Source: a virus
IMG/VR virus record: IMGVR_UViG_3300021335_001607
Location: 1-60,840 of that record
Reading direction: 5' to 3' (one strand)
Length of the DNA: 60,840 bases
The notes beneath the pieces were generated by a model. The model saw only the letters and a program-made list of their open reading frames with translations. It made no database searches and was not told the DNA's origin. The position numbers and the translations under genes were made by a program. Numbering within the stretch: the stretch's first letter is position 1; each line of letters opens with the position of its first letter. Below, one piece after another: positions 1 to 60,840 of the stretch.

Positions 1-1
1 A

Positions 2-199
2 GCATATGGATTTACTAATGTTGAAATTCAGAAGATCAAACGTATATATGATTATTCAAAGGCTCATAGTGCTTTATATGATATAGAAAAGAATAGAGAA
101 GACTTTGTAATATTTGTTGACGAATTGGATAAAAGAAGAGGAACAAATTTCTTAGAGACTTTTCCTAAATTAGATAAAATGTATGCTGAATATAAGTAG
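2..199 (+). CDS. C-terminal end of an upstream protein, probably a twitch-type radical SAM protein
   Basis: The open frame enters from the left edge and ends at TAG 197-199, giving the last 65 residues of a larger protein. The tail (ELDKRRGTNFLETFP) matches in pattern the C-terminal end of the radical SAM protein at 771-2300 (QYDKRKGHDFREAFPD), which suggests the two are paralogs. The N-terminal part with any cysteine motif lies outside the window, so the family call rests only on this similarity. The next gene starts 17 bases before this stop, so translation is probably coupled. It is the first visible gene of the glycan/modification run. Confidence 0.6.
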   Translation, partial: AYGFTNVEIQKIKRIYDYSKAHSALYDIEKNREDFVIFVDELDKRRGTNFLETFPKLDKMYAEYK

Positions 200-770
200 T
201 GGTAATCCGTGGGTCTTTTGGCCAAGTCATATTTGTGATACCTTCCCAGAGTATCCTGCAAATAAAATACTTACTGGATTAAATCCGTTTGAAGTATACT
301 TTGATTTAAAAGTAAAAAAAGTAGAAGGAGTGATAGGAACTCTATTTACCTTACTTCCTCATTATACAGCAATTGATATTTACGAAGGTAGATTACTGTT
401 TACTATGATGAATGAAGATAAGAAAACAGAGTACTGGGATCTACCATTTGCTATATTTGACGATGTAAGACTAAAAATTACCTGGAAGCATATTCCAAAC
501 CAAAGTTTCACAGTATTTATTAATAGTAGAGAGGTACATAAAGTAGACTTAACTGAAAAAGCTTTTGCAACTGAAATGGACCCTCATATTATTTTTGGGG
601 CTGGAAACTTTCCTAAAAATGGGTATAATTTAAACTATACTGATATTGAGTTATATGAATTTAAGGTTACGCAAGAAGATAAATTACTTTGCCATCACAC
701 CTTTGAGGATTATATTTATGATAAATCAGTCGATTTAACTGGAGATTGTAACTTTATGAATAAAATATAA
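183..770 (+). CDS. hypothetical protein, possible LamG/concanavalin-like beta-sandwich
   Basis: A 195-residue protein with no cysteine cluster, P-loop or membrane segment. It has many alternating beta-type segments and aromatic residues, for example the stretch around residues 95-130 (ITWKHIPNQSFTVFINSREV) and the sequence YTDIELYEFKV. This pattern resembles LamG or concanavalin-type carbohydrate-binding sandwiches, in which a strand reading 'v.v.ng..v' recurs. That assignment is inference from pattern only. It overlaps the upstream gene by 17 bases, and the next gene starts immediately after its TAA. Its place among glycan enzymes fits a sugar-binding or accessory role, but no function is proven. 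Confidence 0.55.
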   Translation: MLNISSGNPWVFWPSHICDTFPEYPANKILTGLNPFEVYFDLKVKKVEGVIGTLFTLLPHYTAIDIYEGRLLFTMMNEDKKTEYWDLPFAIFDDVRLKITWKHIPNQSFTVFINSREVHKVDLTEKAFATEMDPHIIFGAGNFPKNGYNLNYTDIELYEFKVTQEDKLLCHHTFEDYIYDKSVDLTGDCNFMNKI

Positions 771-2300
771 ATGGCAGATCAAAATTTAGTAAAATGGAGA
801 ACGGAACATCTAGACTCTGTAAGTAAGAGTTTTTGTGCAGCAAAGTGGCTTAATGCATCTTTACATTTAGGACACGGGTTTACTAACTCCTGTCACTTAC
901 CTTTACCTCACCCGGTAGACTTAGAAGAGATTAAAACTAATCCTTCAGCATTACATAATACTATGTTCAAGAAGAAGATACGTAAGATGATGCTAGAAGG
1001 AGTTAGACCTGCAGAATGTTCGTACTGTTGGAAAGTAGAAGATATAGGTAATGATTCTATTGGAGATAGAGTTTTTAAAAGTAGAATATACTCCGATGAA
1101 GAAATTGCAGAATTAGCTGAACTACCTTGGGATGCTGATGTTAATTTAAAAACAGTAGAAGTATCATTCGATAGAACTTGTAACTTTGCTTGTTCTTACT
1201 GTAATACTGGTTACTCAACTACATGGGCAAAAGATATTGAAGAAAACGGACCTTATCAGAAATTTAAAACGACTTCTGCAGGAGCTTATCATAGTGATGG
1301 TTCTTGGGCTGATATTTTTGGCAAAAATAATAAAGACAATCCTTACGTAGATGCTTTTATTGAATGGTGGCCAGACCTTGCACCTGGTTTACAAGAGTTA
1401 AGAGTCACAGGAGGAGAACCTTCTGCATCATTTAATTTTTGGAAATTCCTAGATAAGATGCAAGAAGTACCAGCACCTAATTTAAGATTAGCTGTAAACT
1501 CTAATTTAGGAGTACATGATAAATTAATTAACAAATTAATTGATATGTCTAATACTCTCCCTATTAAAGAATTTGATTTATATACTTCTTGTGAAGCTTT
1601 TGGTATTCAAGCCGAGTATATTAGAGATGGATTAGTATGGGATGTATGGAGAAATAATTTAGTAAAAGTTATAGAAGAAGGTAACTTCAGACAAGTGATT
1701 TGTATGATGACTATAAATTCACTATGTTTATACTCTATAACTGAGTTTATGGATGATATGTTTGTACTTAAAGAAAAGTACGGAATGAATAACCCAGGTA
1801 TTGATTTAAATATACTTAGATGGCCAGCATTCATGTCTCCATTAAATTTACCTGATAGTGAGAAAAAGAAATTACATAAAAAATTAGCAGACTGGTATGA
1901 GATTAAAAAGGAACATCCGTTAATGATGGACCATGAAAAAGCTCAAATCGAAAGGTTGATAGACTATATAGATGTTGTCGAGCAAGGACACGTAGAAACA
2001 GAAGAAGATAAATCTAAACATTTTCATGACTTTAAATCTTTTTATACACAATACGATAAAAGAAAAGGACATGACTTTAGAGAAGCTTTCCCTGACCCCG
2101 AACTCTTAGAGTGGTACGATAGTATTGAAGTAGATGAAACAATACCTGATGTTAAAGTGAATGATGGTAGAATAACTCACTTCGAATCTGGAGAATATAA
2201 ACCTGATATCGGTAAAGCAAAACCAACACTACCACCAGCAATAGCAGAGAGAAATAAAAAACAAGATAAAGGGAAAGTTAAATGGCAAAAGATCCTATAA
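771..2300 (+). CDS. twitch domain-containing radical SAM protein
   Basis: A 509-residue radical SAM enzyme. The [4Fe-4S]-binding motif CxxxCxxC is seen at about C137, C141 and C144 (TCNFACSYCN), followed by the GGEP-type SAM-binding segment (RVTGGEPSASFNFW, near residue 210). The long C-terminal part with scattered cysteines fits proteins annotated as 'twitch' radical SAM proteins in marine phages. Their substrate is not known; relatives act on peptides or small molecules. An N-terminal cysteine pair (ECSYCWK, near residues 83-87) could bind an auxiliary cluster. The start ATG directly follows the upstream stop, and the next gene begins 19 bases before this stop. The likely role is modification of a surface or virion component, given the sugar-enzyme neighbours. 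Confidence 0.8.
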   Translation: MADQNLVKWRTEHLDSVSKSFCAAKWLNASLHLGHGFTNSCHLPLPHPVDLEEIKTNPSALHNTMFKKKIRKMMLEGVRPAECSYCWKVEDIGNDSIGDRVFKSRIYSDEEIAELAELPWDADVNLKTVEVSFDRTCNFACSYCNTGYSTTWAKDIEENGPYQKFKTTSAGAYHSDGSWADIFGKNNKDNPYVDAFIEWWPDLAPGLQELRVTGGEPSASFNFWKFLDKMQEVPAPNLRLAVNSNLGVHDKLINKLIDMSNTLPIKEFDLYTSCEAFGIQAEYIRDGLVWDVWRNNLVKVIEEGNFRQVICMMTINSLCLYSITEFMDDMFVLKEKYGMNNPGIDLNILRWPAFMSPLNLPDSEKKKLHKKLADWYEIKKEHPLMMDHEKAQIERLIDYIDVVEQGHVETEEDKSKHFHDFKSFYTQYDKRKGHDFREAFPDPELLEWYDSIEVDETIPDVKVNDGRITHFESGEYKPDIGKAKPTLPPAIAERNKKQDKGKVKWQKIL

Positions 2301-3331
2301 AAAGAAGATATATTAGAGTAGCAGAACCATGGGGCGGTGGACATACACCGTTTGATACAGGATTTGGTAATAGACTATTACACTATGATGCATGTCATAT
2401 GATTGAATATGCTTCTAATACAGATCATCATCTCGAACTACAGTCTAATTTCTGGTATGAAATGAAGTACATAGACCTACCTGGAGCTAGAACTAAAATA
2501 CATATAGGCAATACAGACGATGAAACTCAATGGTTAGCAACATATGATTTTGATTATAAAGAAAAGAAAATTACTGAGCTACCAGAAGTAAATAATAAAG
2601 TAGCAAAGGAGTTTACTAACATTAAAGATGTCACAACTTATGATTTACCTGAAAATAGGTATACCACTTCATTTGATTGGGAATATATTGAACCAATACT
2701 AACTAAGGCTGCGGAATTAAAAATTCCTTCTGCTCTCAAGAGAATCAAAATAAAAGACCATCAACTAAGATCAGCAATCAGACAAATTTCAACTGGGTGT
2801 GTAGGATTACATATACGAAGAGGAAATGGAGTTTATAAAACAAAGAAAAATTATGCTGAACTTCCTGATAGTGTAAGAGAAAACGAACACTATACTCAAA
2901 TAAACGACACAATATACAAGTACTGGGAAGATAGTAAATACTCAGGTATAATAAAAGAGATGTTAGAGTATAATGAAACTCAAAAGTTTTATATCAGCTG
3001 TGATTTATTAGAATCAGAATACGAACATTTAAAAGATAAATTTAAAGCTAGAATATTCACTAGAAGAGACGTGATAAACATGTTACCAAAGTATCTGCTT
3101 CAAGATGTTAATTTTAATAATGTATTATGTCATAACAGAGTAGCATTAGAGAGCGTAATAGATATGATGTGTTTAGCAGGAACTAATTTTATAGTTGGTG
3201 CACCTCATTCTACATGGCTTGATTCAATTCAAAGAATTAAACCAGTACCGTTTTCATATATACACGATAGTAAAGATTCTATTATAAAAGAGTATAGACA
3301 ATCATTAAAACATTATTCAACACTAGTATGA
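2282..3331 (+). CDS. fucosyltransferase-like glycosyltransferase (GT11/NodZ-type fold)
   Basis: A 349-residue protein. The segment GLHIRRGNGVY (near residues 175-185) matches the HxRRGD-type motif that binds GDP-fucose in alpha-1,2 and alpha-1,6 fucosyltransferases. The late segment VIDMMCLAGTNFIVGAPHST corresponds to the family's C-terminal motif, where a conserved Asp/Ser region lines the donor site. These enzymes transfer fucose from GDP-fucose to glycans. The acceptor here is unknown; phage-made capsule or lipopolysaccharide modification is one possibility. It overlaps the radical SAM gene by 19 bases and the next gene by 4 (ATGA), so it is part of one coupled operon. The family is fairly clear; the sugar specificity is inference. 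Confidence 0.65.
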   Translation: MAKDPIKRRYIRVAEPWGGGHTPFDTGFGNRLLHYDACHMIEYASNTDHHLELQSNFWYEMKYIDLPGARTKIHIGNTDDETQWLATYDFDYKEKKITELPEVNNKVAKEFTNIKDVTTYDLPENRYTTSFDWEYIEPILTKAAELKIPSALKRIKIKDHQLRSAIRQISTGCVGLHIRRGNGVYKTKKNYAELPDSVRENEHYTQINDTIYKYWEDSKYSGIIKEMLEYNETQKFYISCDLLESEYEHLKDKFKARIFTRRDVINMLPKYLLQDVNFNNVLCHNRVALESVIDMMCLAGTNFIVGAPHSTWLDSIQRIKPVPFSYIHDSKDSIIKEYRQSLKHYSTLV

Positions 3332-3924
3332 GTTTTGGCATGGTAGGAGCATTCGAAAAACAAGTGGCTGAGTTCTACGGAGCAGATTACGGTGTGGCTG
3401 TAGATTGCTGTACTCATGGGCTAGAACTTGCTTTAAGGTATACTAATGCAAAAGAGATATTAGTTCCTTACCATACTTACCTTTCTGTTCCTATGTTAGC
3501 AGATAAATTAAATATAAAACGTACATTTATTCACGACGAATGGAAAGATTTCTACTATATAACTGATAATATTATAGATTCAGCTGTTTATTGGAAAAAA
3601 AATTCGTATATTAAAGGTACGTTCATGGTACTTTCTTTTCAGTTTCAAAAGCACTTAAGCTTAGGAAGAGGAGGAATGATACTTACCGATAATAGAATAG
3701 CATCTCATGAACTTAGATGTATGGCTTATGACGGTAGAGACAATTCAACAGGCCCTTGGGCTAAACAAGAAATAGAAACAATAGGATACCATTATTATAT
3801 GACCCCAGAAATAGCACAAAAAGGATTACATAGCATACACGATGCAGTTGCTAAACCACCTAGAAATTGGACATATAAAGATTATCCTAACTTAACTAAA
3901 TTTAAAGTATTCAACAATGGTTAA
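3328..3924 (+). CDS. short DegT/DnrJ/EryC1-type aminotransferase (PLP-dependent)
   Basis: A 198-residue protein resembling the large domain of DegT/DnrJ/EryC1/StrS sugar aminotransferases, which move an amino group to keto-sugar nucleotides. Visible landmarks are the N-terminal FEKQVAEFYGADYGVAVDCC segment, an Asp in DNIIDSA that would contact the PLP ring, and the probable PLP-binding lysine near residue 108 in FQFQKHLSLGRGG. Full-length members have about 370 residues; the C-terminal small domain is missing. The gene overlaps both neighbours (ATGA upstream, 8 bases downstream), so the short form looks like a real gene rather than a sequencing artefact. It may be active as a shortened enzyme or may have lost activity. 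Confidence 0.75.
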   Translation: MSFGMVGAFEKQVAEFYGADYGVAVDCCTHGLELALRYTNAKEILVPYHTYLSVPMLADKLNIKRTFIHDEWKDFYYITDNIIDSAVYWKKNSYIKGTFMVLSFQFQKHLSLGRGGMILTDNRIASHELRCMAYDGRDNSTGPWAKQEIETIGYHYYMTPEIAQKGLHSIHDAVAKPPRNWTYKDYPNLTKFKVFNNG

Positions 3925-4927
3925 TGTAAAAAATGAATATAGCAGACTACGTGAAGTAATTGTAGGAAGAGTTGATAATGCTAATCAACCATTTCACGGT
4001 ACTGACTTACATGCAATTAATTATGCAGACAAAGATACTATTCCTACCTCTGAAAGAGGTTTATTTGATCCTCAAGTATATGAAGAATCTATTGAAGACC
4101 TAGATTTATTAGCAGAAGCTCTAGAAGACTTTGGAGCTATAGTACATAGACCAAATATACTAGACACTAAAAAAACCGTCTCTAACGGTTATTGGGAAAC
4201 AGACCAATACTATACATTCTGCCCAAGAGATACTATGACAGTCATTGGAGATACCATTATAGAATCACCTATGACGTTAAGGTCTAGACAGTTTGAAACT
4301 GATGCTTATAGAGAGCTGTTTATTGATTATATGGATAAAGGAGCTAAATGGGTATGTGCACCAAAACCAAGACTTACAGACGATTCTTACCAAAGAGATG
4401 ATTTAGATAAACTTACATTAACTGAAGTAGAGCCTGTATTTGATGCAGCTAATATACTCAGACATAATGATGACATATTATACCTAAATTCTAACACAGG
4501 AAACTATAAAGGATATACTTGGTTAAAGAATTTACTAGGAGATAAATATAAGGTACATTACTTAGAAAATATGTATTCATATTCTCATATTGATTCTACA
4601 ATTGCTATTCTGAGAGACGGTCTAGCACTTGTTAATCCAGCAAGAGTTAACGAAAATAATATGCCAGAATTATTTAAAGGATGGGATATTATATATTCTC
4701 CTCCGATGGTAGATATTGGATATAAAGGAGTATTAAGAGCATCTGAATGGGTAGGTATAAATCTAATCTCATTAGACGAAAATACAGTATGTGTGGATAA
4801 TAGACAAACAGAATTAATTAACGAACTAAAAAAATATAACATAGAAGCATTAGACTTAAAGATTAGACACTCTAGAACATTAGGAGGTTCTTTTCACTGT
4901 TGTACTGCTGATATGGTAAGAGACTAA
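3917..4927 (+). CDS. amidinotransferase (glycine amidinotransferase family)
   Basis: A 336-residue protein of the guanidino-group modifying family (GATM, and the inosamine-phosphate amidinotransferases of aminoglycoside producers). These move an amidino group, usually from arginine, to an amine. The start (NEYSRLREVIVG) is typical of the family. The catalytic acid (FDAANILR), histidine (SYSHIDSTI, about residue 223) and C-terminal nucleophile cysteine (SFHCCTADMVR, near residues 328-329) are all visible. The gene follows a sugar aminotransferase, so an amino-sugar acceptor is plausible, giving a guanidino sugar. That substrate is inference. Both neighbours overlap or abut it, the next starting 2 bases downstream. 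Confidence 0.85.
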   Translation: MVNVKNEYSRLREVIVGRVDNANQPFHGTDLHAINYADKDTIPTSERGLFDPQVYEESIEDLDLLAEALEDFGAIVHRPNILDTKKTVSNGYWETDQYYTFCPRDTMTVIGDTIIESPMTLRSRQFETDAYRELFIDYMDKGAKWVCAPKPRLTDDSYQRDDLDKLTLTEVEPVFDAANILRHNDDILYLNSNTGNYKGYTWLKNLLGDKYKVHYLENMYSYSHIDSTIAILRDGLALVNPARVNENNMPELFKGWDIIYSPPMVDIGYKGVLRASEWVGINLISLDENTVCVDNRQTELINELKKYNIEALDLKIRHSRTLGGSFHCCTADMVRD

Positions 4928-4929
4928 TT

Positions 4930-5811
4930 ATGAAATTTACATTAATAGGAGGAGCAGGCTTTATAGGATCTCAATTATGTTATAATTTAACTGATGCAGG
5001 ACATAAAGTAACAGTAATAGATAACCTAACATATGGGCAACAACAACCAGAAATTCCCGCAGTTAACTTTATACAGGATGATGTAGAAAATATAGGTAGG
5101 TACGTAACAGAACTTAATCAAGCTGACTATGTCTTTTTTATGGCATCACCTAGATTAAACGAAATGAATGATATACCTTTACATCAACCTCATTTACAGG
5201 GATTAAAGACGACCTTAGATATATGTAAAGATAACAACACTGAAGTAATATTCTTCAGTAGCTGTTCAGTTTATGGATATAGAAAGGAAATAGTAAGCGA
5301 GTTAACTCCAACTAAAGTCACTTCATTATACTCTAAACTTAAAATAGATTCTGAAAATCTACTTAAAAAGTACGATATAGATAGGTTTAAAATTATTAGG
5401 CTTTCAACTCTATTTGGTCTATCCAGAGTAGGAAGAAATGATCTACTGGTAAACAATTTTGTAAAAGACGCCCTGTTCAGTCAATACCTAGAAGTATATG
5501 ACCCAGAAGCATGGAGACCTAATATCAATTTACAAACACTCTGTGTAGTTCTTAAAGAATTATCTGAAAAAAATGCTTTTCAAGATATACTTAATATTGG
5601 GTTTAATTCTATGAATACTACTAAACAAGAACTTATACTTAAAATGGTAACAAGAAATAAATTAGATTTTACTGTTAAGTATTACTCTCCTGATGATAGT
5701 AGAAGTTATAAAGTAGACTTTAGTAAAATGGAAAAACTAGTAAAGGAAGAACCTATTCAATATGTAGACGGTATTGATCACCTAATACAAAATTTCAAAG
5801 AAAGAACATGA
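4930..5811 (+). CDS. NAD-dependent epimerase/dehydratase (SDR family)
   Basis: A 293-residue extended short-chain dehydrogenase. The N-terminal GGAGFIGSQL motif binds NAD(P), the acidic residue after the second strand (VIDNL) favours NAD, and the YSKLK segment supplies the catalytic Tyr-x-x-x-Lys pair, preceded by a serine in SSCSVYG. Such enzymes epimerise or dehydrate nucleotide sugars. It is followed, with a 4-base ATGA overlap, by a second enzyme of the same family, so the two probably act in sequence on one sugar nucleotide. The exact sugar cannot be read from the sequence. Confidence 0.85.
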   Translation: MKFTLIGGAGFIGSQLCYNLTDAGHKVTVIDNLTYGQQQPEIPAVNFIQDDVENIGRYVTELNQADYVFFMASPRLNEMNDIPLHQPHLQGLKTTLDICKDNNTEVIFFSSCSVYGYRKEIVSELTPTKVTSLYSKLKIDSENLLKKYDIDRFKIIRLSTLFGLSRVGRNDLLVNNFVKDALFSQYLEVYDPEAWRPNINLQTLCVVLKELSEKNAFQDILNIGFNSMNTTKQELILKMVTRNKLDFTVKYYSPDDSRSYKVDFSKMEKLVKEEPIQYVDGIDHLIQNFKERT

Positions 5812-6827
5812 ATAAAGAAACAATATTAATAACAGGTATTGCCGGTTTACTTGGAAGCAGATTAGCTGATTACTATAGAAAAAATCACCCTAATGTAACG
5901 ATAGTAGGTATAGATAATTTATCTGGTGGTTTTAGAGAAAATGTACATAAAGATACTATCTTTTATGAAACTGATCTTGCAAAAGAAAATATACAAGGAA
6001 TCTTCTCTGCTCATCAACCAGATTATGTCTTTCATTTTGCTGCTTATGCTGCAGAAGGTTTATCACCTTTTATAAGAACATATAATTATAATAATAACGT
6101 TATTGCTACTGCTAAGATAGTAAATGAATGTATAAAATCTGGAGTAAAAAGATTAGTATTTACTTCTTCAATGGCTGTATACGGTCATGGGTGGGAAGGT
6201 AAAAGACCATTTGATGAAGCTGATATTCCAAAACCTATAGACCCATACGGTATTGCAAAATATGCATGCGAGATGGATATACAAGTAGCAGGAGAACAAC
6301 ATGGTCTAGACTGGTGTATAATTAGACCACATAATGTTTACGGTATTGGACAAAATATATGGGATAAATATAGAAACGTACTTGGAATATGGATGTACCA
6401 GTATATGAATGACCAAGCAATGACAATATTTGGAGATGGTACCCAGACAAGAGCGTTTAGTAATATAGAAGACTGTTTGGAACCTCTTTATAAAGCTTCT
6501 AAATTAAAAGAAGCATCAAAACAGATTATTAACTTAGGAGGTACTAAGTTTTATAGTATTAACGAATCTAATGCTATTCTAAGAGATGTAATTAAGAATG
6601 GTAACATAGAATATGTAGAGGGCAGACACGAAGTAAAAGATGCTTATCCAACATGGGCAAAATCTCAAGAAATATTAGGATACGAATTTAACGTAGACCT
6701 ATATGAGGGATTAAAACAAATGTGGGACTGGGCACAAAAACAACCTAAACGAAAGAGATTCTTTTGGGAAAATTACGAAATAGATAAAGGGCTTTATAGC
6801 TACTGGAAGGATGAACCTAGTATTTGA
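5808..6827 (+). CDS. NAD-dependent epimerase, UDP-glucose 4-epimerase-like
   Basis: A 339-residue extended SDR enzyme. TGIAGLLGSRLA is the glycine-rich NAD site, IDNLSGG is typical of GalE-type enzymes, TSSMAVYG holds the catalytic serine region, and YGIAKYACE holds the Tyr-x-x-x-Lys pair. Length and motif order match UDP-glucose 4-epimerase and related UDP-sugar epimerases. It overlaps the preceding epimerase by 4 bases and the next gene by 17. With the UDP-glucose dehydrogenase-like gene at 13708 it could provide an epimerised UDP-sugar or uronic acid for a phage-directed glycan. Substrate choice is inference. Confidence 0.85.
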   Translation: MNKETILITGIAGLLGSRLADYYRKNHPNVTIVGIDNLSGGFRENVHKDTIFYETDLAKENIQGIFSAHQPDYVFHFAAYAAEGLSPFIRTYNYNNNVIATAKIVNECIKSGVKRLVFTSSMAVYGHGWEGKRPFDEADIPKPIDPYGIAKYACEMDIQVAGEQHGLDWCIIRPHNVYGIGQNIWDKYRNVLGIWMYQYMNDQAMTIFGDGTQTRAFSNIEDCLEPLYKASKLKEASKQIINLGGTKFYSINESNAILRDVIKNGNIEYVEGRHEVKDAYPTWAKSQEILGYEFNVDLYEGLKQMWDWAQKQPKRKRFFWENYEIDKGLYSYWKDEPSI

Positions 6828-8163
6828 AAATAAAGAAAAACAATTAAATTTAGCCGGCAACGGAGATTTAAATGATCAGAGTAGGATATGTGTTTCTCCG
6901 TATGCTAATCGTATGAACATTCTATGTACTGAACACAGAAACCTTCATACTAAAGTCGATGAAGATTGGGTATTTTTTCAAAAAGGTACTGAAAAACATA
7001 AGTGGGAAATAAATACATATTCAATTGATGATGTAATTAAAGATCCAAGCATTAAATATTTAATCCCAGTAGGAGTACATGAATCACCTGAGGTATGGGT
7101 AGGTTATAAAGGTCCGTACGATTCGATATTTAATCTTATAAATGAAACATATCTAAAACACTTAAGAGAAGGCAGAGCGTATATTCTTTTCGATAATACA
7201 TTAGAAGGTTATCATACAGATAGTATGTTTGAATTTTTTCATGAAGAATGTAACAGATTAAATATCAACTACGATAATGTTATTATACTTACCGGTAATG
7301 CACAATTAGAAGATAGAGCTGAAGAGTGGAGTAAAAAGACAGGAAAAAATTGTGTACGTACTATTGGGTATACTCATTTTGAATTCGATGTTTATTTAAA
7401 TATAGATCATTATAATTCCATTGGACAAAATATACCTTCTTTTGACGATCATATAAAATATAAGACTAATAACCCACATTTAATTAAACCTTTTAACTGC
7501 CTAAATCGTAAACCTAGAGATCATAGAATTTTATTCTTTAATAAATTATTCCATGCAGGATTACTACCCGACGGACTTGTAAGTATGAATCCTTGGGCGG
7601 ACGAAAGACCTCATGATTCACTTAACTTAGATGGTTGGAAGCCTGATGTTACTCAATTAGAGCACTCACATCAATTTACTCCTATGAGATGGGATGGCAC
7701 AGACAATCTTCATAATGCACAAGATAAAATAGCCAGATTAAATGAAAAATCTATGCTAAATTCTTGGTGTACTATTGTTAGTGAAGCTCAATATAACGAT
7801 TCACAACGGTCTATATTTTTATCTGAAAAAACATTTAAACCTATAGCATGTAGTCATCCATTTCAGATATTAGGTGCAAAAGGATCTTTGAAGGAATTAA
7901 GAAAATTAGGATACCTAACCTTTGAACATTTATTTGATGAGTCTTACGATGAATTAGATAATATAGAAAGAATGGAACTTATAGTAGATAACTGTAGAAG
8001 CTTAGCTGATAATAGAGAAGCACTTCAACATTTTAAATGGATGAAATCAAGAGTAGAATATAATAGGAATGTTTTAACATTCAATGCTTTATTTAAACCT
8101 CCAAAAGGATTTCACTTACTTAATAGATTATGCAATACAGAGTTAGAAAAAGTATTAATGTAA
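6811..8163 (+). CDS. hypothetical protein, member 1 of a three-gene paralog family
   Basis: A 450-residue protein of unknown function. Its second half shares a clear block with the proteins at 9067-10440 and 10421-11761: an NRKPRDHR segment, then GLVS, and later a stretch around LSEKTFKPIACSHPF followed by GYLTFEHLFDESYDE. The SEKT...HPF block is faintly like the donor-binding segment of family 10 fucosyltransferases, where an EK pair recurs, so a glycosyltransferase role is possible but unproven. The gene overlaps the epimerase before it and the SGNH hydrolase after it, placing it firmly in the glycan run. This copy is the most divergent of the three. Confidence 0.7.
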   Translation: MNLVFENKEKQLNLAGNGDLNDQSRICVSPYANRMNILCTEHRNLHTKVDEDWVFFQKGTEKHKWEINTYSIDDVIKDPSIKYLIPVGVHESPEVWVGYKGPYDSIFNLINETYLKHLREGRAYILFDNTLEGYHTDSMFEFFHEECNRLNINYDNVIILTGNAQLEDRAEEWSKKTGKNCVRTIGYTHFEFDVYLNIDHYNSIGQNIPSFDDHIKYKTNNPHLIKPFNCLNRKPRDHRILFFNKLFHAGLLPDGLVSMNPWADERPHDSLNLDGWKPDVTQLEHSHQFTPMRWDGTDNLHNAQDKIARLNEKSMLNSWCTIVSEAQYNDSQRSIFLSEKTFKPIACSHPFQILGAKGSLKELRKLGYLTFEHLFDESYDELDNIERMELIVDNCRSLADNREALQHFKWMKSRVEYNRNVLTFNALFKPPKGFHLLNRLCNTELEKVLM

Positions 8164-9080
8164 CTGAAGATTCTAAGCTCATTATAGCTTTAGGAGATTC
8201 ATTTGTCGAAGGACAAGGCGCAGTGTCTGAAAAGACATGGGAGAAATTTGATTGGTCGGAAGATAAAATGACTAGAGCAGAATTTCAGTCAGATGAATAC
8301 AATAAGGTAAGAGATGAGGAATATAAAAACGCTTTTGTAAACCAATTATGTGTAAAACATTTTCCTGAATTTACTCCAATTAATTTTGGATATAGAGGAA
8401 ACGGTAACAGAGGTCCTGTAAAAGCATTAACTACTCTTCATCCGGATTTAAATTTACATTTAGCTAAAGAAAAGATAGTTATATTTTTTGTTGGCCAAAT
8501 GGTTAGATTTGACTTCTTTAATAGGTATCCTCATAGTGCACATGACTACTTTCATACTATATGGCCTCATGAACCTGCAGAAAACGATTCACCCGGTAAT
8601 AAAAACCTGTGGAGAGGATACGCAACCGAAGTATATTCAGAACGAACAGCAGCTTTAGAGATAATAAGCAATATAGTTGAAGTACAAAATTGGTGTAAAT
8701 ATAATAATGCTGAACTAATGTTAGTTAATTCATTTACGTATGACTTTAATAAACAGAGAATGAGTGAAGCACTTGAATATGAACCTCTGTATGACGAAAC
8801 AAATATGTTACCTCAGTTGATAGACTCTATTGAATGGGATAATTTAGTTAAGTTACCTAATAATAGAGAGCAAATGATTGATGTTTTATTAGATGCAGAA
8901 GGAAGAGGAGATTTATGTGGAAAAAATCACGCGTGGTACCACTGGCCGAAAGAAATGAAAAGCTTTACTCCTAAAGGTCTTATAACACCTTGCTCTCACC
9001 CATCACCTAAAGGACATTCACTTATTGCTGATACATTAGCAAAGGTAATAAAAGAAAAGTATTACAATGGAACAAGATAA
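8130..9080 (+). CDS. SGNH/GDSL-type hydrolase
   Basis: A 316-residue protein. The block ALGDSFVEGQGA (about residues 20-31) is the GDS(L) nucleophile motif, and SHPSPKGHSLIAD near the C-terminus supplies the family's Asp/His-type end motif (here a His followed by PS). Such enzymes remove or move acyl groups on sugars and lipids. The ATG at 8130 lies 34 bases inside the upstream gene; no better start precedes the GDS block, so this start is kept. In this operon, O-acetyl removal or transfer on a glycan is the natural guess. There is no signal peptide, so it would act in the cytoplasm. Confidence 0.7.
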   Translation: MQYRVRKSINVTEDSKLIIALGDSFVEGQGAVSEKTWEKFDWSEDKMTRAEFQSDEYNKVRDEEYKNAFVNQLCVKHFPEFTPINFGYRGNGNRGPVKALTTLHPDLNLHLAKEKIVIFFVGQMVRFDFFNRYPHSAHDYFHTIWPHEPAENDSPGNKNLWRGYATEVYSERTAALEIISNIVEVQNWCKYNNAELMLVNSFTYDFNKQRMSEALEYEPLYDETNMLPQLIDSIEWDNLVKLPNNREQMIDVLLDAEGRGDLCGKNHAWYHWPKEMKSFTPKGLITPCSHPSPKGHSLIADTLAKVIKEKYYNGTR

Positions 9081-10440
9081 AGTAGAAAGATACTTACCTA
9101 TTCCTACAACTTGGGATATGATGGACTGGTGTGAAATGAACTTCAGCCAGGAAAGTTATGATTCCCTATTAGGTGGTCCTCGACCTAACGGTTCTTCTAG
9201 AACATGGTACAGAGAAGAAACAGGTAAACTACATTATCCTTATAACTTAGGAATATGGAACTTCTTTAGCGAAACAGGTGAATGGTTTGATGCAAAAAAA
9301 CTACAGAACCAGCACCAGCCACATGTTCTAGATTCTAATCACTGTAAGTTTAAATTTAAAGAAGAGTTAGTAGGTGAAAAACATTTATATGTAATATGTG
9401 TGTTTAATCCTGATTTTTTTAGATTAAATAGAGATTTAGGGTTTACATTAATTGATAAGCAATATCAAAATGATGTTCGTAATGGTAATGCAGCTGTAGT
9501 TGTATTTTACCCTTGGGAAGGTTATTCCGGAATGGAAGGCAATGAAGACTTTATCATAGTAGAGGAATGGAGAAAGAAGTCACATTTTCCTGAAGGCTCT
9601 GTACACTTCTTTACAGGTAATCTTACAGCCAATAATCACGACCACGTTAAAGGCTCAGGACTAGTAATGCATTCATTTAATTCTTTTGATAATTGGAATT
9701 CAGATAAACTCGACTTACCTTTAATTAAGTTCGAACCTAAAGATGATAAGTATTTATTCTTAAGCTATAACAGAAATCCAAGAAAAAATAGAGTATATTT
9801 AGGTGCTAAGTTAATAGAGTACGATTTGCTAGATAAAGGATTAGTAAGTTTAGGTAAACCTGATTGGTGGTCACCTAATAACACATTAAGAGGAGAAGGC
9901 ATTAGAGATAGAGAATATAGTAAACTAGATAAACTACTACCTATAGAGATAGGTAAAAAGTTATTTTTCAATCTTGCATGTAACATAGAAACTCAAGATT
10001 TTGAACAGACTTTTTGTTCCGTAATAACAGAAACACTAGTTGAAGAAGGAACATTATTTATATCTGAGAAAACCTGGAAAGCCTTACAACTAGGACACCC
10101 GTTCTTTGTTATAGGCAATCCAGGAACTCTAAATTATTTGAGAAATTTAGGGTATAAAACATTTGACAAATGGTGGGATGAAAGTTATGATCATGTTTAT
10201 GAGTATAGAATAAGAATAGAAATGATAACTAAAGAGTTAATCAGGCTAAGTAAAAAAAGCAAAGATGAGCTCATTAATATCAGAAAAGAAATGGAAGAAG
10301 TATTAGATTATAATAAGGCTCTTCACTATAGAACTGTAATGACTAAATGGGGATATGGAACTAGTGAAAAACCTGAAGACTTACTTCGCACATTTTGGAA
10401 TATTTACGAAAATTTAGGAAATGGGGAAAATATTATGTAG
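9067..10440 (+). CDS. hypothetical protein, member 2 of a three-gene paralog family
   Basis: A 457-residue protein of unknown function, closely related to the next gene. Shared marks are an N-terminal RPNGSSRTW block (residues about 39-47), a central NRNPRKNR block followed by KGLVS, and a late block SEKTWKALQLGHPF followed by GYKTFDKWWDESYD. Three tandem members point to duplication within the phage and specialisation on similar substrates. The late block has a loose resemblance to fucosyltransferase donor sites, so a glycosyltransferase is possible. No membrane segment or signal peptide is seen. The gene overlaps both neighbours by 14-20 bases. Confidence 0.7.
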   Translation: MEQDKVERYLPIPTTWDMMDWCEMNFSQESYDSLLGGPRPNGSSRTWYREETGKLHYPYNLGIWNFFSETGEWFDAKKLQNQHQPHVLDSNHCKFKFKEELVGEKHLYVICVFNPDFFRLNRDLGFTLIDKQYQNDVRNGNAAVVVFYPWEGYSGMEGNEDFIIVEEWRKKSHFPEGSVHFFTGNLTANNHDHVKGSGLVMHSFNSFDNWNSDKLDLPLIKFEPKDDKYLFLSYNRNPRKNRVYLGAKLIEYDLLDKGLVSLGKPDWWSPNNTLRGEGIRDREYSKLDKLLPIEIGKKLFFNLACNIETQDFEQTFCSVITETLVEEGTLFISEKTWKALQLGHPFFVIGNPGTLNYLRNLGYKTFDKWWDESYDHVYEYRIRIEMITKELIRLSKKSKDELINIRKEMEEVLDYNKALHYRTVMTKWGYGTSEKPEDLLRTFWNIYENLGNGENIM

Positions 10441-11761
10441 TAGAGAGCCCTGGGATAGTATTTTAGGGCACAATAGACCGAATGGGACTTCAAGAACATG
10501 GAATTTTGAAGAAAGTCAAGAACAACCTTCTATTCTCAATACGATTACAGATGAATTTGTTGACGACTATATAAAAAATCCAAAAAACTTTAATAAAACC
10601 CATTATTCTCTTACTTTTCACGATGACTTTGAAGATGTTGAGATACATGACATAGGGGACAATAAACATATCTATATAATAAGAATTTTCCACCATGATT
10701 ATTTCAGAAGAAATCTAAACACAGGCTTTTCTTGTATTTCTAAATTAGTATTAGAAGATGTAAAGAAAGGTAAGTGTGCTCTAATCGTAGAATGTACCAC
10801 AGAAGGTAAGTACCTCCATAACCCTAATACAGAATTTGATATAATTGAGAGATGGAGAATAAAAGAAGAATTACCTGAATACAGTGTTACTGTTATTTCC
10901 GGTAATCTAATATGTAAAGAATATGTTGAAAGAAATAATTTAAAAATTAATGCATACGGTGTTAGTTCATTTGAAAATTTCTTTACTCCACCAGAAGAAT
11001 ACACACAAAACGTAGAGAAGGTTGTACCTTTTGATGCTTACTCAAATAAAGAAAATAAATACTTTCTTTCTTATAATAGACAGCCTCGTTTTCATAGGTT
11101 ATTATTTGGATACCTATTAGACCAAGCTAAGATACTTAAAAAAGGATTAGTAAGCTTAAGATTCCCAAATCACAAAGGACTCAACTTTCAACCAGGTACA
11201 TTTTACGGGCATAGGATAGCAAGTAATAAAAAGTACGAAAGGTTTAAACAGAAAGGAAACATAACAATAGATGTACCTACAGATCAGAATTTAGCACAGA
11301 ATTTTATGATATCTAATTACGAAGATACCTTTGTATCTGTAGTTTCTGAAACTTTAATGGATACAGGTTGTTTATTCTTTTCTGAAAAAATATGGAAACC
11401 TATTAGTGTAGGTCATCCGTTTATTATTATGGGTAATCCTCATTCTCTAAAGAAGCTTCAAGATATGGGATATATTACCTTTAGTGAGGTTTGGGACGAA
11501 TCATATGATAATATCATCTCAGAAGGAGACAGAGTTGTTGCAGTAACTAAAGTACTTCAATCTATATGTTCTATGTCTGATAAAGAATTAGAGGATGCTA
11601 GAAAACATATGGATGCAATTGTTAAACATAATAAAAAGGTATTTCACGATACCCTTGCTAATGATTTTAAATGCCGCCCAGATCAATTCGGTACTGCTCT
11701 ACCTATAGTTGATATAGTTAAAGAAATATATAATAATTTAGGATATAAACCTCATAAATGA
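10421..11761 (+). CDS. hypothetical protein, member 3 of a three-gene paralog family
   Basis: A 446-residue paralog of the preceding gene. It opens with the shared block (DSILGHNRPNGTSRTW, residues about 12-27) but lacks the roughly 25-residue N-terminal extension of its neighbour. The central NRQPRFHR and KGLVS blocks and the late SEKIWKPISVGHPF block, then GYITFSEVWDESYD, are retained, so the conserved core is intact. Function is unknown; a glycan-related transfer reaction is the best contextual guess. The gene starts 20 bases inside member 2 and its TGA overlaps the start of the next gene (ATGA). Confidence 0.7.
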   Translation: MGKILCSREPWDSILGHNRPNGTSRTWNFEESQEQPSILNTITDEFVDDYIKNPKNFNKTHYSLTFHDDFEDVEIHDIGDNKHIYIIRIFHHDYFRRNLNTGFSCISKLVLEDVKKGKCALIVECTTEGKYLHNPNTEFDIIERWRIKEELPEYSVTVISGNLICKEYVERNNLKINAYGVSSFENFFTPPEEYTQNVEKVVPFDAYSNKENKYFLSYNRQPRFHRLLFGYLLDQAKILKKGLVSLRFPNHKGLNFQPGTFYGHRIASNKKYERFKQKGNITIDVPTDQNLAQNFMISNYEDTFVSVVSETLMDTGCLFFSEKIWKPISVGHPFIIMGNPHSLKKLQDMGYITFSEVWDESYDNIISEGDRVVAVTKVLQSICSMSDKELEDARKHMDAIVKHNKKVFHDTLANDFKCRPDQFGTALPIVDIVKEIYNNLGYKPHK

Positions 11762-13653
11762 AAAACCTATACTTAGTACAAGTAGCGGATAAATACGGAC
11801 CTAATAGTTTCCTTCCAGTAGCAATTAGCTATCAATGGATGTTTGCTAGTACAAGTAAGGCTGTAAAAGAAAATTTTGAGGTTGCAGATGTTTTAATTGA
11901 AAAGAAGAGTCCACAGAATTATGTTGAATCTTTAGAAAAAGAACCTCACGTTATGATGCTCAGTTCTTATGTTTGGAATTGGGAGTATAATAAGGTACTG
12001 GCTAGATTAGTAAAAGAGAAGTACCCTAACTGTTTAACTATAACAGGTGGACCAAATGTAGATAAAAGAGATAAGCAATTTTTCGAAAAGTATCCTATGT
12101 TTGACATAGCTGTAATGGGTGAAGGAGAACAAGCATCTAAAGAAATACTTAGAAGATATCTTAAGAATGAGAAATATGATAATATTCCTCATGTATTTCC
12201 AAAAGGAGGTGAATTATGCGCCCTACCTCAAAGAGCAGAAAACTTAAATATAATCCCATCACCTATACTTACAGGTTTCTATGATTGGATAATGGAAAGA
12301 GTTGAAGCAGAACATGGACCTCAAATGTGGCAGGTTACTTATGAAACGTTAAGAGGATGTCCTTATAGATGTACGTTTTGTGATATAGGAGATTTATATT
12401 GGCAAAAGATTAAAACTTTTGATATGCCTAGAGTTGAAAAAGAAATCGACTGGATGGCAGATAGAAAAATAGAATATGTAGCAGTATGTGATTCTAACTG
12501 GGGATTAATGCCTAGAGATGTAGATATAACTAAGTATGTTATTAAGAAAAAATTAGAAACTGGTTTTCCTAAATTTTGGGATGTTACATGGGCTAAAGCA
12601 AACTCTGATAGAATATATGAAATAGCAATGCTAGATAAAGAAGCTGGTACTCGATTATTTAAAGGAGTTACATTTGCTATGCAATCACTCCATCAAGAAA
12701 CTTTAGATGCTTCAAGAAGATTAAACCTTAAATATGATGCTGCATTTGAATACTTAGAAAAATATAGAAAAGAAGACATACCTACATATTCAGAATTAAT
12801 ATGGCCAATGCCTGAAGAGACTTACGATTCTTTAAAAGACGGTATTCAAAGATTAATTGATTTAGGCCAGAAAGACTTCTTAATGGTGCATCCATTAGTA
12901 TTGACTTTTAATGCAGAAATGGGTCAACCTGCTTATATAGAAAAGCATGGCCTTCAGTTTAGAGATGTTCCTTTAGATACTTTTTATTTAAGTGTAGATG
13001 ATTTAGAAGATTATATAGTCGAAAAGACTTGGGGAGTTATTGGAACTAACGCAGCCAATCCTGTAGAGGTATATAGAGGCCATTTATTATCTCACCTACT
13101 CATCGTTATGTATTATTACGGTTGGGGACATTATTTACTAGAGTATTTGAATTCAAAATATGAACTAAAACATATTGACATAATAGAAAAAATGTTAGAG
13201 TACTTTATGGGTACAGATACATTAATAGGTAGAGAGTTACAAGAAACAGTTGATTCTTTAACTGCAGTGTTTGATAAACAAGAATTTTGGGGTAGACAGG
13301 TTTTAGGGGATGATGATGTATTTTGGGAATACAAAGGAGCTACAAGTATTGTTTTTTATCAAAATAAAGAACAGTTGAAAAACGAATTGTCTGATTTCTG
13401 TTCGAATAAGCTACAGCTACAAGTCCAGGATGCTATTGATTTAAATATTGATATGTGTCATACTAATGATAGAACATATCCTTTCGTTAAAACCTATAAT
13501 GAAGATACCGTAAAACATACTTTAGGTATTGAAGGTAGTACGCTTACTTTAGATCACTACGATAAAAAAGAAATGACTGATAAAGAGTTTTTTCATTTAG
13601 CATATCATTACCAAAGGAAAAATAGGTACTGGAGATGTAAAGTAGCTATTTAG
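11758..13653 (+). CDS. B12-binding domain radical SAM protein
   Basis: A 631-residue enzyme with an N-terminal cobalamin-binding-like Rossmann domain (residues about 1-140, with the typical TGGPN and MGEGE segments) followed by a radical SAM core. C201, C205 and C208 (GCPYRCTFCD) form the cluster-binding CxxxCxxC. Class B radical SAM enzymes of this layout methylate unreactive carbons or carry out rearrangements on natural products, lipids and sugars. The C-terminal 250 residues carry no motif I recognise. It is the last gene of the tightly coupled first run; a 54-base gap follows. Such a large cobalamin-type enzyme is unusual cargo for a phage and would depend on host B12. Confidence 0.85.
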   Translation: MKNLYLVQVADKYGPNSFLPVAISYQWMFASTSKAVKENFEVADVLIEKKSPQNYVESLEKEPHVMMLSSYVWNWEYNKVLARLVKEKYPNCLTITGGPNVDKRDKQFFEKYPMFDIAVMGEGEQASKEILRRYLKNEKYDNIPHVFPKGGELCALPQRAENLNIIPSPILTGFYDWIMERVEAEHGPQMWQVTYETLRGCPYRCTFCDIGDLYWQKIKTFDMPRVEKEIDWMADRKIEYVAVCDSNWGLMPRDVDITKYVIKKKLETGFPKFWDVTWAKANSDRIYEIAMLDKEAGTRLFKGVTFAMQSLHQETLDASRRLNLKYDAAFEYLEKYRKEDIPTYSELIWPMPEETYDSLKDGIQRLIDLGQKDFLMVHPLVLTFNAEMGQPAYIEKHGLQFRDVPLDTFYLSVDDLEDYIVEKTWGVIGTNAANPVEVYRGHLLSHLLIVMYYYGWGHYLLEYLNSKYELKHIDIIEKMLEYFMGTDTLIGRELQETVDSLTAVFDKQEFWGRQVLGDDDVFWEYKGATSIVFYQNKEQLKNELSDFCSNKLQLQVQDAIDLNIDMCHTNDRTYPFVKTYNEDTVKHTLGIEGSTLTLDHYDKKEMTDKEFFHLAYHYQRKNRYWRCKVAI

Positions 13654-13664
13654 TGGCTTTTTAG

Positions 13665-13675
13665 CTATTTATATT
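13665..13675 (+). promoter_or_regulatory. late-type motif TATTTATA (candidate promoter)
   Basis: CTATTTATATT lies in the 54-base gap between the B12 radical SAM gene and the UDP-glucose dehydrogenase gene, 32 bases before the latter's ATG. It matches the TATTTATAA motif found ahead of most virion genes here. No TTG sits about 20 bases upstream, unlike the other promoter class. This is the only gap in the first 16 kb, so it is a reasonable place for a promoter. Confidence 0.4.
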
Positions 13676-13707
13676 ATATATTGTTATAACAGATTAATAT
13701 AGTTTCA

Positions 13708-14880
13708 ATGAAAATAGGATTTATAGGAGTTGGCAAACTCGGTAAAGAATCAGCCGAAGTCATGGCAGAAAAACATGACGTTATTGGATACGACATAAAT
13801 ACAGTCGAACCAGAAAATTTCCAAATGGTACCTTCAATTGAAGAAGTATGTAAAGACAGAGAACTAATCTTTATTGCTGTACCTACACCACATCACCCAG
13901 ACTACGATGGACGCTACCCTACAGCACATCTACCAAACAAAGACTTTAATTACGGTATAGTTAATGACGTATTAGATGAAGTTAATAAATACGTAAACAA
14001 AAATCAATTAGTCGTTCTAATATCAACAGTTCTACCAGGTACAATTAGAAGAGAATTTATCGATAGAATTAATAATGCTCGTTTTATATACAATCCTTAT
14101 TTAATAGCAATGGGAACTGTAAAATGGGATATGGTAAACCCTGAAATGATTATTATTGGAACAGAAGATGGATCTACTACGGGAGATGCTAAATTACTAT
14201 TGGAATTCTATAAGACATTTATTACTGAAGGTACAAGATATGAAGTAGGTACATGGGATGAAGCAGAAGGAATCAAAATATTCTATAATACATTTATATC
14301 TACAAAAGTAGCTCTAGTAAATATGATTCAAGATGTTGCTGAAAAATCAGGTAATATTAACGTAGATGTTATTACAGGAGCATTAGAAAGATCTACTCAG
14401 AGAATTTTAGGACCTTCTTATATGAAAGCAGGAATGGGAGATGGAGGAGGATGTCATCCTAGAGATAATATTGCATTAAGATATATGGCAGAACAATTAG
14501 GGTTAGGTTATGATTTATTTGATGCTATAATGAATGCCAGAGAAAAACAAGCTAAAAATTTAGCAGACGTTTTAGTTAAAGAAGCAAAAGATAATTCACT
14601 TCCTATTATTATATTAGGTAAAGCATATAAACCAGATGTACATTACGAAGACGGCTCTACATCCATACTAACAGGACACTTCTGTGCAGAACAAGGAATT
14701 GTACCAGAATATGATCAACCAGCACCCTATAAAGCTGTTTACCTTTTAGGGCATATGGGCAAACATCATGACTACAAATTTCCCAATGGCTCGGTAGTCG
14801 TGGATCCATGGAGATCTTTCGTTGCCCCAAACGATACAATCTCGGTAATCCATTATGGGAACACAAGACTCAAAAAATAG
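13708..14880 (+). CDS. UDP-glucose/GDP-mannose dehydrogenase family protein
   Basis: A 390-residue nucleotide-sugar dehydrogenase that would oxidise a UDP-hexose to the uronic acid in two NAD-dependent steps. GFIGVGKLG (residues 4-12) is the NAD site, K190 and N194 lie in EGIKIFYNT, and the catalytic cysteine is C249 in GGGCHPRD. The C-terminal UDP-binding domain contains GKAYKPDVHYEDGS. Length is near the family's 390-450. The first gene after a gap, it has its own candidate promoter. It overlaps the next gene by 26 bases. With the epimerases upstream it could form UDP-glucuronic or UDP-galacturonic acid for glycan synthesis. Confidence 0.88.
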   Translation: MKIGFIGVGKLGKESAEVMAEKHDVIGYDINTVEPENFQMVPSIEEVCKDRELIFIAVPTPHHPDYDGRYPTAHLPNKDFNYGIVNDVLDEVNKYVNKNQLVVLISTVLPGTIRREFIDRINNARFIYNPYLIAMGTVKWDMVNPEMIIIGTEDGSTTGDAKLLLEFYKTFITEGTRYEVGTWDEAEGIKIFYNTFISTKVALVNMIQDVAEKSGNINVDVITGALERSTQRILGPSYMKAGMGDGGGCHPRDNIALRYMAEQLGLGYDLFDAIMNAREKQAKNLADVLVKEAKDNSLPIIILGKAYKPDVHYEDGSTSILTGHFCAEQGIVPEYDQPAPYKAVYLLGHMGKHHDYKFPNGSVVVDPWRSFVAPNDTISVIHYGNTRLKK

Positions 14881-15805
14881 GCTTTTCATAATTGGGTGTA
14901 GTTATTCTCAATATGTAAATCCTACGTATGCTGATTTTTTAGGAGCAGATTATAACCAAACATTTAACTACGCATTAAGCGGAGCAGGAAATAGATTTAT
15001 TTTCCATACTGCAGCTTATATATTTGAAAAGTATAAACCAAAACCAAACGATACTGTTATAGTACAGTGGTCTAGTGTTGGAAGATGGGACCACGTATTT
15101 AATAATAAAACCTACTGGACAACACCAGGTAGTTTATCCTACCAGGATTCTTTCTCTGAGGAAATAGTAGACAAGTATTTCAATTTAGTAGCAGAAGCAT
15201 ACAATCTTATAAACTATGTTAATGCTATAAAAGCAATAAGTCTAACGTACGGGTGTAATTTTGCTACGTTTAATATGTTTGATCCCTGGATAGAGTTATT
15301 CTACGGTGAACCTTATAGTACCCGTATTTTTGAAAAGTATTCTGATTATATAAGCAAATATTATCCCTTTAAACAGTTAGAACAGACGTTTAAGAACGTT
15401 GGAGCATTAGAAAGTGTAGAAGAATATATTTGGAGATTTCCTTTAGAAAAACCTTTATACTTTTATAATATGGAAGGTAGACAAGATGAAAGTCATCCAA
15501 GTACTAACCAGCATTTAGAATACGCTAAATACCTTAGTAAGGAATTAGGATTAGGAGGTGATAATTTACATACCCCTAAACTTAAACATTATGCTTCACA
15601 GATAACAGATATGTACAGTAGACCTGACCTAACAGAACAGCAACTAATGTTAGGAGAAGTGGATGGTCATGAATGGTTTAGTAAAGTACCACGACCTGGC
15701 GCTAATTACGTTCTTTACGTTGATAATGAAAAGTATCCTAGCCGATTATTTGGAAATAAATATGAGTTAGGTTCTAACTCTATGAACCAATGGATGCAAT
15801 TATAA
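14855..15805 (+). CDS. SGNH hydrolase-like protein
   Basis: A 316-residue protein. FIIGCSYSQYV (residues about 11-21) corresponds to the GCSF/GDS nucleophile block of a phage-associated SGNH group. SGAGNRF supplies the Gly/Asn block, and RQDESHPSTNQH supplies the Asp-x-x-His end block. It is therefore a probable esterase or acyl hydrolase and the second SGNH protein in the run, though not closely similar to the one at 8130. The start lies 26 bases inside the dehydrogenase gene, and the gene overlaps the next by 16 bases. Substrate is unknown. Confidence 0.65.
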   Translation: MGTQDSKNRLFIIGCSYSQYVNPTYADFLGADYNQTFNYALSGAGNRFIFHTAAYIFEKYKPKPNDTVIVQWSSVGRWDHVFNNKTYWTTPGSLSYQDSFSEEIVDKYFNLVAEAYNLINYVNAIKAISLTYGCNFATFNMFDPWIELFYGEPYSTRIFEKYSDYISKYYPFKQLEQTFKNVGALESVEEYIWRFPLEKPLYFYNMEGRQDESHPSTNQHLEYAKYLSKELGLGGDNLHTPKLKHYASQITDMYSRPDLTEQQLMLGEVDGHEWFSKVPRPGANYVLYVDNEKYPSRLFGNKYELGSNSMNQWMQL

Positions 15806-16425
15806 TTTCAGGATACTTAAACGATTTATCTGATAATATTATTCCTTTTATTAAAGGTAACGATCTGTACGTTCACACTTGGGATAATAATGACAATAGT
15901 AGGTGGATAAAGAAACTACAGAGATATAAAAAATATACTAACAACTTTAGTATCACAACTGAAAGTCCTAAATACGATAAAAAACTATATTCATATTTCT
16001 ACTCTACATATAAAGCTTTGAGCACCATACCTAATATTAGTATGTATAGTAAGATAGTAAAGTTTAAACCTAACTTTATAGGAGATAGCATTCAGTATAA
16101 AGGTGACTTAAAAAGGTATTTTGAAAAAGCTAAATTAGCAACACGACCTTTATTAAAAGAGTATAATAAAGAAGATTGCTTTTACGGTACAGTATATTAT
16201 AAGAATATAGACGAACGACTATTTTCCGGATATCCGTTGGCTTTTAAAAAAAACTTTCTTATATTAAATGATATAGAGTCGGCTATTTATAAATTAGACC
16301 AGACATTAGTTGATAAATACGGAGAAAATTATGAAGGAAGTATTTTTTGGACTGAATGGTTTAAACAAAATAATACGCCGGTAATATTAGATACAGATTT
16401 AAATTTACCAAATAATAAAATGTAA
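15790..16425 (+). CDS. hypothetical protein, possible glycosyltransferase-like
   Basis: A 211-residue protein without a recognised catalytic motif. It begins with a short hydrophobic strand (DAIIISGYL) and the phrase LYVHTWDNND, which resembles small phage and bacterial proteins of the polysaccharide-synthesis type in which 'vhtWd' recurs. The rest is rich in Lys, Tyr and Asn. Its place at the end of the sugar run supports a glycan role, but that is context only. It overlaps the gene before it by 16 bases, and its stop overlaps the next start by one base. Confidence 0.6.
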   Translation: MDAIIISGYLNDLSDNIIPFIKGNDLYVHTWDNNDNSRWIKKLQRYKKYTNNFSITTESPKYDKKLYSYFYSTYKALSTIPNISMYSKIVKFKPNFIGDSIQYKGDLKRYFEKAKLATRPLLKEYNKEDCFYGTVYYKNIDERLFSGYPLAFKKNFLILNDIESAIYKLDQTLVDKYGENYEGSIFWTEWFKQNNTPVILDTDLNLPNNKM

Positions 16426-16679
16426 TGGCAAAAAAAATTAAATTAGCAGAAGAAGAAATCAAAGCACTTGAAGACATTAAACTAAAAAACTCAGCAATCA
16501 TTGAAGAGTTTGGTAGAATAGGCATCAGTACTTTAGATTTAGAAGCTAGACAAGAAAGAGCAGAGGATTTCCTATCTAAACTTAGAAATGCTGAAATTAA
16601 CTTATCAAAAGCTCTAGAAGAAAAGTACGGAAAAGGTACTGTAAATCTTGAAACTGGAGAGTTTAACTCACTTAAGTAG
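16425..16679 (+). CDS. small coiled-coil protein
   Basis: An 84-residue protein rich in Lys, Glu and Leu. Residues about 5-70 have heptad-like hydrophobic spacing (KLAEEEIKALEDIKLKN), indicating a helical coiled coil. It starts at the last base of the upstream stop codon and is the last gene before the tail sheath region. Small coiled-coil proteins of this kind are common before structural genes in T4-like phages and may be chaperone or virion accessory factors, but function is unknown. Confidence 0.65.
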   Translation: MAKKIKLAEEEIKALEDIKLKNSAIIEEFGRIGISTLDLEARQERAEDFLSKLRNAEINLSKALEEKYGKGTVNLETGEFNSLK

Positions 16680-16730
16680 AAACTTTTTTCACTTACATTT
16701 TTTTCTTAGGAGGTTTTCGGTCCTCTTTTC

Positions 16731-16740
16731 CTATTTATAA
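16731..16740 (+). promoter_or_regulatory. late-type motif CTATTTATAA, distal copy upstream of sheath gene
   Basis: First of two copies in the 146-base gap ahead of the tail sheath gene, about 85 bases before its ATG. It directly follows a weak GAGG/CCTC hairpin with a short T-run (16708-16729) that could end the upstream operon. Two copies before the most highly expressed tail gene fit a tandem late promoter. Confidence 0.45.
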
Positions 16741-16787
16741 ATGTTAATAACACACGGATAGGCAAATCTGTTTTCGATTTACTAACG

Positions 16788-16798
16788 ATATTTATAAG
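16788..16798 (+). promoter_or_regulatory. late-type motif ATATTTATAAG, proximal copy upstream of sheath gene
   Basis: Second copy in the gap before the sheath gene, 27 bases before the ATG, followed by an A-rich leader. Shares the core TATTTATAA with the distal copy and with the motifs at 18582, 20243 and 24307. No TTG lies about 20 bases upstream. Confidence 0.5.
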
Positions 16799-16825
16799 AG
16801 AACGAATAATCTAATTTAAGATAAA

Positions 16826-18568
16826 ATGGCAGAATCATTAATCTCCCCAGGGGTACTATCAAGAGAGCAAGATAGATCTTTTATTGCTCCTGCTCCATTA
16901 GAAGCTGGTGCAGCTTTTATAGGACCAACAGTAATCGGACCAGTTGAAGAACCTACAGTGGTTACTTCTTACGGTGACTACCAAAGTAAATTTGGTGTTA
17001 CTTTCGAATCAGGTTCAAACAAATACGAATTTCTAACATCACTAGCAGTTAAATCCTACTTTGAGCAAGGAGGTAACTCGGCACTTATTACTAGAGTAGT
17101 AAACGGTTCCTTTACTGGAGCTTCTAACTCTACTATAGCAGCAGCCGATGCCGGCGCAGCGCCGTTCTCTATCCAAACATTAGGTAAGGGAGCTATCCTT
17201 AATAACTCAACAGGAGCAGGTGATGCTGGATCACAAAATAGCGACGGGTCACTAGTTGACGGTAGCGCAGAAAATATTAGATGGGAAATCGGTAACGTTG
17301 ACGAAAAGAACGGTACATTCTCATTATTGATCAGAAGAGGTGACGATAATTTAAGTCAAAAGACAGTACTTGAATCATTCAACGACCTTAGCTTAGATCC
17401 TAACTCGGAAGGATACATTGCTAAGATTATTGGAGACCAGTACAAGTCTAAATCTACAGATGGTGGACAGACTTACATCTCTACAGTAGGATCATACGTT
17501 AACAGATCTAACTACATTAGAGTAGCTTCTGTTGACAGACAAACACTTAATTACTTAGCAAACGATGGAGTTTCAGTAAGAACAGCAGCTTATACAGGTT
17601 CTTTACCAGTTGCGTCTTCTGGATCGTTCCACGGTGCAACAGGAGACTTGTATCAATCAACTGAACCTAACAAACATTTCTCTGAAATCTCAGCTGGAAA
17701 TACTCAAGGTTTAGAGGCAAGTGACTATGCAGATGCTATTTCAATTTTAACTAACCAAGACGAATACGTTTTCAATATCGTTTCTGCTCCAGGATTAATT
17801 TATTCTTACGGAGATCACAAGACACAATTAGATGCAGTTATTTCTTTAGCATCTAGTAGAGGAGACAATATTGCAGTAGTAGATTTATCTGCTTATGGAA
17901 CTTCAGTATCTAATGCAGCAGGAAATGCAGCATCAGTTAATAGTTCTTATGCAGCTACTTACTGGCCTTGGCTGCAGATGCAATCATCTACAGGTAAATT
18001 AGAGTTCGTTCCTGCATCAGTTGTAATCCCAGGTGTATATACATTCACTGACGGAGCTGCAGCACCATGGTTTGCACCAGCTGGTTTAACTAGAGGTGGA
18101 ATATCAGATGTAATTCAAGCAGAAAGAAAATTGACTAGAGGTCAAAGAGACACTCTATATAGTGCCAATGTAAATCCAATTGCTACATTCCCAGGAAGCG
18201 GAATTTCAGTATTCGGTCAAAAGACACTACAGAAGAAGAAATCAGCATTGGATAGAGTAAATGTAAGAAGACTATTGATTGATCTTAAGAAATTCTTAGG
18301 AGACCAAGCTAAATCATTAGTATTTGAGCAGAATACTATTGCTACAAGAAACAGTTTCTTAGCAAATGTTAATCCTTACTTAGAATCAGTAGTACAAAGA
18401 CAAGGTCTTTACGCTTACAGAGTAGTAATGGATGACACAAATAACACCGCAGATGTAATTGACAGAAACCAATTGGTAGGGCAGATATTTATTCAGCCTG
18501 CAAAAACAGCCGAATTCATTACACTTGACTTCGTAATCTTACCAACAGGTGCAACATTAGGTGAATAA
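16826..18568 (+). CDS. contractile tail sheath protein (gp18-like)
   Basis: A 580-residue sheath protein whose subunits form the contracting outer tail cylinder. The start SLISPGVLSREQD, followed by GAAFIGPTVIGP, is the typical N-terminal region of phage sheaths. The C-terminal region (VRRLLIDLKKFLGDQAKS, then RVVMDDTNN and GQIFIQPAKTAEFI) is the conserved polymerisation domain shared by all contractile sheaths. The middle part is variable, as is usual. It opens the tail module, with two candidate late promoters upstream and the tube gene 38 bases downstream. Base composition and codon use are more even than in the glycan run, as expected for a highly expressed gene. Confidence 0.93.
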   Translation: MAESLISPGVLSREQDRSFIAPAPLEAGAAFIGPTVIGPVEEPTVVTSYGDYQSKFGVTFESGSNKYEFLTSLAVKSYFEQGGNSALITRVVNGSFTGASNSTIAAADAGAAPFSIQTLGKGAILNNSTGAGDAGSQNSDGSLVDGSAENIRWEIGNVDEKNGTFSLLIRRGDDNLSQKTVLESFNDLSLDPNSEGYIAKIIGDQYKSKSTDGGQTYISTVGSYVNRSNYIRVASVDRQTLNYLANDGVSVRTAAYTGSLPVASSGSFHGATGDLYQSTEPNKHFSEISAGNTQGLEASDYADAISILTNQDEYVFNIVSAPGLIYSYGDHKTQLDAVISLASSRGDNIAVVDLSAYGTSVSNAAGNAASVNSSYAATYWPWLQMQSSTGKLEFVPASVVIPGVYTFTDGAAAPWFAPAGLTRGGISDVIQAERKLTRGQRDTLYSANVNPIATFPGSGISVFGQKTLQKKKSALDRVNVRRLLIDLKKFLGDQAKSLVFEQNTIATRNSFLANVNPYLESVVQRQGLYAYRVVMDDTNNTADVIDRNQLVGQIFIQPAKTAEFITLDFVILPTGATLGE

Positions 18569-18581
18569 TTTTAAAAGTTGA

Positions 18582-18592
18582 ATATTTATAAT
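18582..18592 (+). promoter_or_regulatory. late-type motif ATATTTATAAT before tail tube gene
   Basis: Lies in the 38-base gap between sheath and tube genes, 14 bases before the tube ATG. A transcript starting just after it would have a very short leader. Confidence 0.45.
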
Positions 18593-18606
18593 AAAGATAA
18601 CACAAA

Positions 18607-19092
18607 ATGGCAGTATTAGATCCTAACGAAATAATGTTCAGAGCTTTCGAACCGAAAGTGCAAAACAGATTTATCATGTATATTGATGCAATTCCATCTT
18701 TCATGATAAAAAATGTCAAAGCTCCTACGTTTACAGATAACGTAGTAAAGCTAGACCATATTAACTCATATAGAAAAATCCGTGGAAAGAGAGAATGGGC
18801 AGAAATGACTATGACTCTATACGATCCGATTACTCCAAGTGGAGCACAAGCCGTAATGGAATGGGCAAGACTAGGATACGAATCAGTAACTGGTAGAGCT
18901 GGATACTCAGATTTCTACAAAAAAGATTTAACTCTTAACGTATTAGGTCCTGTAGGGGACGTAATTGGAGAGTGGATCATTAAAGGTGCATTCGTTACAA
19001 ATGGAGACTTTGGTCAGTTTGACTGGTCTTCTGATGCAGTAGTTGATTTAGGAATTACAATCAACATGGATTACTGTATATTGAATTACTAG
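18607..19092 (+). CDS. tail tube protein (gp19-like)
   Basis: A 161-residue protein directly after the sheath gene, the standard order in contractile phages. Its subunits stack into the inner tube that conducts DNA. Size matches T4 gp19 (163). The beginning (MFRAFEPKVQNRFIMYIDAIP), the KLDHINSYRKIRGKREWAEM segment and the end (DLGITINMDYCILNY) have the pattern of the T4-type tube family, including the long beta-hairpin region. A strong terminator follows the stop codon, and a candidate late motif precedes the start. Confidence 0.9.
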   Translation: MAVLDPNEIMFRAFEPKVQNRFIMYIDAIPSFMIKNVKAPTFTDNVVKLDHINSYRKIRGKREWAEMTMTLYDPITPSGAQAVMEWARLGYESVTGRAGYSDFYKKDLTLNVLGPVGDVIGEWIIKGAFVTNGDFGQFDWSSDAVVDLGITINMDYCILNY

Positions 19093-19118
19093 GATTAAGA
19101 TACTTTATTATATATTAA

Positions 19119-19147
19119 GAAGCCCCCTTGTGGGGCTTTTTTTTTAT
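19119..19147 (+). terminator. rho-independent terminator after tail tube gene
   Basis: A GC-rich hairpin with an AAGCCCC arm, a short TTG-containing loop and a GGGGCTT arm, followed by nine or more Ts. It is the clearest intrinsic terminator in the window, 27 bases after the tube stop codon. It separates sheath/tube transcripts from the next unit, which has its own host-type promoter. Confidence 0.9.
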
Positions 19148-19153
19148 ATTTAG

Positions 19154-19183
19154 TTGGTTCTAAAATATAAAGTTCTTATATTT
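19154..19183 (+). promoter_or_regulatory. host-type promoter (TTG-N20-TATATTT)
   Basis: TTG at 19154-19156 and TATATTT at 19177-19183, with TTCT just before the second box. It lies between the terminator and the gp26-like gene (ATG 19216). This is one of eleven matching sites with near-constant spacing, resembling the Bacteroidota -33 TTG / -7 TAnnTTTG promoter. Confidence 0.7.
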
Positions 19184-19215
19184 ATATATAAACTAGTTTT
19201 AATTATTAATAATTT

Positions 19216-19980
19216 ATGGAAAATCAAGCAAATAAGGCAGAAAAGCCTAAGTTTCAAATCCCTACCGAACAGGTAGACCTTCCATCTAAAGGTAAATTAT
19301 ACCCATCCGATCACCCTCTGGCCAGTGGTAAAGTCGAAATGAAGTATATGACAGCCAAAGAGGAAGACATTCTAACGAATCAAAATTATATCGAAAAAGG
19401 TGTAGTTATTGATAAGTTATTACAATCACTAATCGTATCCGATTTTAACTACAACGATCTACTTATTGGAGACAAAAATGCAATTATGGTTGCAGCACGT
19501 ATCTTATCATACGGTAAAGACTACGATATCCAGTATAACGGTAAAGAGATTACTGTAGATTTGACTGAAATCAAAGATAAAGAGTTAGATTTAGATAGTC
19601 TTGAACAAGGACAAAGAGAGTTTACTTTTGCTCTACCGAAAAGTGGTAATGAAGTAACTTTTAAATTACTTACTCATGGAGATGATAAAAACATTGACAG
19701 AGAAGTAGAAGGTTTAAAGAAAATCAATAGAGAGAGTAGCGCTTCCCTATCAACTAGGATGAAATATATAATTACATCAGTAAATGGAGATAGAGAGACA
19801 GCAACTATTAGACAGTTTGTAGATCAAGGTCTTCTTGCTCAAGATGCAAGAGCATTGAGAGAAGAATACGCTAGAGTACAACCAGATGTTGAATTTAAAG
19901 TCTATCATGTGGACGAAGACGGTGTTGGGGAGGACATCGACGTCCCGGTGACGATCAACTTTTTTTGGCCTGACGCCTGA
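19216..19980 (+). CDS. gp26-like baseplate/tail assembly protein (probable tail assembly chaperone, short form)
   Basis: A 254-residue protein. The pattern EQVDLPSKGKLYP, then MKYMTAKEEDILT and a C-terminus of INFFWPDA, is that of the T4 gp26-type baseplate family of marine phages. It sits between the tail tube and the tape measure genes, exactly where lambda-, P2- and Mu-type phages keep their tail assembly chaperone pair. The stop at 19978 follows closely on a run of seven Ts (19960-19966), and an open frame without any start codon continues in the +1 frame to 20230. I infer a short (this) and a frameshifted long product, as in other tail assembly chaperones. The family name is fairly sure; the chaperone role is inference from position. 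Confidence 0.75.
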   Translation: MENQANKAEKPKFQIPTEQVDLPSKGKLYPSDHPLASGKVEMKYMTAKEEDILTNQNYIEKGVVIDKLLQSLIVSDFNYNDLLIGDKNAIMVAARILSYGKDYDIQYNGKEITVDLTEIKDKELDLDSLEQGQREFTFALPKSGNEVTFKLLTHGDDKNIDREVEGLKKINRESSASLSTRMKYIITSVNGDRETATIRQFVDQGLLAQDARALREEYARVQPDVEFKVYHVDEDGVGEDIDVPVTINFFWPDA

Positions 19981-20230
19981 GGCAGCAGCTCAAACAAGAG
20001 CTAGCTTATTTCGGCAAATACACGAGATAGTATTTCATGGTAAAGGTGGCTATGACTGGCATACTGTGTATAACATGCCGATATGGTTAAGAAGATTAAC
20101 TTTTAATTATATAAACGAATGGTATAAAGAGCAAAATGAACAAAGTGAAGATGCTCAACCATCATCGAAAGACAATAGACCAAAAGGACCGGATATTTCT
20201 CCGTCCTATAGTACAAAGGCTTCTAAATAA
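19952..20230 (+). CDS. +1-frame extension of the gp26-like gene (probable programmed frameshift product)
   Basis: An open stretch of 92 codons in the +1 frame. The frame is closed by TGA at 19949-19951 and has no ATG, GTG or TTG until an internal Met near 20075, so it cannot easily start by itself. It reads GLTPEAAAQTRASLFRQIHE, then IVFHGKGGYDWHTVYNMPIW, clearly a protein-coding sequence. The two frames coexist only between 19952 and 19980, which includes the T7 run at 19960-19966. A tRNA-Phe slip from TTT to TTT by +1 (or -2) there joins INFF to GLTPE. A perfect 5-base-pair hairpin (AGCTC/GAGCT, 19987-20002) lies just downstream. Alternatives are a sequencing error in the T-run or a start at a rare codon such as CTG 19970. 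Confidence 0.7.
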   Translation, partial: RSTFFGLTPEAAAQTRASLFRQIHEIVFHGKGGYDWHTVYNMPIWLRRLTFNYINEWYKEQNEQSEDAQPSSKDNRPKGPDISPSYSTKASK

Positions 20231-20242
20231 TAGAGGCCTTTG
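20214..20242 (+). terminator. long hairpin at end of frameshift gene, possible terminator or processing site
   Basis: An 11-base-pair stem (CAAAGGCTTCT with AGAGGCCTTTG, one G-T wobble) with a 7-base AT loop. It spans the last codons and stop of the frameshifted frame. It is not followed by a clean T-run, so it may slow transcription or protect the RNA end rather than terminate. The candidate late promoter of the tape measure gene begins at the next base. Confidence 0.5.
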
Positions 20243-20252
20243 CTATTTATAA
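20243..20252 (+). promoter_or_regulatory. late-type motif CTATTTATAA before tape measure gene
   Basis: Directly follows the hairpin at 20214-20242 and ends 15 bases before the tape measure ATG. Same core as the copies before the sheath and tube genes. Confidence 0.45.
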
Positions 20253-20267
20253 GAAACTCATAAGTAA

Positions 20268-23200
20268 ATGGCTACGACCCAAAACGATCCTAACAAAGGA
20301 GCATCTTTTGATAGAGCAGAAGAACTAAAACAAGCTAATCTAGAAGGAGCTAAGTTCAAAGCTACTATGGAGGGTCTGAATGCCGTATTCAAAGACCTTA
20401 AAAAATCCTCAGGCACAGCACTCAAACAAGATACAGAGTTGCTAGGTCAGCTTAGTTCTCTAGGGAAAGGATATTCAAAAGCGATGAAATTGGCAGATGG
20501 TTTAAAAGGTATAAACCTTTCTGACCTAAAAACTGCTAAACAGCGTACCGAATTTCAGAAAAAACTTCAACAGGCACAAGGAGATCAAGCGCGGGTTGTT
20601 GCCGATATTGCAATGCTTGAAGAAACTGTTGTAGACAAAAAGTCAGAACAAGCAATCGTTACAAGTAAAGTTCAAAAACTAAACAAACTTGTAGAGGAAA
20701 CAGATCTAAGAAGAGAGAATGCCAATAGAACTCTCAATATTCAAAAAGAAGCAGAAGTAGAACTCTATAATGCAATTGAGAAAAAACAAAAAGAAGCAAA
20801 TAAGTTATCTGGAGACGCTAAAGTTTTAGCAGACAAAGAAATCGCAGACATGTTTGTGTCTTTAGAGCAACGTACTAATATGGTTGCCCAAGCACAATCT
20901 AGTTTTGACCTTCAAAACGGAAGAGTAGATAAACTAAATGCTGAATTACTATTAAATGAAGACTTAGAGAAAACTCTAAAAAGACAAATTGAAGCATCTG
21001 AAGGAGCTTTAAAAACTGCTACTGATTATCTAGAAACTATAGACCAAACTATAATAGCCGCAGATGGAGTTTCTAAAGCCATAGATGAAGTAGCAAATGC
21101 TACTCCTAGACTTATAACAGCATTTGAGGACTTTGCTAAAATAACAAGTGCTATACCATTTGTTGGAGAAGTAGTAAACCAGATTGCTGGAGATATAGGT
21201 AAATCTGCACAAATGTTTAAAGACGCCAAAGCAGCAGGTGTAAGTACATTTAAAGCGTGGACTACAGCAGGAGCTGGATTCATGAAGTTGGGATTCTTTG
21301 CAGCTCTTACCGCATTCATAGGTAAAGTAATAGAAGGCGCAAAGATTGGTTCTGAAGCAATGAAAACTCTTAATAAGAGTGTTGCCGGTACTTCAATGAA
21401 TATGTCGGCACAGATGAGTAGAGTAAGTGCTGCCGCTGGTAAATTTACAGTACCTCTCAATGAAGCAGCCGCAACTATAGCAGGACTAAATGAGTCTCTT
21501 GGTATGTCTTTAGACTTTACCAGTGAAACTACAGAACAAGCTATTAAGTTAGCAAATAAATACGGAGTATCTGTTGATGCCGTAGCTCATATAGTTAAAA
21601 ATTCAGCAGCTAATAAAAAGACAATGACTGAGACTGTTGATGCAGTCACAGCAGGAGTAGCTAGGTTTAATGAGATGAATAACGTCTCTATTAGTACTAA
21701 AGCTATTTTCGAAGATATAGGTAAAGCCTCTGCCACAACTTTAAGAGGTATAGGGAAACAACCTGGAGCATTAGCAGCAGCAGCTGCATCAGCAAGGTCT
21801 CTGGGGATGTCTATGGAAGATATTCGATCTGCAGCTGAACAGACAACAGACTTCCAGAAAAGTTTAACTGATGAAATGACTACTGAGATGATGCTCGGTA
21901 AACAGTTAAACTTAAATAAATTAAGAGAAGCAGCTTTAACAGGAGACGTTACGACACAAGCCGAAGAAATGAAAAGGCTTGTTATGGAAAACCAAGGAAG
22001 AATTGGTAATAACGTTAAACTTCAAGAACAGTTTGCCGCTACATTAGGTATCTCAAGAGATCAATATAACGATATGTTGAAAACTCAAGATGCTATGTCT
22101 GTACTTACAGGCAAATCTGGAGCTGCCCAAGAAGAAAATGATAAAAATAGAAAAAAATCTAATGCTGAAATAGCAGAATCAGTTGAACGAAGTGTTGGTA
22201 AGTTAACATCTTTAGCAGATAAATTAGATAAGATGCAAGAAGGTATGGCTACAGGAGCTAAAGGATTCTTTGATGATATCATGGCAGGATTCGAGGGACT
22301 TATAACTGATGGCAAATTCAACTGGAGTGTCCTTTGGGACGGTATGAAAAATGCTTTTGATGTAACTATTACAAGTATAAAAGAAGGAGTCAAAAATTTA
22401 TTTAGTGGAGATTTTTCTGGGACAGATTTAGGTAAGATGTTAGGAGCTGCTACAATCGCTACAGGAGCAGGGTATATAGGGTTCAAAATGCTCAACAAAG
22501 CAGGAGATATGTTCGGGTTAAGTAAACTCTTTGGTAAGAACAGACCCAAGGGTAACGCAATGGATCCAATACACACCGTTGGAGGCGGAACAGGAAATAT
22601 AGTTGATTCCCTAACTAAAAATCTTAGACCTAGGAACGTAAAAGGAATGAATCTTGTAAAAAGATTTTCTAATATTTTTGGAGGTAAAAAGACTATAGTA
22701 GGTAAACAATTACGTAACCTTGCAGCTATGTTCGGTAAACGTAGTAGTATGTTTAAGCAGGTATTCAATGGAATGTCTAAAACTTTTACCTCAGGAGGCC
22801 CTAAAATACTTTCTGGTATATCTAATATATTTAAAGGAGGAGGACCCAAAATAATTTCTGGACTAACTAACACTCTAGGTAAAATAGGACCTGGTCTATC
22901 AAAAATGGCAGGACCGTTACTAGGAAAAGTACTTGCACCATTAGAAATAGCAATGGGTGCTTTTAAAGGTGTTAACCAGGTAAAAGATTTAACAGCAGAA
23001 CAAAAGAAAGAACAAGGTATCCGAGAGGATATGGGTACTGTAGAAGCTGGAGTACTTGGTGCTTTAACCGGTAATGCTAATAAAGGATCTGCTATAAGTG
23101 AATTTGTGGGTATTGAAAAAGGTAGTGCTGGAGACGAAGCAATGGGTATCGCCGCATCTGGTGCTAGAGGAGCTATGGTAGGTGCTGCGATTGGATCTAT

Positions 23201-24305
23201 TATACCCGGCGTAGGAACAGCGATTGGAGGAGCAGTAGGAGGAGCAGTAGGAATAGTAGCAGAAGGATTTAAAGTATTCTCAGATCCTAACTCTAAACTA
23301 AGACAAGGTATTTCCGAATTTGCTTCAAATACTTGGGATAAAGCTAAGGAAATAGGAAGTAAGGTAAAAGAGACTGCTTTGATGGTAGGTGGTAGGATTA
23401 AAGACTTTGCCAAAGGCGTTAGAGATAAAGCACTTGAAGTAGGAGGTCGAATCAAAGACTTTGCATTAGGAGTAAAAGATAAAGCACTTGAAGTAGGAGG
23501 TCGAATCAAAGACTTTGCAGTCGGAGTAAAAGATAAAGCATTAGCATTTGCATCATCAGTAGGAGAAGGTATATCTAACTTTGCATCTACCGCAAAAGAT
23601 AAAGCAATAGCTTTTGCATCTTCTGTAGGAGAAGGTATATCTAATTTTGCTGCAACGGCAGGTGATAAAATATCTGGATTTGCCTCATCAGTTGGAGCCG
23701 GTATTATGTCTTTTGCTAATACAGCTAGAGATAAAGCTAAAGCATTTGCAGGAGCTGTAGGTGAAAAAATTGGTAATATAAGAGGTAAGATTGCAGATTT
23801 CTTAGACGCTAACGATGGGTTAGTAGGAGGAATAAAAGCAGCCGCTATGGGATTAGCAAGCAAGGCTAAAGACTGGTTTGGAAGTAAAGTACAAGGACTT
23901 AAAGATTGGTGGAATGGAGATAAAGCTAAATCAGCTACACCAGAAATAAAACAAGAAGAAATTAAAAAGGTTACTACACCGTTAATGCAAATGTCTAAAG
24001 ATCAAGCTAAGACATTTACTACTGCTATTAACACTGCACTTTCTAAAGGGGCAGACACAACTGTTAAAGCTATGGATAACTTAGGTGATACATTAGAAGA
24101 TCCTTTAATGTTAGGAGCTAAAGCAGCTAATACTCAACTTCAAGAACTTAGAAAATTAAAAGAAGATGGGGATAAACAACATAGAGCTGAACTAATAGAG
24201 CTTCGAAATCAAACAGCATTACTATTTGACTATATTCAGAAACCTACTAAACAAGTAGTAAAAATGAATACATTTAGAGTAGGACAGTCATTAACTAGAG
24301 CATAA
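20268..24305 (+). CDS. tail tape measure protein
   Basis: A 1345-residue protein, the longest in the window, directly after the tail assembly chaperone-like pair. Tape measure proteins set tail length and are ejected ahead of the DNA. Residues about 90-270 are a long Lys/Glu/Gln-rich coiled coil. Residues about 330-355 (TTAGAGFMKLGFFAALTAF) and the Gly/Ala-rich stretch near 965-1005 are hydrophobic and could insert into the host membrane. Residues about 1040-1170 are amphipathic tandem repeats (annotated separately). Ala/Gly/Lys richness and size are typical. At about 0.15 nm per residue, the tail would be roughly 200 nm by the usual rule, an inference only. Confidence 0.9.
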   Translation: MATTQNDPNKGASFDRAEELKQANLEGAKFKATMEGLNAVFKDLKKSSGTALKQDTELLGQLSSLGKGYSKAMKLADGLKGINLSDLKTAKQRTEFQKKLQQAQGDQARVVADIAMLEETVVDKKSEQAIVTSKVQKLNKLVEETDLRRENANRTLNIQKEAEVELYNAIEKKQKEANKLSGDAKVLADKEIADMFVSLEQRTNMVAQAQSSFDLQNGRVDKLNAELLLNEDLEKTLKRQIEASEGALKTATDYLETIDQTIIAADGVSKAIDEVANATPRLITAFEDFAKITSAIPFVGEVVNQIAGDIGKSAQMFKDAKAAGVSTFKAWTTAGAGFMKLGFFAALTAFIGKVIEGAKIGSEAMKTLNKSVAGTSMNMSAQMSRVSAAAGKFTVPLNEAAATIAGLNESLGMSLDFTSETTEQAIKLANKYGVSVDAVAHIVKNSAANKKTMTETVDAVTAGVARFNEMNNVSISTKAIFEDIGKASATTLRGIGKQPGALAAAAASARSLGMSMEDIRSAAEQTTDFQKSLTDEMTTEMMLGKQLNLNKLREAALTGDVTTQAEEMKRLVMENQGRIGNNVKLQEQFAATLGISRDQYNDMLKTQDAMSVLTGKSGAAQEENDKNRKKSNAEIAESVERSVGKLTSLADKLDKMQEGMATGAKGFFDDIMAGFEGLITDGKFNWSVLWDGMKNAFDVTITSIKEGVKNLFSGDFSGTDLGKMLGAATIATGAGYIGFKMLNKAGDMFGLSKLFGKNRPKGNAMDPIHTVGGGTGNIVDSLTKNLRPRNVKGMNLVKRFSNIFGGKKTIVGKQLRNLAAMFGKRSSMFKQVFNGMSKTFTSGGPKILSGISNIFKGGGPKIISGLTNTLGKIGPGLSKMAGPLLGKVLAPLEIAMGAFKGVNQVKDLTAEQKKEQGIREDMGTVEAGVLGALTGNANKGSAISEFVGIEKGSAGDEAMGIAASGARGAMVGAAIGSIIPGVGTAIGGAVGGAVGIVAEGFKVFSDPNSKLRQGISEFASNTWDKAKEIGSKVKETALMVGGRIKDFAKGVRDKALEVGGRIKDFALGVKDKALEVGGRIKDFAVGVKDKALAFASSVGEGISNFASTAKDKAIAFASSVGEGISNFAATAGDKISGFASSVGAGIMSFANTARDKAKAFAGAVGEKIGNIRGKIADFLDANDGLVGGIKAAAMGLASKAKDWFGSKVQGLKDWWNGDKAKSATPEIKQEEIKKVTTPLMQMSKDQAKTFTTAINTALSKGADTTVKAMDNLGDTLEDPLMLGAKAANTQLQELRKLKEDGDKQHRAELIELRNQTALLFDYIQKPTKQVVKMNTFRVGQSLTRA
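23385..23790 (+). repeat. tandem amphipathic repeats in tape measure gene
   Basis: The protein repeats as units of about 18 residues (VGGRIKDFAKGVRDKALE, near-identical copies) and then 22 residues (FASSVGEGISNFASTAKDKA and variants). At the DNA level, 42 bases starting at 23424 recur exactly at 23478, 54 bases on. The 11/22-residue amphipathic pattern, with Lys/Asp pairs and Phe/Val faces, resembles LEA or apolipoprotein-type helices that lie on membranes. Exact DNA identity suggests recent unit duplication, a known way to change tape measure length. Confidence 0.8.
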
Positions 24306-24306
24306 A

Positions 24307-24317
24307 CTATTTATAAG
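24307..24317 (+). promoter_or_regulatory. late-type motif CTATTTATAAG before baseplate genes
   Basis: Begins just after the tape measure stop codon and ends 27 bases before the next ATG, in the same arrangement as the proximal sheath copy. It would serve the baseplate run from 24345 to 28832. Confidence 0.5.
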
Positions 24318-24344
24318 TATATTAACAATTTAAATTAAACAATT

Positions 24345-24533
24345 ATGGCACTTATTGATTCATTAACATCAACAACATTAGGATTAGGAGGAGCACAACC
24401 ACCATTGAGAGATGGAGCATCTGCTGATACTACTAAAACACACGTTGACGGAGGGAATATCAATGCTGGAGCTTCTGCTATCGATTTAGATGGAGCAACA
24501 CCAGCTAAGTATTTGGATAATCCTCCAACTTAA
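24345..24533 (+). CDS. small virion-associated hypothetical protein
   Basis: A 62-residue protein, Gly/Ala/Asp/Thr-rich, with a start reading LIDSLTSTTLGLGGAQPP. No catalytic motif is visible. It lies between tape measure and baseplate genes, 5 bases before the next start, and has a candidate late promoter, so a small tail or baseplate component is likely. Similar short proteins with a GLGG(A/Q)xPP segment occur at this position in related marine myoviruses as far as I recall, without assigned function. Confidence 0.6.
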   Translation: MALIDSLTSTTLGLGGAQPPLRDGASADTTKTHVDGGNINAGASAIDLDGATPAKYLDNPPT

Positions 24534-24538
24534 TAACT

Positions 24539-25840
24539 ATGGCATTAGTAGATCTAAAAACAGATCTTAAGTCTTTAAAATTTGAGAGCGGTTTAAACCG
24601 TAAACCTCTAGTCGTTAAAGATATAGATAAAGAAGGCGGAAGAAATTCCGGCTTAGCTGTACAAGGTATCCTCGCTGCAAAGCGATTGGACGATACTATA
24701 CGTATGGCTAAACTTGTTATTGCTAAACCCGGGATAACCCACGTAGTAAAACAAGCCTTAACTGGATTTATTAGTGCTGTAGATAAAAAAGAATTATATA
24801 AAGGAACTTTACCATTAGGTAAGGAACTTTTAGACGAAGGTAAAGACATACTTTTAACTGCTTTAACAAATATAGGACAAACACCTTTAAATGGTTTAGG
24901 TTTACATCTATATAAAGGAAGTAAAGAGTTTGGAGGAGCTGATGCTAGAAGCTACATAAAAAGGACTTATGGAAATGAGTATAGTAGTAAAGCTGGACAA
25001 CGAATAATACAATCAGGTCATTCCAATGAACTTTCAGCAGGTATTAAAAAAAGTAAAAAATTACCCTTATCTAAAAACGCAGCCGATCAAGCTAAATACG
25101 GTAGAATAGATTATACAGGTAAAATAGATAATTCTACTAATACTGCAGATCCAATTAATGCTCGTGTAATTAGTAGAGGAGATTCAGTACCTTCTGTTTT
25201 TGATGACCAAATGGATTTAATTCCTTTTGGATTTTCAGTATATGATCAAGTTACTCCTATTAACTTTAGATTTAGAGCTTTCCTAGATAGCTTTGCAGAT
25301 AATTTTACTGGTAACTGGAATACTACTAAGTATTTAGGTAACCCACAGAACTTTAGAACATACGAAGGATTTGATAGACAGTTATCAATGACGTTTAAAG
25401 TAGCTGCATTTACCAGGGAAGAGTTGAATCCTTTATATAGGAAATTAAACCTGTTAGCTTCAACAACAGCTCCTAATTACGCTAGCGATGGGTTATTTAT
25501 GAGAGGTACATGGTGTAAAATCACTGTTGGTGATTACCTTAAACAAACACCTTGTACTATATCATCTATTGGATTCAGCTGGCAGCAAGATTATCCTTGG
25601 GAGATAAAACAAGATAAAGACGAGGATGATGTTATGATAGTACCTCACGTATTAGATGTTAATCTAGCTGCTGTATTAGAACATAACTTTATCCCTCAAG
25701 CTGGTGTAATACCATTTATCGGGGACTATAGAAATAAAGACTTTATTAACTCTGAAGATGGGCAACCAGAAAAAGGACTTACAGGAGAAGCTAACTTCGG
25801 AGGAGGAGGCGGCGGCTTTGGTGGATTTGGCGGCTTTTAA
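24539..25840 (+). CDS. baseplate tube-like protein (gp48/gp54 position)
   Basis: A 433-residue protein. The C-terminal half (residues about 225-400, including PINFRFRAFLDSFADNFTGN and FDRQLSMTFKVAAFTREEL) has the pattern of tube-fold proteins that connect the baseplate hub to the tail tube; T4 gp48 and gp54 have this role. The N-terminal half is Lys-rich and specific to this phage group. The protein ends in an unusual Gly/Phe tract (FGGGGGGFGGFGGF). Order after the tape measure and before a LysM-like and a hub protein supports the role. Exact T4 counterpart is uncertain. Confidence 0.7.
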   Translation: MALVDLKTDLKSLKFESGLNRKPLVVKDIDKEGGRNSGLAVQGILAAKRLDDTIRMAKLVIAKPGITHVVKQALTGFISAVDKKELYKGTLPLGKELLDEGKDILLTALTNIGQTPLNGLGLHLYKGSKEFGGADARSYIKRTYGNEYSSKAGQRIIQSGHSNELSAGIKKSKKLPLSKNAADQAKYGRIDYTGKIDNSTNTADPINARVISRGDSVPSVFDDQMDLIPFGFSVYDQVTPINFRFRAFLDSFADNFTGNWNTTKYLGNPQNFRTYEGFDRQLSMTFKVAAFTREELNPLYRKLNLLASTTAPNYASDGLFMRGTWCKITVGDYLKQTPCTISSIGFSWQQDYPWEIKQDKDEDDVMIVPHVLDVNLAAVLEHNFIPQAGVIPFIGDYRNKDFINSEDGQPEKGLTGEANFGGGGGGFGGFGGF

Positions 25841-25850
25841 TTAATCACTA

Positions 25851-26156
25851 ATGAATAGGTACTCAACAATAGACGTTAAAAAAACAACAGAAGGAAGAAG
25901 GTATATAAAAAATTCTATATACCCGGATATTCCTGAGACTGTAGATGACGTTTATGTGATGACAACAGTAGGAGATCGATACGATATTTTAGCTCAACAG
26001 TTTTATAGAGATTCATCACTTTGGTGGATTATTGCTTCTGCAAATCCTCAAAATACAACAGACTCTTTAGTACCAACACCTGGTACTCAATTAAGAATAC
26101 CCGCTAATCAGAATGAAATTGTTTCTAAGTATGAGCAGTTAAATAAAAGAAGATAA
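25851..26156 (+). CDS. LysM-like baseplate protein (gp53-type)
   Basis: A 101-residue protein. The central block DDVYVMTTVGDRYDILAQQF, then YRDSSLWWIIASANPQ, is a LysM-type domain as found in baseplate wedge/hub connectors such as T4 gp53 and related small proteins. Such modules hold baseplate parts together rather than binding cell wall. The sequence PGTQLRIPA is the usual end of the LysM repeat. The gene lies 10 bases after the tube-like gene and 3 bases before the hub gene. Confidence 0.8.
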   Translation: MNRYSTIDVKKTTEGRRYIKNSIYPDIPETVDDVYVMTTVGDRYDILAQQFYRDSSLWWIIASANPQNTTDSLVPTPGTQLRIPANQNEIVSKYEQLNKRR

Positions 26157-26159
26157 GTT

Positions 26160-28298
26160 ATGTCAGATACTGTATTTAATAAGCCACCTATTACTGGCCT
26201 TACACCTATTGATAGTACGGTCAGAGAGCAGCTAAGTGTTAGATCTGAACTACACAGCAAAACTTATAGTGATCCAGACTTTACACAACACTACATTAAC
26301 TCTAATTACGGATTTGTAAGACTTACATCCGGCATCTCTATTGAATCCTTACCAGATGCACCTAAAAAATTACAACTACTTGGCGGTACATTAAATGATG
26401 GAAAGCCTAGACGTGGAATTAATTTCGAAGGAAAAGGTTTATTAAAAGATCCAAAAACTTTTGAAGACAATAATAACCTTTATACTTTCGAAAAAGAGGG
26501 TATAGTACCTTTACCAGGAATAACTTCTTTTAATGTTACAACCATGGGAGAAGAAGGACTCTTGAGACAAATTGATATCAATATCGAATGTCATTCTGTT
26601 GAACATTTTGGTGTAATGGAAAAGCTTTATATGAGACCTGGATTCAAGATATTAGCTGAATGGGGACATGCAGTCTATATTGATCGTCAAGGTAATAAAG
26701 TTTACTCTCCAAAAGTTTTAGACGATGGTATATTATTTGCTGATCAAGTAGATATGAATGAATTAAAAGAAGAAGGAGGTAAACTAATATTTGATTCACA
26801 ACACAACTACGACTATATTATAGGTACAGTTAGAAACTACAATTGGAGTTATGATAGAGGAGTTTATAATATTGAAATAGAAGCAATGGGTGCAGGAGGA
26901 TTATCTGCTACTCAAGCACGTATGTTTAGAGTTGGAGTTGAAAAAGATAGTGTACCAGATGCAGAAGCAGATAAAGAATTAGAATTTGATTCTGCTGATA
27001 AGTTAGAAGGTTCATTTACTACAATAATGAAAACTATTTCTGAAGCTGCCGGTAGAGGAAGACAGTCAGAAGACCCAATTAAACCTATTCAAGTAGACCA
27101 AGCCAAAATTGATAAAGCATTAAAAAAGAGAAAAGTAGATGAATATGTAACTAATATATGTAGTGAAATAGGGAATGGGTTTAAGTTAGAAGTATATAAA
27201 TTAGATTTTCTCAGTAATAAATCTAAAAAGAGATTTACATATATTCCTTTCAGATTTATTTTTGGATGTTTTAATCATTTCTTCTTACCTAAATTAAAAG
27301 GTGAAGTAACCCCAGAAGGAAAATTTTGTACAGAAGATGGTAGAAATATATACTTAACATATGATAATCATTACAGTGTAGACCCTTATGTATGTTTACT
27401 ACCTAAACAATCAGCAAGTACCCCTTTAGATACTTCTCCTTTAAATGGTAAAAGAGATAAATTTGAAGGAGAGTTATTAGATGTATGGATAAACACAGGG
27501 CATGTATATGATACAATACAAGCAGTACTAAAAGATCCAAAAGCTAATCCAACAGTAGCAACGTTTTTAGATGCTCTACTAGGTTCAATGAGAACAGCAA
27601 TGGGAGGTATAAACGATTTTGCTTTAAATAATGATTATTACTTAGATTTTGAACTCGGTCCAACTACCGTTGTAGATAGAGAATTTCCAACAGACACTAC
27701 AGTATTAGATCAAGAGTTAGTAATAAAGTCTTTAGGAAAAGATTCATACGTAGAAAATATGTCGTTTAATACCAGTATAGATCAGGCAACACTTGATGCT
27801 ATGACTATGCAAGCAGTACTATCAGGAGTAGACGCAGCCAAATCTCTACATAGAGGAGTATCTGCTTATAGTATAGGATTAAAAGATAGGTTTCAAGCAA
27901 CTGACGAAGGTACTACAAAGATAGATGGAACAGCAAAACCTGAAGAACAAAAAAAATCTGTAGAAGAGATATACAGTGATATATACACTAAAAAGGTATA
28001 TAATGCAAAGTCTATAGATTCCGTTAAATATTCTGCCTCAGATGCACAACAGATCGAACTGTCAGATAAACTGCACGGTGAAGGAAAACATACTGGGTTT
28101 GCAATACCGGGAGATATAAGCTTAGTCATGAAAGGAATCGGAGGTTTGAAAATGAAACAATTTTTTAGATTACCTTACGATAATTTACCTAGCACATACA
28201 AAGAAGCAGATGTAGTTTTTATGGTTGCAAATATCAGCCACATGATAGATAGTGGTAAATGGTTAACAGATATTAATGCAAAAGTATATATAGTATAG
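26160..28298 (+). CDS. baseplate hub protein (gp27/gpD-like)
   Basis: A 712-residue protein following the LysM-like gene, the normal place for the central hub that holds the spike. The segment ITSFNVTTMGEEGLLRQIDI and the nearby LYMRPGFKILAEWGH fit hub tube-domain patterns. The C-terminal VFMVANISHMIDSGKWLTDI is typical of the end of gpD-type hub proteins. A long insert (residues about 270-470) with a predicted helical, charged character is extra compared with compact hubs. No lysozyme motif is seen, so any lytic function must reside elsewhere. Confidence 0.7.
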   Translation: MSDTVFNKPPITGLTPIDSTVREQLSVRSELHSKTYSDPDFTQHYINSNYGFVRLTSGISIESLPDAPKKLQLLGGTLNDGKPRRGINFEGKGLLKDPKTFEDNNNLYTFEKEGIVPLPGITSFNVTTMGEEGLLRQIDINIECHSVEHFGVMEKLYMRPGFKILAEWGHAVYIDRQGNKVYSPKVLDDGILFADQVDMNELKEEGGKLIFDSQHNYDYIIGTVRNYNWSYDRGVYNIEIEAMGAGGLSATQARMFRVGVEKDSVPDAEADKELEFDSADKLEGSFTTIMKTISEAAGRGRQSEDPIKPIQVDQAKIDKALKKRKVDEYVTNICSEIGNGFKLEVYKLDFLSNKSKKRFTYIPFRFIFGCFNHFFLPKLKGEVTPEGKFCTEDGRNIYLTYDNHYSVDPYVCLLPKQSASTPLDTSPLNGKRDKFEGELLDVWINTGHVYDTIQAVLKDPKANPTVATFLDALLGSMRTAMGGINDFALNNDYYLDFELGPTTVVDREFPTDTTVLDQELVIKSLGKDSYVENMSFNTSIDQATLDAMTMQAVLSGVDAAKSLHRGVSAYSIGLKDRFQATDEGTTKIDGTAKPEEQKKSVEEIYSDIYTKKVYNAKSIDSVKYSASDAQQIELSDKLHGEGKHTGFAIPGDISLVMKGIGGLKMKQFFRLPYDNLPSTYKEADVVFMVANISHMIDSGKWLTDINAKVYIV

Positions 28299-28832
28299 AT
28301 GTTTTTACCTAGATCAAAATATAAAGGACCTTTTAAAGCCGCAGGCGGTAGTGAAGAGCTATTGGTTAAATCCACCTTAAAACCATACAGGGGGGACTAT
28401 ATAGTTACATATAAAAATCAATACTTTGCTGGTAAGACTCCTCAAGAAGCTAAAGAACAACTTATTCTTAAAAGTAAGTATGATGAGGAACAAGCTAATA
28501 AAGGTAAACATGAAGGTCCACAACAAACATTTATTGTACCATCAGAAGCAGATTATAAAAATAAGTACTTTGATAGGTATTTTGCAAAAGACTTAAGAAG
28601 TAAAAAGATCGTAGAAATAACTTTAAAAGAATCTAACAGACTTAAAAAAGTACCTGGCAATATAACAGTATCTCTTCAATGGTTCTTAGAAGGTCCAGCT
28701 AAAGATACTGAATATAGAGGGTATATATACTATGGTGCTGAAACTAGAAATAAAAAAGCAGTCTTAGAAGCTACCAAAGTTATGAAGGGATTAGATACCT
28801 TTTTAAAAGATTTAGGAGAATTTGTAAAGTAA
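28299..28832 (+). CDS. hypothetical baseplate-associated protein
   Basis: A 177-residue, Lys-rich protein starting immediately after the hub stop. The N-terminal FLPRSKYKGPFKAAGGSEEL, followed by YRGDYIVTYKNQYFAGKTPQ, is a pattern found in structural proteins that follow the hub gene in marine T4-like phages, to my recollection; no function is assigned. The middle is charged and probably disordered (residues 70-90). It is the last gene of the tail module in this window; a host-type promoter for the replication region follows. Confidence 0.6.
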   Translation: MFLPRSKYKGPFKAAGGSEELLVKSTLKPYRGDYIVTYKNQYFAGKTPQEAKEQLILKSKYDEEQANKGKHEGPQQTFIVPSEADYKNKYFDRYFAKDLRSKKIVEITLKESNRLKKVPGNITVSLQWFLEGPAKDTEYRGYIYYGAETRNKKAVLEATKVMKGLDTFLKDLGEFVK

Positions 28833-28835
28833 TAG

Positions 28836-28865
28836 TTGCCTACCAGCTATATTTTACTTATATTT
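28836..28865 (+). promoter_or_regulatory. host-type promoter (TTG-N20-TATATTT)
   Basis: TTG 28836-28838 and TATATTT 28859-28865, 24 bases before the GTG start of the PolA-like gene. It marks the switch from the tail module to the replication module. Confidence 0.65.
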
Positions 28866-28889
28866 ACTTATACTAAAGGTTATACATAA

Positions 28890-30215
28890 GTGTTTTATAT
28901 AGTAGAAGAAGAAAATAAGTTACAGTCATTAGAGAATCTAGTTAGATTAGGTTGCTACGTTAATGTAGTATCTACAAACGACCTATACCATTCTAAACTT
29001 ACATCTACCGTAGCAGTTTATATAAGACTACTGCAATCTGAACATGGATATATTATTCCTATAGATCACCCCGAAGGATTAAACGTAGATAAAGACCGGG
29101 TCTACCAAATTCTTTTGAAAGCAAACACACTGTATACATTAAATAAGAAAGAGTTGCTCTATCACTTTAATCTACAGGATGCTATAGATGTTTCTCTTTT
29201 ATATGCAATGACTAAATACGATAAATTAGAGTATACCAAAGAAAATAGTTCATTAAATTATTTTTATAATAAATTCAAAGTTCATAAAGATATAAATAAG
29301 TTAATTCCTATCTCTAAACTTTATGAATCTCATGAAAATATATACAAACAAATAAAACCGATACTGAAATATGATATACCAGATGGTTTTAATTTTTATA
29401 ATCAAACTGCCACTAATGTTTTCTTTCTTTTAGAGCAAGGAGGTTTAGGAGTATATTATGATGAATTTAATAAACTATTTACTCCTAGGAACCCACTCTA
29501 CAATACGAACAATAATACAGTTTTAACATCTTATAACTTATACAATGCTACTTCTAGACCTACTAATGCTTTTAATTCTGTTAATTTTGCTGCTATACCT
29601 AAGACTCCCGAGCACAGAAAAACCTTTCGACCGACCGGTGATTACTTTGTTGAGTTTGATTTTGACGGTTATCATTTGCGCTTACTTTGTGAGCAAATTG
29701 GGTATAAACTTACCGACGCATCAGCTCATAAGCAACTAGCTAAACAATACTTTAATAAAGAAGAAATAACCGAAGAAGAATATGACAAAGCAAAACAAAT
29801 TAACTTTCACGCAATTTATGGAAAGATACCAGAGAAATACGCTTTCCTTGAAATCTTTACAAGAATTGATGATTATATCAAAGAGCTATGGAGACAGTAC
29901 CAAGATGACGGAAAAGTCTTGGCTCCAATTAGTGGAAAGCCTTTCACAAGCTCGCTCAAAGGAATGAATCCTCAAAAACTGATGAATTATGTTATGCAGT
30001 CTTTAGAGACTTCTAGAAATATTCTCATTTTAAAAAATGTACTAAGGTACTTACAACATAAAAAGTCTAAAGCTGTGCTTTATACTTACGACTCAATACT
30101 TTTCGACTTTTCTAAGGAAGACGGAAAGGAACTATTAACAGACTTAGAAGAAATACTTTCAGAAAACGGGAAATACCCAGTTAAATTCAAGTTCTCAAAG
30201 AATTTGGTTTTATGA
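28890..30215 (+). CDS. divergent family A DNA polymerase-like protein
   Basis: A 441-residue protein starting with GTG (no ATG is available). Three polymerase A motifs are recognisable but altered. Motif A is EFDFDGYHLRLL, with catalytic D257 and His262 where most family members have the steric-gate Glu. Motif B is KQINFHAIYGK, near residues 300-312. Motif C is YTYDS, with D401 kept but the usual His-Asp-Glu replaced. The N-terminal 200 residues look like a degenerate 3'-5' exonuclease fold without the DxE pair. A full-length PolA lies at 53719, so this is a second, divergent copy. It could be a lesion-bypass, primer-making or regulatory polymerase, or an inactive partner; these roles are inference. 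Confidence 0.7.
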   Translation: MFYIVEEENKLQSLENLVRLGCYVNVVSTNDLYHSKLTSTVAVYIRLLQSEHGYIIPIDHPEGLNVDKDRVYQILLKANTLYTLNKKELLYHFNLQDAIDVSLLYAMTKYDKLEYTKENSSLNYFYNKFKVHKDINKLIPISKLYESHENIYKQIKPILKYDIPDGFNFYNQTATNVFFLLEQGGLGVYYDEFNKLFTPRNPLYNTNNNTVLTSYNLYNATSRPTNAFNSVNFAAIPKTPEHRKTFRPTGDYFVEFDFDGYHLRLLCEQIGYKLTDASAHKQLAKQYFNKEEITEEEYDKAKQINFHAIYGKIPEKYAFLEIFTRIDDYIKELWRQYQDDGKVLAPISGKPFTSSLKGMNPQKLMNYVMQSLETSRNILILKNVLRYLQHKKSKAVLYTYDSILFDFSKEDGKELLTDLEEILSENGKYPVKFKFSKNLVL

Positions 30216-30230
30216 TACTAACTTATATTT
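30204..30230 (+). promoter_or_regulatory. host-type promoter, short-spacer variant (TTG-N17-TATATTT)
   Basis: TTG 30204-30206 within the end of the PolA-like gene and TATATTT 30224-30230, 7 bases before the next ATG. The spacer is 17 rather than 20 bases and the leader would be nearly absent, so this site is weaker evidence than the others. Confidence 0.4.
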
Positions 30231-30237
30231 ATATAAA

Positions 30238-30696
30238 ATGACAAATGTTACAGAAATACGTCAATTTGATTACGACATTGACGAAATAAGTTTAAACGAA
30301 GATATGAGCAACAAATTATTTTGTACTTTTTCTACAGAAGGAGAATTAGAGAGCACATTAAAAGAAATACAGGAGAGGTACAAGATCATTTATAACAAGA
30401 TCTTTGTTCTTTATTCAAAAAGCCAGGACGAGTACATATGTACATACAACGTTGATTACGGCAATGTGTCTACATTTCTAGAAAATACTATTCTAGTACA
30501 CAGAAAAAAAGAATCAAACACCCTTTACACTATCAACGCACTTAACACCCTAGTTAAGGAATTAAATGACGGAGTATTAGATAAAAACTTTAGAGTTAAC
30601 TGGACTGATTACAGAAATTGCATACTGCTAACCAAAGGTCCAGAATTAAAAAGAGTAAATACCAAACTTTTTCGTATAATAGAGTTGGAGAACTAA
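30238..30696 (+). CDS. hypothetical protein of the replication region
   Basis: A 152-residue protein I do not recognise. It has an acidic start (FDYDIDEISLNEDM), a middle of mixed helix and strand and no metal-binding or P-loop motif. The tract ENTILVHRKKESNTLYTINA (residues about 82-101) is followed by a short C-terminal basic section. It lies between the PolA-like gene and the SSB gene, so a role in replication or its control is plausible. In T4-like genomes this position varies. No membrane segment or signal peptide is present. Confidence 0.6.
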   Translation: MTNVTEIRQFDYDIDEISLNEDMSNKLFCTFSTEGELESTLKEIQERYKIIYNKIFVLYSKSQDEYICTYNVDYGNVSTFLENTILVHRKKESNTLYTINALNTLVKELNDGVLDKNFRVNWTDYRNCILLTKGPELKRVNTKLFRIIELEN

Positions 30697-30714
30697 AATT
30701 AAGTTCTTATATTG
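30685..30714 (+). promoter_or_regulatory. host-type promoter (TTG-N20-TATATTG)
   Basis: TTG 30685-30687 and TATATTG 30708-30714, preceded by GTTCT. The second box ends in TTG, closest of all copies to the Bacteroidota TAnnTTTG consensus. It lies 36 bases before the SSB start and would drive the replication operon. Confidence 0.75.
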
Positions 30715-30750
30715 GTATATATAGAGTTATAAATTAAATAAATTAGTTAT

Positions 30751-31548
30751 ATGGACATTAATGCAATCAAGGCTAAACTATCTGCCTTAAACAACAACGG
30801 TCAGGAAAGAGAAAAAACTGACTATTCAAAAATCTTTTGGAAACCCGAACAAGGTAAACAGACTGTACGTATTGTACCTTCTCATTACGATCCTACTTTT
30901 CCATTTAAGGAATTAAAATTCCATTATGGTATAGGTAAGTATCCAATGGTAGCTTTATCGAATTTCGGTAAACAAGATCCAATCGAAGAGTTCGTAAAAG
31001 AGCTTAGAAAAACAAACGATAAAGACAATTGGTCATTATCTGGTAAAATTAACCCTAAGACTAGAGTTTTTGCTCCTGTAATTGTTAGAGGAGAAGAAGA
31101 CAAAGGAGTTAGATTATGGGGATTCGGAGTTACGATTTATAAAGCATTACTAGCTTTAGCTGAAGACGAAGATGTAGGAGATTTCACAGATGTTATTAAC
31201 GGATGGGATATGGTAGTTGAACAACAACCAGGAAACCCTTACCCTACTACATCAGTAAGAATTAAACCTAAACAAACACCATTATCTGACGATAATAACC
31301 TAGTTGAAACATGGTTAAAAGAACAACCTAACCCGGTCGAAGTACATACTCAGTATGATTACGATTTTATCAAGAAACAACTACAAAACTACCTTAATCC
31401 AGGATCTGTAGAGGAGAATGCTCCAGCAGCAGGTTCTGAAACACCGCCAGAAAGCTCTAGTCCTCAAAAGACTGACTTTACTTTAGAAACAGCTACTGCT
31501 GGCAATAAAGATACAGTTAGTAAATTTGACGACCTATTTAACGAGTAA
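30751..31548 (+). CDS. single-stranded DNA-binding protein (gp32-like)
   Basis: A 265-residue T4 gp32-type SSB that coats single-stranded DNA during replication and recombination. The N-terminal KLSALNNNGQ, then IFWKPEQGKQTVRIVPS and FPFKELKFHYGIGKYPMVAL, form the start of the OB-fold core typical of the family in marine phages. The C-terminus is low-complexity and ends in acidic KFDDLFNE, the tail that recruits partner proteins. It has a strong promoter upstream and is followed 5 bases later by the UvsX-like recombinase, the usual functional pair. Confidence 0.85.
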   Translation: MDINAIKAKLSALNNNGQEREKTDYSKIFWKPEQGKQTVRIVPSHYDPTFPFKELKFHYGIGKYPMVALSNFGKQDPIEEFVKELRKTNDKDNWSLSGKINPKTRVFAPVIVRGEEDKGVRLWGFGVTIYKALLALAEDEDVGDFTDVINGWDMVVEQQPGNPYPTTSVRIKPKQTPLSDDNNLVETWLKEQPNPVEVHTQYDYDFIKKQLQNYLNPGSVEENAPAAGSETPPESSSPQKTDFTLETATAGNKDTVSKFDDLFNE

Positions 31549-31553
31549 TATTT

Positions 31554-32624
31554 ATGGCAAAGAAAAAAGAAGTTCAAGAGGCCGCATCTGCGGCTGTCAA
31601 GAAAGGTTTTAACCTTAGTAATTTTAAGAAGAAGAAAGGATTTTCAAATGCTTCTGTTAAATTCAAAGAGCAGGGATGGATTCCACTGTCTAAAGCTTTC
31701 CAAGACATTACATCTCTCCCCGGTATTCCTACCGGACATATAACTCTGTTGAGAGGACACAGTGATACGGGTAAAACAACTGCCCTATTAGAAGCTGCAG
31801 TCAATGCCCAAAAACTGGGCATACTGCCTGTGTTTATTATCACAGAGATGAAGTGGTCTTGGGACCATGCTAAAGAGATGGGATTACAATTTGAGGAAGT
31901 TAAAGATGCTAACGGAACTGTAACTGACTATGAAGGGCATTTCTTATATGCTGATAGAGGACAGTTAAATACTATTGAAGATGTAGCAGTTTATATTGCT
32001 GATCTTATGGACGAACAAGCTAAAGGTAATTTACCTTATGATATGTGCTTCTTCTGGGATAGTATCGGATCAGTTCCTTGTGATTTATCAGTACGTTCTA
32101 ATAAGAATAATAATGAATGGAATGCAGGTGCAATGTCTACTCAATTTGGTAATAATCTTAACCAAAAAATCCTATTATCTAGAAAAGAAAACTCACCGTA
32201 CACTAATACGTTAGTTGCTATTAATAAAGTATGGACTATGAAACCTGAATCGCCTATGGGTCAACCTAAGCTTCAAAATAAAGGTGGAATGTCTATGTGG
32301 TACGATGCAACGTTAGTTGTAACTTTTGGGAATATTACTAATCCTGGTACTTCAAAAATTAAAGCTATTAAAAACGGTATGCAGGTAGAGTTTGCTAAAC
32401 GTACTAATGTTCAGATAGAAAAGAACCATATTGGAGGAGTACAATCTCGAGGAAGAGTAGTTATGACTGCACATGGATTTTTACCTGATGATAAAAAAGC
32501 AATCGATAAGTATAAAGATGCTCATAAAGAACATTGGTTGAAGTTAGTAGGTACGTTAGACTTTGATCTAATCGAGGAAGGAGATTTAGAAGAAACACCA
32601 ATCGCTCCTAATTTACTCGATTAA
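31554..32624 (+). CDS. uvsX: UvsX-like RecA family recombinase
   Basis: A 356-residue recombinase that would pair homologous DNA for recombination-dependent replication and repair. Walker A is GHSDTGKT at residues 68-75. The DMCFFWDSIGSVPCD segment is the Walker B region, with Asp after hydrophobic residues. KGGMSMWYDATLVVTFGN corresponds to the L2/ATP-sensing part. The N-terminus is basic and the length is close to T4 UvsX (391). It lies directly after the SSB gene, and its stop overlaps the next start by one base. This is a phage-type RecA, not a host RecA. Confidence 0.88.
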   Translation: MAKKKEVQEAASAAVKKGFNLSNFKKKKGFSNASVKFKEQGWIPLSKAFQDITSLPGIPTGHITLLRGHSDTGKTTALLEAAVNAQKLGILPVFIITEMKWSWDHAKEMGLQFEEVKDANGTVTDYEGHFLYADRGQLNTIEDVAVYIADLMDEQAKGNLPYDMCFFWDSIGSVPCDLSVRSNKNNNEWNAGAMSTQFGNNLNQKILLSRKENSPYTNTLVAINKVWTMKPESPMGQPKLQNKGGMSMWYDATLVVTFGNITNPGTSKIKAIKNGMQVEFAKRTNVQIEKNHIGGVQSRGRVVMTAHGFLPDDKKAIDKYKDAHKEHWLKLVGTLDFDLIEEGDLEETPIAPNLLD

Positions 32625-33118
32625 TGTTAATAGAGATACCTGTATTTTCCAAAGAACAATGCAATGATATCATCTCAGAATATGCTGAAGATGGGTATAT
32701 TATAGCTCAGACTTCTGAGGGTACAGAATCTAATGTAAGGCAGTGTGATGTAAAAAACCTGATTACAGAAAATAAGTTAATTGAGAACATTACCAGTAAA
32801 ATAAAAGAGTCTATCCAAACTCCTTTAGATATAAGTGAATTAACTTTTATTAGATACACTAAAGGCGGACAGTATAAAGTTCATATAGATAGAGGAGAAG
32901 GATTGCCAAGAAAGTTTTCTTTCTCCATTCCTCTTAATGATACCTACGAAGGAGGAGCTTTTGACGTTTACACAACAAATAAAGCTAGCAGCAGACGTAG
33001 AGTTACTCAAAATATAGGAAAAGCAATATTTTTTGACAGTAGATTACCACATGCCGTTACCCCGGTTACTGAAGGTACTAGGTATGTGATAGTAGGTTGG
33101 ATTAATGACCCAGAATAA
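32624..33118 (+). CDS. 2-oxoglutarate/Fe(II)-dependent oxygenase (prolyl hydroxylase-like)
   Basis: A 164-residue enzyme with the full iron-binding facial triad: H87 and D89 (KVHIDRG) and H143 (LPHAVTP), plus R153 (GTRYVIVGW) for 2-oxoglutarate binding. The GGAFDVY segment is typical of the prolyl-4-hydroxylase-like group common in marine myoviruses. It would hydroxylate a protein or other substrate using oxygen and 2-oxoglutarate; the target is unknown. Its placement between recombinase and nuclease genes is notable. It starts at the last base of uvsX and is followed 3 bases later by the FEN gene. Confidence 0.85.
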   Translation: MLIEIPVFSKEQCNDIISEYAEDGYIIAQTSEGTESNVRQCDVKNLITENKLIENITSKIKESIQTPLDISELTFIRYTKGGQYKVHIDRGEGLPRKFSFSIPLNDTYEGGAFDVYTTNKASSRRRVTQNIGKAIFFDSRLPHAVTPVTEGTRYVIVGWINDPE

Positions 33119-33121
33119 ATT

Positions 33122-34150
33122 ATGAAATACGAAAACATACTTAATAATTTAAAAGAGACCCCACCCCGAGCGTTGAATGATCATATCATGATCATAGATG
33201 CTATGAATATGCTTATTCGTAGTTTCTCATTGCTCAAAGCGATGAACCCATCAGGTCATCACATAGGTGGCTTGGTTGGGTTTCTTCGTTCTCTTGGATA
33301 TGTAACAAGAATATTTGACCCTACTAGAGTTATTATAGTATGGGACGGCAAAGGAGGATCTGCTAATAGAAAAAATATTGACCCTAACTATAAAGCTCAA
33401 AGAGCTACTTCAAGAATAACACATTGGGGGTTATATGATTCTAAGACTGAAGAAATGGAAGCATTAATTGGTCAACTTTTCAGAACACAAGACTACTTAG
33501 AGTGTCTTCCTGTACAACAGATAATGATGGAAAAGCTAGAAGCTGATGATATTATAGCTTACATAGCTAAGAGAGCATCCGTGTCTAACGTTAAAAAATG
33601 TACCATAATATCTTCAGATAAGGATTTCCTACAATTAGTTGATGATACCGTAGAGGTCTATGCACCAGTAAAAAAGAAAACATTTACTGAGAGTAATATA
33701 TTTGAAGAACTTAAGGTATTACCAGAGAATTACAACATAGTTAAAGCACTACTAGGTGATAACTCTGATAACTTACCAGGTGTAAAAGGTTTAGGTATAA
33801 AAACAATTATATCAGAATTTCCAGACTTAGTAAATAAACCAAGCACAGGTTTACAGTACGTGTATGATGTATGTGCTGCTAAATTAGAAGAGAAAAAATT
33901 TAAGAAAATATTTCCTAAAATCATAACTGAATGGGATAGAGTAGAAACTAACTATAAGTTGATGGATTTAAACGTTACTGATTTAGATCAAAAAGAAAAA
34001 GATTACGTTATGGAAGTGCTTAAAGAAACAATACCTGATTTACAGACAGGTGCGTTCTTAAGATTATTAGATAAAGATAAAATAGAAGGTATAACAAAGA
34101 ACACTGAAGGATGGTTAGAAAACTTCAGAGGATTAACTATAGCATCATGA
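33122..34150 (+). CDS. 5'-3' exonuclease / RNase H (FEN family)
   Basis: A 342-residue flap nuclease that would remove RNA primers and flaps during lagging-strand synthesis, as T4 RNase H does. Metal-binding acidic residues are visible in MIIDAMNM (residues about 23-30), VIIVWDGKGG, LEADDIIAY and SSDKDFLQLVDD. The helix-hairpin-helix is LLGDNSDNLPGVKGLGIKTI (about residues 212-231). Length is close to T4 RNase H (305) with a longer C-terminus. The end overlaps the next gene by 4 bases (ATGA). Confidence 0.85.
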   Translation: MKYENILNNLKETPPRALNDHIMIIDAMNMLIRSFSLLKAMNPSGHHIGGLVGFLRSLGYVTRIFDPTRVIIVWDGKGGSANRKNIDPNYKAQRATSRITHWGLYDSKTEEMEALIGQLFRTQDYLECLPVQQIMMEKLEADDIIAYIAKRASVSNVKKCTIISSDKDFLQLVDDTVEVYAPVKKKTFTESNIFEELKVLPENYNIVKALLGDNSDNLPGVKGLGIKTIISEFPDLVNKPSTGLQYVYDVCAAKLEEKKFKKIFPKIITEWDRVETNYKLMDLNVTDLDQKEKDYVMEVLKETIPDLQTGAFLRLLDKDKIEGITKNTEGWLENFRGLTIAS

Positions 34151-34569
34151 AAAAAGCAATCATAGTTAGTGGTTATTTTAATCCACTTCACAAAGGACAT
34201 TTAGAGTTATTCGAAAAAGCTAAAGAAGCAGGAGATGCCTTAATAGTTATTGTGAATAACGATAAACAAAGAGAAATGAAAGGCTCAAAGTTTTTCATGG
34301 ACGAACAAGAAAGAGTTCAAATCATTAGAGCATTAAGTGTAGTCGATATGGCTTGGATATCAATCGATGAAGATAGTACTCAAAATGAAACACTTAAGCT
34401 AATGTTTGGTAAGTTTAACGAAACATATAAATTAGCTTTTGCTAACGGAGGAGATCAGAATAATAATACTATCCCAGAAAGACAGGTTTGTGATCAGTAC
34501 GGGATAGAATTAATTGACGGATTAGGAGATAAAATACAGTCCTCCAGTTGGTTATTACAAAAAAAATAG
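34147..34569 (+). CDS. nucleotidyltransferase (cytidylyltransferase-like family)
   Basis: A 140-residue protein of the HxGH nucleotidyltransferase superfamily. The motif is HKGH in SGYFNPLHKGHLELF (residues about 7-21), and the C-terminal SSSW segment takes the place of the ISSTxxR-type motif. The family includes glycerol-3-phosphate cytidylyltransferase, heptose adenylyltransferase and NMN adenylyltransferase; which substrate is used is not decided by the sequence. I chose ATG 34147 because it overlaps the FEN stop as ATGA and puts the HxGH motif at the usual distance from the N-terminus. An upstream alternative start at 34111 would add 12 residues without similarity. Confidence 0.75.
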   Translation: MKKAIIVSGYFNPLHKGHLELFEKAKEAGDALIVIVNNDKQREMKGSKFFMDEQERVQIIRALSVVDMAWISIDEDSTQNETLKLMFGKFNETYKLAFANGGDQNNNTIPERQVCDQYGIELIDGLGDKIQSSSWLLQKK

Positions 34570-34577
34570 TTATATTA
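34548..34577 (+). promoter_or_regulatory. host-type promoter (TTG-N20-TATATTA)
   Basis: TTG 34548-34550 within the end of the nucleotidyltransferase gene, exact 20-base spacer, TATATTA 34571-34577. It lies 21 bases before the helicase ATG. The -33 box overlaps coding sequence. Confidence 0.55.
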
Positions 34578-34598
34578 ATTAAACAAACAAGGTTATAG

Positions 34599-35948
34599 AT
34601 GACATTAAAGAGCTTACAACAATACGGGAAGGGGTTCCAACTAAAAGTACTAGGATCATTACTTACAGATAAAGGCTTCCTGCTTAACGTTAGAGATGTT
34701 TTACACGATCATTATTTTGATGCTGATTCACATAAATGGATCATAAATGAAATCATTAAGTATTTCGATAAGTATCATACTAACATTACAATGGACGTAC
34801 TTAAAGTAGAACTCCAAAAATTAGAGAACGAAGTACTTCAAGTAGCGCTTAAAGAAGAGTTAAGAAACTCTTACGAAGCTTCTCAAGATGATTTAGACTA
34901 CGTACAGGAAGAATTTCAGACCTTCTGTAAAAATCAAGAAATGAAATCAGCCATACTCAATTCAGCTGATCTCCTAAAAGAACACGACTTTGATGGGATT
35001 AGAAATATGATTGAAAAAGCTATGAAAGCTGGTATGGATAAAAATGTTGGACATGAATACAACAAAGATGTTGAAACTCGTTATAGAACTGACTATCGTC
35101 CTACTATTCCTAGTCCTTGGCCTATCCTTAATGATGGACTTCAAGGCGGATTTGGACCTGGGGACTTGGCTATTATTTTTGGTAATCCGGGAGGCGGTAA
35201 GTCTTGGACTTGTGTTGCTATGGCTGCTCATGCTGTTAAAATGGGCTATAAAGTCAATTATTATACTTTGGAACTCGGAGAAGATTACGTCGGTAAAAGA
35301 TTTGACTGTTATTTTACAGGGCACTCTATTGATGAAGTTAATAATCACCGTAAAGAAGTTCAAACACATGTTGATGGACTTAAAGGGAGATTAATAGTTA
35401 AAGAATATGCTCCTAAATCTGCCTCAGTAGGTAGTATTAGATCTCATATACAGAAATGTATTGATATGGATCATAAACCCGATTTAGTTGTTATTGATTA
35501 TGTTGATTATTTAAGAGCTCCTTCTAGAGGTTCTAAATTTGCAGAACGTAAAGATGAAATTGACGATGTATTTATTGCTACTAAAGGTTTAGCTAAAGAG
35601 TTGAAAATTCCTATCATTACACCATCTCAGGTTAATAGAATGGGAGCTAAAGATTCAGTTATCGAAGGAGATAAAGCAGCTGGGTCTTATGACAAGATGA
35701 TGGTTGCAGATATTTGTTTATCGTTATCACGTCAAAAAGAAGATAAGGTACTTGGTACTGGGAGAGTCCATGTTATGAAAAACAGGTACGGTCAAGACGG
35801 TATGACCTACAATGTTAAAATGGATACTAACAATGGTCATATAGAGTTTGAAGGTAAAGTAGACCCTTCAGATTTAATAGAACCTGGAGGAGATAGTAAC
35901 TTTACCGTTGATAGAGCTACTGTGAATAAAATTTTTGATAAAATATAG
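34599..35948 (+). CDS. replicative DNA helicase (DnaB/gp41-like)
   Basis: A 449-residue hexameric helicase that would unwind the replication fork. Walker A is GNPGGGKS at residues 195-202, Walker B is LVVIDYVDYL (about residues 305-314), and the following SKFAERKDEI block with the TPSQVNRMGAKD segment (motif H3/Arg finger region) completes the RecA-type core. The N-terminal domain (1-140) is a helical collar as in DnaB and gp41. Size is close to T4 gp41 (475). No primase gene is seen next to it in this window. Confidence 0.88.
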   Translation: MTLKSLQQYGKGFQLKVLGSLLTDKGFLLNVRDVLHDHYFDADSHKWIINEIIKYFDKYHTNITMDVLKVELQKLENEVLQVALKEELRNSYEASQDDLDYVQEEFQTFCKNQEMKSAILNSADLLKEHDFDGIRNMIEKAMKAGMDKNVGHEYNKDVETRYRTDYRPTIPSPWPILNDGLQGGFGPGDLAIIFGNPGGGKSWTCVAMAAHAVKMGYKVNYYTLELGEDYVGKRFDCYFTGHSIDEVNNHRKEVQTHVDGLKGRLIVKEYAPKSASVGSIRSHIQKCIDMDHKPDLVVIDYVDYLRAPSRGSKFAERKDEIDDVFIATKGLAKELKIPIITPSQVNRMGAKDSVIEGDKAAGSYDKMMVADICLSLSRQKEDKVLGTGRVHVMKNRYGQDGMTYNVKMDTNNGHIEFEGKVDPSDLIEPGGDSNFTVDRATVNKIFDKI

Positions 35949-35991
35949 AAATTTAGGTGATGAATAGTAAATATATATTCTATTTATTACC

Positions 35992-36024
35992 ATGCCCGAA
36001 AGACATAGTCCGCCGGGTGTTTTT
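35992..36024 (+). terminator. weak candidate terminator after helicase gene
   Basis: A 7-base-pair stem with two wobbles (ATGCCCG with CGGGTGT), enclosing a loop that itself holds GAC/GTC, followed by a run of five Ts. It lies in the 107-base gap between the helicase and nrdB genes. GC content is well above the surrounding AT-rich sequence, which supports a structural role. Confidence 0.4.
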
Positions 36025-36055
36025 GTCTAACATACCCAATAATATATAAAGATAT

Positions 36056-37033
36056 ATGAGTTTACTAGAAGAAAGAGTTGTGTATAAACCCTTTGAATAC
36101 CCTAAAGCATACGATTACTGGTTAAAACAACAACAAGCACATTGGCTTCATACAGAAGTACCTATGTCGCAAGATGTAACTGATTGGAAATCTAACCTAA
36201 AAGCACATGAAAAAAATGTTGTTGGGGGAATACTTAAAGGATTTGCACAAACAGAGACAGTTGTTAATGACTACTGGTCAACATTAGTTACCAAGTGGTT
36301 CAGAAAACCAGAGATTATCATGATGGGCACGACTTTAGGGTCTAGTGAAACTATACATGCAGAAGCTTACTCACTATTAAATGAGCAATTAGGTTTAGAT
36401 AACTTTGCTGAATTTATGGAGGATGAAGCTACAATGGCTAAGATTGAAAACCTTATGAATGTAAGGGATGGACATAATGGAGAACCTAACTGGCACGATA
36501 GAGCTAAGTCTCTTGCAATTTTTTCCGCGTTTACGGAAGGTGTTAACTTATTTAGTTCCTTCGCAGTTCTTTTGTCATTTAAGATGAGAAATAAACTTAA
36601 AGGCGTAGGACAAATTGTTGAATGGTCTGTTAGAGACGAATCTCTTCACTCTGAAGCAGGATGTTGGTTATTCAGAACGTTAATGAAAGAACATCCTGAA
36701 TTTAAAACAGATGCTTTAGTTGCAGATATCGAAGAAGCAGCAAAAAATGCTCTACAATTAGAGTTTGATTTTATTGATAAGATATTTGAGATGGGTGATT
36801 TAGAGAACCTAACTAAAGAGGAATTAAAAAACTTTATCAAACATAGAGTTAATACTAAGATGGCAGATTTAGGACTTTCACCTATTGTTGCATCAGAAGA
36901 TATTGATAAAGGAGCACTGAAGACTATGAAATGGTTTGACGCAGTTATTGCCGGAAAACAGCAAACAGATTTCTTTGCGAGTAGAGTAACAAATTATAGT
37001 AAAGGACATTTAGACTGGTCAGCAGCATTTTAA
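36056..37033 (+). CDS. nrdB: ribonucleoside-diphosphate reductase beta subunit
   Basis: A 325-residue R2 subunit that holds the diiron-tyrosyl radical cofactor of class I ribonucleotide reductase. The metal and radical residues are all visible: a Glu in GFAQTETVVNDYW, the E-x-x-H-x-x-x-Y pattern in SETIHAEAYSLL with the radical Tyr, a Glu in FTEGVNLFSS, and the final E and H in RDESLHSEAG. It would supply dNTPs for phage replication. The large subunit follows 10 bases later, as in many phages. Slightly shorter than the E. coli protein (376). Confidence 0.93.
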   Translation: MSLLEERVVYKPFEYPKAYDYWLKQQQAHWLHTEVPMSQDVTDWKSNLKAHEKNVVGGILKGFAQTETVVNDYWSTLVTKWFRKPEIIMMGTTLGSSETIHAEAYSLLNEQLGLDNFAEFMEDEATMAKIENLMNVRDGHNGEPNWHDRAKSLAIFSAFTEGVNLFSSFAVLLSFKMRNKLKGVGQIVEWSVRDESLHSEAGCWLFRTLMKEHPEFKTDALVADIEEAAKNALQLEFDFIDKIFEMGDLENLTKEELKNFIKHRVNTKMADLGLSPIVASEDIDKGALKTMKWFDAVIAGKQQTDFFASRVTNYSKGHLDWSAAF

Positions 37034-37043
37034 TAGATAAGTT

Positions 37044-38759
37044 ATGAGCATAATAGTAGATACCAGCGACTGGGAAGCTGGAAAGGATTACCCAGAATGG
37101 ATGAATGAAGTTTCACTTGCAACAATCTCAAAAGGATATATGCTCCCAGGTGAAACTCCTAAAAAAGCATATAGAAGAGTAGCTTCTACGATTGCTAAAA
37201 GATTAGACAGGCCTGATTTAGAGAATAAATTTTACAGGTATATATGGAAAGGATGGTTGAACTTAGCCTCTCCTGTACTTTCAAATACAGGAACTGATAG
37301 AGGATTACCAATCTCATGTTTTGGTATCGACACACCCGACTCGATACGAGGTATTGGCTTAACAAATGCTGAACTCATGAGATTGACCTCTTTAGGTGGA
37401 GGAGTAGGAATCGGACTTTCTAAGATTAGAGGTAGAGAAGAGAAAATTGGAGACGGTTCTATGGGAAGCTCTGAAGGAGTTGTACCATGGGCTAAGATTT
37501 ATGACTCAACTATTATTGCTACCAACCAAGGAGCTGTAAGAAGAGGAGCAGCTTCTGTTAACCTTGATATAAATCACCCAGATATTGAAGAATATTTAGA
37601 GATACGTAGACCTAAAGGAGACCCAAATAGACAGTGTCTAAACCTACATCAATGCGTTGTAGTGGATGATAGCTTTATGCAAAGATTAGAGCATAGAGAC
37701 GCTGAGGCAATGGGTCTATGGGTTAAAATACTAAAATCTAGAGTAGAGACTGGAGAACCTTATATTATGTATAAGGATACTGTTAATAACAACAATCCAG
37801 CAGCATACAAAAAGAATAACCTAGAGGTATCGATGACTAATATCTGTTCTGAGATTACTTTACATACAGACGAAGAACACAGCTTTATCTGCTGTCTCTC
37901 TTCTCTAAACTTAAGTAAGTGGCATGAATGGAAAAACTCAGATTTAGTTGAAACTGCAATCTACTTCCTTGATGGAGTGTTAGAAGAGTTTTTAGCTAAA
38001 ACTTCTGGTAGAGATTCTTTAATTAGAGCTCATAGATCTGCAAAGAAAGGTAGAGCAATTGGATTAGGAGTATTAGGATGGCATACCTTATTGCAGAACG
38101 AAAAAATTCCCTTTACTTCTATTGCTGCAACTTCACTTACTCATCAAATATTCTCAGATATTAGAACTAAAGCAGAAAATGCTTCAAGACAATTAGCAGT
38201 AGAGTATGGAGAACCAGTTTGGTGTAAAGGTACAGGAATGAGAAATTCTCACGTAATGGCAATTGCTCCTACAGTGTCTAATAGTACTATAGCAGGTGGA
38301 GTATCAGCCGGTATTGAACCAGTACCTGCTAACGTTTATACATTTAACTCTGCAAAAGGTACTTTTATTAGAAAGAATCCTGCATTAGAATCTTACCTTG
38401 AAGAAAAAGGAGCTAATACCGAAGAAGTATGGGATCAAATTATGAAAGATAGAGGTATTATAGCTAACCTTCCTGAAGATGTTATGCCAGCAGATGATAA
38501 ACCTATATTCTTAACATTTGCAGAAATTAATCAATTAGCTTTGGTTGAACAAGCAGGTGCTAGACAAAAATATATAGATCAAACACAATCATTAAACTTA
38601 GCTTTTGATCCTACAGATTCACCTAAGTTTATTAACGAAGTTCACCAAGCTGCATGGAGATTTGGAGTAAAAACACTATATTATCTACGAACTGACTCAG
38701 TTATCAATGGAGATATAGGCTCTAGAACATCATTAGACTGCTTAAGTTGTGATGGTTAA
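37044..38759 (+). CDS. nrdA: ribonucleoside-diphosphate reductase alpha subunit, short form without ATP cone
   Basis: A 571-residue catalytic subunit that would reduce ribonucleotides to deoxyribonucleotides. Active-site residues are C92 (ISCFG), N266, C268 and E270 (TNICSE). The radical-path tyrosine pair lies in TLYYLRT, and the C-terminal redox pair is in LDCLSCDG. The protein starts directly at the catalytic barrel, so the N-terminal ATP-cone that normally provides overall activity control is absent (E. coli NrdA has 761 residues). It should therefore not be shut off by dATP, a common phage strategy. It pairs with nrdB, and thioredoxin is encoded nearby. Confidence 0.93.
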   Translation: MSIIVDTSDWEAGKDYPEWMNEVSLATISKGYMLPGETPKKAYRRVASTIAKRLDRPDLENKFYRYIWKGWLNLASPVLSNTGTDRGLPISCFGIDTPDSIRGIGLTNAELMRLTSLGGGVGIGLSKIRGREEKIGDGSMGSSEGVVPWAKIYDSTIIATNQGAVRRGAASVNLDINHPDIEEYLEIRRPKGDPNRQCLNLHQCVVVDDSFMQRLEHRDAEAMGLWVKILKSRVETGEPYIMYKDTVNNNNPAAYKKNNLEVSMTNICSEITLHTDEEHSFICCLSSLNLSKWHEWKNSDLVETAIYFLDGVLEEFLAKTSGRDSLIRAHRSAKKGRAIGLGVLGWHTLLQNEKIPFTSIAATSLTHQIFSDIRTKAENASRQLAVEYGEPVWCKGTGMRNSHVMAIAPTVSNSTIAGGVSAGIEPVPANVYTFNSAKGTFIRKNPALESYLEEKGANTEEVWDQIMKDRGIIANLPEDVMPADDKPIFLTFAEINQLALVEQAGARQKYIDQTQSLNLAFDPTDSPKFINEVHQAAWRFGVKTLYYLRTDSVINGDIGSRTSLDCLSCDG

Positions 38760-38770
38760 CTATTTATAAG
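38760..38770 (+). promoter_or_regulatory. late-type motif CTATTTATAAG before a probable virion gene
   Basis: Begins right after the nrdA stop codon and ends only 2 bases before the ATG at 38773. A transcript starting here would be leaderless or start inside the gene, so either translation begins at the very 5' end or the motif has another function. Confidence 0.35.
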
Positions 38771-38772
38771 TA

Positions 38773-39312
38773 ATGAAAACAGTTAAAATTCAAAATACGG
38801 TAAATTCTGCTGACATGCACGAATTGGAGATATACCACACTGCAATTACTGCTAGTAACTTACTTACTAGTAGTGTTTCACAGAGCGGAGTATTTACAGG
38901 AGTTGACTTATTCAACGGATTACAGTTTCAAGTAGAAGATGATATATCTCAATTCTTTATTAAGAACTTAACTTTATGTACTAATATAGGATCTGGATCA
39001 TTAGGTGAAAGTGGTAATAATGTATTCTTTTACGAATTTGATCCGGGAGATTATGGGACTATAGAAATCAACGGTACCAATCAAATTACCACAGCAGTCC
39101 CTTTTACTGCTAGACAGAACTTTGCAATTAATCCAACATTAACAGCTACAGTTACTGCTAACTACCCATACGAATTTGCTGCTTGGTACTCTAATTCTGC
39201 ATTTACAGGATCAGCATTATCTACTTCTAATCCAGTCACAATCGAAAAAGAAGATTTTAATAGTACAGTTACCTGGTATGCACAATATCAATTAGGAGAT
39301 AATTACTACTAA
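38773..39312 (+). CDS. hypothetical protein with bacterial beta-repeat segment, possible virion protein
   Basis: A 179-residue protein of mainly beta character, rich in Thr, Ser, Asn and aromatic residues. The C-terminal part (ANYPYEFAAWYSNSAFTGSA, then STVTWYAQY) resembles the short 'y.F.gWy.n...' repeats of bacterial surface proteins. This suits an exposed virion or adhesion part rather than an enzyme. It is placed between nrdA and thioredoxin but has the late-type motif typical of virion genes directly before its start, which supports an independent late transcript. Function unknown. Confidence 0.6.
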   Translation: MKTVKIQNTVNSADMHELEIYHTAITASNLLTSSVSQSGVFTGVDLFNGLQFQVEDDISQFFIKNLTLCTNIGSGSLGESGNNVFFYEFDPGDYGTIEINGTNQITTAVPFTARQNFAINPTLTATVTANYPYEFAAWYSNSAFTGSALSTSNPVTIEKEDFNSTVTWYAQYQLGDNYY

Positions 39313-39314
39313 AG

Positions 39315-39344
39315 TTGGATTTTAAAAAGGTTTTTCGTATCTTT
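39315..39344 (+). promoter_or_regulatory. host-type promoter (TTG-N20-TATCTTT)
   Basis: TTG 39315-39317, 20-base spacer, TATCTTT 39338-39344, 19 bases before the small gene at 39364 that overlaps thioredoxin. It begins 2 bases after the stop of the preceding gene. Confidence 0.65.
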
Positions 39345-39363
39345 TAATAAAAGAAATAGTTAT

Positions 39364-39522
39364 ATGTCAAAATCAAGCGCAAAGCAAAGAATTACTCAAT
39401 TAAAAGAATGGTTAGTTACCTTTAAGAAAGGTGAACCAGTAACCGCAGGAAAACGCTCTTCAAAGTTTTCTAAAGCAGATCATTATAAAAAGAAAAATAG
39501 ATATGGCAAAAAAAGCAATTAA
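39364..39522 (+). CDS. small basic protein (52 residues)
   Basis: A short gene with its own promoter 19 bases upstream and an AGTTAT leader like other starts here. It encodes 52 residues, of which about 14 are Lys and 4 Arg, ending in KNRYGKKSN. The first half (SAKQRITQLKEWLVTFKKGE) could form an amphipathic helix; the rest is probably disordered and could bind nucleic acid. It overlaps the thioredoxin start by 20 bases, so the two are probably co-translated. Function unknown. Confidence 0.6.
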   Translation: MSKSSAKQRITQLKEWLVTFKKGEPVTAGKRSSKFSKADHYKKKNRYGKKSN

Positions 39523-39766
39523 GTTTAGTGCAACATGGTGTGGTCCATGTAGATCTTATGCTCCTGTTTGGGATAAAGTCAAAGCAGAAATTACTGAAGG
39601 AGTAGAATATGTAGAAGTAGATATAGATAAGGATACTGAAGGACTGGCAGCTAAATACCAAGTCCGTTCTGTTCCAACCACAGTGATTATTCAAGAGAAT
39701 GGAGATATACAGAAAGAAGTAGGTTTACAAACTTCTCAAAACCTTAAAGAATTAATTTTATTTTAA
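39503..39766 (+). CDS. thioredoxin
   Basis: An 87-residue thioredoxin with the redox motif WCGPC at residues 12-16 and the cis-proline segment VRSVPTTVI. It would pass electrons to ribonucleotide reductase, whose genes are just upstream, and keep other proteins reduced in the cytoplasm. It is shorter than host thioredoxins (about 105), lacking the first strand and helix, which is usual for phage versions. It overlaps the small basic gene upstream and is followed 1 base later by a hypothetical gene. Confidence 0.88.
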   Translation: MAKKAIKFSATWCGPCRSYAPVWDKVKAEITEGVEYVEVDIDKDTEGLAAKYQVRSVPTTVIIQENGDIQKEVGLQTSQNLKELILF

Positions 39767-39767
39767 T

Positions 39768-40070
39768 ATGTTACGAAAACCCGATTCAATCCCATCATCA
39801 GATACATTAATTAAAGATCCAGTGATGGAACCTTTTTTTATTGCTAAGTCTGCTAGCGGTGGATTTACAGTTTATGAAAATGTTATTAAAGGAGATAATA
39901 ATACTCCTTATATAAAGACAGTGTCTTACCCAGGTAATTTTGGAGCAGCTCTTAAGACAGTTGCAAGAGAGTTACTTAACGGAGACCCTAATAAAAAGGT
40001 ATATTCATTAAAAGAATATGCTGATCGTTGGAAGTCTATAGGAAATTCCTTAACTTCTATTATAGAATAG
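39768..40070 (+). CDS. hypothetical protein
   Basis: A 100-residue protein with a beta-rich first half (FFIAKSASGGFTVYENVIKG) and a helical C-terminal half (VYSLKEYADRWKSIGNSL). The layout matches small uncharacterised proteins often found in T4-like marine phages that begin 'mep(y/f)fi.ks....ytv.e'. No catalytic residue set is visible. It is co-transcribed with thioredoxin by position. Function unknown. Confidence 0.65.
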   Translation: MLRKPDSIPSSDTLIKDPVMEPFFIAKSASGGFTVYENVIKGDNNTPYIKTVSYPGNFGAALKTVARELLNGDPNKKVYSLKEYADRWKSIGNSLTSIIE

Positions 40071-40119
40071 CGTCCGCCTATACGTTTATAATACCTGGCA
40101 AATATTAAATTTAAATAAA

Positions 40120-40938
40120 ATGGCAAAAAATGTTGTTGTTAGTCTAAGCGGAGGGATGGACTCCTCTACATTATTACTCAGATGTTTAAAAGAGTATGAT
40201 CAAGTAACTGCTATATCGTTTGATTACGGTCAAAAGCATAGAGTAGAGCTTGAAAGAGCACAATCATTAGTAGACTATATTAATGAAACTTGTCCTTCAG
40301 ATAATAAATGTTTTGGAGGTTGCAAGATTAACTATCAAGTTATTAAATTAGACGGTTTAGTAAATCTGTTAAATTCTAACCTTGTAGAAGGAGGAGAAGA
40401 TGTACCGGAAGGACATTACGAAGAAGATAACATGAAAGCTACTGTAGTACCTAATCGTAATAAAATTTTCGCTTCTTTAGTTCAAGCTGTAGCTTTATCT
40501 GCTGCTAATGCTAATGGAAATGATACTGATATTGCTTTAGGAATACATGCAGGTGATCATGCTATTTATCCAGACTGTAGACAAGAGTTTAGAGATGCAG
40601 ATGATGCTGCTTTTAGAATTGGTAACTGGGAAGCTGATAAAGTAGGGTACTTTACTCCTTACTTAGATACAGACAAATTAGGAATCTTAAAAGATGGACA
40701 AGAACTCATTAAAGCATTGGAATTGGATTTTAACGAAGTATACAAAAGAACGAATACATCGTACAAACCATACCCATCAGGAAACTCTGACTATAAAAGT
40801 GCGTCGTCTGTTGAAAGAATCGAAGCGTTTATTGAACTCGGTGTTAACGACCCTGTACAATACGAGGACGAGACTGGACCAGTTGATTACGAAGTTGCGA
40901 AAACACATGTTAAAAAATTATTAGCAGAGTATGCATGA
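40120..40938 (+). CDS. queC: QueC-like 7-cyano-7-deazaguanine (preQ0) synthase
   Basis: A 272-residue ATP-dependent ligase that would convert 7-carboxy-7-deazaguanine to preQ0. The PP-loop SLSGGMDSS (residues 8-16) binds ATP. AISFDYGQKHRVEL and VPNRNKIFASL are diagnostic QueC segments, as is GIHAGDHAIYPDCRQEF. The usual four-cysteine zinc site before the C-terminal helix is missing: the region reads SYKPYPSGNSDYKSAS, followed by VERIEAF. Instead there is a Cys-rich insert at C58, C64 and C68 (CPSDNKCFGGC). The enzyme feeds DpdA at 49226. Downstream a small gene overlaps the stop. Confidence 0.88.
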   Translation: MAKNVVVSLSGGMDSSTLLLRCLKEYDQVTAISFDYGQKHRVELERAQSLVDYINETCPSDNKCFGGCKINYQVIKLDGLVNLLNSNLVEGGEDVPEGHYEEDNMKATVVPNRNKIFASLVQAVALSAANANGNDTDIALGIHAGDHAIYPDCRQEFRDADDAAFRIGNWEADKVGYFTPYLDTDKLGILKDGQELIKALELDFNEVYKRTNTSYKPYPSGNSDYKSASSVERIEAFIELGVNDPVQYEDETGPVDYEVAKTHVKKLLAEYA

Positions 40939-41074
40939 TCGTAAGCAAGAAAACGGTAATACCCAACTAAATTCTGAAAGGAATCAAGTAAATGATAGAA
41001 TAAGTAGATATCATTTCTTGGGTAAAGCTAAAAAAGTAATTTGGGACGGAGCAAGAAGAAACCGAACCATTTAA
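40931..41074 (+). CDS. small hypothetical protein (47 residues)
   Basis: Begins at ATG 40931 inside the queC stop region (8-base overlap) and ends at TAA 41072-41074, 6 bases before the tRNA gene. Encodes 47 residues, strongly basic towards the C-terminus (GKAKKVIWDGARRNRTI). It is supported only by position and an open frame, so it may be a real accessory peptide or chance. Confidence 0.4.
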   Translation: MHDRKQENGNTQLNSERNQVNDRISRYHFLGKAKKVIWDGARRNRTI

Positions 41075-41080
41075 CAGGTA

Positions 41081-41154
41081 GGGGGATTAGCTCAGCTGGC
41101 TAGAGCGCTTCGCTTGCACCGAAGAGGTCATCGGTTCGACTCCGATATTCTCCA
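41081..41154 (+). tRNA. tRNA-Ala, anticodon TGC
   Basis: A complete 74-base cloverleaf. The 7-base-pair acceptor stem (GGGGGAT with ATTCTCC, two G-T pairs) has discriminator A at 41154. The D arm is GCTC/GAGC. The anticodon arm is CTTCG/CGAAG with loop CTTGCAC and anticodon TGC. The T arm is ATCGG/CCGAT with loop TTCGACT. CCA is not encoded. It reads GCA and probably all GCN Ala codons. It is the only tRNA I find, placed between queC and the sulfotransferase-like gene. Confidence 0.95.
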
Positions 41155-41167
41155 CAAAGACGTATGA

Positions 41168-41821
41168 ATGAGTATACTTATTATCACAACACCGAGAACA
41201 GGTTCTACTGTGCTTACAAAAGCATTAGCTAGAACGTTTAAATACAGACCTGTATATGAACCTTTTAACCCTATATGGAAAAGAGGTAAAAAGTTAAATA
41301 TTCTCCCACTTGAAAAGGATTATAGTGATATTGATTTTGATAATATAGATCATAATTCCAAATTAGTAGTTAAATGTATGACTCATCAACATCCAGATAA
41401 TACTAATACATTTGATTACTTTAGAGAATTTGCTAAGAAATTCAAACACGTAATTATTTTAGATAGAAGAAATGTTGAAGACCAAGCAACTAGCTACGCT
41501 ATAGCAGCTGAAAGGACAGAAAAAGAACACCTTAATCGTTTTGGTTCTCCATATAGTTCAGATTATCCTATCGACCCAGTATTTGTTCATCATAAAATAA
41601 ATTTCTATTTAAATGAAAAACCTAAATTAGAGCTTTTAGAACTAGATTTAGGAATTTATAGAGTTTGGTACGATGATTTATATAGTCATAAAACGTTAAG
41701 AAGAGAAAATACTATTAAAAGAGCTTTAAATGGATTAGAATTTGATACTAGTTTGTATTTAAGTTACACTGATCCAAAAAAGAGGCTTAAACAAAATTCA
41801 CAAAACAGAAACTTAATATGA
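41168..41821 (+). CDS. sulfotransferase-like P-loop protein
   Basis: A 217-residue protein. The N-terminal TTPRTGSTVLTKAL (residues about 7-20) is the 5'-phosphosulfate-binding loop of PAPS-dependent sulfotransferases, and VVKCMTHQH, then FKHVIILDRRNVEDQATSYA, matches the 3'-phosphate-binding region (R-x-x-x-x-x-x-S type). It would transfer sulfate to a carbohydrate or similar acceptor; the acceptor is unknown. It overlaps the carbamoyltransferase gene by 4 bases. A second, shorter sulfotransferase-like gene lies at 56106. Confidence 0.72.
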   Translation: MSILIITTPRTGSTVLTKALARTFKYRPVYEPFNPIWKRGKKLNILPLEKDYSDIDFDNIDHNSKLVVKCMTHQHPDNTNTFDYFREFAKKFKHVIILDRRNVEDQATSYAIAAERTEKEHLNRFGSPYSSDYPIDPVFVHHKINFYLNEKPKLELLELDLGIYRVWYDDLYSHKTLRRENTIKRALNGLEFDTSLYLSYTDPKKRLKQNSQNRNLI

Positions 41822-43476
41822 TTCAATTAGGTATATCAGCTTTTTATCACGATTCCGCTGCTTGTATAGTTGAAAACGGTAAAGTACTAGCTGCTGCTGA
41901 AGAAGAAAGATTTACAGAAATAAAACATGATAATTCTTTTCCTATAAACGCTATTAAATACTGTTTAGAAAGCACTCAGACAAGCATAGATGAAATAGCA
42001 CAAGTATGCTGGTACGAAGATCCATCAATAAAAAAGAATAGGGTAGAGAAGATATTTAGCAAGCATCCAATAAAGACCTACTTTACTAAAAAGCGATTCA
42101 GAAAAGAGTTTGACAATAATAACCCAGAATTTTTACTCAAAGATTTAGGATATAAAGGGGAGATTACTTATACCCCTCATCATAAGTCTCATGCAGCGTT
42201 TTCATTTTTAACATCACCTTATAAAGCTGCTGATGTACTTGTAGTAGACGGAGTAGGAGAATGGGATACAGTAAGTTTTTGGAAAGCTAAAGGTAAAGAA
42301 TTAGAACTAAAACATTCTTATAAATTTCCTAACTCATTAGGTATGTTTTATTCTACTATGACAGCTTTCTTAGGATTTAAACCAAATGAAGGAGAGTATA
42401 AAGTAATGGGATTAGCACCTTACGGTAATCCTGGTAAGTTTTACGATAAACTTGTAAATACGATTCAATTAGCAGGTTTTAGAGTAGACCAAAAATTTTA
42501 TACTTGGGAATATACAGATAAAATAATGTTCAATTCCAAACTTGCTAAATTACTTGATTTACCCCCAAGATTACCAGAAGAAGAATTTACTCAAGACCAT
42601 AAAGATTTAGCAGCAGCAACTCAAGCAGTATATGAATATTACTTTTTAGAGTTTGTTAATAAAATGAAGCTTATAGGTAAGAGTGATAACTTATGTATAG
42701 GTGGAGGATGTGCTTATAATGGTGTAGCAAATTACAAAGCATATAAACATTATAAAAATATATTTGTTCCTTACGCTCCTTCTGATGCTGGATCTGCTAT
42801 CGGAGCTTGTTTATATAACTATAAAGGTCCAAATAAAGAAAACATTTCTCCCTACTTAGGTAATAGCTATACAAAAGAGGAGTATGAAGATGCAATATTA
42901 GCTAACGAAGATAAAGTAATCTACGTTGAATTTACAGAAGAAAAATTAATGAATAGAGTTGCTAAGTTATTAGTTTCTGATAAAATAGTTGCTTGGTTTC
43001 AAGATCGTATGGAATTCGGTGCAAGAGCTTTAGGGAATAGGTCAATTTTAGCTTCTCCATTTAATGCTAAAATGAGAGAAAAGCTAAATTATGTTATAAA
43101 AAAACGAGAAGGATTTAGACCATTTGCACCATCAGTACTTGAACAAGACGTAACTAAGTACTTTCTCACTAAAGATGATATTCCGTATATGAACCAGGTA
43201 GTAAAAGTAAAAAATGCTTCCTTGAAAAGGTTCCCTGCCGCTACTCATATTGATGGAACTGCAAGAGTGCAATCGGTAAATAAGAAACAGAACGAAAGGT
43301 ACTATTTATTATTAGATGCATTTAAAAGGATTACAGGTCATGGAGTTTTACTCAATACTTCCTTTAATTTAAAAGACGAAACAATAACAAGAACTCCTAA
43401 TCAAGCTATAGAAAGATTTTTAAATAGTGATATAGATTACTTAGTATTAGGAAACTATTTAGTATTAAAAAAATGA
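41818..43476 (+). CDS. carbamoyltransferase (NodU/CmcH/TobZ family)
   Basis: A 552-residue O-carbamoyltransferase that would place a carbamoyl group on a sugar or antibiotic-like hydroxyl using carbamoyl phosphate and ATP. The N-terminal Kae1-like domain shows LGISAFYHDSAACIVENG and the metal-binding THHKSHA-type segment (TPHHKSHAAFSF). VVDGVGEWDT and MGLAPYGNP follow. The C-terminal domain contains QDRMEFGARALGNRSIL and HGVLLNTSFN, both typical of the family. Length matches NodU (about 570). It forms a cassette with the sulfotransferase upstream, suggesting joint decoration of a glycan, as in Nod-factor chemistry. That link is inference. Confidence 0.9.
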   Translation: MIQLGISAFYHDSAACIVENGKVLAAAEEERFTEIKHDNSFPINAIKYCLESTQTSIDEIAQVCWYEDPSIKKNRVEKIFSKHPIKTYFTKKRFRKEFDNNNPEFLLKDLGYKGEITYTPHHKSHAAFSFLTSPYKAADVLVVDGVGEWDTVSFWKAKGKELELKHSYKFPNSLGMFYSTMTAFLGFKPNEGEYKVMGLAPYGNPGKFYDKLVNTIQLAGFRVDQKFYTWEYTDKIMFNSKLAKLLDLPPRLPEEEFTQDHKDLAAATQAVYEYYFLEFVNKMKLIGKSDNLCIGGGCAYNGVANYKAYKHYKNIFVPYAPSDAGSAIGACLYNYKGPNKENISPYLGNSYTKEEYEDAILANEDKVIYVEFTEEKLMNRVAKLLVSDKIVAWFQDRMEFGARALGNRSILASPFNAKMREKLNYVIKKREGFRPFAPSVLEQDVTKYFLTKDDIPYMNQVVKVKNASLKRFPAATHIDGTARVQSVNKKQNERYYLLLDAFKRITGHGVLLNTSFNLKDETITRTPNQAIERFLNSDIDYLVLGNYLVLKK

Positions 43477-43589
43477 GATTATTCAACTACTTAAAGAACT
43501 TGTACATAAACTACAAAAAAAACAAACTTTATCAAAAAAAAATAAAGGAGTTGAAAAAAAGAGATCCGTTTAGTTATAAGAATTTCTAG
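43473..43589 (+). CDS. small basic peptide (38 residues)
   Basis: Starts with ATGA overlap at the carbamoyltransferase stop and encodes 38 residues with about 13 Lys/Arg, ending KKRDPFSYKNF. Short Lys-rich proteins ending in a DPF-(I/S)-YK tail are, to my recollection, frequent in T4-like marine phages next to fibre or structural genes; their role is unknown. Position and the ending make it a likely real gene. Confidence 0.55.
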   Translation: MRLFNYLKNLYINYKKNKLYQKKIKELKKRDPFSYKNF

Positions 43590-43591
43590 GA

Positions 43592-43602
43592 CTATTTATA
43601 TA
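43592..43602 (+). promoter_or_regulatory. late-type motif CTATTTATATA before fibre-like gene
   Basis: Lies 13 bases before the ATG at 43616, in the 26-base gap after the small basic gene. This virion-type gene, isolated among metabolic genes, has its own late-type motif, supporting the link between motif and virion genes. Confidence 0.45.
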
Positions 43603-43615
43603 ATATACTCTTACT

Positions 43616-44806
43616 ATGGCGAATTTTACGGACTCGAGAATAAATCAAACCTACCAACGAATTGTACAGGTAGACGGCGCAGTTATACAAGACGGTAAAG
43701 GAAATGTACTTTCCGGATCAATGGGAGATCTTACAGTTAGTGGATCTTTAAACATTATAGGTCATACTAACGTTTCTGCATCACTTAGTAGATTAGATCA
43801 CTTTAGTTCTTCCATAGACGATACATTTGCTACTGACGCCGATGTAACAGCAGTATCTTCAAGAGTAACTAATTTAGAAAACTTTTCTAGTTCGTTAGAT
43901 GCTACTTATGCTACTGACGCTCAATTAGATTTAGTTTCAAGTTCATTAGCTACAGAGACAGCACAACTTTTAAACTTTAGTGCTTCGTTAGATGCTACAT
44001 TTGCAACAGATGCTCAATTAACAACAGCAGTAGAAGGTCTTAATGCATCAACTAGTTCTTTAGCACATAAAAATGCAATATCAGGAGCATTTGATATAAC
44101 TTCAGCTTCCTTAGCTAACCAACTTGCCTCTTTAGACGCTGAATATGCATCAGATGTACAATTAACAAATTTATCATCTTCAGCAGCTAATACCTACTTA
44201 TCTAAAGCAGGAAAAATTATTATAAGTAGTAGTGTTCAACTATTTAATGTTTGTGATCCTAGATACGGTTTTGACCCTTATGATGCTAGATATGCAAATA
44301 GCGGTTCTTACACAGCATTAAGTGGATCATTTTTACAATTAAGCGCATCACTTCAATCAGATTATGTTCTTAGTAGTTCTTTTGCTTTATTAAGTTCTTC
44401 TTTACAAGATGACTTTTTAGGAGAAGTAGAATGGCAAATAGCATCAGCTTCATTAAGGAATGATATCTCTTATGATTCTTCTAGAGTAAGTTTATTAGAA
44501 AGTAAGAACTTAATTAGTAGTAGTACGCAAATATTTGATATAGCAGATTCTAGGTATGGGTTTACTCCTTATGATGCTAGGTATGCTAATATAAACAGTA
44601 TTACTGGATCATTTGCTTTAGAAGCTGCTAAAATAACAGCTTTACAATCAGTTGTTAGCGCTTCAGCTTTAATTAATTTAACTCCTAGTAACCCATTACC
44701 AAGTAATGTAAGTACAGGATCATTAGCTGTTACTGGAAGCACTTTAGCTTTCTATGACGGTAATAATTGGAAAGTAGTAATAACAGGATCAACTTTACCT
44801 TTATAA
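43616..44806 (+). CDS. fibre-like virion protein with repeats
   Basis: A 396-residue protein almost free of Cys and Trp and rich in Ser, Ala, Leu and Thr. It has repeated segments such as SSSLDATYATDAQL, SASLDATFATDAQL and LASLDAEYASDVQL (residues about 90-185), and two copies of an RYGF-PYDARYAN block near residues 222 and 322. This is the pattern of a trimeric coiled-coil or beta-helical fibre. It probably forms a tail or neck fibre that touches the host surface. The start (NFTDSRINQTYQRIVQVDGA) and end (STLAFYDGNNWKVVITGS) resemble virion attachment and tip strands. It has its own late-type motif. Confidence 0.72.
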   Translation: MANFTDSRINQTYQRIVQVDGAVIQDGKGNVLSGSMGDLTVSGSLNIIGHTNVSASLSRLDHFSSSIDDTFATDADVTAVSSRVTNLENFSSSLDATYATDAQLDLVSSSLATETAQLLNFSASLDATFATDAQLTTAVEGLNASTSSLAHKNAISGAFDITSASLANQLASLDAEYASDVQLTNLSSSAANTYLSKAGKIIISSSVQLFNVCDPRYGFDPYDARYANSGSYTALSGSFLQLSASLQSDYVLSSSFALLSSSLQDDFLGEVEWQIASASLRNDISYDSSRVSLLESKNLISSSTQIFDIADSRYGFTPYDARYANINSITGSFALEAAKITALQSVVSASALINLTPSNPLPSNVSTGSLAVTGSTLAFYDGNNWKVVITGSTLPL

Positions 44807-44808
44807 AG

Positions 44809-44838
44809 TTGCTTCTTAAATAAATTATTCTTATATTA
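44809..44838 (+). promoter_or_regulatory. host-type promoter (TTG-N20-TATATTA)
   Basis: TTG 44809-44811, 20-base spacer ending TTCT, TATATTA 44832-44838. It starts 3 bases after the fibre gene's stop codon and lies 46 bases before the next ATG; it would drive the queD-queE-ferredoxin group. Confidence 0.7.
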
Positions 44839-44884
44839 GATATATATGACTATAGTGTCGTAGCACCACTTTAAAAACACGAAT

Positions 44885-45127
44885 ATGGCAAAATTAGAAA
44901 AAAAGGTTATGGAAGAACTCTATAATAGAGACGACAGAGAGAATACCTCTTCTCTTGAGATTAATGGTCAGAAAGTACCAGATCCAAAATTACACCAAAC
45001 AATTTCATTTATTAAATCAGCTATTAGACTAGGAGCATGCGCTTTTGGTTTTTTTGGTTTTTATGAGATTGGCTTTATCGGTTTATTTTTAGCTGAAATA
45101 GTTGGAATAGGGGAAGAATTAGTTTAA
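44885..45127 (+). CDS. small membrane-anchored hypothetical protein
   Basis: An 80-residue protein with a charged N-terminal half (LEKKVMEELYNRDDRENTSS) and one hydrophobic C-terminal segment (about residues 45-75, IRLGACAFGFFGFYEIGF onward), which suggests a single or hairpin membrane anchor. It is the first gene after a strong promoter, 9 bases before queD. No function is recognised. Confidence 0.6.
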   Translation: MAKLEKKVMEELYNRDDRENTSSLEINGQKVPDPKLHQTISFIKSAIRLGACAFGFFGFYEIGFIGLFLAEIVGIGEELV

Positions 45128-45136
45128 ATTAAAGTT

Positions 45137-45610
45137 ATGGGAAAATTTCAATCAACAAAAGTATTTGACGGTTTTAGTACCTGTTTCCGTCAATGGAAAG
45201 CAGAAACTACTCACTGTAGGTTTCTACACGGCTATGGAGTCTCTTTTAAATTATGGTTTGAAGGAGAATTAGATCATAGAAACTGGGTATGGGACTTTGG
45301 CGGTATGAAAAGAGCTCAAGCAAAAATAGACGGTATGTCACCTAAAGCTTGGTTCGATTATATGTTTGACCATACAGTTATTATCGCTAAAGATGATCCT
45401 CAATTAGCAGGATACTTTACTAAATTAGAAAGAAACGGAACTATCCAACTTAGAGTTATAGATGCAGTTGGAGCTGAAAAGTTCGCTGAGTTTCTGTATA
45501 ATAAAATTAATCCATTTTTGGAAGAAGAAACAAAAGGTAGAGTAAAATTATCTAAAGTAGAATTCAGAGAACACGGTAAAAACTCAGCAATATATGTCCC
45601 AGCAAATTAA
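45137..45610 (+). CDS. queD: QueD-like 6-carboxytetrahydropterin synthase
   Basis: A 157-residue enzyme that would turn dihydroneopterin triphosphate (from FolE) into 6-carboxytetrahydropterin, the second step to preQ0. THCRFLHGYG (near residues 26-35) aligns with the Cys-x-x-x-His-Gly-His block holding the catalytic Cys and zinc ligands, but reads HGY. The earlier His of the usual AHR-type segment is replaced (STCFRQW). DH in MFDHTVII and the C-terminal FREHG with Glu complete the site. This matches a QueD subgroup rather than a broken gene. It overlaps queE by 17 bases and so belongs to one operon. Confidence 0.82.
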   Translation: MGKFQSTKVFDGFSTCFRQWKAETTHCRFLHGYGVSFKLWFEGELDHRNWVWDFGGMKRAQAKIDGMSPKAWFDYMFDHTVIIAKDDPQLAGYFTKLERNGTIQLRVIDAVGAEKFAEFLYNKINPFLEEETKGRVKLSKVEFREHGKNSAIYVPAN

Positions 45611-46397
45611 AATGTCAGGTAATCTTGGTAGAATAGAAGACTATGATAAAAACTTACCTATAGTCGAAATCTATACAGCAGTGCAGTCTGAAGGTTCTAG
45701 AGCAGGGTACCCTACTGTAGTTATTAGAACTACTGGATGTACTCATAGATGTTACTTTGGAGAAGGTGGTTGGTGTGATAGCTGGTATACTAGTATTCAC
45801 CCTGAAAAAGGTAAGTTTACTTTTAACGATATTATTAAAGCATATGATGATAATCCTCATATATCAGAAATGATGTTAACTGGGGGTAGCCCGTCAATGC
45901 ATAAAAAGCTTGTTAACGAATTAACACATTTAGCAAATGAAAGGAATATTTTCATTACTATGGAAAACGAAGGAAGCCATTTCCTCCCTACTGATTATCC
46001 TATCAATCTACTTAGTATTTCTCCTAAATTTAGCAATAGCGTTCCCGTTCTGGGTGTTGTTACTCCTGAAGGAAAAATTACAGACGAGAAAATGATAAAG
46101 CAGCATAATAAGTTTAGACTTAATTACCCTGCTATAAAAGAAAGTATTGCATACCATTCAGATTATCATTTAAAACCTGTATGGGATGGAAAAGACGAAA
46201 AAGCATTAGCAGAAATTATGGATTGTATCGAGCAGTTAGATGCTCCTAAAGATAAGGTATGGTTTATGCCTGCTGGTGATGATAGAGAGTCATTATTTAA
46301 ATCTTATCCAGTTATGTTTGATTGGGTTAGAGATAATGGTTATAGATTAACTTGGAGACCGCATATTATTGCGTTTGAAGATCAAAGAGAAGTTTAA
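45594..46397 (+). CDS. queE: QueE-like 7-carboxy-7-deazaguanine synthase (radical SAM)
   Basis: A 267-residue radical SAM enzyme for the ring-contraction step to 7-carboxy-7-deazaguanine. [20 protein letters not shown] is the standard QueE start. The cluster cysteines lie in [20 protein letters not shown], spaced C-x3-C-x7-C instead of C-x3-C-x2-C; QueE is known for variable spacing here. [11 protein letters not shown] is the GGE-like SAM-binding segment. The C-terminal [11 protein letters not shown] is also typical. It overlaps queD by 17 bases and the ferredoxin by one base. An internal ATG at 45612 is an alternative start that would shorten the N-terminus by six residues. Confidence 0.88.
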
Positions 46398-46705
46398 TGA
46401 GTTTTATAATTGGATCACCTTGTGTTAGTACTTGCGATACAGCCTGTGTAGCAGTATGTCCTGTAGATTGTATACATGGACCTATTGACATTACAGGAGC
46501 TGGTGCAGAAGTAGCAAATATGTCTAAAGAAGAACTTGTTGGAAAAAGCTTGTATATAAACCCTGAAGAATGTATTGATTGTGGAGCTTGTGTTCCGGAA
46601 TGCCCAGTAGAAGCAATATTCGATAGTGAAGAAGAAGCGATTGAAGCAGGAGAAAAAGAAGCAGTTATTAATAATTATAAATTTTTTGGATTAAATTATG
46701 AATGA
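46397..46705 (+). CDS. ferredoxin with two cluster-binding motifs
   Basis: A 102-residue ferredoxin. The first cysteine set lies in [20 protein letters not shown] and the second in [18 protein letters not shown], the layout of a 7Fe/8Fe bacterial ferredoxin. It starts at the last base of queE, so the two are translationally coupled. It may be the dedicated electron donor for the QueE radical SAM reaction, since radical SAM enzymes need one-electron reduction. That pairing is inference from gene order. It overlaps the next small gene by 8 bases. Confidence 0.88.
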
Positions 46706-46871
46706 GATAGAATTTGTACAGTGGTTAAGAGGATTTGCAGAAGGAGTACACCATTACAATATTACCCCTAAACAATGGGATCATATGAAAGAGGTTTTGA
46801 AAAAGGTAGGGACGTCTTCATCAGCAGATTATACTACCGGTAATTGGACCTTAAATCACACATGGGAGTAA
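46698..46871 (+). CDS. small hypothetical protein (57 residues)
   Basis: ATG 46698 lies 8 bases inside the ferredoxin gene and the frame ends at TAA 46869-46871, overlapping the phosphoribosyltransferase start by 10 bases. The 57 residues ([20 protein letters not shown], then [15 protein letters not shown]) have a compact helical character seen in short phage proteins with 'W..I...L..V'. Tight packing on both sides supports a real gene. Function unknown. Confidence 0.6.
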
Positions 46872-47266
46872 AAAGAGTTTATTATAGTTGGGAGGATGTT
46901 TATAAACTCCTCGATAACATTCACGCACAAACAAAAGGAGAAATAGATTACGTAACAGGAATTCCTAGAGGAGGTACTATCTTAGCAATAATGTATTCAC
47001 ATCGTTTTGATATTCCTTACTTTGAATATAAAAGTAATCACTACCCTAGACTGTTAATTATAGATGATATAGCAGATAGTGGAGAGACAATATTAAAATG
47101 GAGAGAAGAAATGTTTAATCCTAAGTTTGCTACTTTACATTACAAAACTTCTTCGAAAGCAAAACCAGAATATTTCGCAAAAGAGATACCTGATGATTAC
47201 GGTTGGGTTGTTTACCCTTGGGAAAAAGAAACTTCCAAAACTATTCAAGATTATTTGGATGTTTAA
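46862..47266 (+). CDS. phosphoribosyltransferase-like protein
   Basis: A 134-residue protein of the type I phosphoribosyltransferase fold. The PRPP-binding motif is LLIIDDIADSGETI (about residues 63-76) and VTGIPRGGTILA is the pyrophosphate loop. It is close to the xanthine/guanine Gpt group in size and could salvage a purine base or a deazapurine; the second option is tempting in this cluster but unproven. I start it at ATG 46862 (GVKRVYYSW) because the earlier TTG 46844 would add six unconserved residues. A host-type promoter overlaps its end. Confidence 0.75.
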   Translation: MGVKRVYYSWEDVYKLLDNIHAQTKGEIDYVTGIPRGGTILAIMYSHRFDIPYFEYKSNHYPRLLIIDDIADSGETILKWREEMFNPKFATLHYKTSSKAKPEYFAKEIPDDYGWVVYPWEKETSKTIQDYLDV

Positions 47267-47284
47267 AATAAATTTCTTATCTTT
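47255..47284 (+). promoter_or_regulatory. host-type promoter (TTG-N20-TATCTTT)
   Basis: TTG 47255-47257 inside the end of the phosphoribosyltransferase gene, 20-base spacer ending TTTCT, TATCTTT 47278-47284. It lies 46 bases before the folE start. Confidence 0.65.
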
Positions 47285-47330
47285 AATTAAGAATGAGTCG
47301 TAGAACCTCAGTAAAAACAAATTATATATT

Positions 47331-48044
47331 ATGCCTAAAAAGTTTATAGAAGGAACAGAATTAGTAAGAGCCGGATTCGCTAACGGTATTTCAACTCAAC
47401 TAGCGGAAAAACAAAAGACAGAAGGACCAGAAGCTAGACTTACTGATCATGAAAAGCAAGTTATTATAGAGAGAGCAGCAGAAGCATATGCAAACTTTTT
47501 AACTGCATTAGGATGTGACTATAAAGACGATCCTAACTCTGCAGATACTCCTTTCAGAGTAGCTAAAGCTTATGTTAATGATTTATGGGCTGGAAGATAT
47601 AGCCCTTTAGACCGTATTACAGCATTTCCTTCTGATGGATATGATGGTATAGTACAAGAGAGTAACATACCAGTAACGTCTATGTGTTCTCACCACCATC
47701 AAGCTATTAGAGGTACAGTAAGTATTGCTTATATAGCTTCTGAAGATGGTAAGGTAGTGGGACTATCTAAGCTTAATAGAATAGTAGAGCAATTCGGTAG
47801 AAGAGGAGCTATTCAAGAGCAGTTAACGGTAGCTATACATAATGCTGTGGATAAGATATGTGAAGGTAATTTAGGTGTAGCAGTACAAGTAAATGCAACT
47901 CATGCATGTGTATCATGTAGAGGTGTAAAGCATGGAGGAGCTTCTATGCAGACAGCTAAACTTACTGGAGCCTTTCTAAACGAAGATTCAGCAAAAGCAG
48001 AGTTTTACAAAAATATAGAATTAGCAGAGAAATGCAGTCATTAG
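47331..48044 (+). CDS. folE: GTP cyclohydrolase I
   Basis: A 237-residue enzyme that would make dihydroneopterin triphosphate from GTP, the entry step to preQ0 (and folate). The zinc and catalytic residues are seen in VTSMCSHHHQAIRG, SKLNRIVEQFGRR and THACVSCRGVKH, as in bacterial FolE. The first 45 residues form an added N-terminal segment before the conserved helix. It has its own promoter and is followed by a cupin gene overlapping by 13 bases. With QueD, QueE and QueC in the same genome it is best read as part of the deazaguanine pathway rather than folate synthesis. Confidence 0.92.
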   Translation: MPKKFIEGTELVRAGFANGISTQLAEKQKTEGPEARLTDHEKQVIIERAAEAYANFLTALGCDYKDDPNSADTPFRVAKAYVNDLWAGRYSPLDRITAFPSDGYDGIVQESNIPVTSMCSHHHQAIRGTVSIAYIASEDGKVVGLSKLNRIVEQFGRRGAIQEQLTVAIHNAVDKICEGNLGVAVQVNATHACVSCRGVKHGGASMQTAKLTGAFLNEDSAKAEFYKNIELAEKCSH

Positions 48045-48514
48045 AACACGACGAAAGACCTTGGGGTTGTTACGATGTATTATTAGATACTGACTATACT
48101 AAAGTTAAGTTAATATCTGTATCTCCTGGTGAAAGATTATCCTACCAGTCTCATAAACATAGAAAAGAGCAATGGATATTAGTCAAAGGAGCTTTAACAG
48201 TTATTAGAGAAGGAGAAGAATATACATTAGATCACCCTGGTGATTCCATCACTATCCCTAGAGGGAATAAACATAGAGCATGGAATAAAACAGATAAAAT
48301 TGCACAGTTTGTAGAAGTACAAATTGGAACTTATTTCGGAGAAGATGATATAGTTAGATATGAAGATGATTATATGAGATCAGATGAAGTACAGGAGTTT
48401 TTAGAATTTGTAGATAAACCAGGCCCTTGGCCGGAAGAAGATGATAAAATCCATACTATTGGAGGATTATCAATGCCGAAAGAAAACACAAATAAATTAA
48501 ATAAAAATGGGTAA
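48032..48514 (+). CDS. cupin, mannose-6-phosphate isomerase type II-like
   Basis: A 160-residue cupin. RPWGCYDVLLDTDYTKVKLI, then SPGERLSYQSHKHRKEQWIL, and HPGDSITIPRGNKHRAWN carry the two metal-binding histidine blocks and match the C-terminal isomerase domain of mannose-1-phosphate guanylyltransferase/mannose-6-phosphate isomerase. It could interconvert fructose-6-phosphate and mannose-6-phosphate, supplying GDP-mannose and GDP-fucose for the glycan genes at the left end. It overlaps folE by 13 bases and the next gene by 8. Confidence 0.78.
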   Translation: MQSLEHDERPWGCYDVLLDTDYTKVKLISVSPGERLSYQSHKHRKEQWILVKGALTVIREGEEYTLDHPGDSITIPRGNKHRAWNKTDKIAQFVEVQIGTYFGEDDIVRYEDDYMRSDEVQEFLEFVDKPGPWPEEDDKIHTIGGLSMPKENTNKLNKNG

Positions 48515-49046
48515 ACAACTATCACTATTTGAAAATCTCGAACCGGGAATGGACCCTAGCACTGGATTAAGTGCAGATGTTCCTTTTGTTAATGAAGTAG
48601 AAGAGTTTAACGCAACGTTTAACAAACCAAACAATTATGAACCGACTATACCAGAAAAAAAAGAGTGGCAATTCGTCTACGATTTTATCCTTGAAGAACT
48701 CGAAGAATATAGAGAAGCTTGCGAAAGGGGCGACATTGTGGAAGTTTTGGACGCTTTGTGCGACATTGCTTATGTTTCCCTTGGGAACGGTACTATGTTA
48801 CACGGCCTTAAAGATAAGATATGGCCAGCATATCAAGAGGTACAAGCTTCTAATATGTCAAAAGCTTGTAAAACTGAAGAAGAAGCCATACAGAGTGTCA
48901 GCCAAAGAAGTAAGGAGCAAGGTGAGGCCTGTCATTTTGAGAAAGTTGCGGAAGGAAGGTATATTGTCTACCGATCCAGAGATATGAAAGTAATGAAATC
49001 TATTAATTACTTTAGACCGGACCTTAAACAATTCTTTAATGATTAA
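48507..49046 (+). CDS. MazG-like nucleotide pyrophosphohydrolase
   Basis: A 179-residue protein with the helical MazG/all-alpha NTPase motif: an EELEEYREA block, then GDIVEVLDALCDIAYVSLG, giving the ExxE and ExxD metal-binding residues, and QASNMSKAC at the usual end. Such enzymes hydrolyse NTPs or dNTPs, or lower ppGpp-type signals, in infected cells. The first 45 residues are an extra N-terminal arm. It may clean the nucleotide pool during infection. It overlaps neighbouring genes on both sides by 8 bases. Confidence 0.82.
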   Translation: MGKQLSLFENLEPGMDPSTGLSADVPFVNEVEEFNATFNKPNNYEPTIPEKKEWQFVYDFILEELEEYREACERGDIVEVLDALCDIAYVSLGNGTMLHGLKDKIWPAYQEVQASNMSKACKTEEEAIQSVSQRSKEQGEACHFEKVAEGRYIVYRSRDMKVMKSINYFRPDLKQFFND

Positions 49047-49254
49047 TTTAGAAAAACATAAAGTTACTATTGACGGCGAGGACTACCTACCGTACAGTAT
49101 AGTTAAAAAAGCATATTCTGAAATTTATGAATATGATAAGAATCAAAAGAAACTTGATCATGCATTAGAACTTATTGATAACTCAGTAAGAACAATGTCA
49201 ACACTTTTAAATACTACAAATATAGATGATAAAGATAGCACACGAGAGCCCTAA
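49039..49254 (+). CDS. small hypothetical helical protein
   Basis: A 71-residue protein with a first beta part (LEKHKVTIDGEDYLPYSIVK) and a helical second half (YEYDKNQKKLDHALELID), suggesting a small coiled-coil adaptor. It overlaps the MazG-like gene by 8 bases and the DpdA-like gene by 29 bases, which ties its translation to both. No function is recognised. Confidence 0.6.
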   Translation: MINLEKHKVTIDGEDYLPYSIVKKAYSEIYEYDKNQKKLDHALELIDNSVRTMSTLLNTTNIDDKDSTREP

Positions 49255-50029
49255 AGGTATTTTTGAAGAAGTACAAAGATTTACAGATTACGATTATGCA
49301 TTAGTACACTTATTTGAAGAAGATGAAGAATACTTACGTCAATTTAAACAAGCAGCGCTAAAAGGTAGAGAAATAATTTTAGATAACTCTATTTTTGAAT
49401 TAGAAGAGGCTTTCGATGCAGATAAATTTAACAAGTGGGTTAACGAACTTAAACCTACATGGTACATAGTTCCTGATGCTTTGGAAGATGCTACTAAAAC
49501 TTGCGATCAAATGGAAGACTGGAATAATAAAGGTCTTGGTTATAAAGGTAGTGGTAAGATAGGAGTAGTACAAGGTAAAACTTATGATGAAATAGTAGAT
49601 TGTTATAACTATATGAATAAATCAGCAGATGTAGACATGATTGCTATCTCTTTTGATTATTCGTATTATACACATTCTGTTCCTCATGCTAACAAGTATG
49701 TTAGCTGGATGCTAGGACGTGTTAAGCTACTAGGAGACTTACTTAGAGACGGTGTAATAAATACTACAAAGCCTCATCACTTACTAGGTTGTAGTTTACC
49801 TCAAGAATTTAGTTTTTATAAGCATTCCGATTACGATTGGATATATTCACTTGATACTTCAAATCCTGTTGTACACGGTATTAAAGGCATAACATATGGT
49901 TCAGATGGACTATGGTCTAAAGAAAGACAGAAGTTACATGAATTAATAAATTCAGATATTGACGAGCATCAGTTAGGAACTATTAGAAATAATATTCAAA
50001 AATTTAAATGGTACACAAATGGGAACTAA
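49226..50029 (+). CDS. dpdA: DpdA-like DNA 7-deazaguanine transglycosylase
   Basis: A 267-residue protein of the tRNA-guanine transglycosylase superfamily, matching the phage DNA-type enzyme that exchanges guanine for a 7-deazaguanine in DNA. Diagnostic segments are the start KIAHESPKGIFEEVQRFTDY, the base-binding ILDNSIFEL (residues 51-59, with D53), VVQGKTYDEIVDCY, AISFDYSYY, and SLDTSNPVVHGI near residues 208-220, which probably holds the nucleophilic Asp. It lacks the tRNA-binding PUA domain of host Tgt. Its substrate is supplied by FolE, QueD, QueE, QueC and probably QueF in this window. It overlaps the small gene upstream and the formyltransferase downstream. Confidence 0.85.
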   Translation: MIKIAHESPKGIFEEVQRFTDYDYALVHLFEEDEEYLRQFKQAALKGREIILDNSIFELEEAFDADKFNKWVNELKPTWYIVPDALEDATKTCDQMEDWNNKGLGYKGSGKIGVVQGKTYDEIVDCYNYMNKSADVDMIAISFDYSYYTHSVPHANKYVSWMLGRVKLLGDLLRDGVINTTKPHHLLGCSLPQEFSFYKHSDYDWIYSLDTSNPVVHGIKGITYGSDGLWSKERQKLHELINSDIDEHQLGTIRNNIQKFKWYTNGN

Positions 50030-50555
50030 AGTATGGATAGCATTTTTTAGTCAGACAGGTGCTGAAATAGCTGATATAGCAGAATCACTAGGTAGATGGC
50101 CAGATAGGATAATTACTAATGATAGACCTGAACATCTTAGAACTATTGATGAAAGAATAGAAAAGAAAGGTTACTTTACTATGAGTAATAAACCTTCGTT
50201 AGATGAATATGAAGATACCTTAGTATACTTTCCAGAAGCATTGGTCACTTTACATGGATGGCTTAGAATAATGCCTCCTGAGATTTGTGAAAGATTTAAT
50301 ATAATTAACGGTCACCCAGGCCTTATAACCGAGTATCCAGAGCTTAAAGGTAAAGATCCTCAAATAAGAGCTTTTGAAGGAAAGTACCCAGTTGTTGGCA
50401 CAGTATTACATAGAGTAGTAGCAGGTGTAGATGAAGGAAAAGTAATTTCTGAAGAGAGATTTAATAATTTTAATTTGGAGCTTAATGATTTATTTCGTAT
50501 CTTAAGAGATAGAGGGTTATATATGTGGTGTAACTTCCTAAAAACGGTTTTATGA
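50019..50555 (+). CDS. formyltransferase-like protein (PurN/Fmt family)
   Basis: A 178-residue protein with the full formyltransferase triad: N97 and H99 in INGHPG, and D138 in VAGVDEGKV, with H131 in the preceding GTVLHRV segment. It would transfer a formyl group from 10-formyltetrahydrofolate to an amine. Gene position directly after the DpdA-like gene (11-base overlap), with QueF 0.9 kb further on, suggests that the amine is the aminomethyl group of preQ1, free or already in DNA. Formylated preQ1 in phage DNA has been reported, as I recall; this gene is a candidate for that step. A role in purine synthesis is the alternative. Confidence 0.8.
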   Translation: MGTKVWIAFFSQTGAEIADIAESLGRWPDRIITNDRPEHLRTIDERIEKKGYFTMSNKPSLDEYEDTLVYFPEALVTLHGWLRIMPPEICERFNIINGHPGLITEYPELKGKDPQIRAFEGKYPVVGTVLHRVVAGVDEGKVISEERFNNFNLELNDLFRILRDRGLYMWCNFLKTVL

Positions 50556-51073
50556 TAAAAAGAATAGCATTAGTAGGAGCAAGTAGTACAGGTAAGACTA
50601 CTGTTTACGAATTACTTAAAAATAAATTACCTAAGTATGAGTTTATTAATGAATCTACTAGAACAGTAGGTAGTTACGGATTTCCTATTAATGAAAAAGG
50701 TACCGATGCTACTCAATTAGCTATTAGTAGTTTTCATTTGGAAGCTTTACTTCAACCTTATAACTTAGTATTAGATAGATGTTATATGGATGTTTTAGTT
50801 TACTCTAGATTTATGAAAGGAGTAACTACATATACGAACGATTATATAGAAGATACTTGGAATAGAATAAAGAGCGAATATACTCATTATGTTTACTTCC
50901 CTATTGAATTCGATTCAGTAGACGATGGAGTTAGAAGTGTAGATGAACAATGGAGAAAGGAAATAGATAGTGAGTTTAAAGCTGTTCTTGAAGGTGTACG
51001 TCAACCTTATTTGACGATAACTGGTTCCCCTATGCAAAGGGTAGAACAAATTTTAGATTTTATAAATGTTTAG
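50552..51073 (+). CDS. P-loop kinase-like ATPase (NadR/AAA_28-type)
   Basis: A 173-residue P-loop protein. Walker A is GASSTGKTT (residues about 9-17), INESTRTVGSYGFP is a probable substrate-binding segment, and LVLDRCYMDVLVYSRF holds a Walker B-like Asp-Arg. The pattern is that of the NadR ribosylnicotinamide kinase-type and AAA_28 family. It may phosphorylate a nucleoside or nucleoside monophosphate. It overlaps the formyltransferase and the nuclease genes by 4 and 8 bases. Substrate is not readable. Confidence 0.72.
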   Translation: MIKRIALVGASSTGKTTVYELLKNKLPKYEFINESTRTVGSYGFPINEKGTDATQLAISSFHLEALLQPYNLVLDRCYMDVLVYSRFMKGVTTYTNDYIEDTWNRIKSEYTHYVYFPIEFDSVDDGVRSVDEQWRKEIDSEFKAVLEGVRQPYLTITGSPMQRVEQILDFINV

Positions 51074-51437
51074 ATACGGAGCAAAATTATTAAGAGTAGT
51101 TGATGGTGACACAGCAGATGTTATGATCGACTTAGGATTCAGTACTTGGGTTAAAGCAAGGCTTAGATTCAAAGGTGTAGATACCTGGGAAAAGAGAACT
51201 AGAAATTTAGAAGAAAAAGCTAAAGGTATATTAGCTTCTGAATTTACAAAAAAACACTTAGAGCTAAATGATGGTAAATTTATCATTCAGTCCTACGGTA
51301 AAGGTAAGTATGGAAGAGTACTTGCAGAGATTTTTATTGATCTCGATGGAGAAGAAACCTCTTTAAATAAACTATTAATAGAAAATGGTCACGCTTATGT
51401 TTACGAAGGTGGCAAAAAACAATTATTTAAAGGATAA
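51066..51437 (+). CDS. staphylococcal nuclease-like thermonuclease
   Basis: A 123-residue nuclease of the SNase family, which cuts DNA and RNA with calcium. Asp residues in VVDGDTADV (residues 12-20), the R-x-R-x-x-G-V-D-x-x-E segment (LRFKGVDTWE, about 33-42) and the catalytic Arg in KYGRVLAEI are present. There is no signal peptide, so it would act inside the cell, perhaps on host DNA while the phage DNA is modified. It overlaps the kinase gene by 8 bases and ends 4 bases before queF. Confidence 0.82.
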   Translation: MFRYGAKLLRVVDGDTADVMIDLGFSTWVKARLRFKGVDTWEKRTRNLEEKAKGILASEFTKKHLELNDGKFIIQSYGKGKYGRVLAEIFIDLDGEETSLNKLLIENGHAYVYEGGKKQLFKG

Positions 51438-51441
51438 AAAT

Positions 51442-52353
51442 ATGGCAGAAGTTAAAAATTATCAAGAAGTAGTAGACATTGCGTCTAAACACTTAGGAAA
51501 AGTAGGCGGTGACGGGTATAAAGATACCTACGCACCAGAGTTATTAGTTAAAGTACCTCGTTATTTGAATAGAGAAGGATACGGATTAACTGATAAAGAT
51601 TTTGTAGGAGTAGATACTTGGAACTGTTACGAAGTATCAGCTATTACTAAAAAAGGATTACCTGTAGCAGGTATGTTAAAAATTGTATGTCCTTCAGATT
51701 CTGAATATCACGTAGAATCTAAATCTATTAAGTTATACCTAAATTCTTTTAATATGACTAGATTAGGAGAAACTTCTGTAGATTGTATTTTAGAGATTGA
51801 AGAAAGAGTAAAAACTGATTTAGATAAGTTACTTGAAACTAATACTACTGTAAGCTTTTACACTGATTTAGACGACGGTAAAGAATTATCTTTTGAAGGA
51901 TATGAAGATTTAGGAGATATAGTAGATTTAGACCAAATAGATTTTACAGCTTTTCAGTCTGATGCTTCTCAATTACTTATAGAAGATACCTCAGAAACTC
52001 CTAAAGAAATAAAATTAAGATCTAACTTATTAAGATCTAACTGTAGAGTAACTAATCAACCAGATTGGGGTGATGTATTTATTAGAATGAACGGTAAAAA
52101 TTTACCTGCAGTAGATTCGGTAGCAAAATATATCGTATCTCATAGAACCGTTAGTCACTTTCATGAAGAGATTTGCGAAATGGTATTTAAGCATTTAATG
52201 GATGCATATCAACCTGATGATTTAATGGTATCATGCTTATATACTAGAAGAGGAGGATTAGATATAAATCCTATTAGAGCAACTCACTCAAGGTTTATTC
52301 CTGACTTCTTTACTGATACAGATTACAGAATTCAAAAAACATTAAGACAGTAA
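51442..52353 (+). CDS. queF: QueF-like preQ0 reductase (two-domain type)
   Basis: A 303-residue NADPH-dependent enzyme that would reduce the nitrile of preQ0 to the aminomethyl group of preQ1. It is the long type: the QueF substrate motif is ESKSIKLYLNSF at residues 92-103, and the catalytic C201 and D208 lie in RSNCRVTNQPDWG. YTRRGGLDINPIRA closes the family pattern. Start ATG 51442 is chosen over 51385, which lies inside the nuclease gene and adds 19 unrelated residues. Together with QueC and DpdA it shows that the phage goes beyond preQ0. Its last base overlaps the next start. Confidence 0.9.
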   Translation: MAEVKNYQEVVDIASKHLGKVGGDGYKDTYAPELLVKVPRYLNREGYGLTDKDFVGVDTWNCYEVSAITKKGLPVAGMLKIVCPSDSEYHVESKSIKLYLNSFNMTRLGETSVDCILEIEERVKTDLDKLLETNTTVSFYTDLDDGKELSFEGYEDLGDIVDLDQIDFTAFQSDASQLLIEDTSETPKEIKLRSNLLRSNCRVTNQPDWGDVFIRMNGKNLPAVDSVAKYIVSHRTVSHFHEEICEMVFKHLMDAYQPDDLMVSCLYTRRGGLDINPIRATHSRFIPDFFTDTDYRIQKTLRQ

Positions 52354-52613
52354 TGGCTGAAGTTATAATTGAAGAAGAAAAAGAGTTAATTGCTAAAAGA
52401 AAAGCACCCGGTGATAATTGGATTCTGGAAAGAGATCAATCTACCGTTATAGAGGGATTAGTTATGGCATTAACTATGTACATGAGAGCAACTAAATTCA
52501 AAGGTGAATATAGATTAGCTCCTTTAGACGGTAAACTTTATGCTATTAAAAAACATGAAATTGAAATCGAAGAAGAAGAACCAATGAAATTTGACCTATA
52601 CGGGGAATACTAA
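52353..52613 (+). CDS. small acidic hypothetical protein
   Basis: An 86-residue protein, acidic at both ends (EVIIEEEKEL at the start, EIEIEEEEP near the end). A central helical part (VIEGLVMALTMYMRATKF) is amphipathic and could form a dimer. It starts at the last base of queF, and its last base overlaps the next start. No motif is recognised; a partner or regulatory role within the operon is possible. Confidence 0.6.
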   Translation: MAEVIIEEEKELIAKRKAPGDNWILERDQSTVIEGLVMALTMYMRATKFKGEYRLAPLDGKLYAIKKHEIEIEEEEPMKFDLYGEY

Positions 52614-53191
52614 TGTCCAGACTGTTAAAGAAGTACTCACTTAAATACCAATATTTACAACTTGAATTAGAAGATACTCAAGAAGAGTATGATCTACAAG
52701 AAGTAGAGTGGAAAGAAATATTTGGAAAGTACTTCAATAACATTAAAACTGAAATGTGGGTTAATCAAGAAACTGGAGAGATGCGAGATAAACCTCCCGG
52801 TGAAGAAGAAAAAAAGAAGTCGAAAGAGAAAGCATCTAAAGTAAAGAAACTGTATCGTTCGGCTTCTAAAATAGCCCACCCTGACAGAGGAGGAAGTGAA
52901 GAGGAATTTAACAACTTAAAAAACTGTTATGAAAGTAACGATTTATTAGGGCTCATATCCTATGCTTCTGAAAAAGATATTCCTTTTCAAGTTGAGGAAG
53001 AAGATAGAGAGTTATTAGAATTAAGTTGTAAATCTGTACAAGGAAATATTCGTAAACTTCGTACATCATTAATTTGGAATTTTTTTAACGGGGATGACCA
53101 AATGAAAACTAGGGTTATTGCTCAATTAGAATTAGAGCATAAAATTAAGATAGACTCTGCAGAGATACTCAAGGAACTTTCTAACAAATAA
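52613..53191 (+). CDS. J-domain-like protein
   Basis: A 192-residue protein. The HPD tripeptide at residues 89-91 in YRSASKIAHPDRGGSEEEF, followed by NNLKNCYESND, is the signature of DnaJ J-domains, which stimulate Hsp70 ATPase. Residues 1-70 form a highly charged helix, and the C-terminal 80 residues are also helical. Such phage J-proteins could recruit host DnaK to phage replication or virion factors. The Hsp20/GroES/GroEL genes lie 3.5 kb downstream. It overlaps the gene before by one base; a promoter follows its stop. Confidence 0.75.
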   Translation: MSRLLKKYSLKYQYLQLELEDTQEEYDLQEVEWKEIFGKYFNNIKTEMWVNQETGEMRDKPPGEEEKKKSKEKASKVKKLYRSASKIAHPDRGGSEEEFNNLKNCYESNDLLGLISYASEKDIPFQVEEEDRELLELSCKSVQGNIRKLRTSLIWNFFNGDDQMKTRVIAQLELEHKIKIDSAEILKELSNK

Positions 53192-53192
53192 G

Positions 53193-53222
53193 TTGCTTCC
53201 CTGCATATTTTTTCTTATATTT
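53193..53222 (+). promoter_or_regulatory. host-type promoter (TTG-N20-TATATTT)
   Basis: TTG 53193-53195 just after the J-domain gene stop, 20-base spacer ending TTCT, TATATTT 53216-53222, 29 bases before the next ATG. It would drive the small gene and the main DNA polymerase. Confidence 0.7.
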
Positions 53223-53251
53223 AGTTATAAATAATTAGTAAAATAAAGGTT

Positions 53252-53728
53252 ATGGCGTATTACAATAATTACGAAGACGAGCGAAGACAGAAAGCTTGGT
53301 TGGTCGATTTCATTCTAAAGATTACCAATAGAGAAAATGACGAAATACTTTCTAAAGTACTTTGGGATGTGGAAGTAGGAACATTAGCTGAAATGTTCTT
53401 TAAAAGAAAGTATAATTTACTTTCCAGCCTTACAGGTGATTATGAAGATTTTGCAAACGGTGATGATTCTAAAACGGGTACTGATCAAGATTATCAGGAG
53501 ACCCATAATATGTTCCCAACTTCATATAGAATATTTTTTAGAAAATGTGGGAAAAAACACGGTGATATCAGAGGATTAGCTTTTAATAGAAGAGCAAACA
53601 GAATTGATGAATTTCATGTACCAAAAGGTTGTTTTCCTGATAATATTTCCATATCTTATAAGAAAGGAAGTAATGAAGTGTTTGGTAAATATAAAGATAA
53701 TTTAGTAAGAAGTTATATATGGGAATAG
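53252..53728 (+). CDS. hypothetical protein before DNA polymerase
   Basis: A 158-residue protein I do not recognise. It has an acidic stretch (DYEDFANGDDSKTGTDQDY, residues about 64-82) and a basic, beta-type second half (SYRIFFRKCGKKHGDIRGLA). No nuclease or NTPase motif is clear. It is the first gene after a host-type promoter and overlaps the polymerase start by 10 bases, so a replication accessory role is likely by context only. Confidence 0.6.
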   Translation: MAYYNNYEDERRQKAWLVDFILKITNRENDEILSKVLWDVEVGTLAEMFFKRKYNLLSSLTGDYEDFANGDDSKTGTDQDYQETHNMFPTSYRIFFRKCGKKHGDIRGLAFNRRANRIDEFHVPKGCFPDNISISYKKGSNEVFGKYKDNLVRSYIWE

Positions 53729-56106
53729 AAAAAAAGTATTATACAGTCCAAGACTCAGAGACTTTAAAGTTAATGTTTCAACACATACAAGAGTCAGAAG
53801 TGATAGCAGTCGATACTGAAACGACTGGACTTAATCCTAGGAAAGATAAAATTATTGGATGGTCTATATCCGGTGATGAAGGTATAGGTTTTTACCTACC
53901 TACTTTAGTATTTGATTATGAGAAAGATGAGTTAGTTCTTCAAACTATTGATGATACTTCTACAGAGCTTTTATCAAGAAATCTACTTAAAGGGCTACTA
54001 GGAAAAAAACTTGTATTCCATAACGCTTCGTTTGACGTTCAGTTTATTAAAAATTACTTCGGTGTAGACTTACTTCCTGACGTATGGGTTGATACTGGAC
54101 TACTTGTTCATACTGTTTATGAAGAAGGTGCTTTTGGTTTCGGTAATCCTTTTGGACTAAAGTCCATAGCGATAATGAACCAAAAGGCTCTAGGGCTTGA
54201 TGTAGAAAAAGCTGCTAATGAAGAACAAGTTGAACTAAAAGAAAGTATTAAAAAGAATGGAGGATCCGTCACTAAAGAAAGCTTTCAGATCTATAAAGCT
54301 GATCTGGACATTCTTAGTAAGTATGCTTCTGCTGATACCGACCTTACTCTACGTATATGTAATTTATACTTGGGAAAACTTAAAGAGGAAGGATTAGAGA
54401 AGTTTTTCTTTGAAGATGAGGTTATGCCTATCTACAGAGAAGTAACTGTGCCTATGGAAGCACAGGGAGTAGATTTAGATGTAGAGTTAATTGAAAGGAT
54501 ACATACTGAAATTACTGAAGATCAAGCTAAAAATAAAGAGATAGTAATGAAATCTTTACTTGACGTACCTGAGGTTAAAGCCTGGGTAGTAGATACTGCT
54601 ACCGATGCTTATCCTCCGTCTCATAAAGGTAACTTTGCTCAACGACTAGTACAGCGTTATTCTCTTCCTTTGCCTAAATCTGATAAAACTGGTAAATATT
54701 CTCTTACTCAGAAGAATATAGAGGAGTTAGAGGATTCTAAGATTAAGGAATTCTTACTTACAGGTGATTTAGAGTTAATAGACGAAGTAGAGAGAGCTAG
54801 GATATCTATGTCATTATGGAAAGAAGCTAATGATGGTGAATACCTTAATATTCAATCTAAAAAGCACTTAGGTGAGATTGTGTTTAAGTATATGGGAATT
54901 AAACCTAAAGTATCAGGAGCTAATACTAAATCTGGTAGAGATAAATTTGATATGTCTATGGTAGAAGAGTTAGCAAAGACGTACCCTTGGGCTGAGAACT
55001 TACGTATATATAATAAGTTACTTAAGATAAAATCTACTTACGTAGACAGGTTTAGAGACCGTCAGGAAGACGGTAGATACTATTTCTACTTCAAGCAAAA
55101 TGGTACTGTATCTGGTCGATACGGTTCTGATGCTCAACAGTTACCGAAGCCCCTAGAAGAAGGAGAAGATGCTCCTGTAATCATGAAGTATGTGAATATA
55201 GTTAGAGAGTTCTTAATTGCCGGACCTGGTAGAAAGGTTATTGATGCGGATTACGAATCTCTAGAACCTCACTGCTTTGCTAGCGTTACAGGAGATAAAG
55301 CTCTTCAAGAGATCTTTAATAAAGGATGGGACTTCTATTCTACTGTAGCTATAAAAACTGAGAAGCTAAACGAGCAAAGAGATAGATTCCCTAACGGAGT
55401 CTCAGCTGATAAAAAAGCTGATAACTATCTTAAGAAGTTAGAACCTGTTGCTCGTAATAAAGCTAAAGCTTACTCATTAGGTATTGCATACGGTATGGAA
55501 GCATATGCTCTTAAAATGACTTTAGATGTAGATCAAAAGACTGCTGAAGGACTTATTAAAGGTTACTTAGATGGTTTTCCTGAACTAGCAGCATGGAGAG
55601 AAAGATCAAGAGAAATGGTTAAGGCTTACGGTAAGATAGAAAACTATGTAGGACGTGTACGTCACTTACCTAAAGTTAAACGTATATATGAGCAGGTTGG
55701 AGATCGTATGATGGATTGGAGATATAGAAAGCAACTAGAAACTCAGATACCTACTAAAACTAATCCAAAGACTGGTAAAATAATATCTCCTAGAGATCAA
55801 GTAACTCAAGCATATAGAGATTATCGTAACGGCCTTAATAACTGTCTTAACTTTCAATTGCAGTCATTAGCAGCTGCAGTAGTGAATAGAGCAGCTCTTG
55901 TTATTAACCGTAAAGCTAAAGAGTTAGGTATCGATGCTATATGCCAGGCACAGGTTCATGATCAATTGATAATCAACGTAGCTGAAAAAGATGCTGAAAG
56001 ATTTGCTCCTTACGTTCAAGAGATAATGGAGAATACAACTAAACTACCTGGAGTAACTTTGAAAGCTCCACCAGAGATTGCTAATAATTGGTCAGAAGGA
56101 CATTAA
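53719..56106 (+). CDS. DNA polymerase I-like replicative polymerase (family A, with 3'-5' exonuclease)
   Basis: A 795-residue polymerase and the likely replicase. Proofreading exonuclease motifs are AVDTETTGL (D32, E34), LVFHNASFDVQF, and YASADTDLT. Polymerase motif A is VIDADYESLEPHCFA (about residues 506-520), motif B is KAKAYSLGIAYG, and motif C is QVHDQLIIN (around residue 746). No 5'-3' exonuclease domain is fused; that function is provided by the FEN at 33122. T4 itself uses a family B enzyme, so this lineage has replaced it. The gene overlaps the preceding one by 10 bases and the next by one. Confidence 0.92.
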   Translation: MGIEKKYYTVQDSETLKLMFQHIQESEVIAVDTETTGLNPRKDKIIGWSISGDEGIGFYLPTLVFDYEKDELVLQTIDDTSTELLSRNLLKGLLGKKLVFHNASFDVQFIKNYFGVDLLPDVWVDTGLLVHTVYEEGAFGFGNPFGLKSIAIMNQKALGLDVEKAANEEQVELKESIKKNGGSVTKESFQIYKADLDILSKYASADTDLTLRICNLYLGKLKEEGLEKFFFEDEVMPIYREVTVPMEAQGVDLDVELIERIHTEITEDQAKNKEIVMKSLLDVPEVKAWVVDTATDAYPPSHKGNFAQRLVQRYSLPLPKSDKTGKYSLTQKNIEELEDSKIKEFLLTGDLELIDEVERARISMSLWKEANDGEYLNIQSKKHLGEIVFKYMGIKPKVSGANTKSGRDKFDMSMVEELAKTYPWAENLRIYNKLLKIKSTYVDRFRDRQEDGRYYFYFKQNGTVSGRYGSDAQQLPKPLEEGEDAPVIMKYVNIVREFLIAGPGRKVIDADYESLEPHCFASVTGDKALQEIFNKGWDFYSTVAIKTEKLNEQRDRFPNGVSADKKADNYLKKLEPVARNKAKAYSLGIAYGMEAYALKMTLDVDQKTAEGLIKGYLDGFPELAAWRERSREMVKAYGKIENYVGRVRHLPKVKRIYEQVGDRMMDWRYRKQLETQIPTKTNPKTGKIISPRDQVTQAYRDYRNGLNNCLNFQLQSLAAAVVNRAALVINRKAKELGIDAICQAQVHDQLIINVAEKDAERFAPYVQEIMENTTKLPGVTLKAPPEIANNWSEGH

Positions 56107-56636
56107 TGGAAGGTATACTTATCATATCAGGTCCTAGAACTGGCAGTACTTATCTCGGTAACGAATTAAGTAAAAATTATGACTTTAAGTTCATTAGTGA
56201 ACCAAGAGACATAAAACATCTAAAGAAGGTTAAATGTATTAAATTAATACCTTTTAAAACTGTTGATTATACGTTAGATGATATAGTAGATTTTAGTAAG
56301 CGGTTTAGTAATATTATTTTACTACAACGTAAAGATAAAATTGCTCAAGCAGAATCTTGGCAAGCGCTACACGGAATGAAATACCTAAAACAAGGAGATC
56401 ATTTGAAATGGCAAGCAGGAACTATAGAACCTAAATACCCTTTAGAGTTTTATGTTGATAAAATAAAGTACTTAGATGAGAAAATAGAATGGTTATCGGA
56501 AAAACTAAATATTCCAATCTCATTTTATGAGGATATATTCTATAAAGCTAAAGTACCTTACGATTTAATTTTTAAACCAGATCTAAGTAAGAGACTTAGA
56601 CAAGAACAGAAAAACAAAAAACAACGATATTTATAA
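56106..56636 (+). CDS. short sulfotransferase-like P-loop protein
   Basis: A 176-residue protein with the PAPS-loop-like segment ISGPRTGSTYLGNEL near its start and ISEPRDIKH, then NIILLQRKDKIAQAESWQAL, matching the second binding region. It resembles the protein at 41168 (PRTGST loop, 217 residues) but is shorter. I start it at ATG 56106, which overlaps the polymerase stop by one base; TTG 56088 is a weaker option. It is probably a carbohydrate sulfotransferase or related P-loop protein. A late-type motif overlaps its stop codon. Confidence 0.65.
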   Translation: MEGILIISGPRTGSTYLGNELSKNYDFKFISEPRDIKHLKKVKCIKLIPFKTVDYTLDDIVDFSKRFSNIILLQRKDKIAQAESWQALHGMKYLKQGDHLKWQAGTIEPKYPLEFYVDKIKYLDEKIEWLSEKLNIPISFYEDIFYKAKVPYDLIFKPDLSKRLRQEQKNKKQRYL

Positions 56637-56637
56637 T
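56627..56637 (+). promoter_or_regulatory. late-type motif ATATTTATAAT before chaperone genes
   Basis: Overlaps the stop codon of the sulfotransferase-like gene and lies 74 bases before the Hsp20 start. The 75-base gap that follows also has a run of nine Ts but no TTG/TATATT pair, so this motif is the only promoter candidate for Hsp20. Confidence 0.35.
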
Positions 56638-56711
56638 AAATGAGAAACAGCCCAGAGCGTTTTAATTTTTTTTTAACCCGACGATCTTAGGACGTCACAA
56701 ATTTAAATGAT

Positions 56712-57122
56712 ATGAGTACATTATTTTTAGAACGAAATCCGTTCGACATTTTAGTAAGGAATTTTTTCCAAGAAGCAGGAGCATATAAGCCTCTTGCAGA
56801 ATCCAAATTACCCCACCCTTTAGATATTTACGAAAGAGACAATGGTCTAGGCATTGATATTGCCTGTACTGGAATCTCTAAAGAAGATATCGAAATTCTT
56901 ATTGAGGGTAATATAATCAGAGTAAATTACGAAAGACCAAAAGCTGAATTAGACGATGTCTATATCCATAAAGGTATTGCCAAACGCTCATTCAACTTAG
57001 GTTGGAAAATTGATAGTAAGTTTAACTTAAGTAAGGCAACAGCTGACTTTAAAAACGGACTATTGCAAATTGTTATACCTTATGCTAAAGGTTTAGAGCC
57101 AAAAACTTTAAAAATTAGCTAA
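56712..57122 (+). CDS. small heat shock protein (Hsp20/alpha-crystallin family)
   Basis: A 136-residue small heat shock protein that would hold unfolding proteins until other chaperones act. The alpha-crystallin domain spans about residues 35-125 (DIYERDNGLGIDIACTGISK, then EDIEILIEGNIIRVNYERP). The family's end motif appears in ATADFKNGLLQIVIPYA, close to the usual A-x-x-x-x-G-V-L pattern. The C-terminal LKIS stands for the I-x-I tail. A terminator follows the stop. Hsp20 genes are known in T4-like marine phages; here GroES and GroEL follow it. Confidence 0.9.
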   Translation: MSTLFLERNPFDILVRNFFQEAGAYKPLAESKLPHPLDIYERDNGLGIDIACTGISKEDIEILIEGNIIRVNYERPKAELDDVYIHKGIAKRSFNLGWKIDSKFNLSKATADFKNGLLQIVIPYAKGLEPKTLKIS

Positions 57123-57124
57123 AT

Positions 57125-57147
57125 AAACCAGCTCTGGGTTTGTTTTT
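57125..57147 (+). terminator. weak intrinsic terminator after Hsp20 gene
   Basis: A 5-base-pair stem (AAACC/GGTTT) with a 7-base loop, followed by G and TTTTT. It lies 2 bases after the Hsp20 stop and overlaps the -33 box of the groES promoter. The stem is weak, so termination would be partial. Confidence 0.5.
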
Positions 57148-57168
57148 CAAATAAAAGTTCTTATATTA
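57140..57168 (+). promoter_or_regulatory. host-type promoter (TTG-N19-TATATTA) for groES-groEL
   Basis: TTG 57140-57142, 19-base spacer ending GTTCT, TATATTA 57162-57168, 18 bases before the groES ATG. It gives the chaperonin pair its own transcription start separate from Hsp20. Confidence 0.65.
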
Positions 57169-57186
57169 ATATAAATAAAAAGATTT

Positions 57187-57495
57187 ATGTCAAAACAGTT
57201 ATTACCAACAAATGATAGAATACTCCTTAAGCCGATCGACGAAGGAGAACAAACTTACGGAAATATTGTCATACCAGATATGGGTAAAGAAAAACCTGAA
57301 ATGGGTGAAGTATTAGCCATTGGTCCAGGAAGACAATCCGAATTAGATCCACAAAAAGTTATTAGCGTTAGATCCTGTAAAGTAGGTGACGTAGTTTTAG
57401 TACCTAAAATTGGTACATTACGTATTGACTTTGAAGGAGATGAATACTACATCGCACAAGATAGAGAAATTTTAGCAGTTATAAAAGAAGCATAA
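57187..57495 (+). CDS. groES: co-chaperonin GroES
   Basis: A 102-residue co-chaperonin that would cap the GroEL ring. The start LLPTNDRILLKPID is typical, the mobile loop (GEQTYGNIVIPDM, about residues 22-34) carries the hydrophobic IVI that binds GroEL, and GKEKPEMGEVLAIGPG and AQDREILAVI match bacterial GroES. Length is close to the usual 95-100. It lies one base before groEL on one transcript with its own promoter. It is a bacterial-type GroES rather than the T4 gp31-type replacement. Confidence 0.93.
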   Translation: MSKQLLPTNDRILLKPIDEGEQTYGNIVIPDMGKEKPEMGEVLAIGPGRQSELDPQKVISVRSCKVGDVVLVPKIGTLRIDFEGDEYYIAQDREILAVIKEA

Positions 57496-57496
57496 T

Positions 57497-59152
57497 ATGA
57501 GTAAAGATTTAGAATTTAATCACAAAGCTAGAGTAGGACTTTCAGAAGGTATCGAAAAATTAGCAAAGACTGTTGTATGTACTTTAGGTCCAGCAGGTAG
57601 GAATGTAATTATTGAACAAACATCAGGTAATCCAATTTCTACTAAAGACGGAGTAACAGTTGCAAAGTCTATTGAATTAAAAGATCCATTAGAGAATATT
57701 GGAGCACAATTAGTTAAACAAGCATCTATTAAGACTGCAGAAGAAGCTGGTGATGGTACTACTACCTCTACACTACTAGCTAGAGAGATGTTTCAAAAAG
57801 GTTTAGGAACTATTGGAGATCATACTGCAGTACAAGTTAAGAAAGGAATAGAACTCGCTACAGAAGACGTAGTTGAGTATTTAGAATCAGTAAGTAAAGA
57901 TATAACGGACGAAGGACAGCTTAAACAGGTCGCTACTATCTCTGCCAATAACGATAATGAAGTTGGCGAATTGATTTCTACTGCTATGGAAAAAGTAGGA
58001 CAGGATGGAGTTGTGTCAATCGAAGAATCAAAGACCGGAGAAACGTATTTAGAAACAGTTGAAGGAATGCAATTCAACAGAGGTTATAAGTCTCCATACT
58101 TCGTTACAGATAACAGCACCATGACTGCTGTTCTTCGTGATCCGTTTGTATTAATTACTGATAAAAGGTTGAACCAGGTGAAGGAGTTACTTCCTGTATT
58201 AGAAGCTGTTTCTCAACAAAATAAGTCTCTGTTAGTAATTGCAGACGATATCGATGGAGAAGCATTATCTACTATGGTAGTTAATAAGATGAGAGGTATC
58301 CTTCCTGTAGCTGCAGTTAAGGCTCCTGATTTTGGAGACAGAAAGAAAGCAACGTTAGAAGATATAGCAATCATAACAGGAGGTCAAGTAATCTCATCAG
58401 ATAAAGGAATGAGATTGGATAAGTTTGATCCTGCTTGGTTAGGTAAAGCTGTTAAAGCTACTGTTTCAAAAGATACCTGTACTATTATTGATGCTAAAGG
58501 AGATGAAGAAAAGATTCAAGCTAGAGTAGATGAGATCAGAACTCAGATAGACGAATCTAATTCACCTTTTGAGAAAGAAAATCTTCAAGACCGATTAGGT
58601 AAATTGATCGGCGGAGTTGCAGTGGTACACGTTGGTGGTCATACTGAAATAGAAATGAAAGAGAAGAAAGATAGAGTAGATGATGCTCTACATGCCACCA
58701 AGGCAGCTCTAGAAGAAGGTGTTTTACCTGGAGGAGGAGTAGCATTACTTAATGCTGCTAAAAAGATTAGAGATAAGAAAGATAAAGGTAACTATAAAAA
58801 TCTTACTGCTAGTGAGCAAGTAGGAATACAGATACTTTTAGAATCAATAGAAAGACCATTCTATCAGATTCTTTTTAACGCTGGAATTGATGAACCAGAA
58901 ATCGATGATATAAGAAAAGCGATTGAAAAGAAAACTAAAGATAAATGGTATGGTTATAACTCAAGAGTTGAAGACTTTGCTGATATGTTTAAAGAAGGTA
59001 TTATCGATCCAACTAAAGTTACTAGGTTAGCATTAGAGAATGCCGTATCAGTAGCTGGAACGATGTTAATTACTGAAGCAGTAGTATCGTTAGATAAAAC
59101 TGAAGAAACAAAAGCACCATTAGACGCAGCTCAACAAATGTTACTAGGATAA
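57497..59152 (+). CDS. groEL: chaperonin GroEL
   Basis: A 551-residue chaperonin, full length. The N-terminal [20 protein letters not shown], the ATP-binding [11 protein letters not shown] and [11 protein letters not shown] (catalytic Asp), and the equatorial [16 protein letters not shown] block are all present, so it should be an active ATPase. The usual GGM-rich tail is absent (the protein ends QQMLLG). About residues 430-500 carry an insertion-like lysine-rich part ([15 protein letters not shown]). Few phages carry both chaperonin genes. It may fold capsid or tail proteins, or replace a saturated host chaperonin. It overlaps the nadE start by one base. Confidence 0.95.
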
Positions 59153-59901
59153 TGAAATATAAATTTATTACAGATTGGTTACGTAATTACAGTAAGGAAG
59201 CAAACGAAAAGACTTTTGTTGTTGGAGTAAGCGGCGGGATTGACTCCGCCGTTACCTCTACCTTATGTGCTCAAACAGGAGTACAGACATATGTAGTTTC
59301 ACTTCCAATTGAGCAGAATAAAGAAGAACTTAGCAGAGCTGAAGCTCATATTGAGTGGCTCTGTAATAAGTACGATAACGTAGTTCCTTTACAGTTTAAT
59401 TTAAATGAATTATTCTGGGCATTTAAAAATGTATTTGAAAAAGAAGATAAGTTAGCATTAGCTAATTCAAGATCTAGACTTAGGATGACTACATTATATC
59501 ATGCTGCTGCTATGGTTAATGGATTAGTAGTTGGTACAGGTAATAAGGTTGAAGACTTTGGAATAGGTTTCTATACAAAATATGGAGACGGAGGAGTTGA
59601 TATTAGCCCAATAGCTGACCTAATGAAATCAGAAGTAAAAGAAGCAGCATGTGAATTAGGACTTCTTTTAGATATCATAGAAGCAAAACCTACAGATGGC
59701 TTATGGGACGACGGAAGAACAGATGAAGATCAAATCGGATGTACTTACGATGAATTAGAATGGGCAATGACTTTTGGAGGAGATAAAAGAAAGCTAACTA
59801 AAAGAAAAAAAGAAGTATTAAAAATATTCTACGGTTTCCAACATAACAATAGGCATAAAATGGTTCCAATACCTATATGTCCAAATACTAAAGATGTATA
59901 A
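59152..59901 (+). CDS. nadE: NAD synthetase (NadE-like, ammonia-dependent)
   Basis: A 249-residue enzyme that would amidate nicotinic acid adenine dinucleotide to NAD. The PP-loop SGGIDSA (residues 27-33) binds ATP; LANSRSRLRMTTLY, GTGNKVEDFGIGFYTKYGDG and DISPIADLMKSEV are family segments. No glutaminase domain is fused. Length is slightly below bacterial NadE (about 275). It follows groEL directly and is overlapped by a membrane protein gene. It may maintain NAD in infected cells, for energy, for the NAD-dependent sugar enzymes here, or against NAD-depleting defences; the last is speculation. Confidence 0.88.
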   Translation: MKYKFITDWLRNYSKEANEKTFVVGVSGGIDSAVTSTLCAQTGVQTYVVSLPIEQNKEELSRAEAHIEWLCNKYDNVVPLQFNLNELFWAFKNVFEKEDKLALANSRSRLRMTTLYHAAAMVNGLVVGTGNKVEDFGIGFYTKYGDGGVDISPIADLMKSEVKEAACELGLLLDIIEAKPTDGLWDDGRTDEDQIGCTYDELEWAMTFGGDKRKLTKRKKEVLKIFYGFQHNNRHKMVPIPICPNTKDV

Positions 59902-60379
59902 CCGAAAAGAAATTTTAACTTTAATGTTTGTGCTGTTAGCAGTATTTGTTAGATTGGCTCCACACCCTCCTAATTTTACACCTATAACAGCCTTAGCTTT
60001 ATTTGGAGCTACAACATTTAGTAATAGAGTGTTAGGAACACTACTACCATTAATTGCATTAGCAGTATCAGATCTTTATTTAGGTTTCTATTCTATATCA
60101 ATTTGGGTCTACAGTTCTTTCTTAGCCATCAGTTTACTAGGTCACTACTGGAAGACGATTAAAACTAAAAATATACTAATGAGCAGTTTACTATTTTTCA
60201 TTGTTACTAACTTTGGAGTATGGTTAACTGGTTATCCTAAAACTATAGAAGGGTTTGTACTTTGTTATACTTTAGCAATTCCTTTCTTCATTAACGCAAT
60301 AGCAGGAGATTTATTTTTCAGCTATATCTTAAAGTATAGTTATTCATTCACTAAATATAAATTAATTAAACAATTATGA
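59894..60379 (+). CDS. DUF6580-like integral membrane protein, possible transporter subunit
   Basis: A 161-residue protein with about five hydrophobic segments: residues about 8-24, 34-50, 52-78, 95-112 and 122-148. The sequence FVRLAPHPPNFTPITALALF (about 18-37) is the hallmark of a family annotated DUF6580, found in Bacteroidota and related to vitamin-type ECF transporter S-components. It overlaps nadE by 8 bases, so a precursor uptake role linked to NAD is possible but unproven. It would sit in the host inner membrane. Confidence 0.78.
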   Translation: MYNRKEILTLMFVLLAVFVRLAPHPPNFTPITALALFGATTFSNRVLGTLLPLIALAVSDLYLGFYSISIWVYSSFLAISLLGHYWKTIKTKNILMSSLLFFIVTNFGVWLTGYPKTIEGFVLCYTLAIPFFINAIAGDLFFSYILKYSYSFTKYKLIKQL

Positions 60380-60546
60380 ACAAAGAAGAATTATTCGATG
60401 AAATTGCAGAGCAATTTAACATCCTAGCTGAAAACAATAGCGGGACTACAAAAGCTTCTCAAGCAAGAGCTAGAAAAGCAGCAGGAGAAATTAAAAAGTT
60501 GATTACTCCTTACAAAAAAGCGAACATGGAGGCAACGAAGGCGTAG
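60376..60546 (+). CDS. histone H1-like small basic protein
   Basis: A 56-residue protein with the pattern of the short histone H1-like proteins conserved in Bacteroidota (Hc1-type domain): a helical start (NKEELFDEIAEQFNILAENN), then the diagnostic ARARKAAGEIKKLITPYKKA and a basic tail. Host members are about 58 residues long and bind DNA. Such a copy in a phage could package or protect phage DNA, or interfere with host nucleoid structure. It overlaps the membrane protein gene by 4 bases (ATGA). A terminator follows about 50 bases after its stop. Confidence 0.7.
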   Translation: MNKEELFDEIAEQFNILAENNSGTTKASQARARKAAGEIKKLITPYKKANMEATKA

Positions 60547-60592
60547 GGGGCGTTTCTCTCTAACCGACGAAGTCGCCACGCGCGAATTTAAC

Positions 60593-60623
60593 AAACCCTG
60601 CCCTAACCGGTGGGGTTTTTTTT
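60593..60623 (+). terminator. rho-independent terminator after histone-like gene
   Basis: A hairpin AAACCC with GGGTTT and a 14-base, partly self-pairing loop, followed by a run of eight Ts. It lies about 50 bases after the H1-like stop. A small GC-rich hairpin (CGAC/GTCG, 60565-60575) precedes it. It closes the chaperone/NAD operon. Confidence 0.75.
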
Positions 60624-60683
60624 GTGAAATAGTTGGTAAAGTGAGAAAAAGACTGTATAGGGGAACCTTCCGGAATAGCATAG

Positions 60684-60713
60684 TTGGATATTTATAATAA
60701 AAATCGTATATTG
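60684..60713 (+). promoter_or_regulatory. host-type promoter (TTG-N20-TATATTG) with embedded TATTTATAA
   Basis: TTG 60684-60686, 20-base spacer, TATATTG 60707-60713, only 4 bases before the ATG at 60718, so the transcript would be almost leaderless. The spacer itself contains ATATTTATAAT (60688-60698), the late-type motif. Either promoter class, or both, could start this gene. Confidence 0.55.
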
Positions 60714-60717
60714 TAAT

Positions 60718-60840
60718 ATGGAATTTATTTACTTTAGTGATGAGTGGAACGAAAAAAGAAAAGACGGCGATAAAACTAGAGCAGGTGGTACTCACCCACC
60801 AAGAATGGCTCCATGCTCTGCGCATGCCTACGCCAGTGAA
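60718..60840 (+). CDS. start of a gene cut by the right edge of the window
   Basis: Open frame from ATG 60718 to the window end, 41 residues visible (EFIYFSDEWNEKRKDGDKTR, then AGGTHPPRMAPC). The first part is acidic/basic and hydrophilic; no family is recognised. The nearby promoter and terminator show that this is a separate transcription unit. Function unknown. Confidence 0.5.
   Translation, partial: MEFIYFSDEWNEKRKDGDKTRAGGTHPPRMAPCSAHAYASE

Follow-up and report, generated by a model that had tools for sequence, protein, structure and literature searches.

A probable +1 programmed frameshift between the two halves of a gp26-like tail-assembly chaperone in a clade of phages

We have examined a 60.8-kb IMG/VR virus record (60,840 nucleotides, hereafter the window) in which two reading frames, 19216-19980 and 19967-20230, are very probably the two halves of a single tail-assembly chaperone (TAC) that, judging from sequence comparison, would be joined by a +1 programmed frameshift at TTT_TTT_T|GGC. 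The observations behind this reading are a conserved frame relation and slip string, the lack of any conserved start codon for the second half, coding conservation past the slip in both frames, and the position of the gene pair. The slipping agent (the ribosome and not RNA polymerase), the +1 step, its efficiency and the chaperone function we infer as follows. Most ribosomes would read the first half, TAC-N, up to the TGA at 19978. In a minority, the peptidyl-tRNA(Phe) on UUU 19963-19965, with the sense codon UGG in the A site, would slip one base forward onto UUU 19964-19966 and continue in the +1 frame (GGC CUG ACG...) to yield the fusion TAC-NC. If the pair works as lambda G/GT does, the tape measure protein would be coated with TAC-N, and recruitment of tail-tube subunits would fall to the rare TAC-C domain.

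The chaperone locus and its proteins

All features described here lie on the plus strand, in the gene order sheath, tube, T4 gp26-like gene, start-less short frame, tape measure. PHROGs matches of both neighbors, the tail tube gene at 18607-19092 (phrog_4542, E 7e-20) and the tape measure gene at 20268-24305 (phrog_1535, E 6.8e-8), place the TAC pair between them, where the first-pass annotation of this DNA had put it. A hairpin with a T-run at 19120-19147, between the tube and TAC genes, reads like a terminator and may allow the two genes to be expressed at different levels; Bacillus phage SP-15 has an annotated intrinsic terminator in the equivalent place.

TAC-N (19216-19980) is the short form of the chaperone, a T4 gp26-like protein of 254 residues with the C-terminus INFFWPDA, and its stop codon is the TGA at 19978-19980. 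The +1 frame is open from 19952 to 20230 and overlaps the gp26-like ORF at 19952-19980, around TTTTTTT (19960-19966); both frames and the T7 run are real features of the DNA, as first described. Within the run the P-site TTT would be 19963-19965 and the skipped base 19966. The Asn codon that precedes it, AAC at 19957-19959, ends in a C that blocks the -1 heptamer T_TTT_TTT. TAC-C, the 87-residue +1-frame extension beginning GLTPEAAAQTRASLFRQIHE, occupies 19967-20230 and is without a usable start of its own. It had been described as lacking a start codon before about 20075; the frame is indeed start-less over its first part, with the first ATG, GTG or TTG in the window being a GTG at 20066. The predicted fusion, translated with TTTT as a single Phe, spans 19216-20230 and has 337 residues.

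TAC-N matches phrog_150 (E 6.5e-11) and PF12322 (29.5 bits against a cut-off of 24.5). T4 gp51 matches phrog_150 over its full length and gp26 matches a shorter part. The AlphaFold model of TAC-N (pLDDT 90; the TAC-N and TAC-C halves were folded separately, not as a fusion) retrieves many phage baseplate-hub proteins in Foldseek, among them the SP-15 baseplate hub subunit at E 2.8e-17, and its best fold match in the PDB is the HK97 tail assembly chaperone 2ob9, at a non-significant level (E 0.84, prob 0.60). Searching the PDB by sequence gave zero matches. Because no significant match emerged when six Straboviridae gp51/gp26 pairs were compared directly by profile, the kinship to gp26/gp51 rests on the PHROG and Pfam models and the fold search. 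TAC-C is predicted to form three helices (residues 4-23, 31-35 and 39-63), and a Foldseek search with its model returned nothing significant. Its match to phrog_634, which represents the C-terminal part of gp51, is weak (E 0.047 for the window, 0.001 for the best member), an hhalign comparison with gp51 was not significant, and some TAC-C members weakly match a tail-assembly-chaperone PHROG. Pfam DUF6760 is matched by 10 of 40 TAC-C members (alignment A3; best E 3.4e-5) and may be a stand-alone TAC-C.

Frame relation and slip string in relatives

Relatives were collected in a scan of IMG/VR with the first half alone, a large second scan with the Mel-JY01 gene, and smaller ones. Both halves could be located in 187 sequences. 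In 181 of these, a set that includes the window and the isolates Flavobacterium phage immuto and Microcystis phage Mel-JY01, the second half lies in the +1 frame; in six it lies in -1, and in none do the two share a frame. The second frame is matched by tblastn in both isolates, and is also present in 80 IMG/VR loci retrieved with the first half as sole query. Since homologs occur in isolates and metagenomes alike, always +1 to the first ORF, the second frame is coding and not a chance open stretch.

The fusion from the window aligns continuously with 36 relatives translated likewise, the slip string being read as one Phe, and in this alignment of fusions the conservation of TAC-C starts at the slip. 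This bears directly on the possibility, which we regard as highly unlikely, that TAC-C is translated alone, with initiation at an internal or non-canonical codon (ribosomes might, for instance, reinitiate past the TAC-N stop). A separate product would be viable in some relatives, given that two of them (L100 and L104) have a second gene with an ATG just after the TAC-N stop in another frame, and the annotators of phage immuto called a 36-residue ORF. However, no conserved TAC-C start codon was found in the +1 clade: 62 of its 154 unique loci have no ATG, GTG or TTG as far as TAC-C residue 10, and where an upstream ATG does occur in the +1 frame (57 of 154) its position is scattered. Initiation at GTG 20066 would delete the first predicted helix of TAC-C, and the slip string is conserved down to its wobble base. 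In every one of the 154 unique loci the 0 frame runs into a stop 3-7 codons beyond the slip.

Public annotations cut TAC-C down to a short hypothetical ORF from an internal start. In phage immuto (L001, MW353176) this is the 36-residue ORF at 150607-150717, and similarly truncated ORFs are annotated at 35810-35929 in KT624200 (L203) and at 26497-26673 in NC_004735 (L206).

Among 78 unique relatives there is almost no variation in the T-run or in the GGCCTGAC that follows it. A Phe-Phe-aromatic motif is present at the slip in 178 of the 181 +1 sequences, and all but one of these (177 of 178) read TTT or CTT as the final 0-frame codon ahead of the shift, with T as the next base (YUU_U), an arrangement in which tRNA-Phe or tRNA-Leu could move +1 onto UUU. 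The commonest slip codons are TTT TTT TGG CCT (153 sequences), followed by TTC TTT TGG (14), CTT TTT TGG (3), TTT TTT TAC (3), TTT CTT TGG (2, namely L038 and the isolated phage immuto) and single variants. The A-site codon after YUU in the +1 set is UGG, UAC or UUC and never a stop, and no Shine-Dalgarno-like element was found upstream next to the slip, where the consensus reads AAC TTT. The recurrent T-run and missing start for which the first-pass annotation proposed to check related phages are both present. Two sequences keep the +1 relation without ideal tRNA re-pairing, Listeria phage LIS04 with TTT TTT AGT (L004, around 3688-3700) and LR756508 with CTA TTC CCT (L003, around 3742-3754).

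Codon choice around the slip departs strongly from that of the rest of the gene, although these counts were taken without regard to relatedness. The second Phe codon at the site is TTT in 151 cases and TTC in none, as against 1099:279 (80% TTT) elsewhere. Past the slip, the Pro codon is CCT over its alternatives by 153:1 (476:1036, or 31% CCT, in the gene), and the Asp codon is GAC by 92:1 (683:2381, or 22% GAC, in the gene). The CCT and GAC biases are attributable to double coding, with selection acting on the WPD tail of the 0 frame and on the GLT of the +1 frame alike.

Variants of the string that interrupt the homopolymer, TTC TTT TGG and TTT CTT TGG, argue at once against polymerase slippage, a -2 shift and an indel error. 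In the first of these, RNA polymerase would omit one U and normal translation would follow, as might be imagined from the T7 of the window or the T9 of L041. Yet the frame relation is unchanged in the 14 loci with a run of only four T (TTC TTT TGG) and in the two with TTTCTTT, and what is conserved is the codon-phased YUU_U and not the length of the run, making this origin of the shift highly improbable. A -2 ribosomal shift at the T-run would reach the identical downstream frame, with one extra Phe, and the first-pass annotation had left the choice between +1 and -2 open. Its frameshift is supported and +1 is favored; -2 fails in the CTT_T and TTC_TTT_T relatives: by sequence reasoning, in TTT CTT TGG or TTC TTT TGG it would leave the tRNA mismatched on UUC or UCU, where a +1 step gives UUU, and we give -2 scarcely any weight. 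Finally, although homopolymers are error-prone and a single-base change to six Ts would join the frames into one continuous gene, such an assembly or sequencing error is refuted in practice, with a probability close to nil, by the repetition of the frame break in about 180 independent contigs and isolated phages, by the lack of any continuous gene among the 187 relatives, by L001 and L038 (TTT CTT TGG), which have no homopolymer, and by the conservation, in the 0 frame, of the WPD tail and the stop that ends it.

No conserved stimulatory structure for the +1 slip was identified in the window or its relatives. The hairpin at 19987-20002, pointed out in the first-pass annotation, has exact and perfect arms in the window (AGCTC 19987-19991, GAGCT 19998-20002) and folds there with a local z of -2.9. 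It sits within a four-residue insertion (AAAQ) that most relatives lack, and no conserved downstream structure was found in the relatives, whose mean z of -0.8 is near random. We accordingly reject the hairpin as a frameshift stimulator; the insertion that holds it is lineage-specific, and the hairpin is probably incidental.

Opposite frame relations at a homologous site

Open +1 frames are found at the homologous Phe-Phe in Bacillus phage SP-15, Listeria phage LIS04, Streptococcus phage GXN1 and Rhodothermus phage RM378. By contrast, TAC-C lies in the -1 frame at the homologous place in Methylophilales phage Melnitz (Kyanoviridae) and its 58 unique relatives, and likewise in the jumbo phages 121Q, Atu_ph07 and XacN1. 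Melnitz was used as the representative of the Kyanoviridae in place of cyanophage Syn9, since no TAC gene was identified in the Syn9 regions examined.

The two groups differ in the base that precedes the run. In the -1 set (Kyanoviridae, jumbo phages and other relatives) all 63 unique sequences have the heptamer T_TTT_TTN, with a T before the Phe codons. In the +1 clade a T precedes the run in only 6 of 154 unique loci (148 are without it) and a C or G in 143, and the complete -1 heptamer occurs only in L041 and L086. Immediately ahead of the run AAC outnumbers AAT by 54:2, although the ratio is 638:1405 in the remainder of the gene, and the -1 frame stops two codons past the site in 124 of the 154 loci. 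We read this pattern, with the reservation that the sequences are related and p-values not literal, as probable selection against unwanted -1 slippage.

On the TAC-N tree the +1 label needs three changes, at least two of them by the starred branches; given the length of the deep branches, the number of switches is uncertain. We lean, by a narrow balance of judgment, towards the view that the homologous T-run switched between -1 and +1 in evolution and that the preceding base is a main switch, with T giving -1, while +1 phages avoid T and put a U after the second Phe or Leu codon. In L100 (around 3691) and L104 (around 3688), which are nested near phage immuto, the slip site is altered and TAC-C has become a gene of its own that starts with ATG and lies in the -1 frame; this arrangement would be a natural loss of the frameshift.

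Relation to known frameshifts

Frameshifting in tail chaperones of the lambda G/GT type has long been known (Xu, Hendrix and Duda 2004; reviewed in PMC5009743). The pair described here resembles G/GT in its location between tube and tape measure, its short and long forms and its start-less second frame, but the lambda shift is the canonical -1, whereas here a +1 shift would act on YUU_U in a T4 gp26-like family that is not that of lambda G. TAC-N belongs to the same family as the products of T4 genes 26 and 51 (phrog_150, PF12322), and the lengths of gp51 and gp26 match the long and short forms, although T4 has separate genes for the two. The first-pass annotation knew of no such frameshift in the gp26 family; in fact, as related in PMC10885494 and PMC12846349, frameshifting in T4-like TACs (genes 26/51) is treated by Vladimirov, Gautam and Davidson 2022 (doi 10.1016/j.virol.2021.11.003). 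In PMC12846349 the poly-T signals cited for T4-like TACs are described as -1, unlike the +1 of the clade of the window. A -1 direction is also reported for the TAC frameshift of Pseudomonas phage Adele and the Vandenendeviridae, with a GTTTTT motif (PMC12846349), a system that shares the T-run at the 3' end of TAC-N and the start-less TAC-C and differs in being -1. The -1 direction that is canonical for TAC frameshifts, a typical and not strictly defining trait, is found here only in distant relatives, the clade itself being +1.

Precedents for the +1 direction are a one-sentence mention of a +1 tail chaperone frameshift in the genome announcement of the SPO1-like myophage Bacillus phage Moonbeam (PMC4299906), which gives neither slip site nor conservation and can be likened by direction only, and the prfB (RF2) gene. 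In prfB, +1 re-pairing takes place on CUU_U, and UUU is among the next most slippery triplets (PMC10885494). As proposed here, a P-site YUU would re-pair on UUU, and CUU_U itself occurs in phage immuto; prfB, however, has a stop in the A site and a Shine-Dalgarno sequence 3 nt upstream, where our clade has Trp UGG and no such element. As far as the surveyed literature shows, a large +1 clade in the gp26 family, the YUU_U rule and the use of a homologous site in both directions appear to be new.

These findings correct how a widespread phage gene is annotated, as isolate genomes now miss or truncate TAC-C. They also supply a large conserved data set on +1 frameshifts with a sense codon in the A site, which are poorly understood. 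A homologous slip site that would work in opposite directions is a natural experiment, and the rule that decides between +1 and -1 is testable by single-base, even synonymous, changes.
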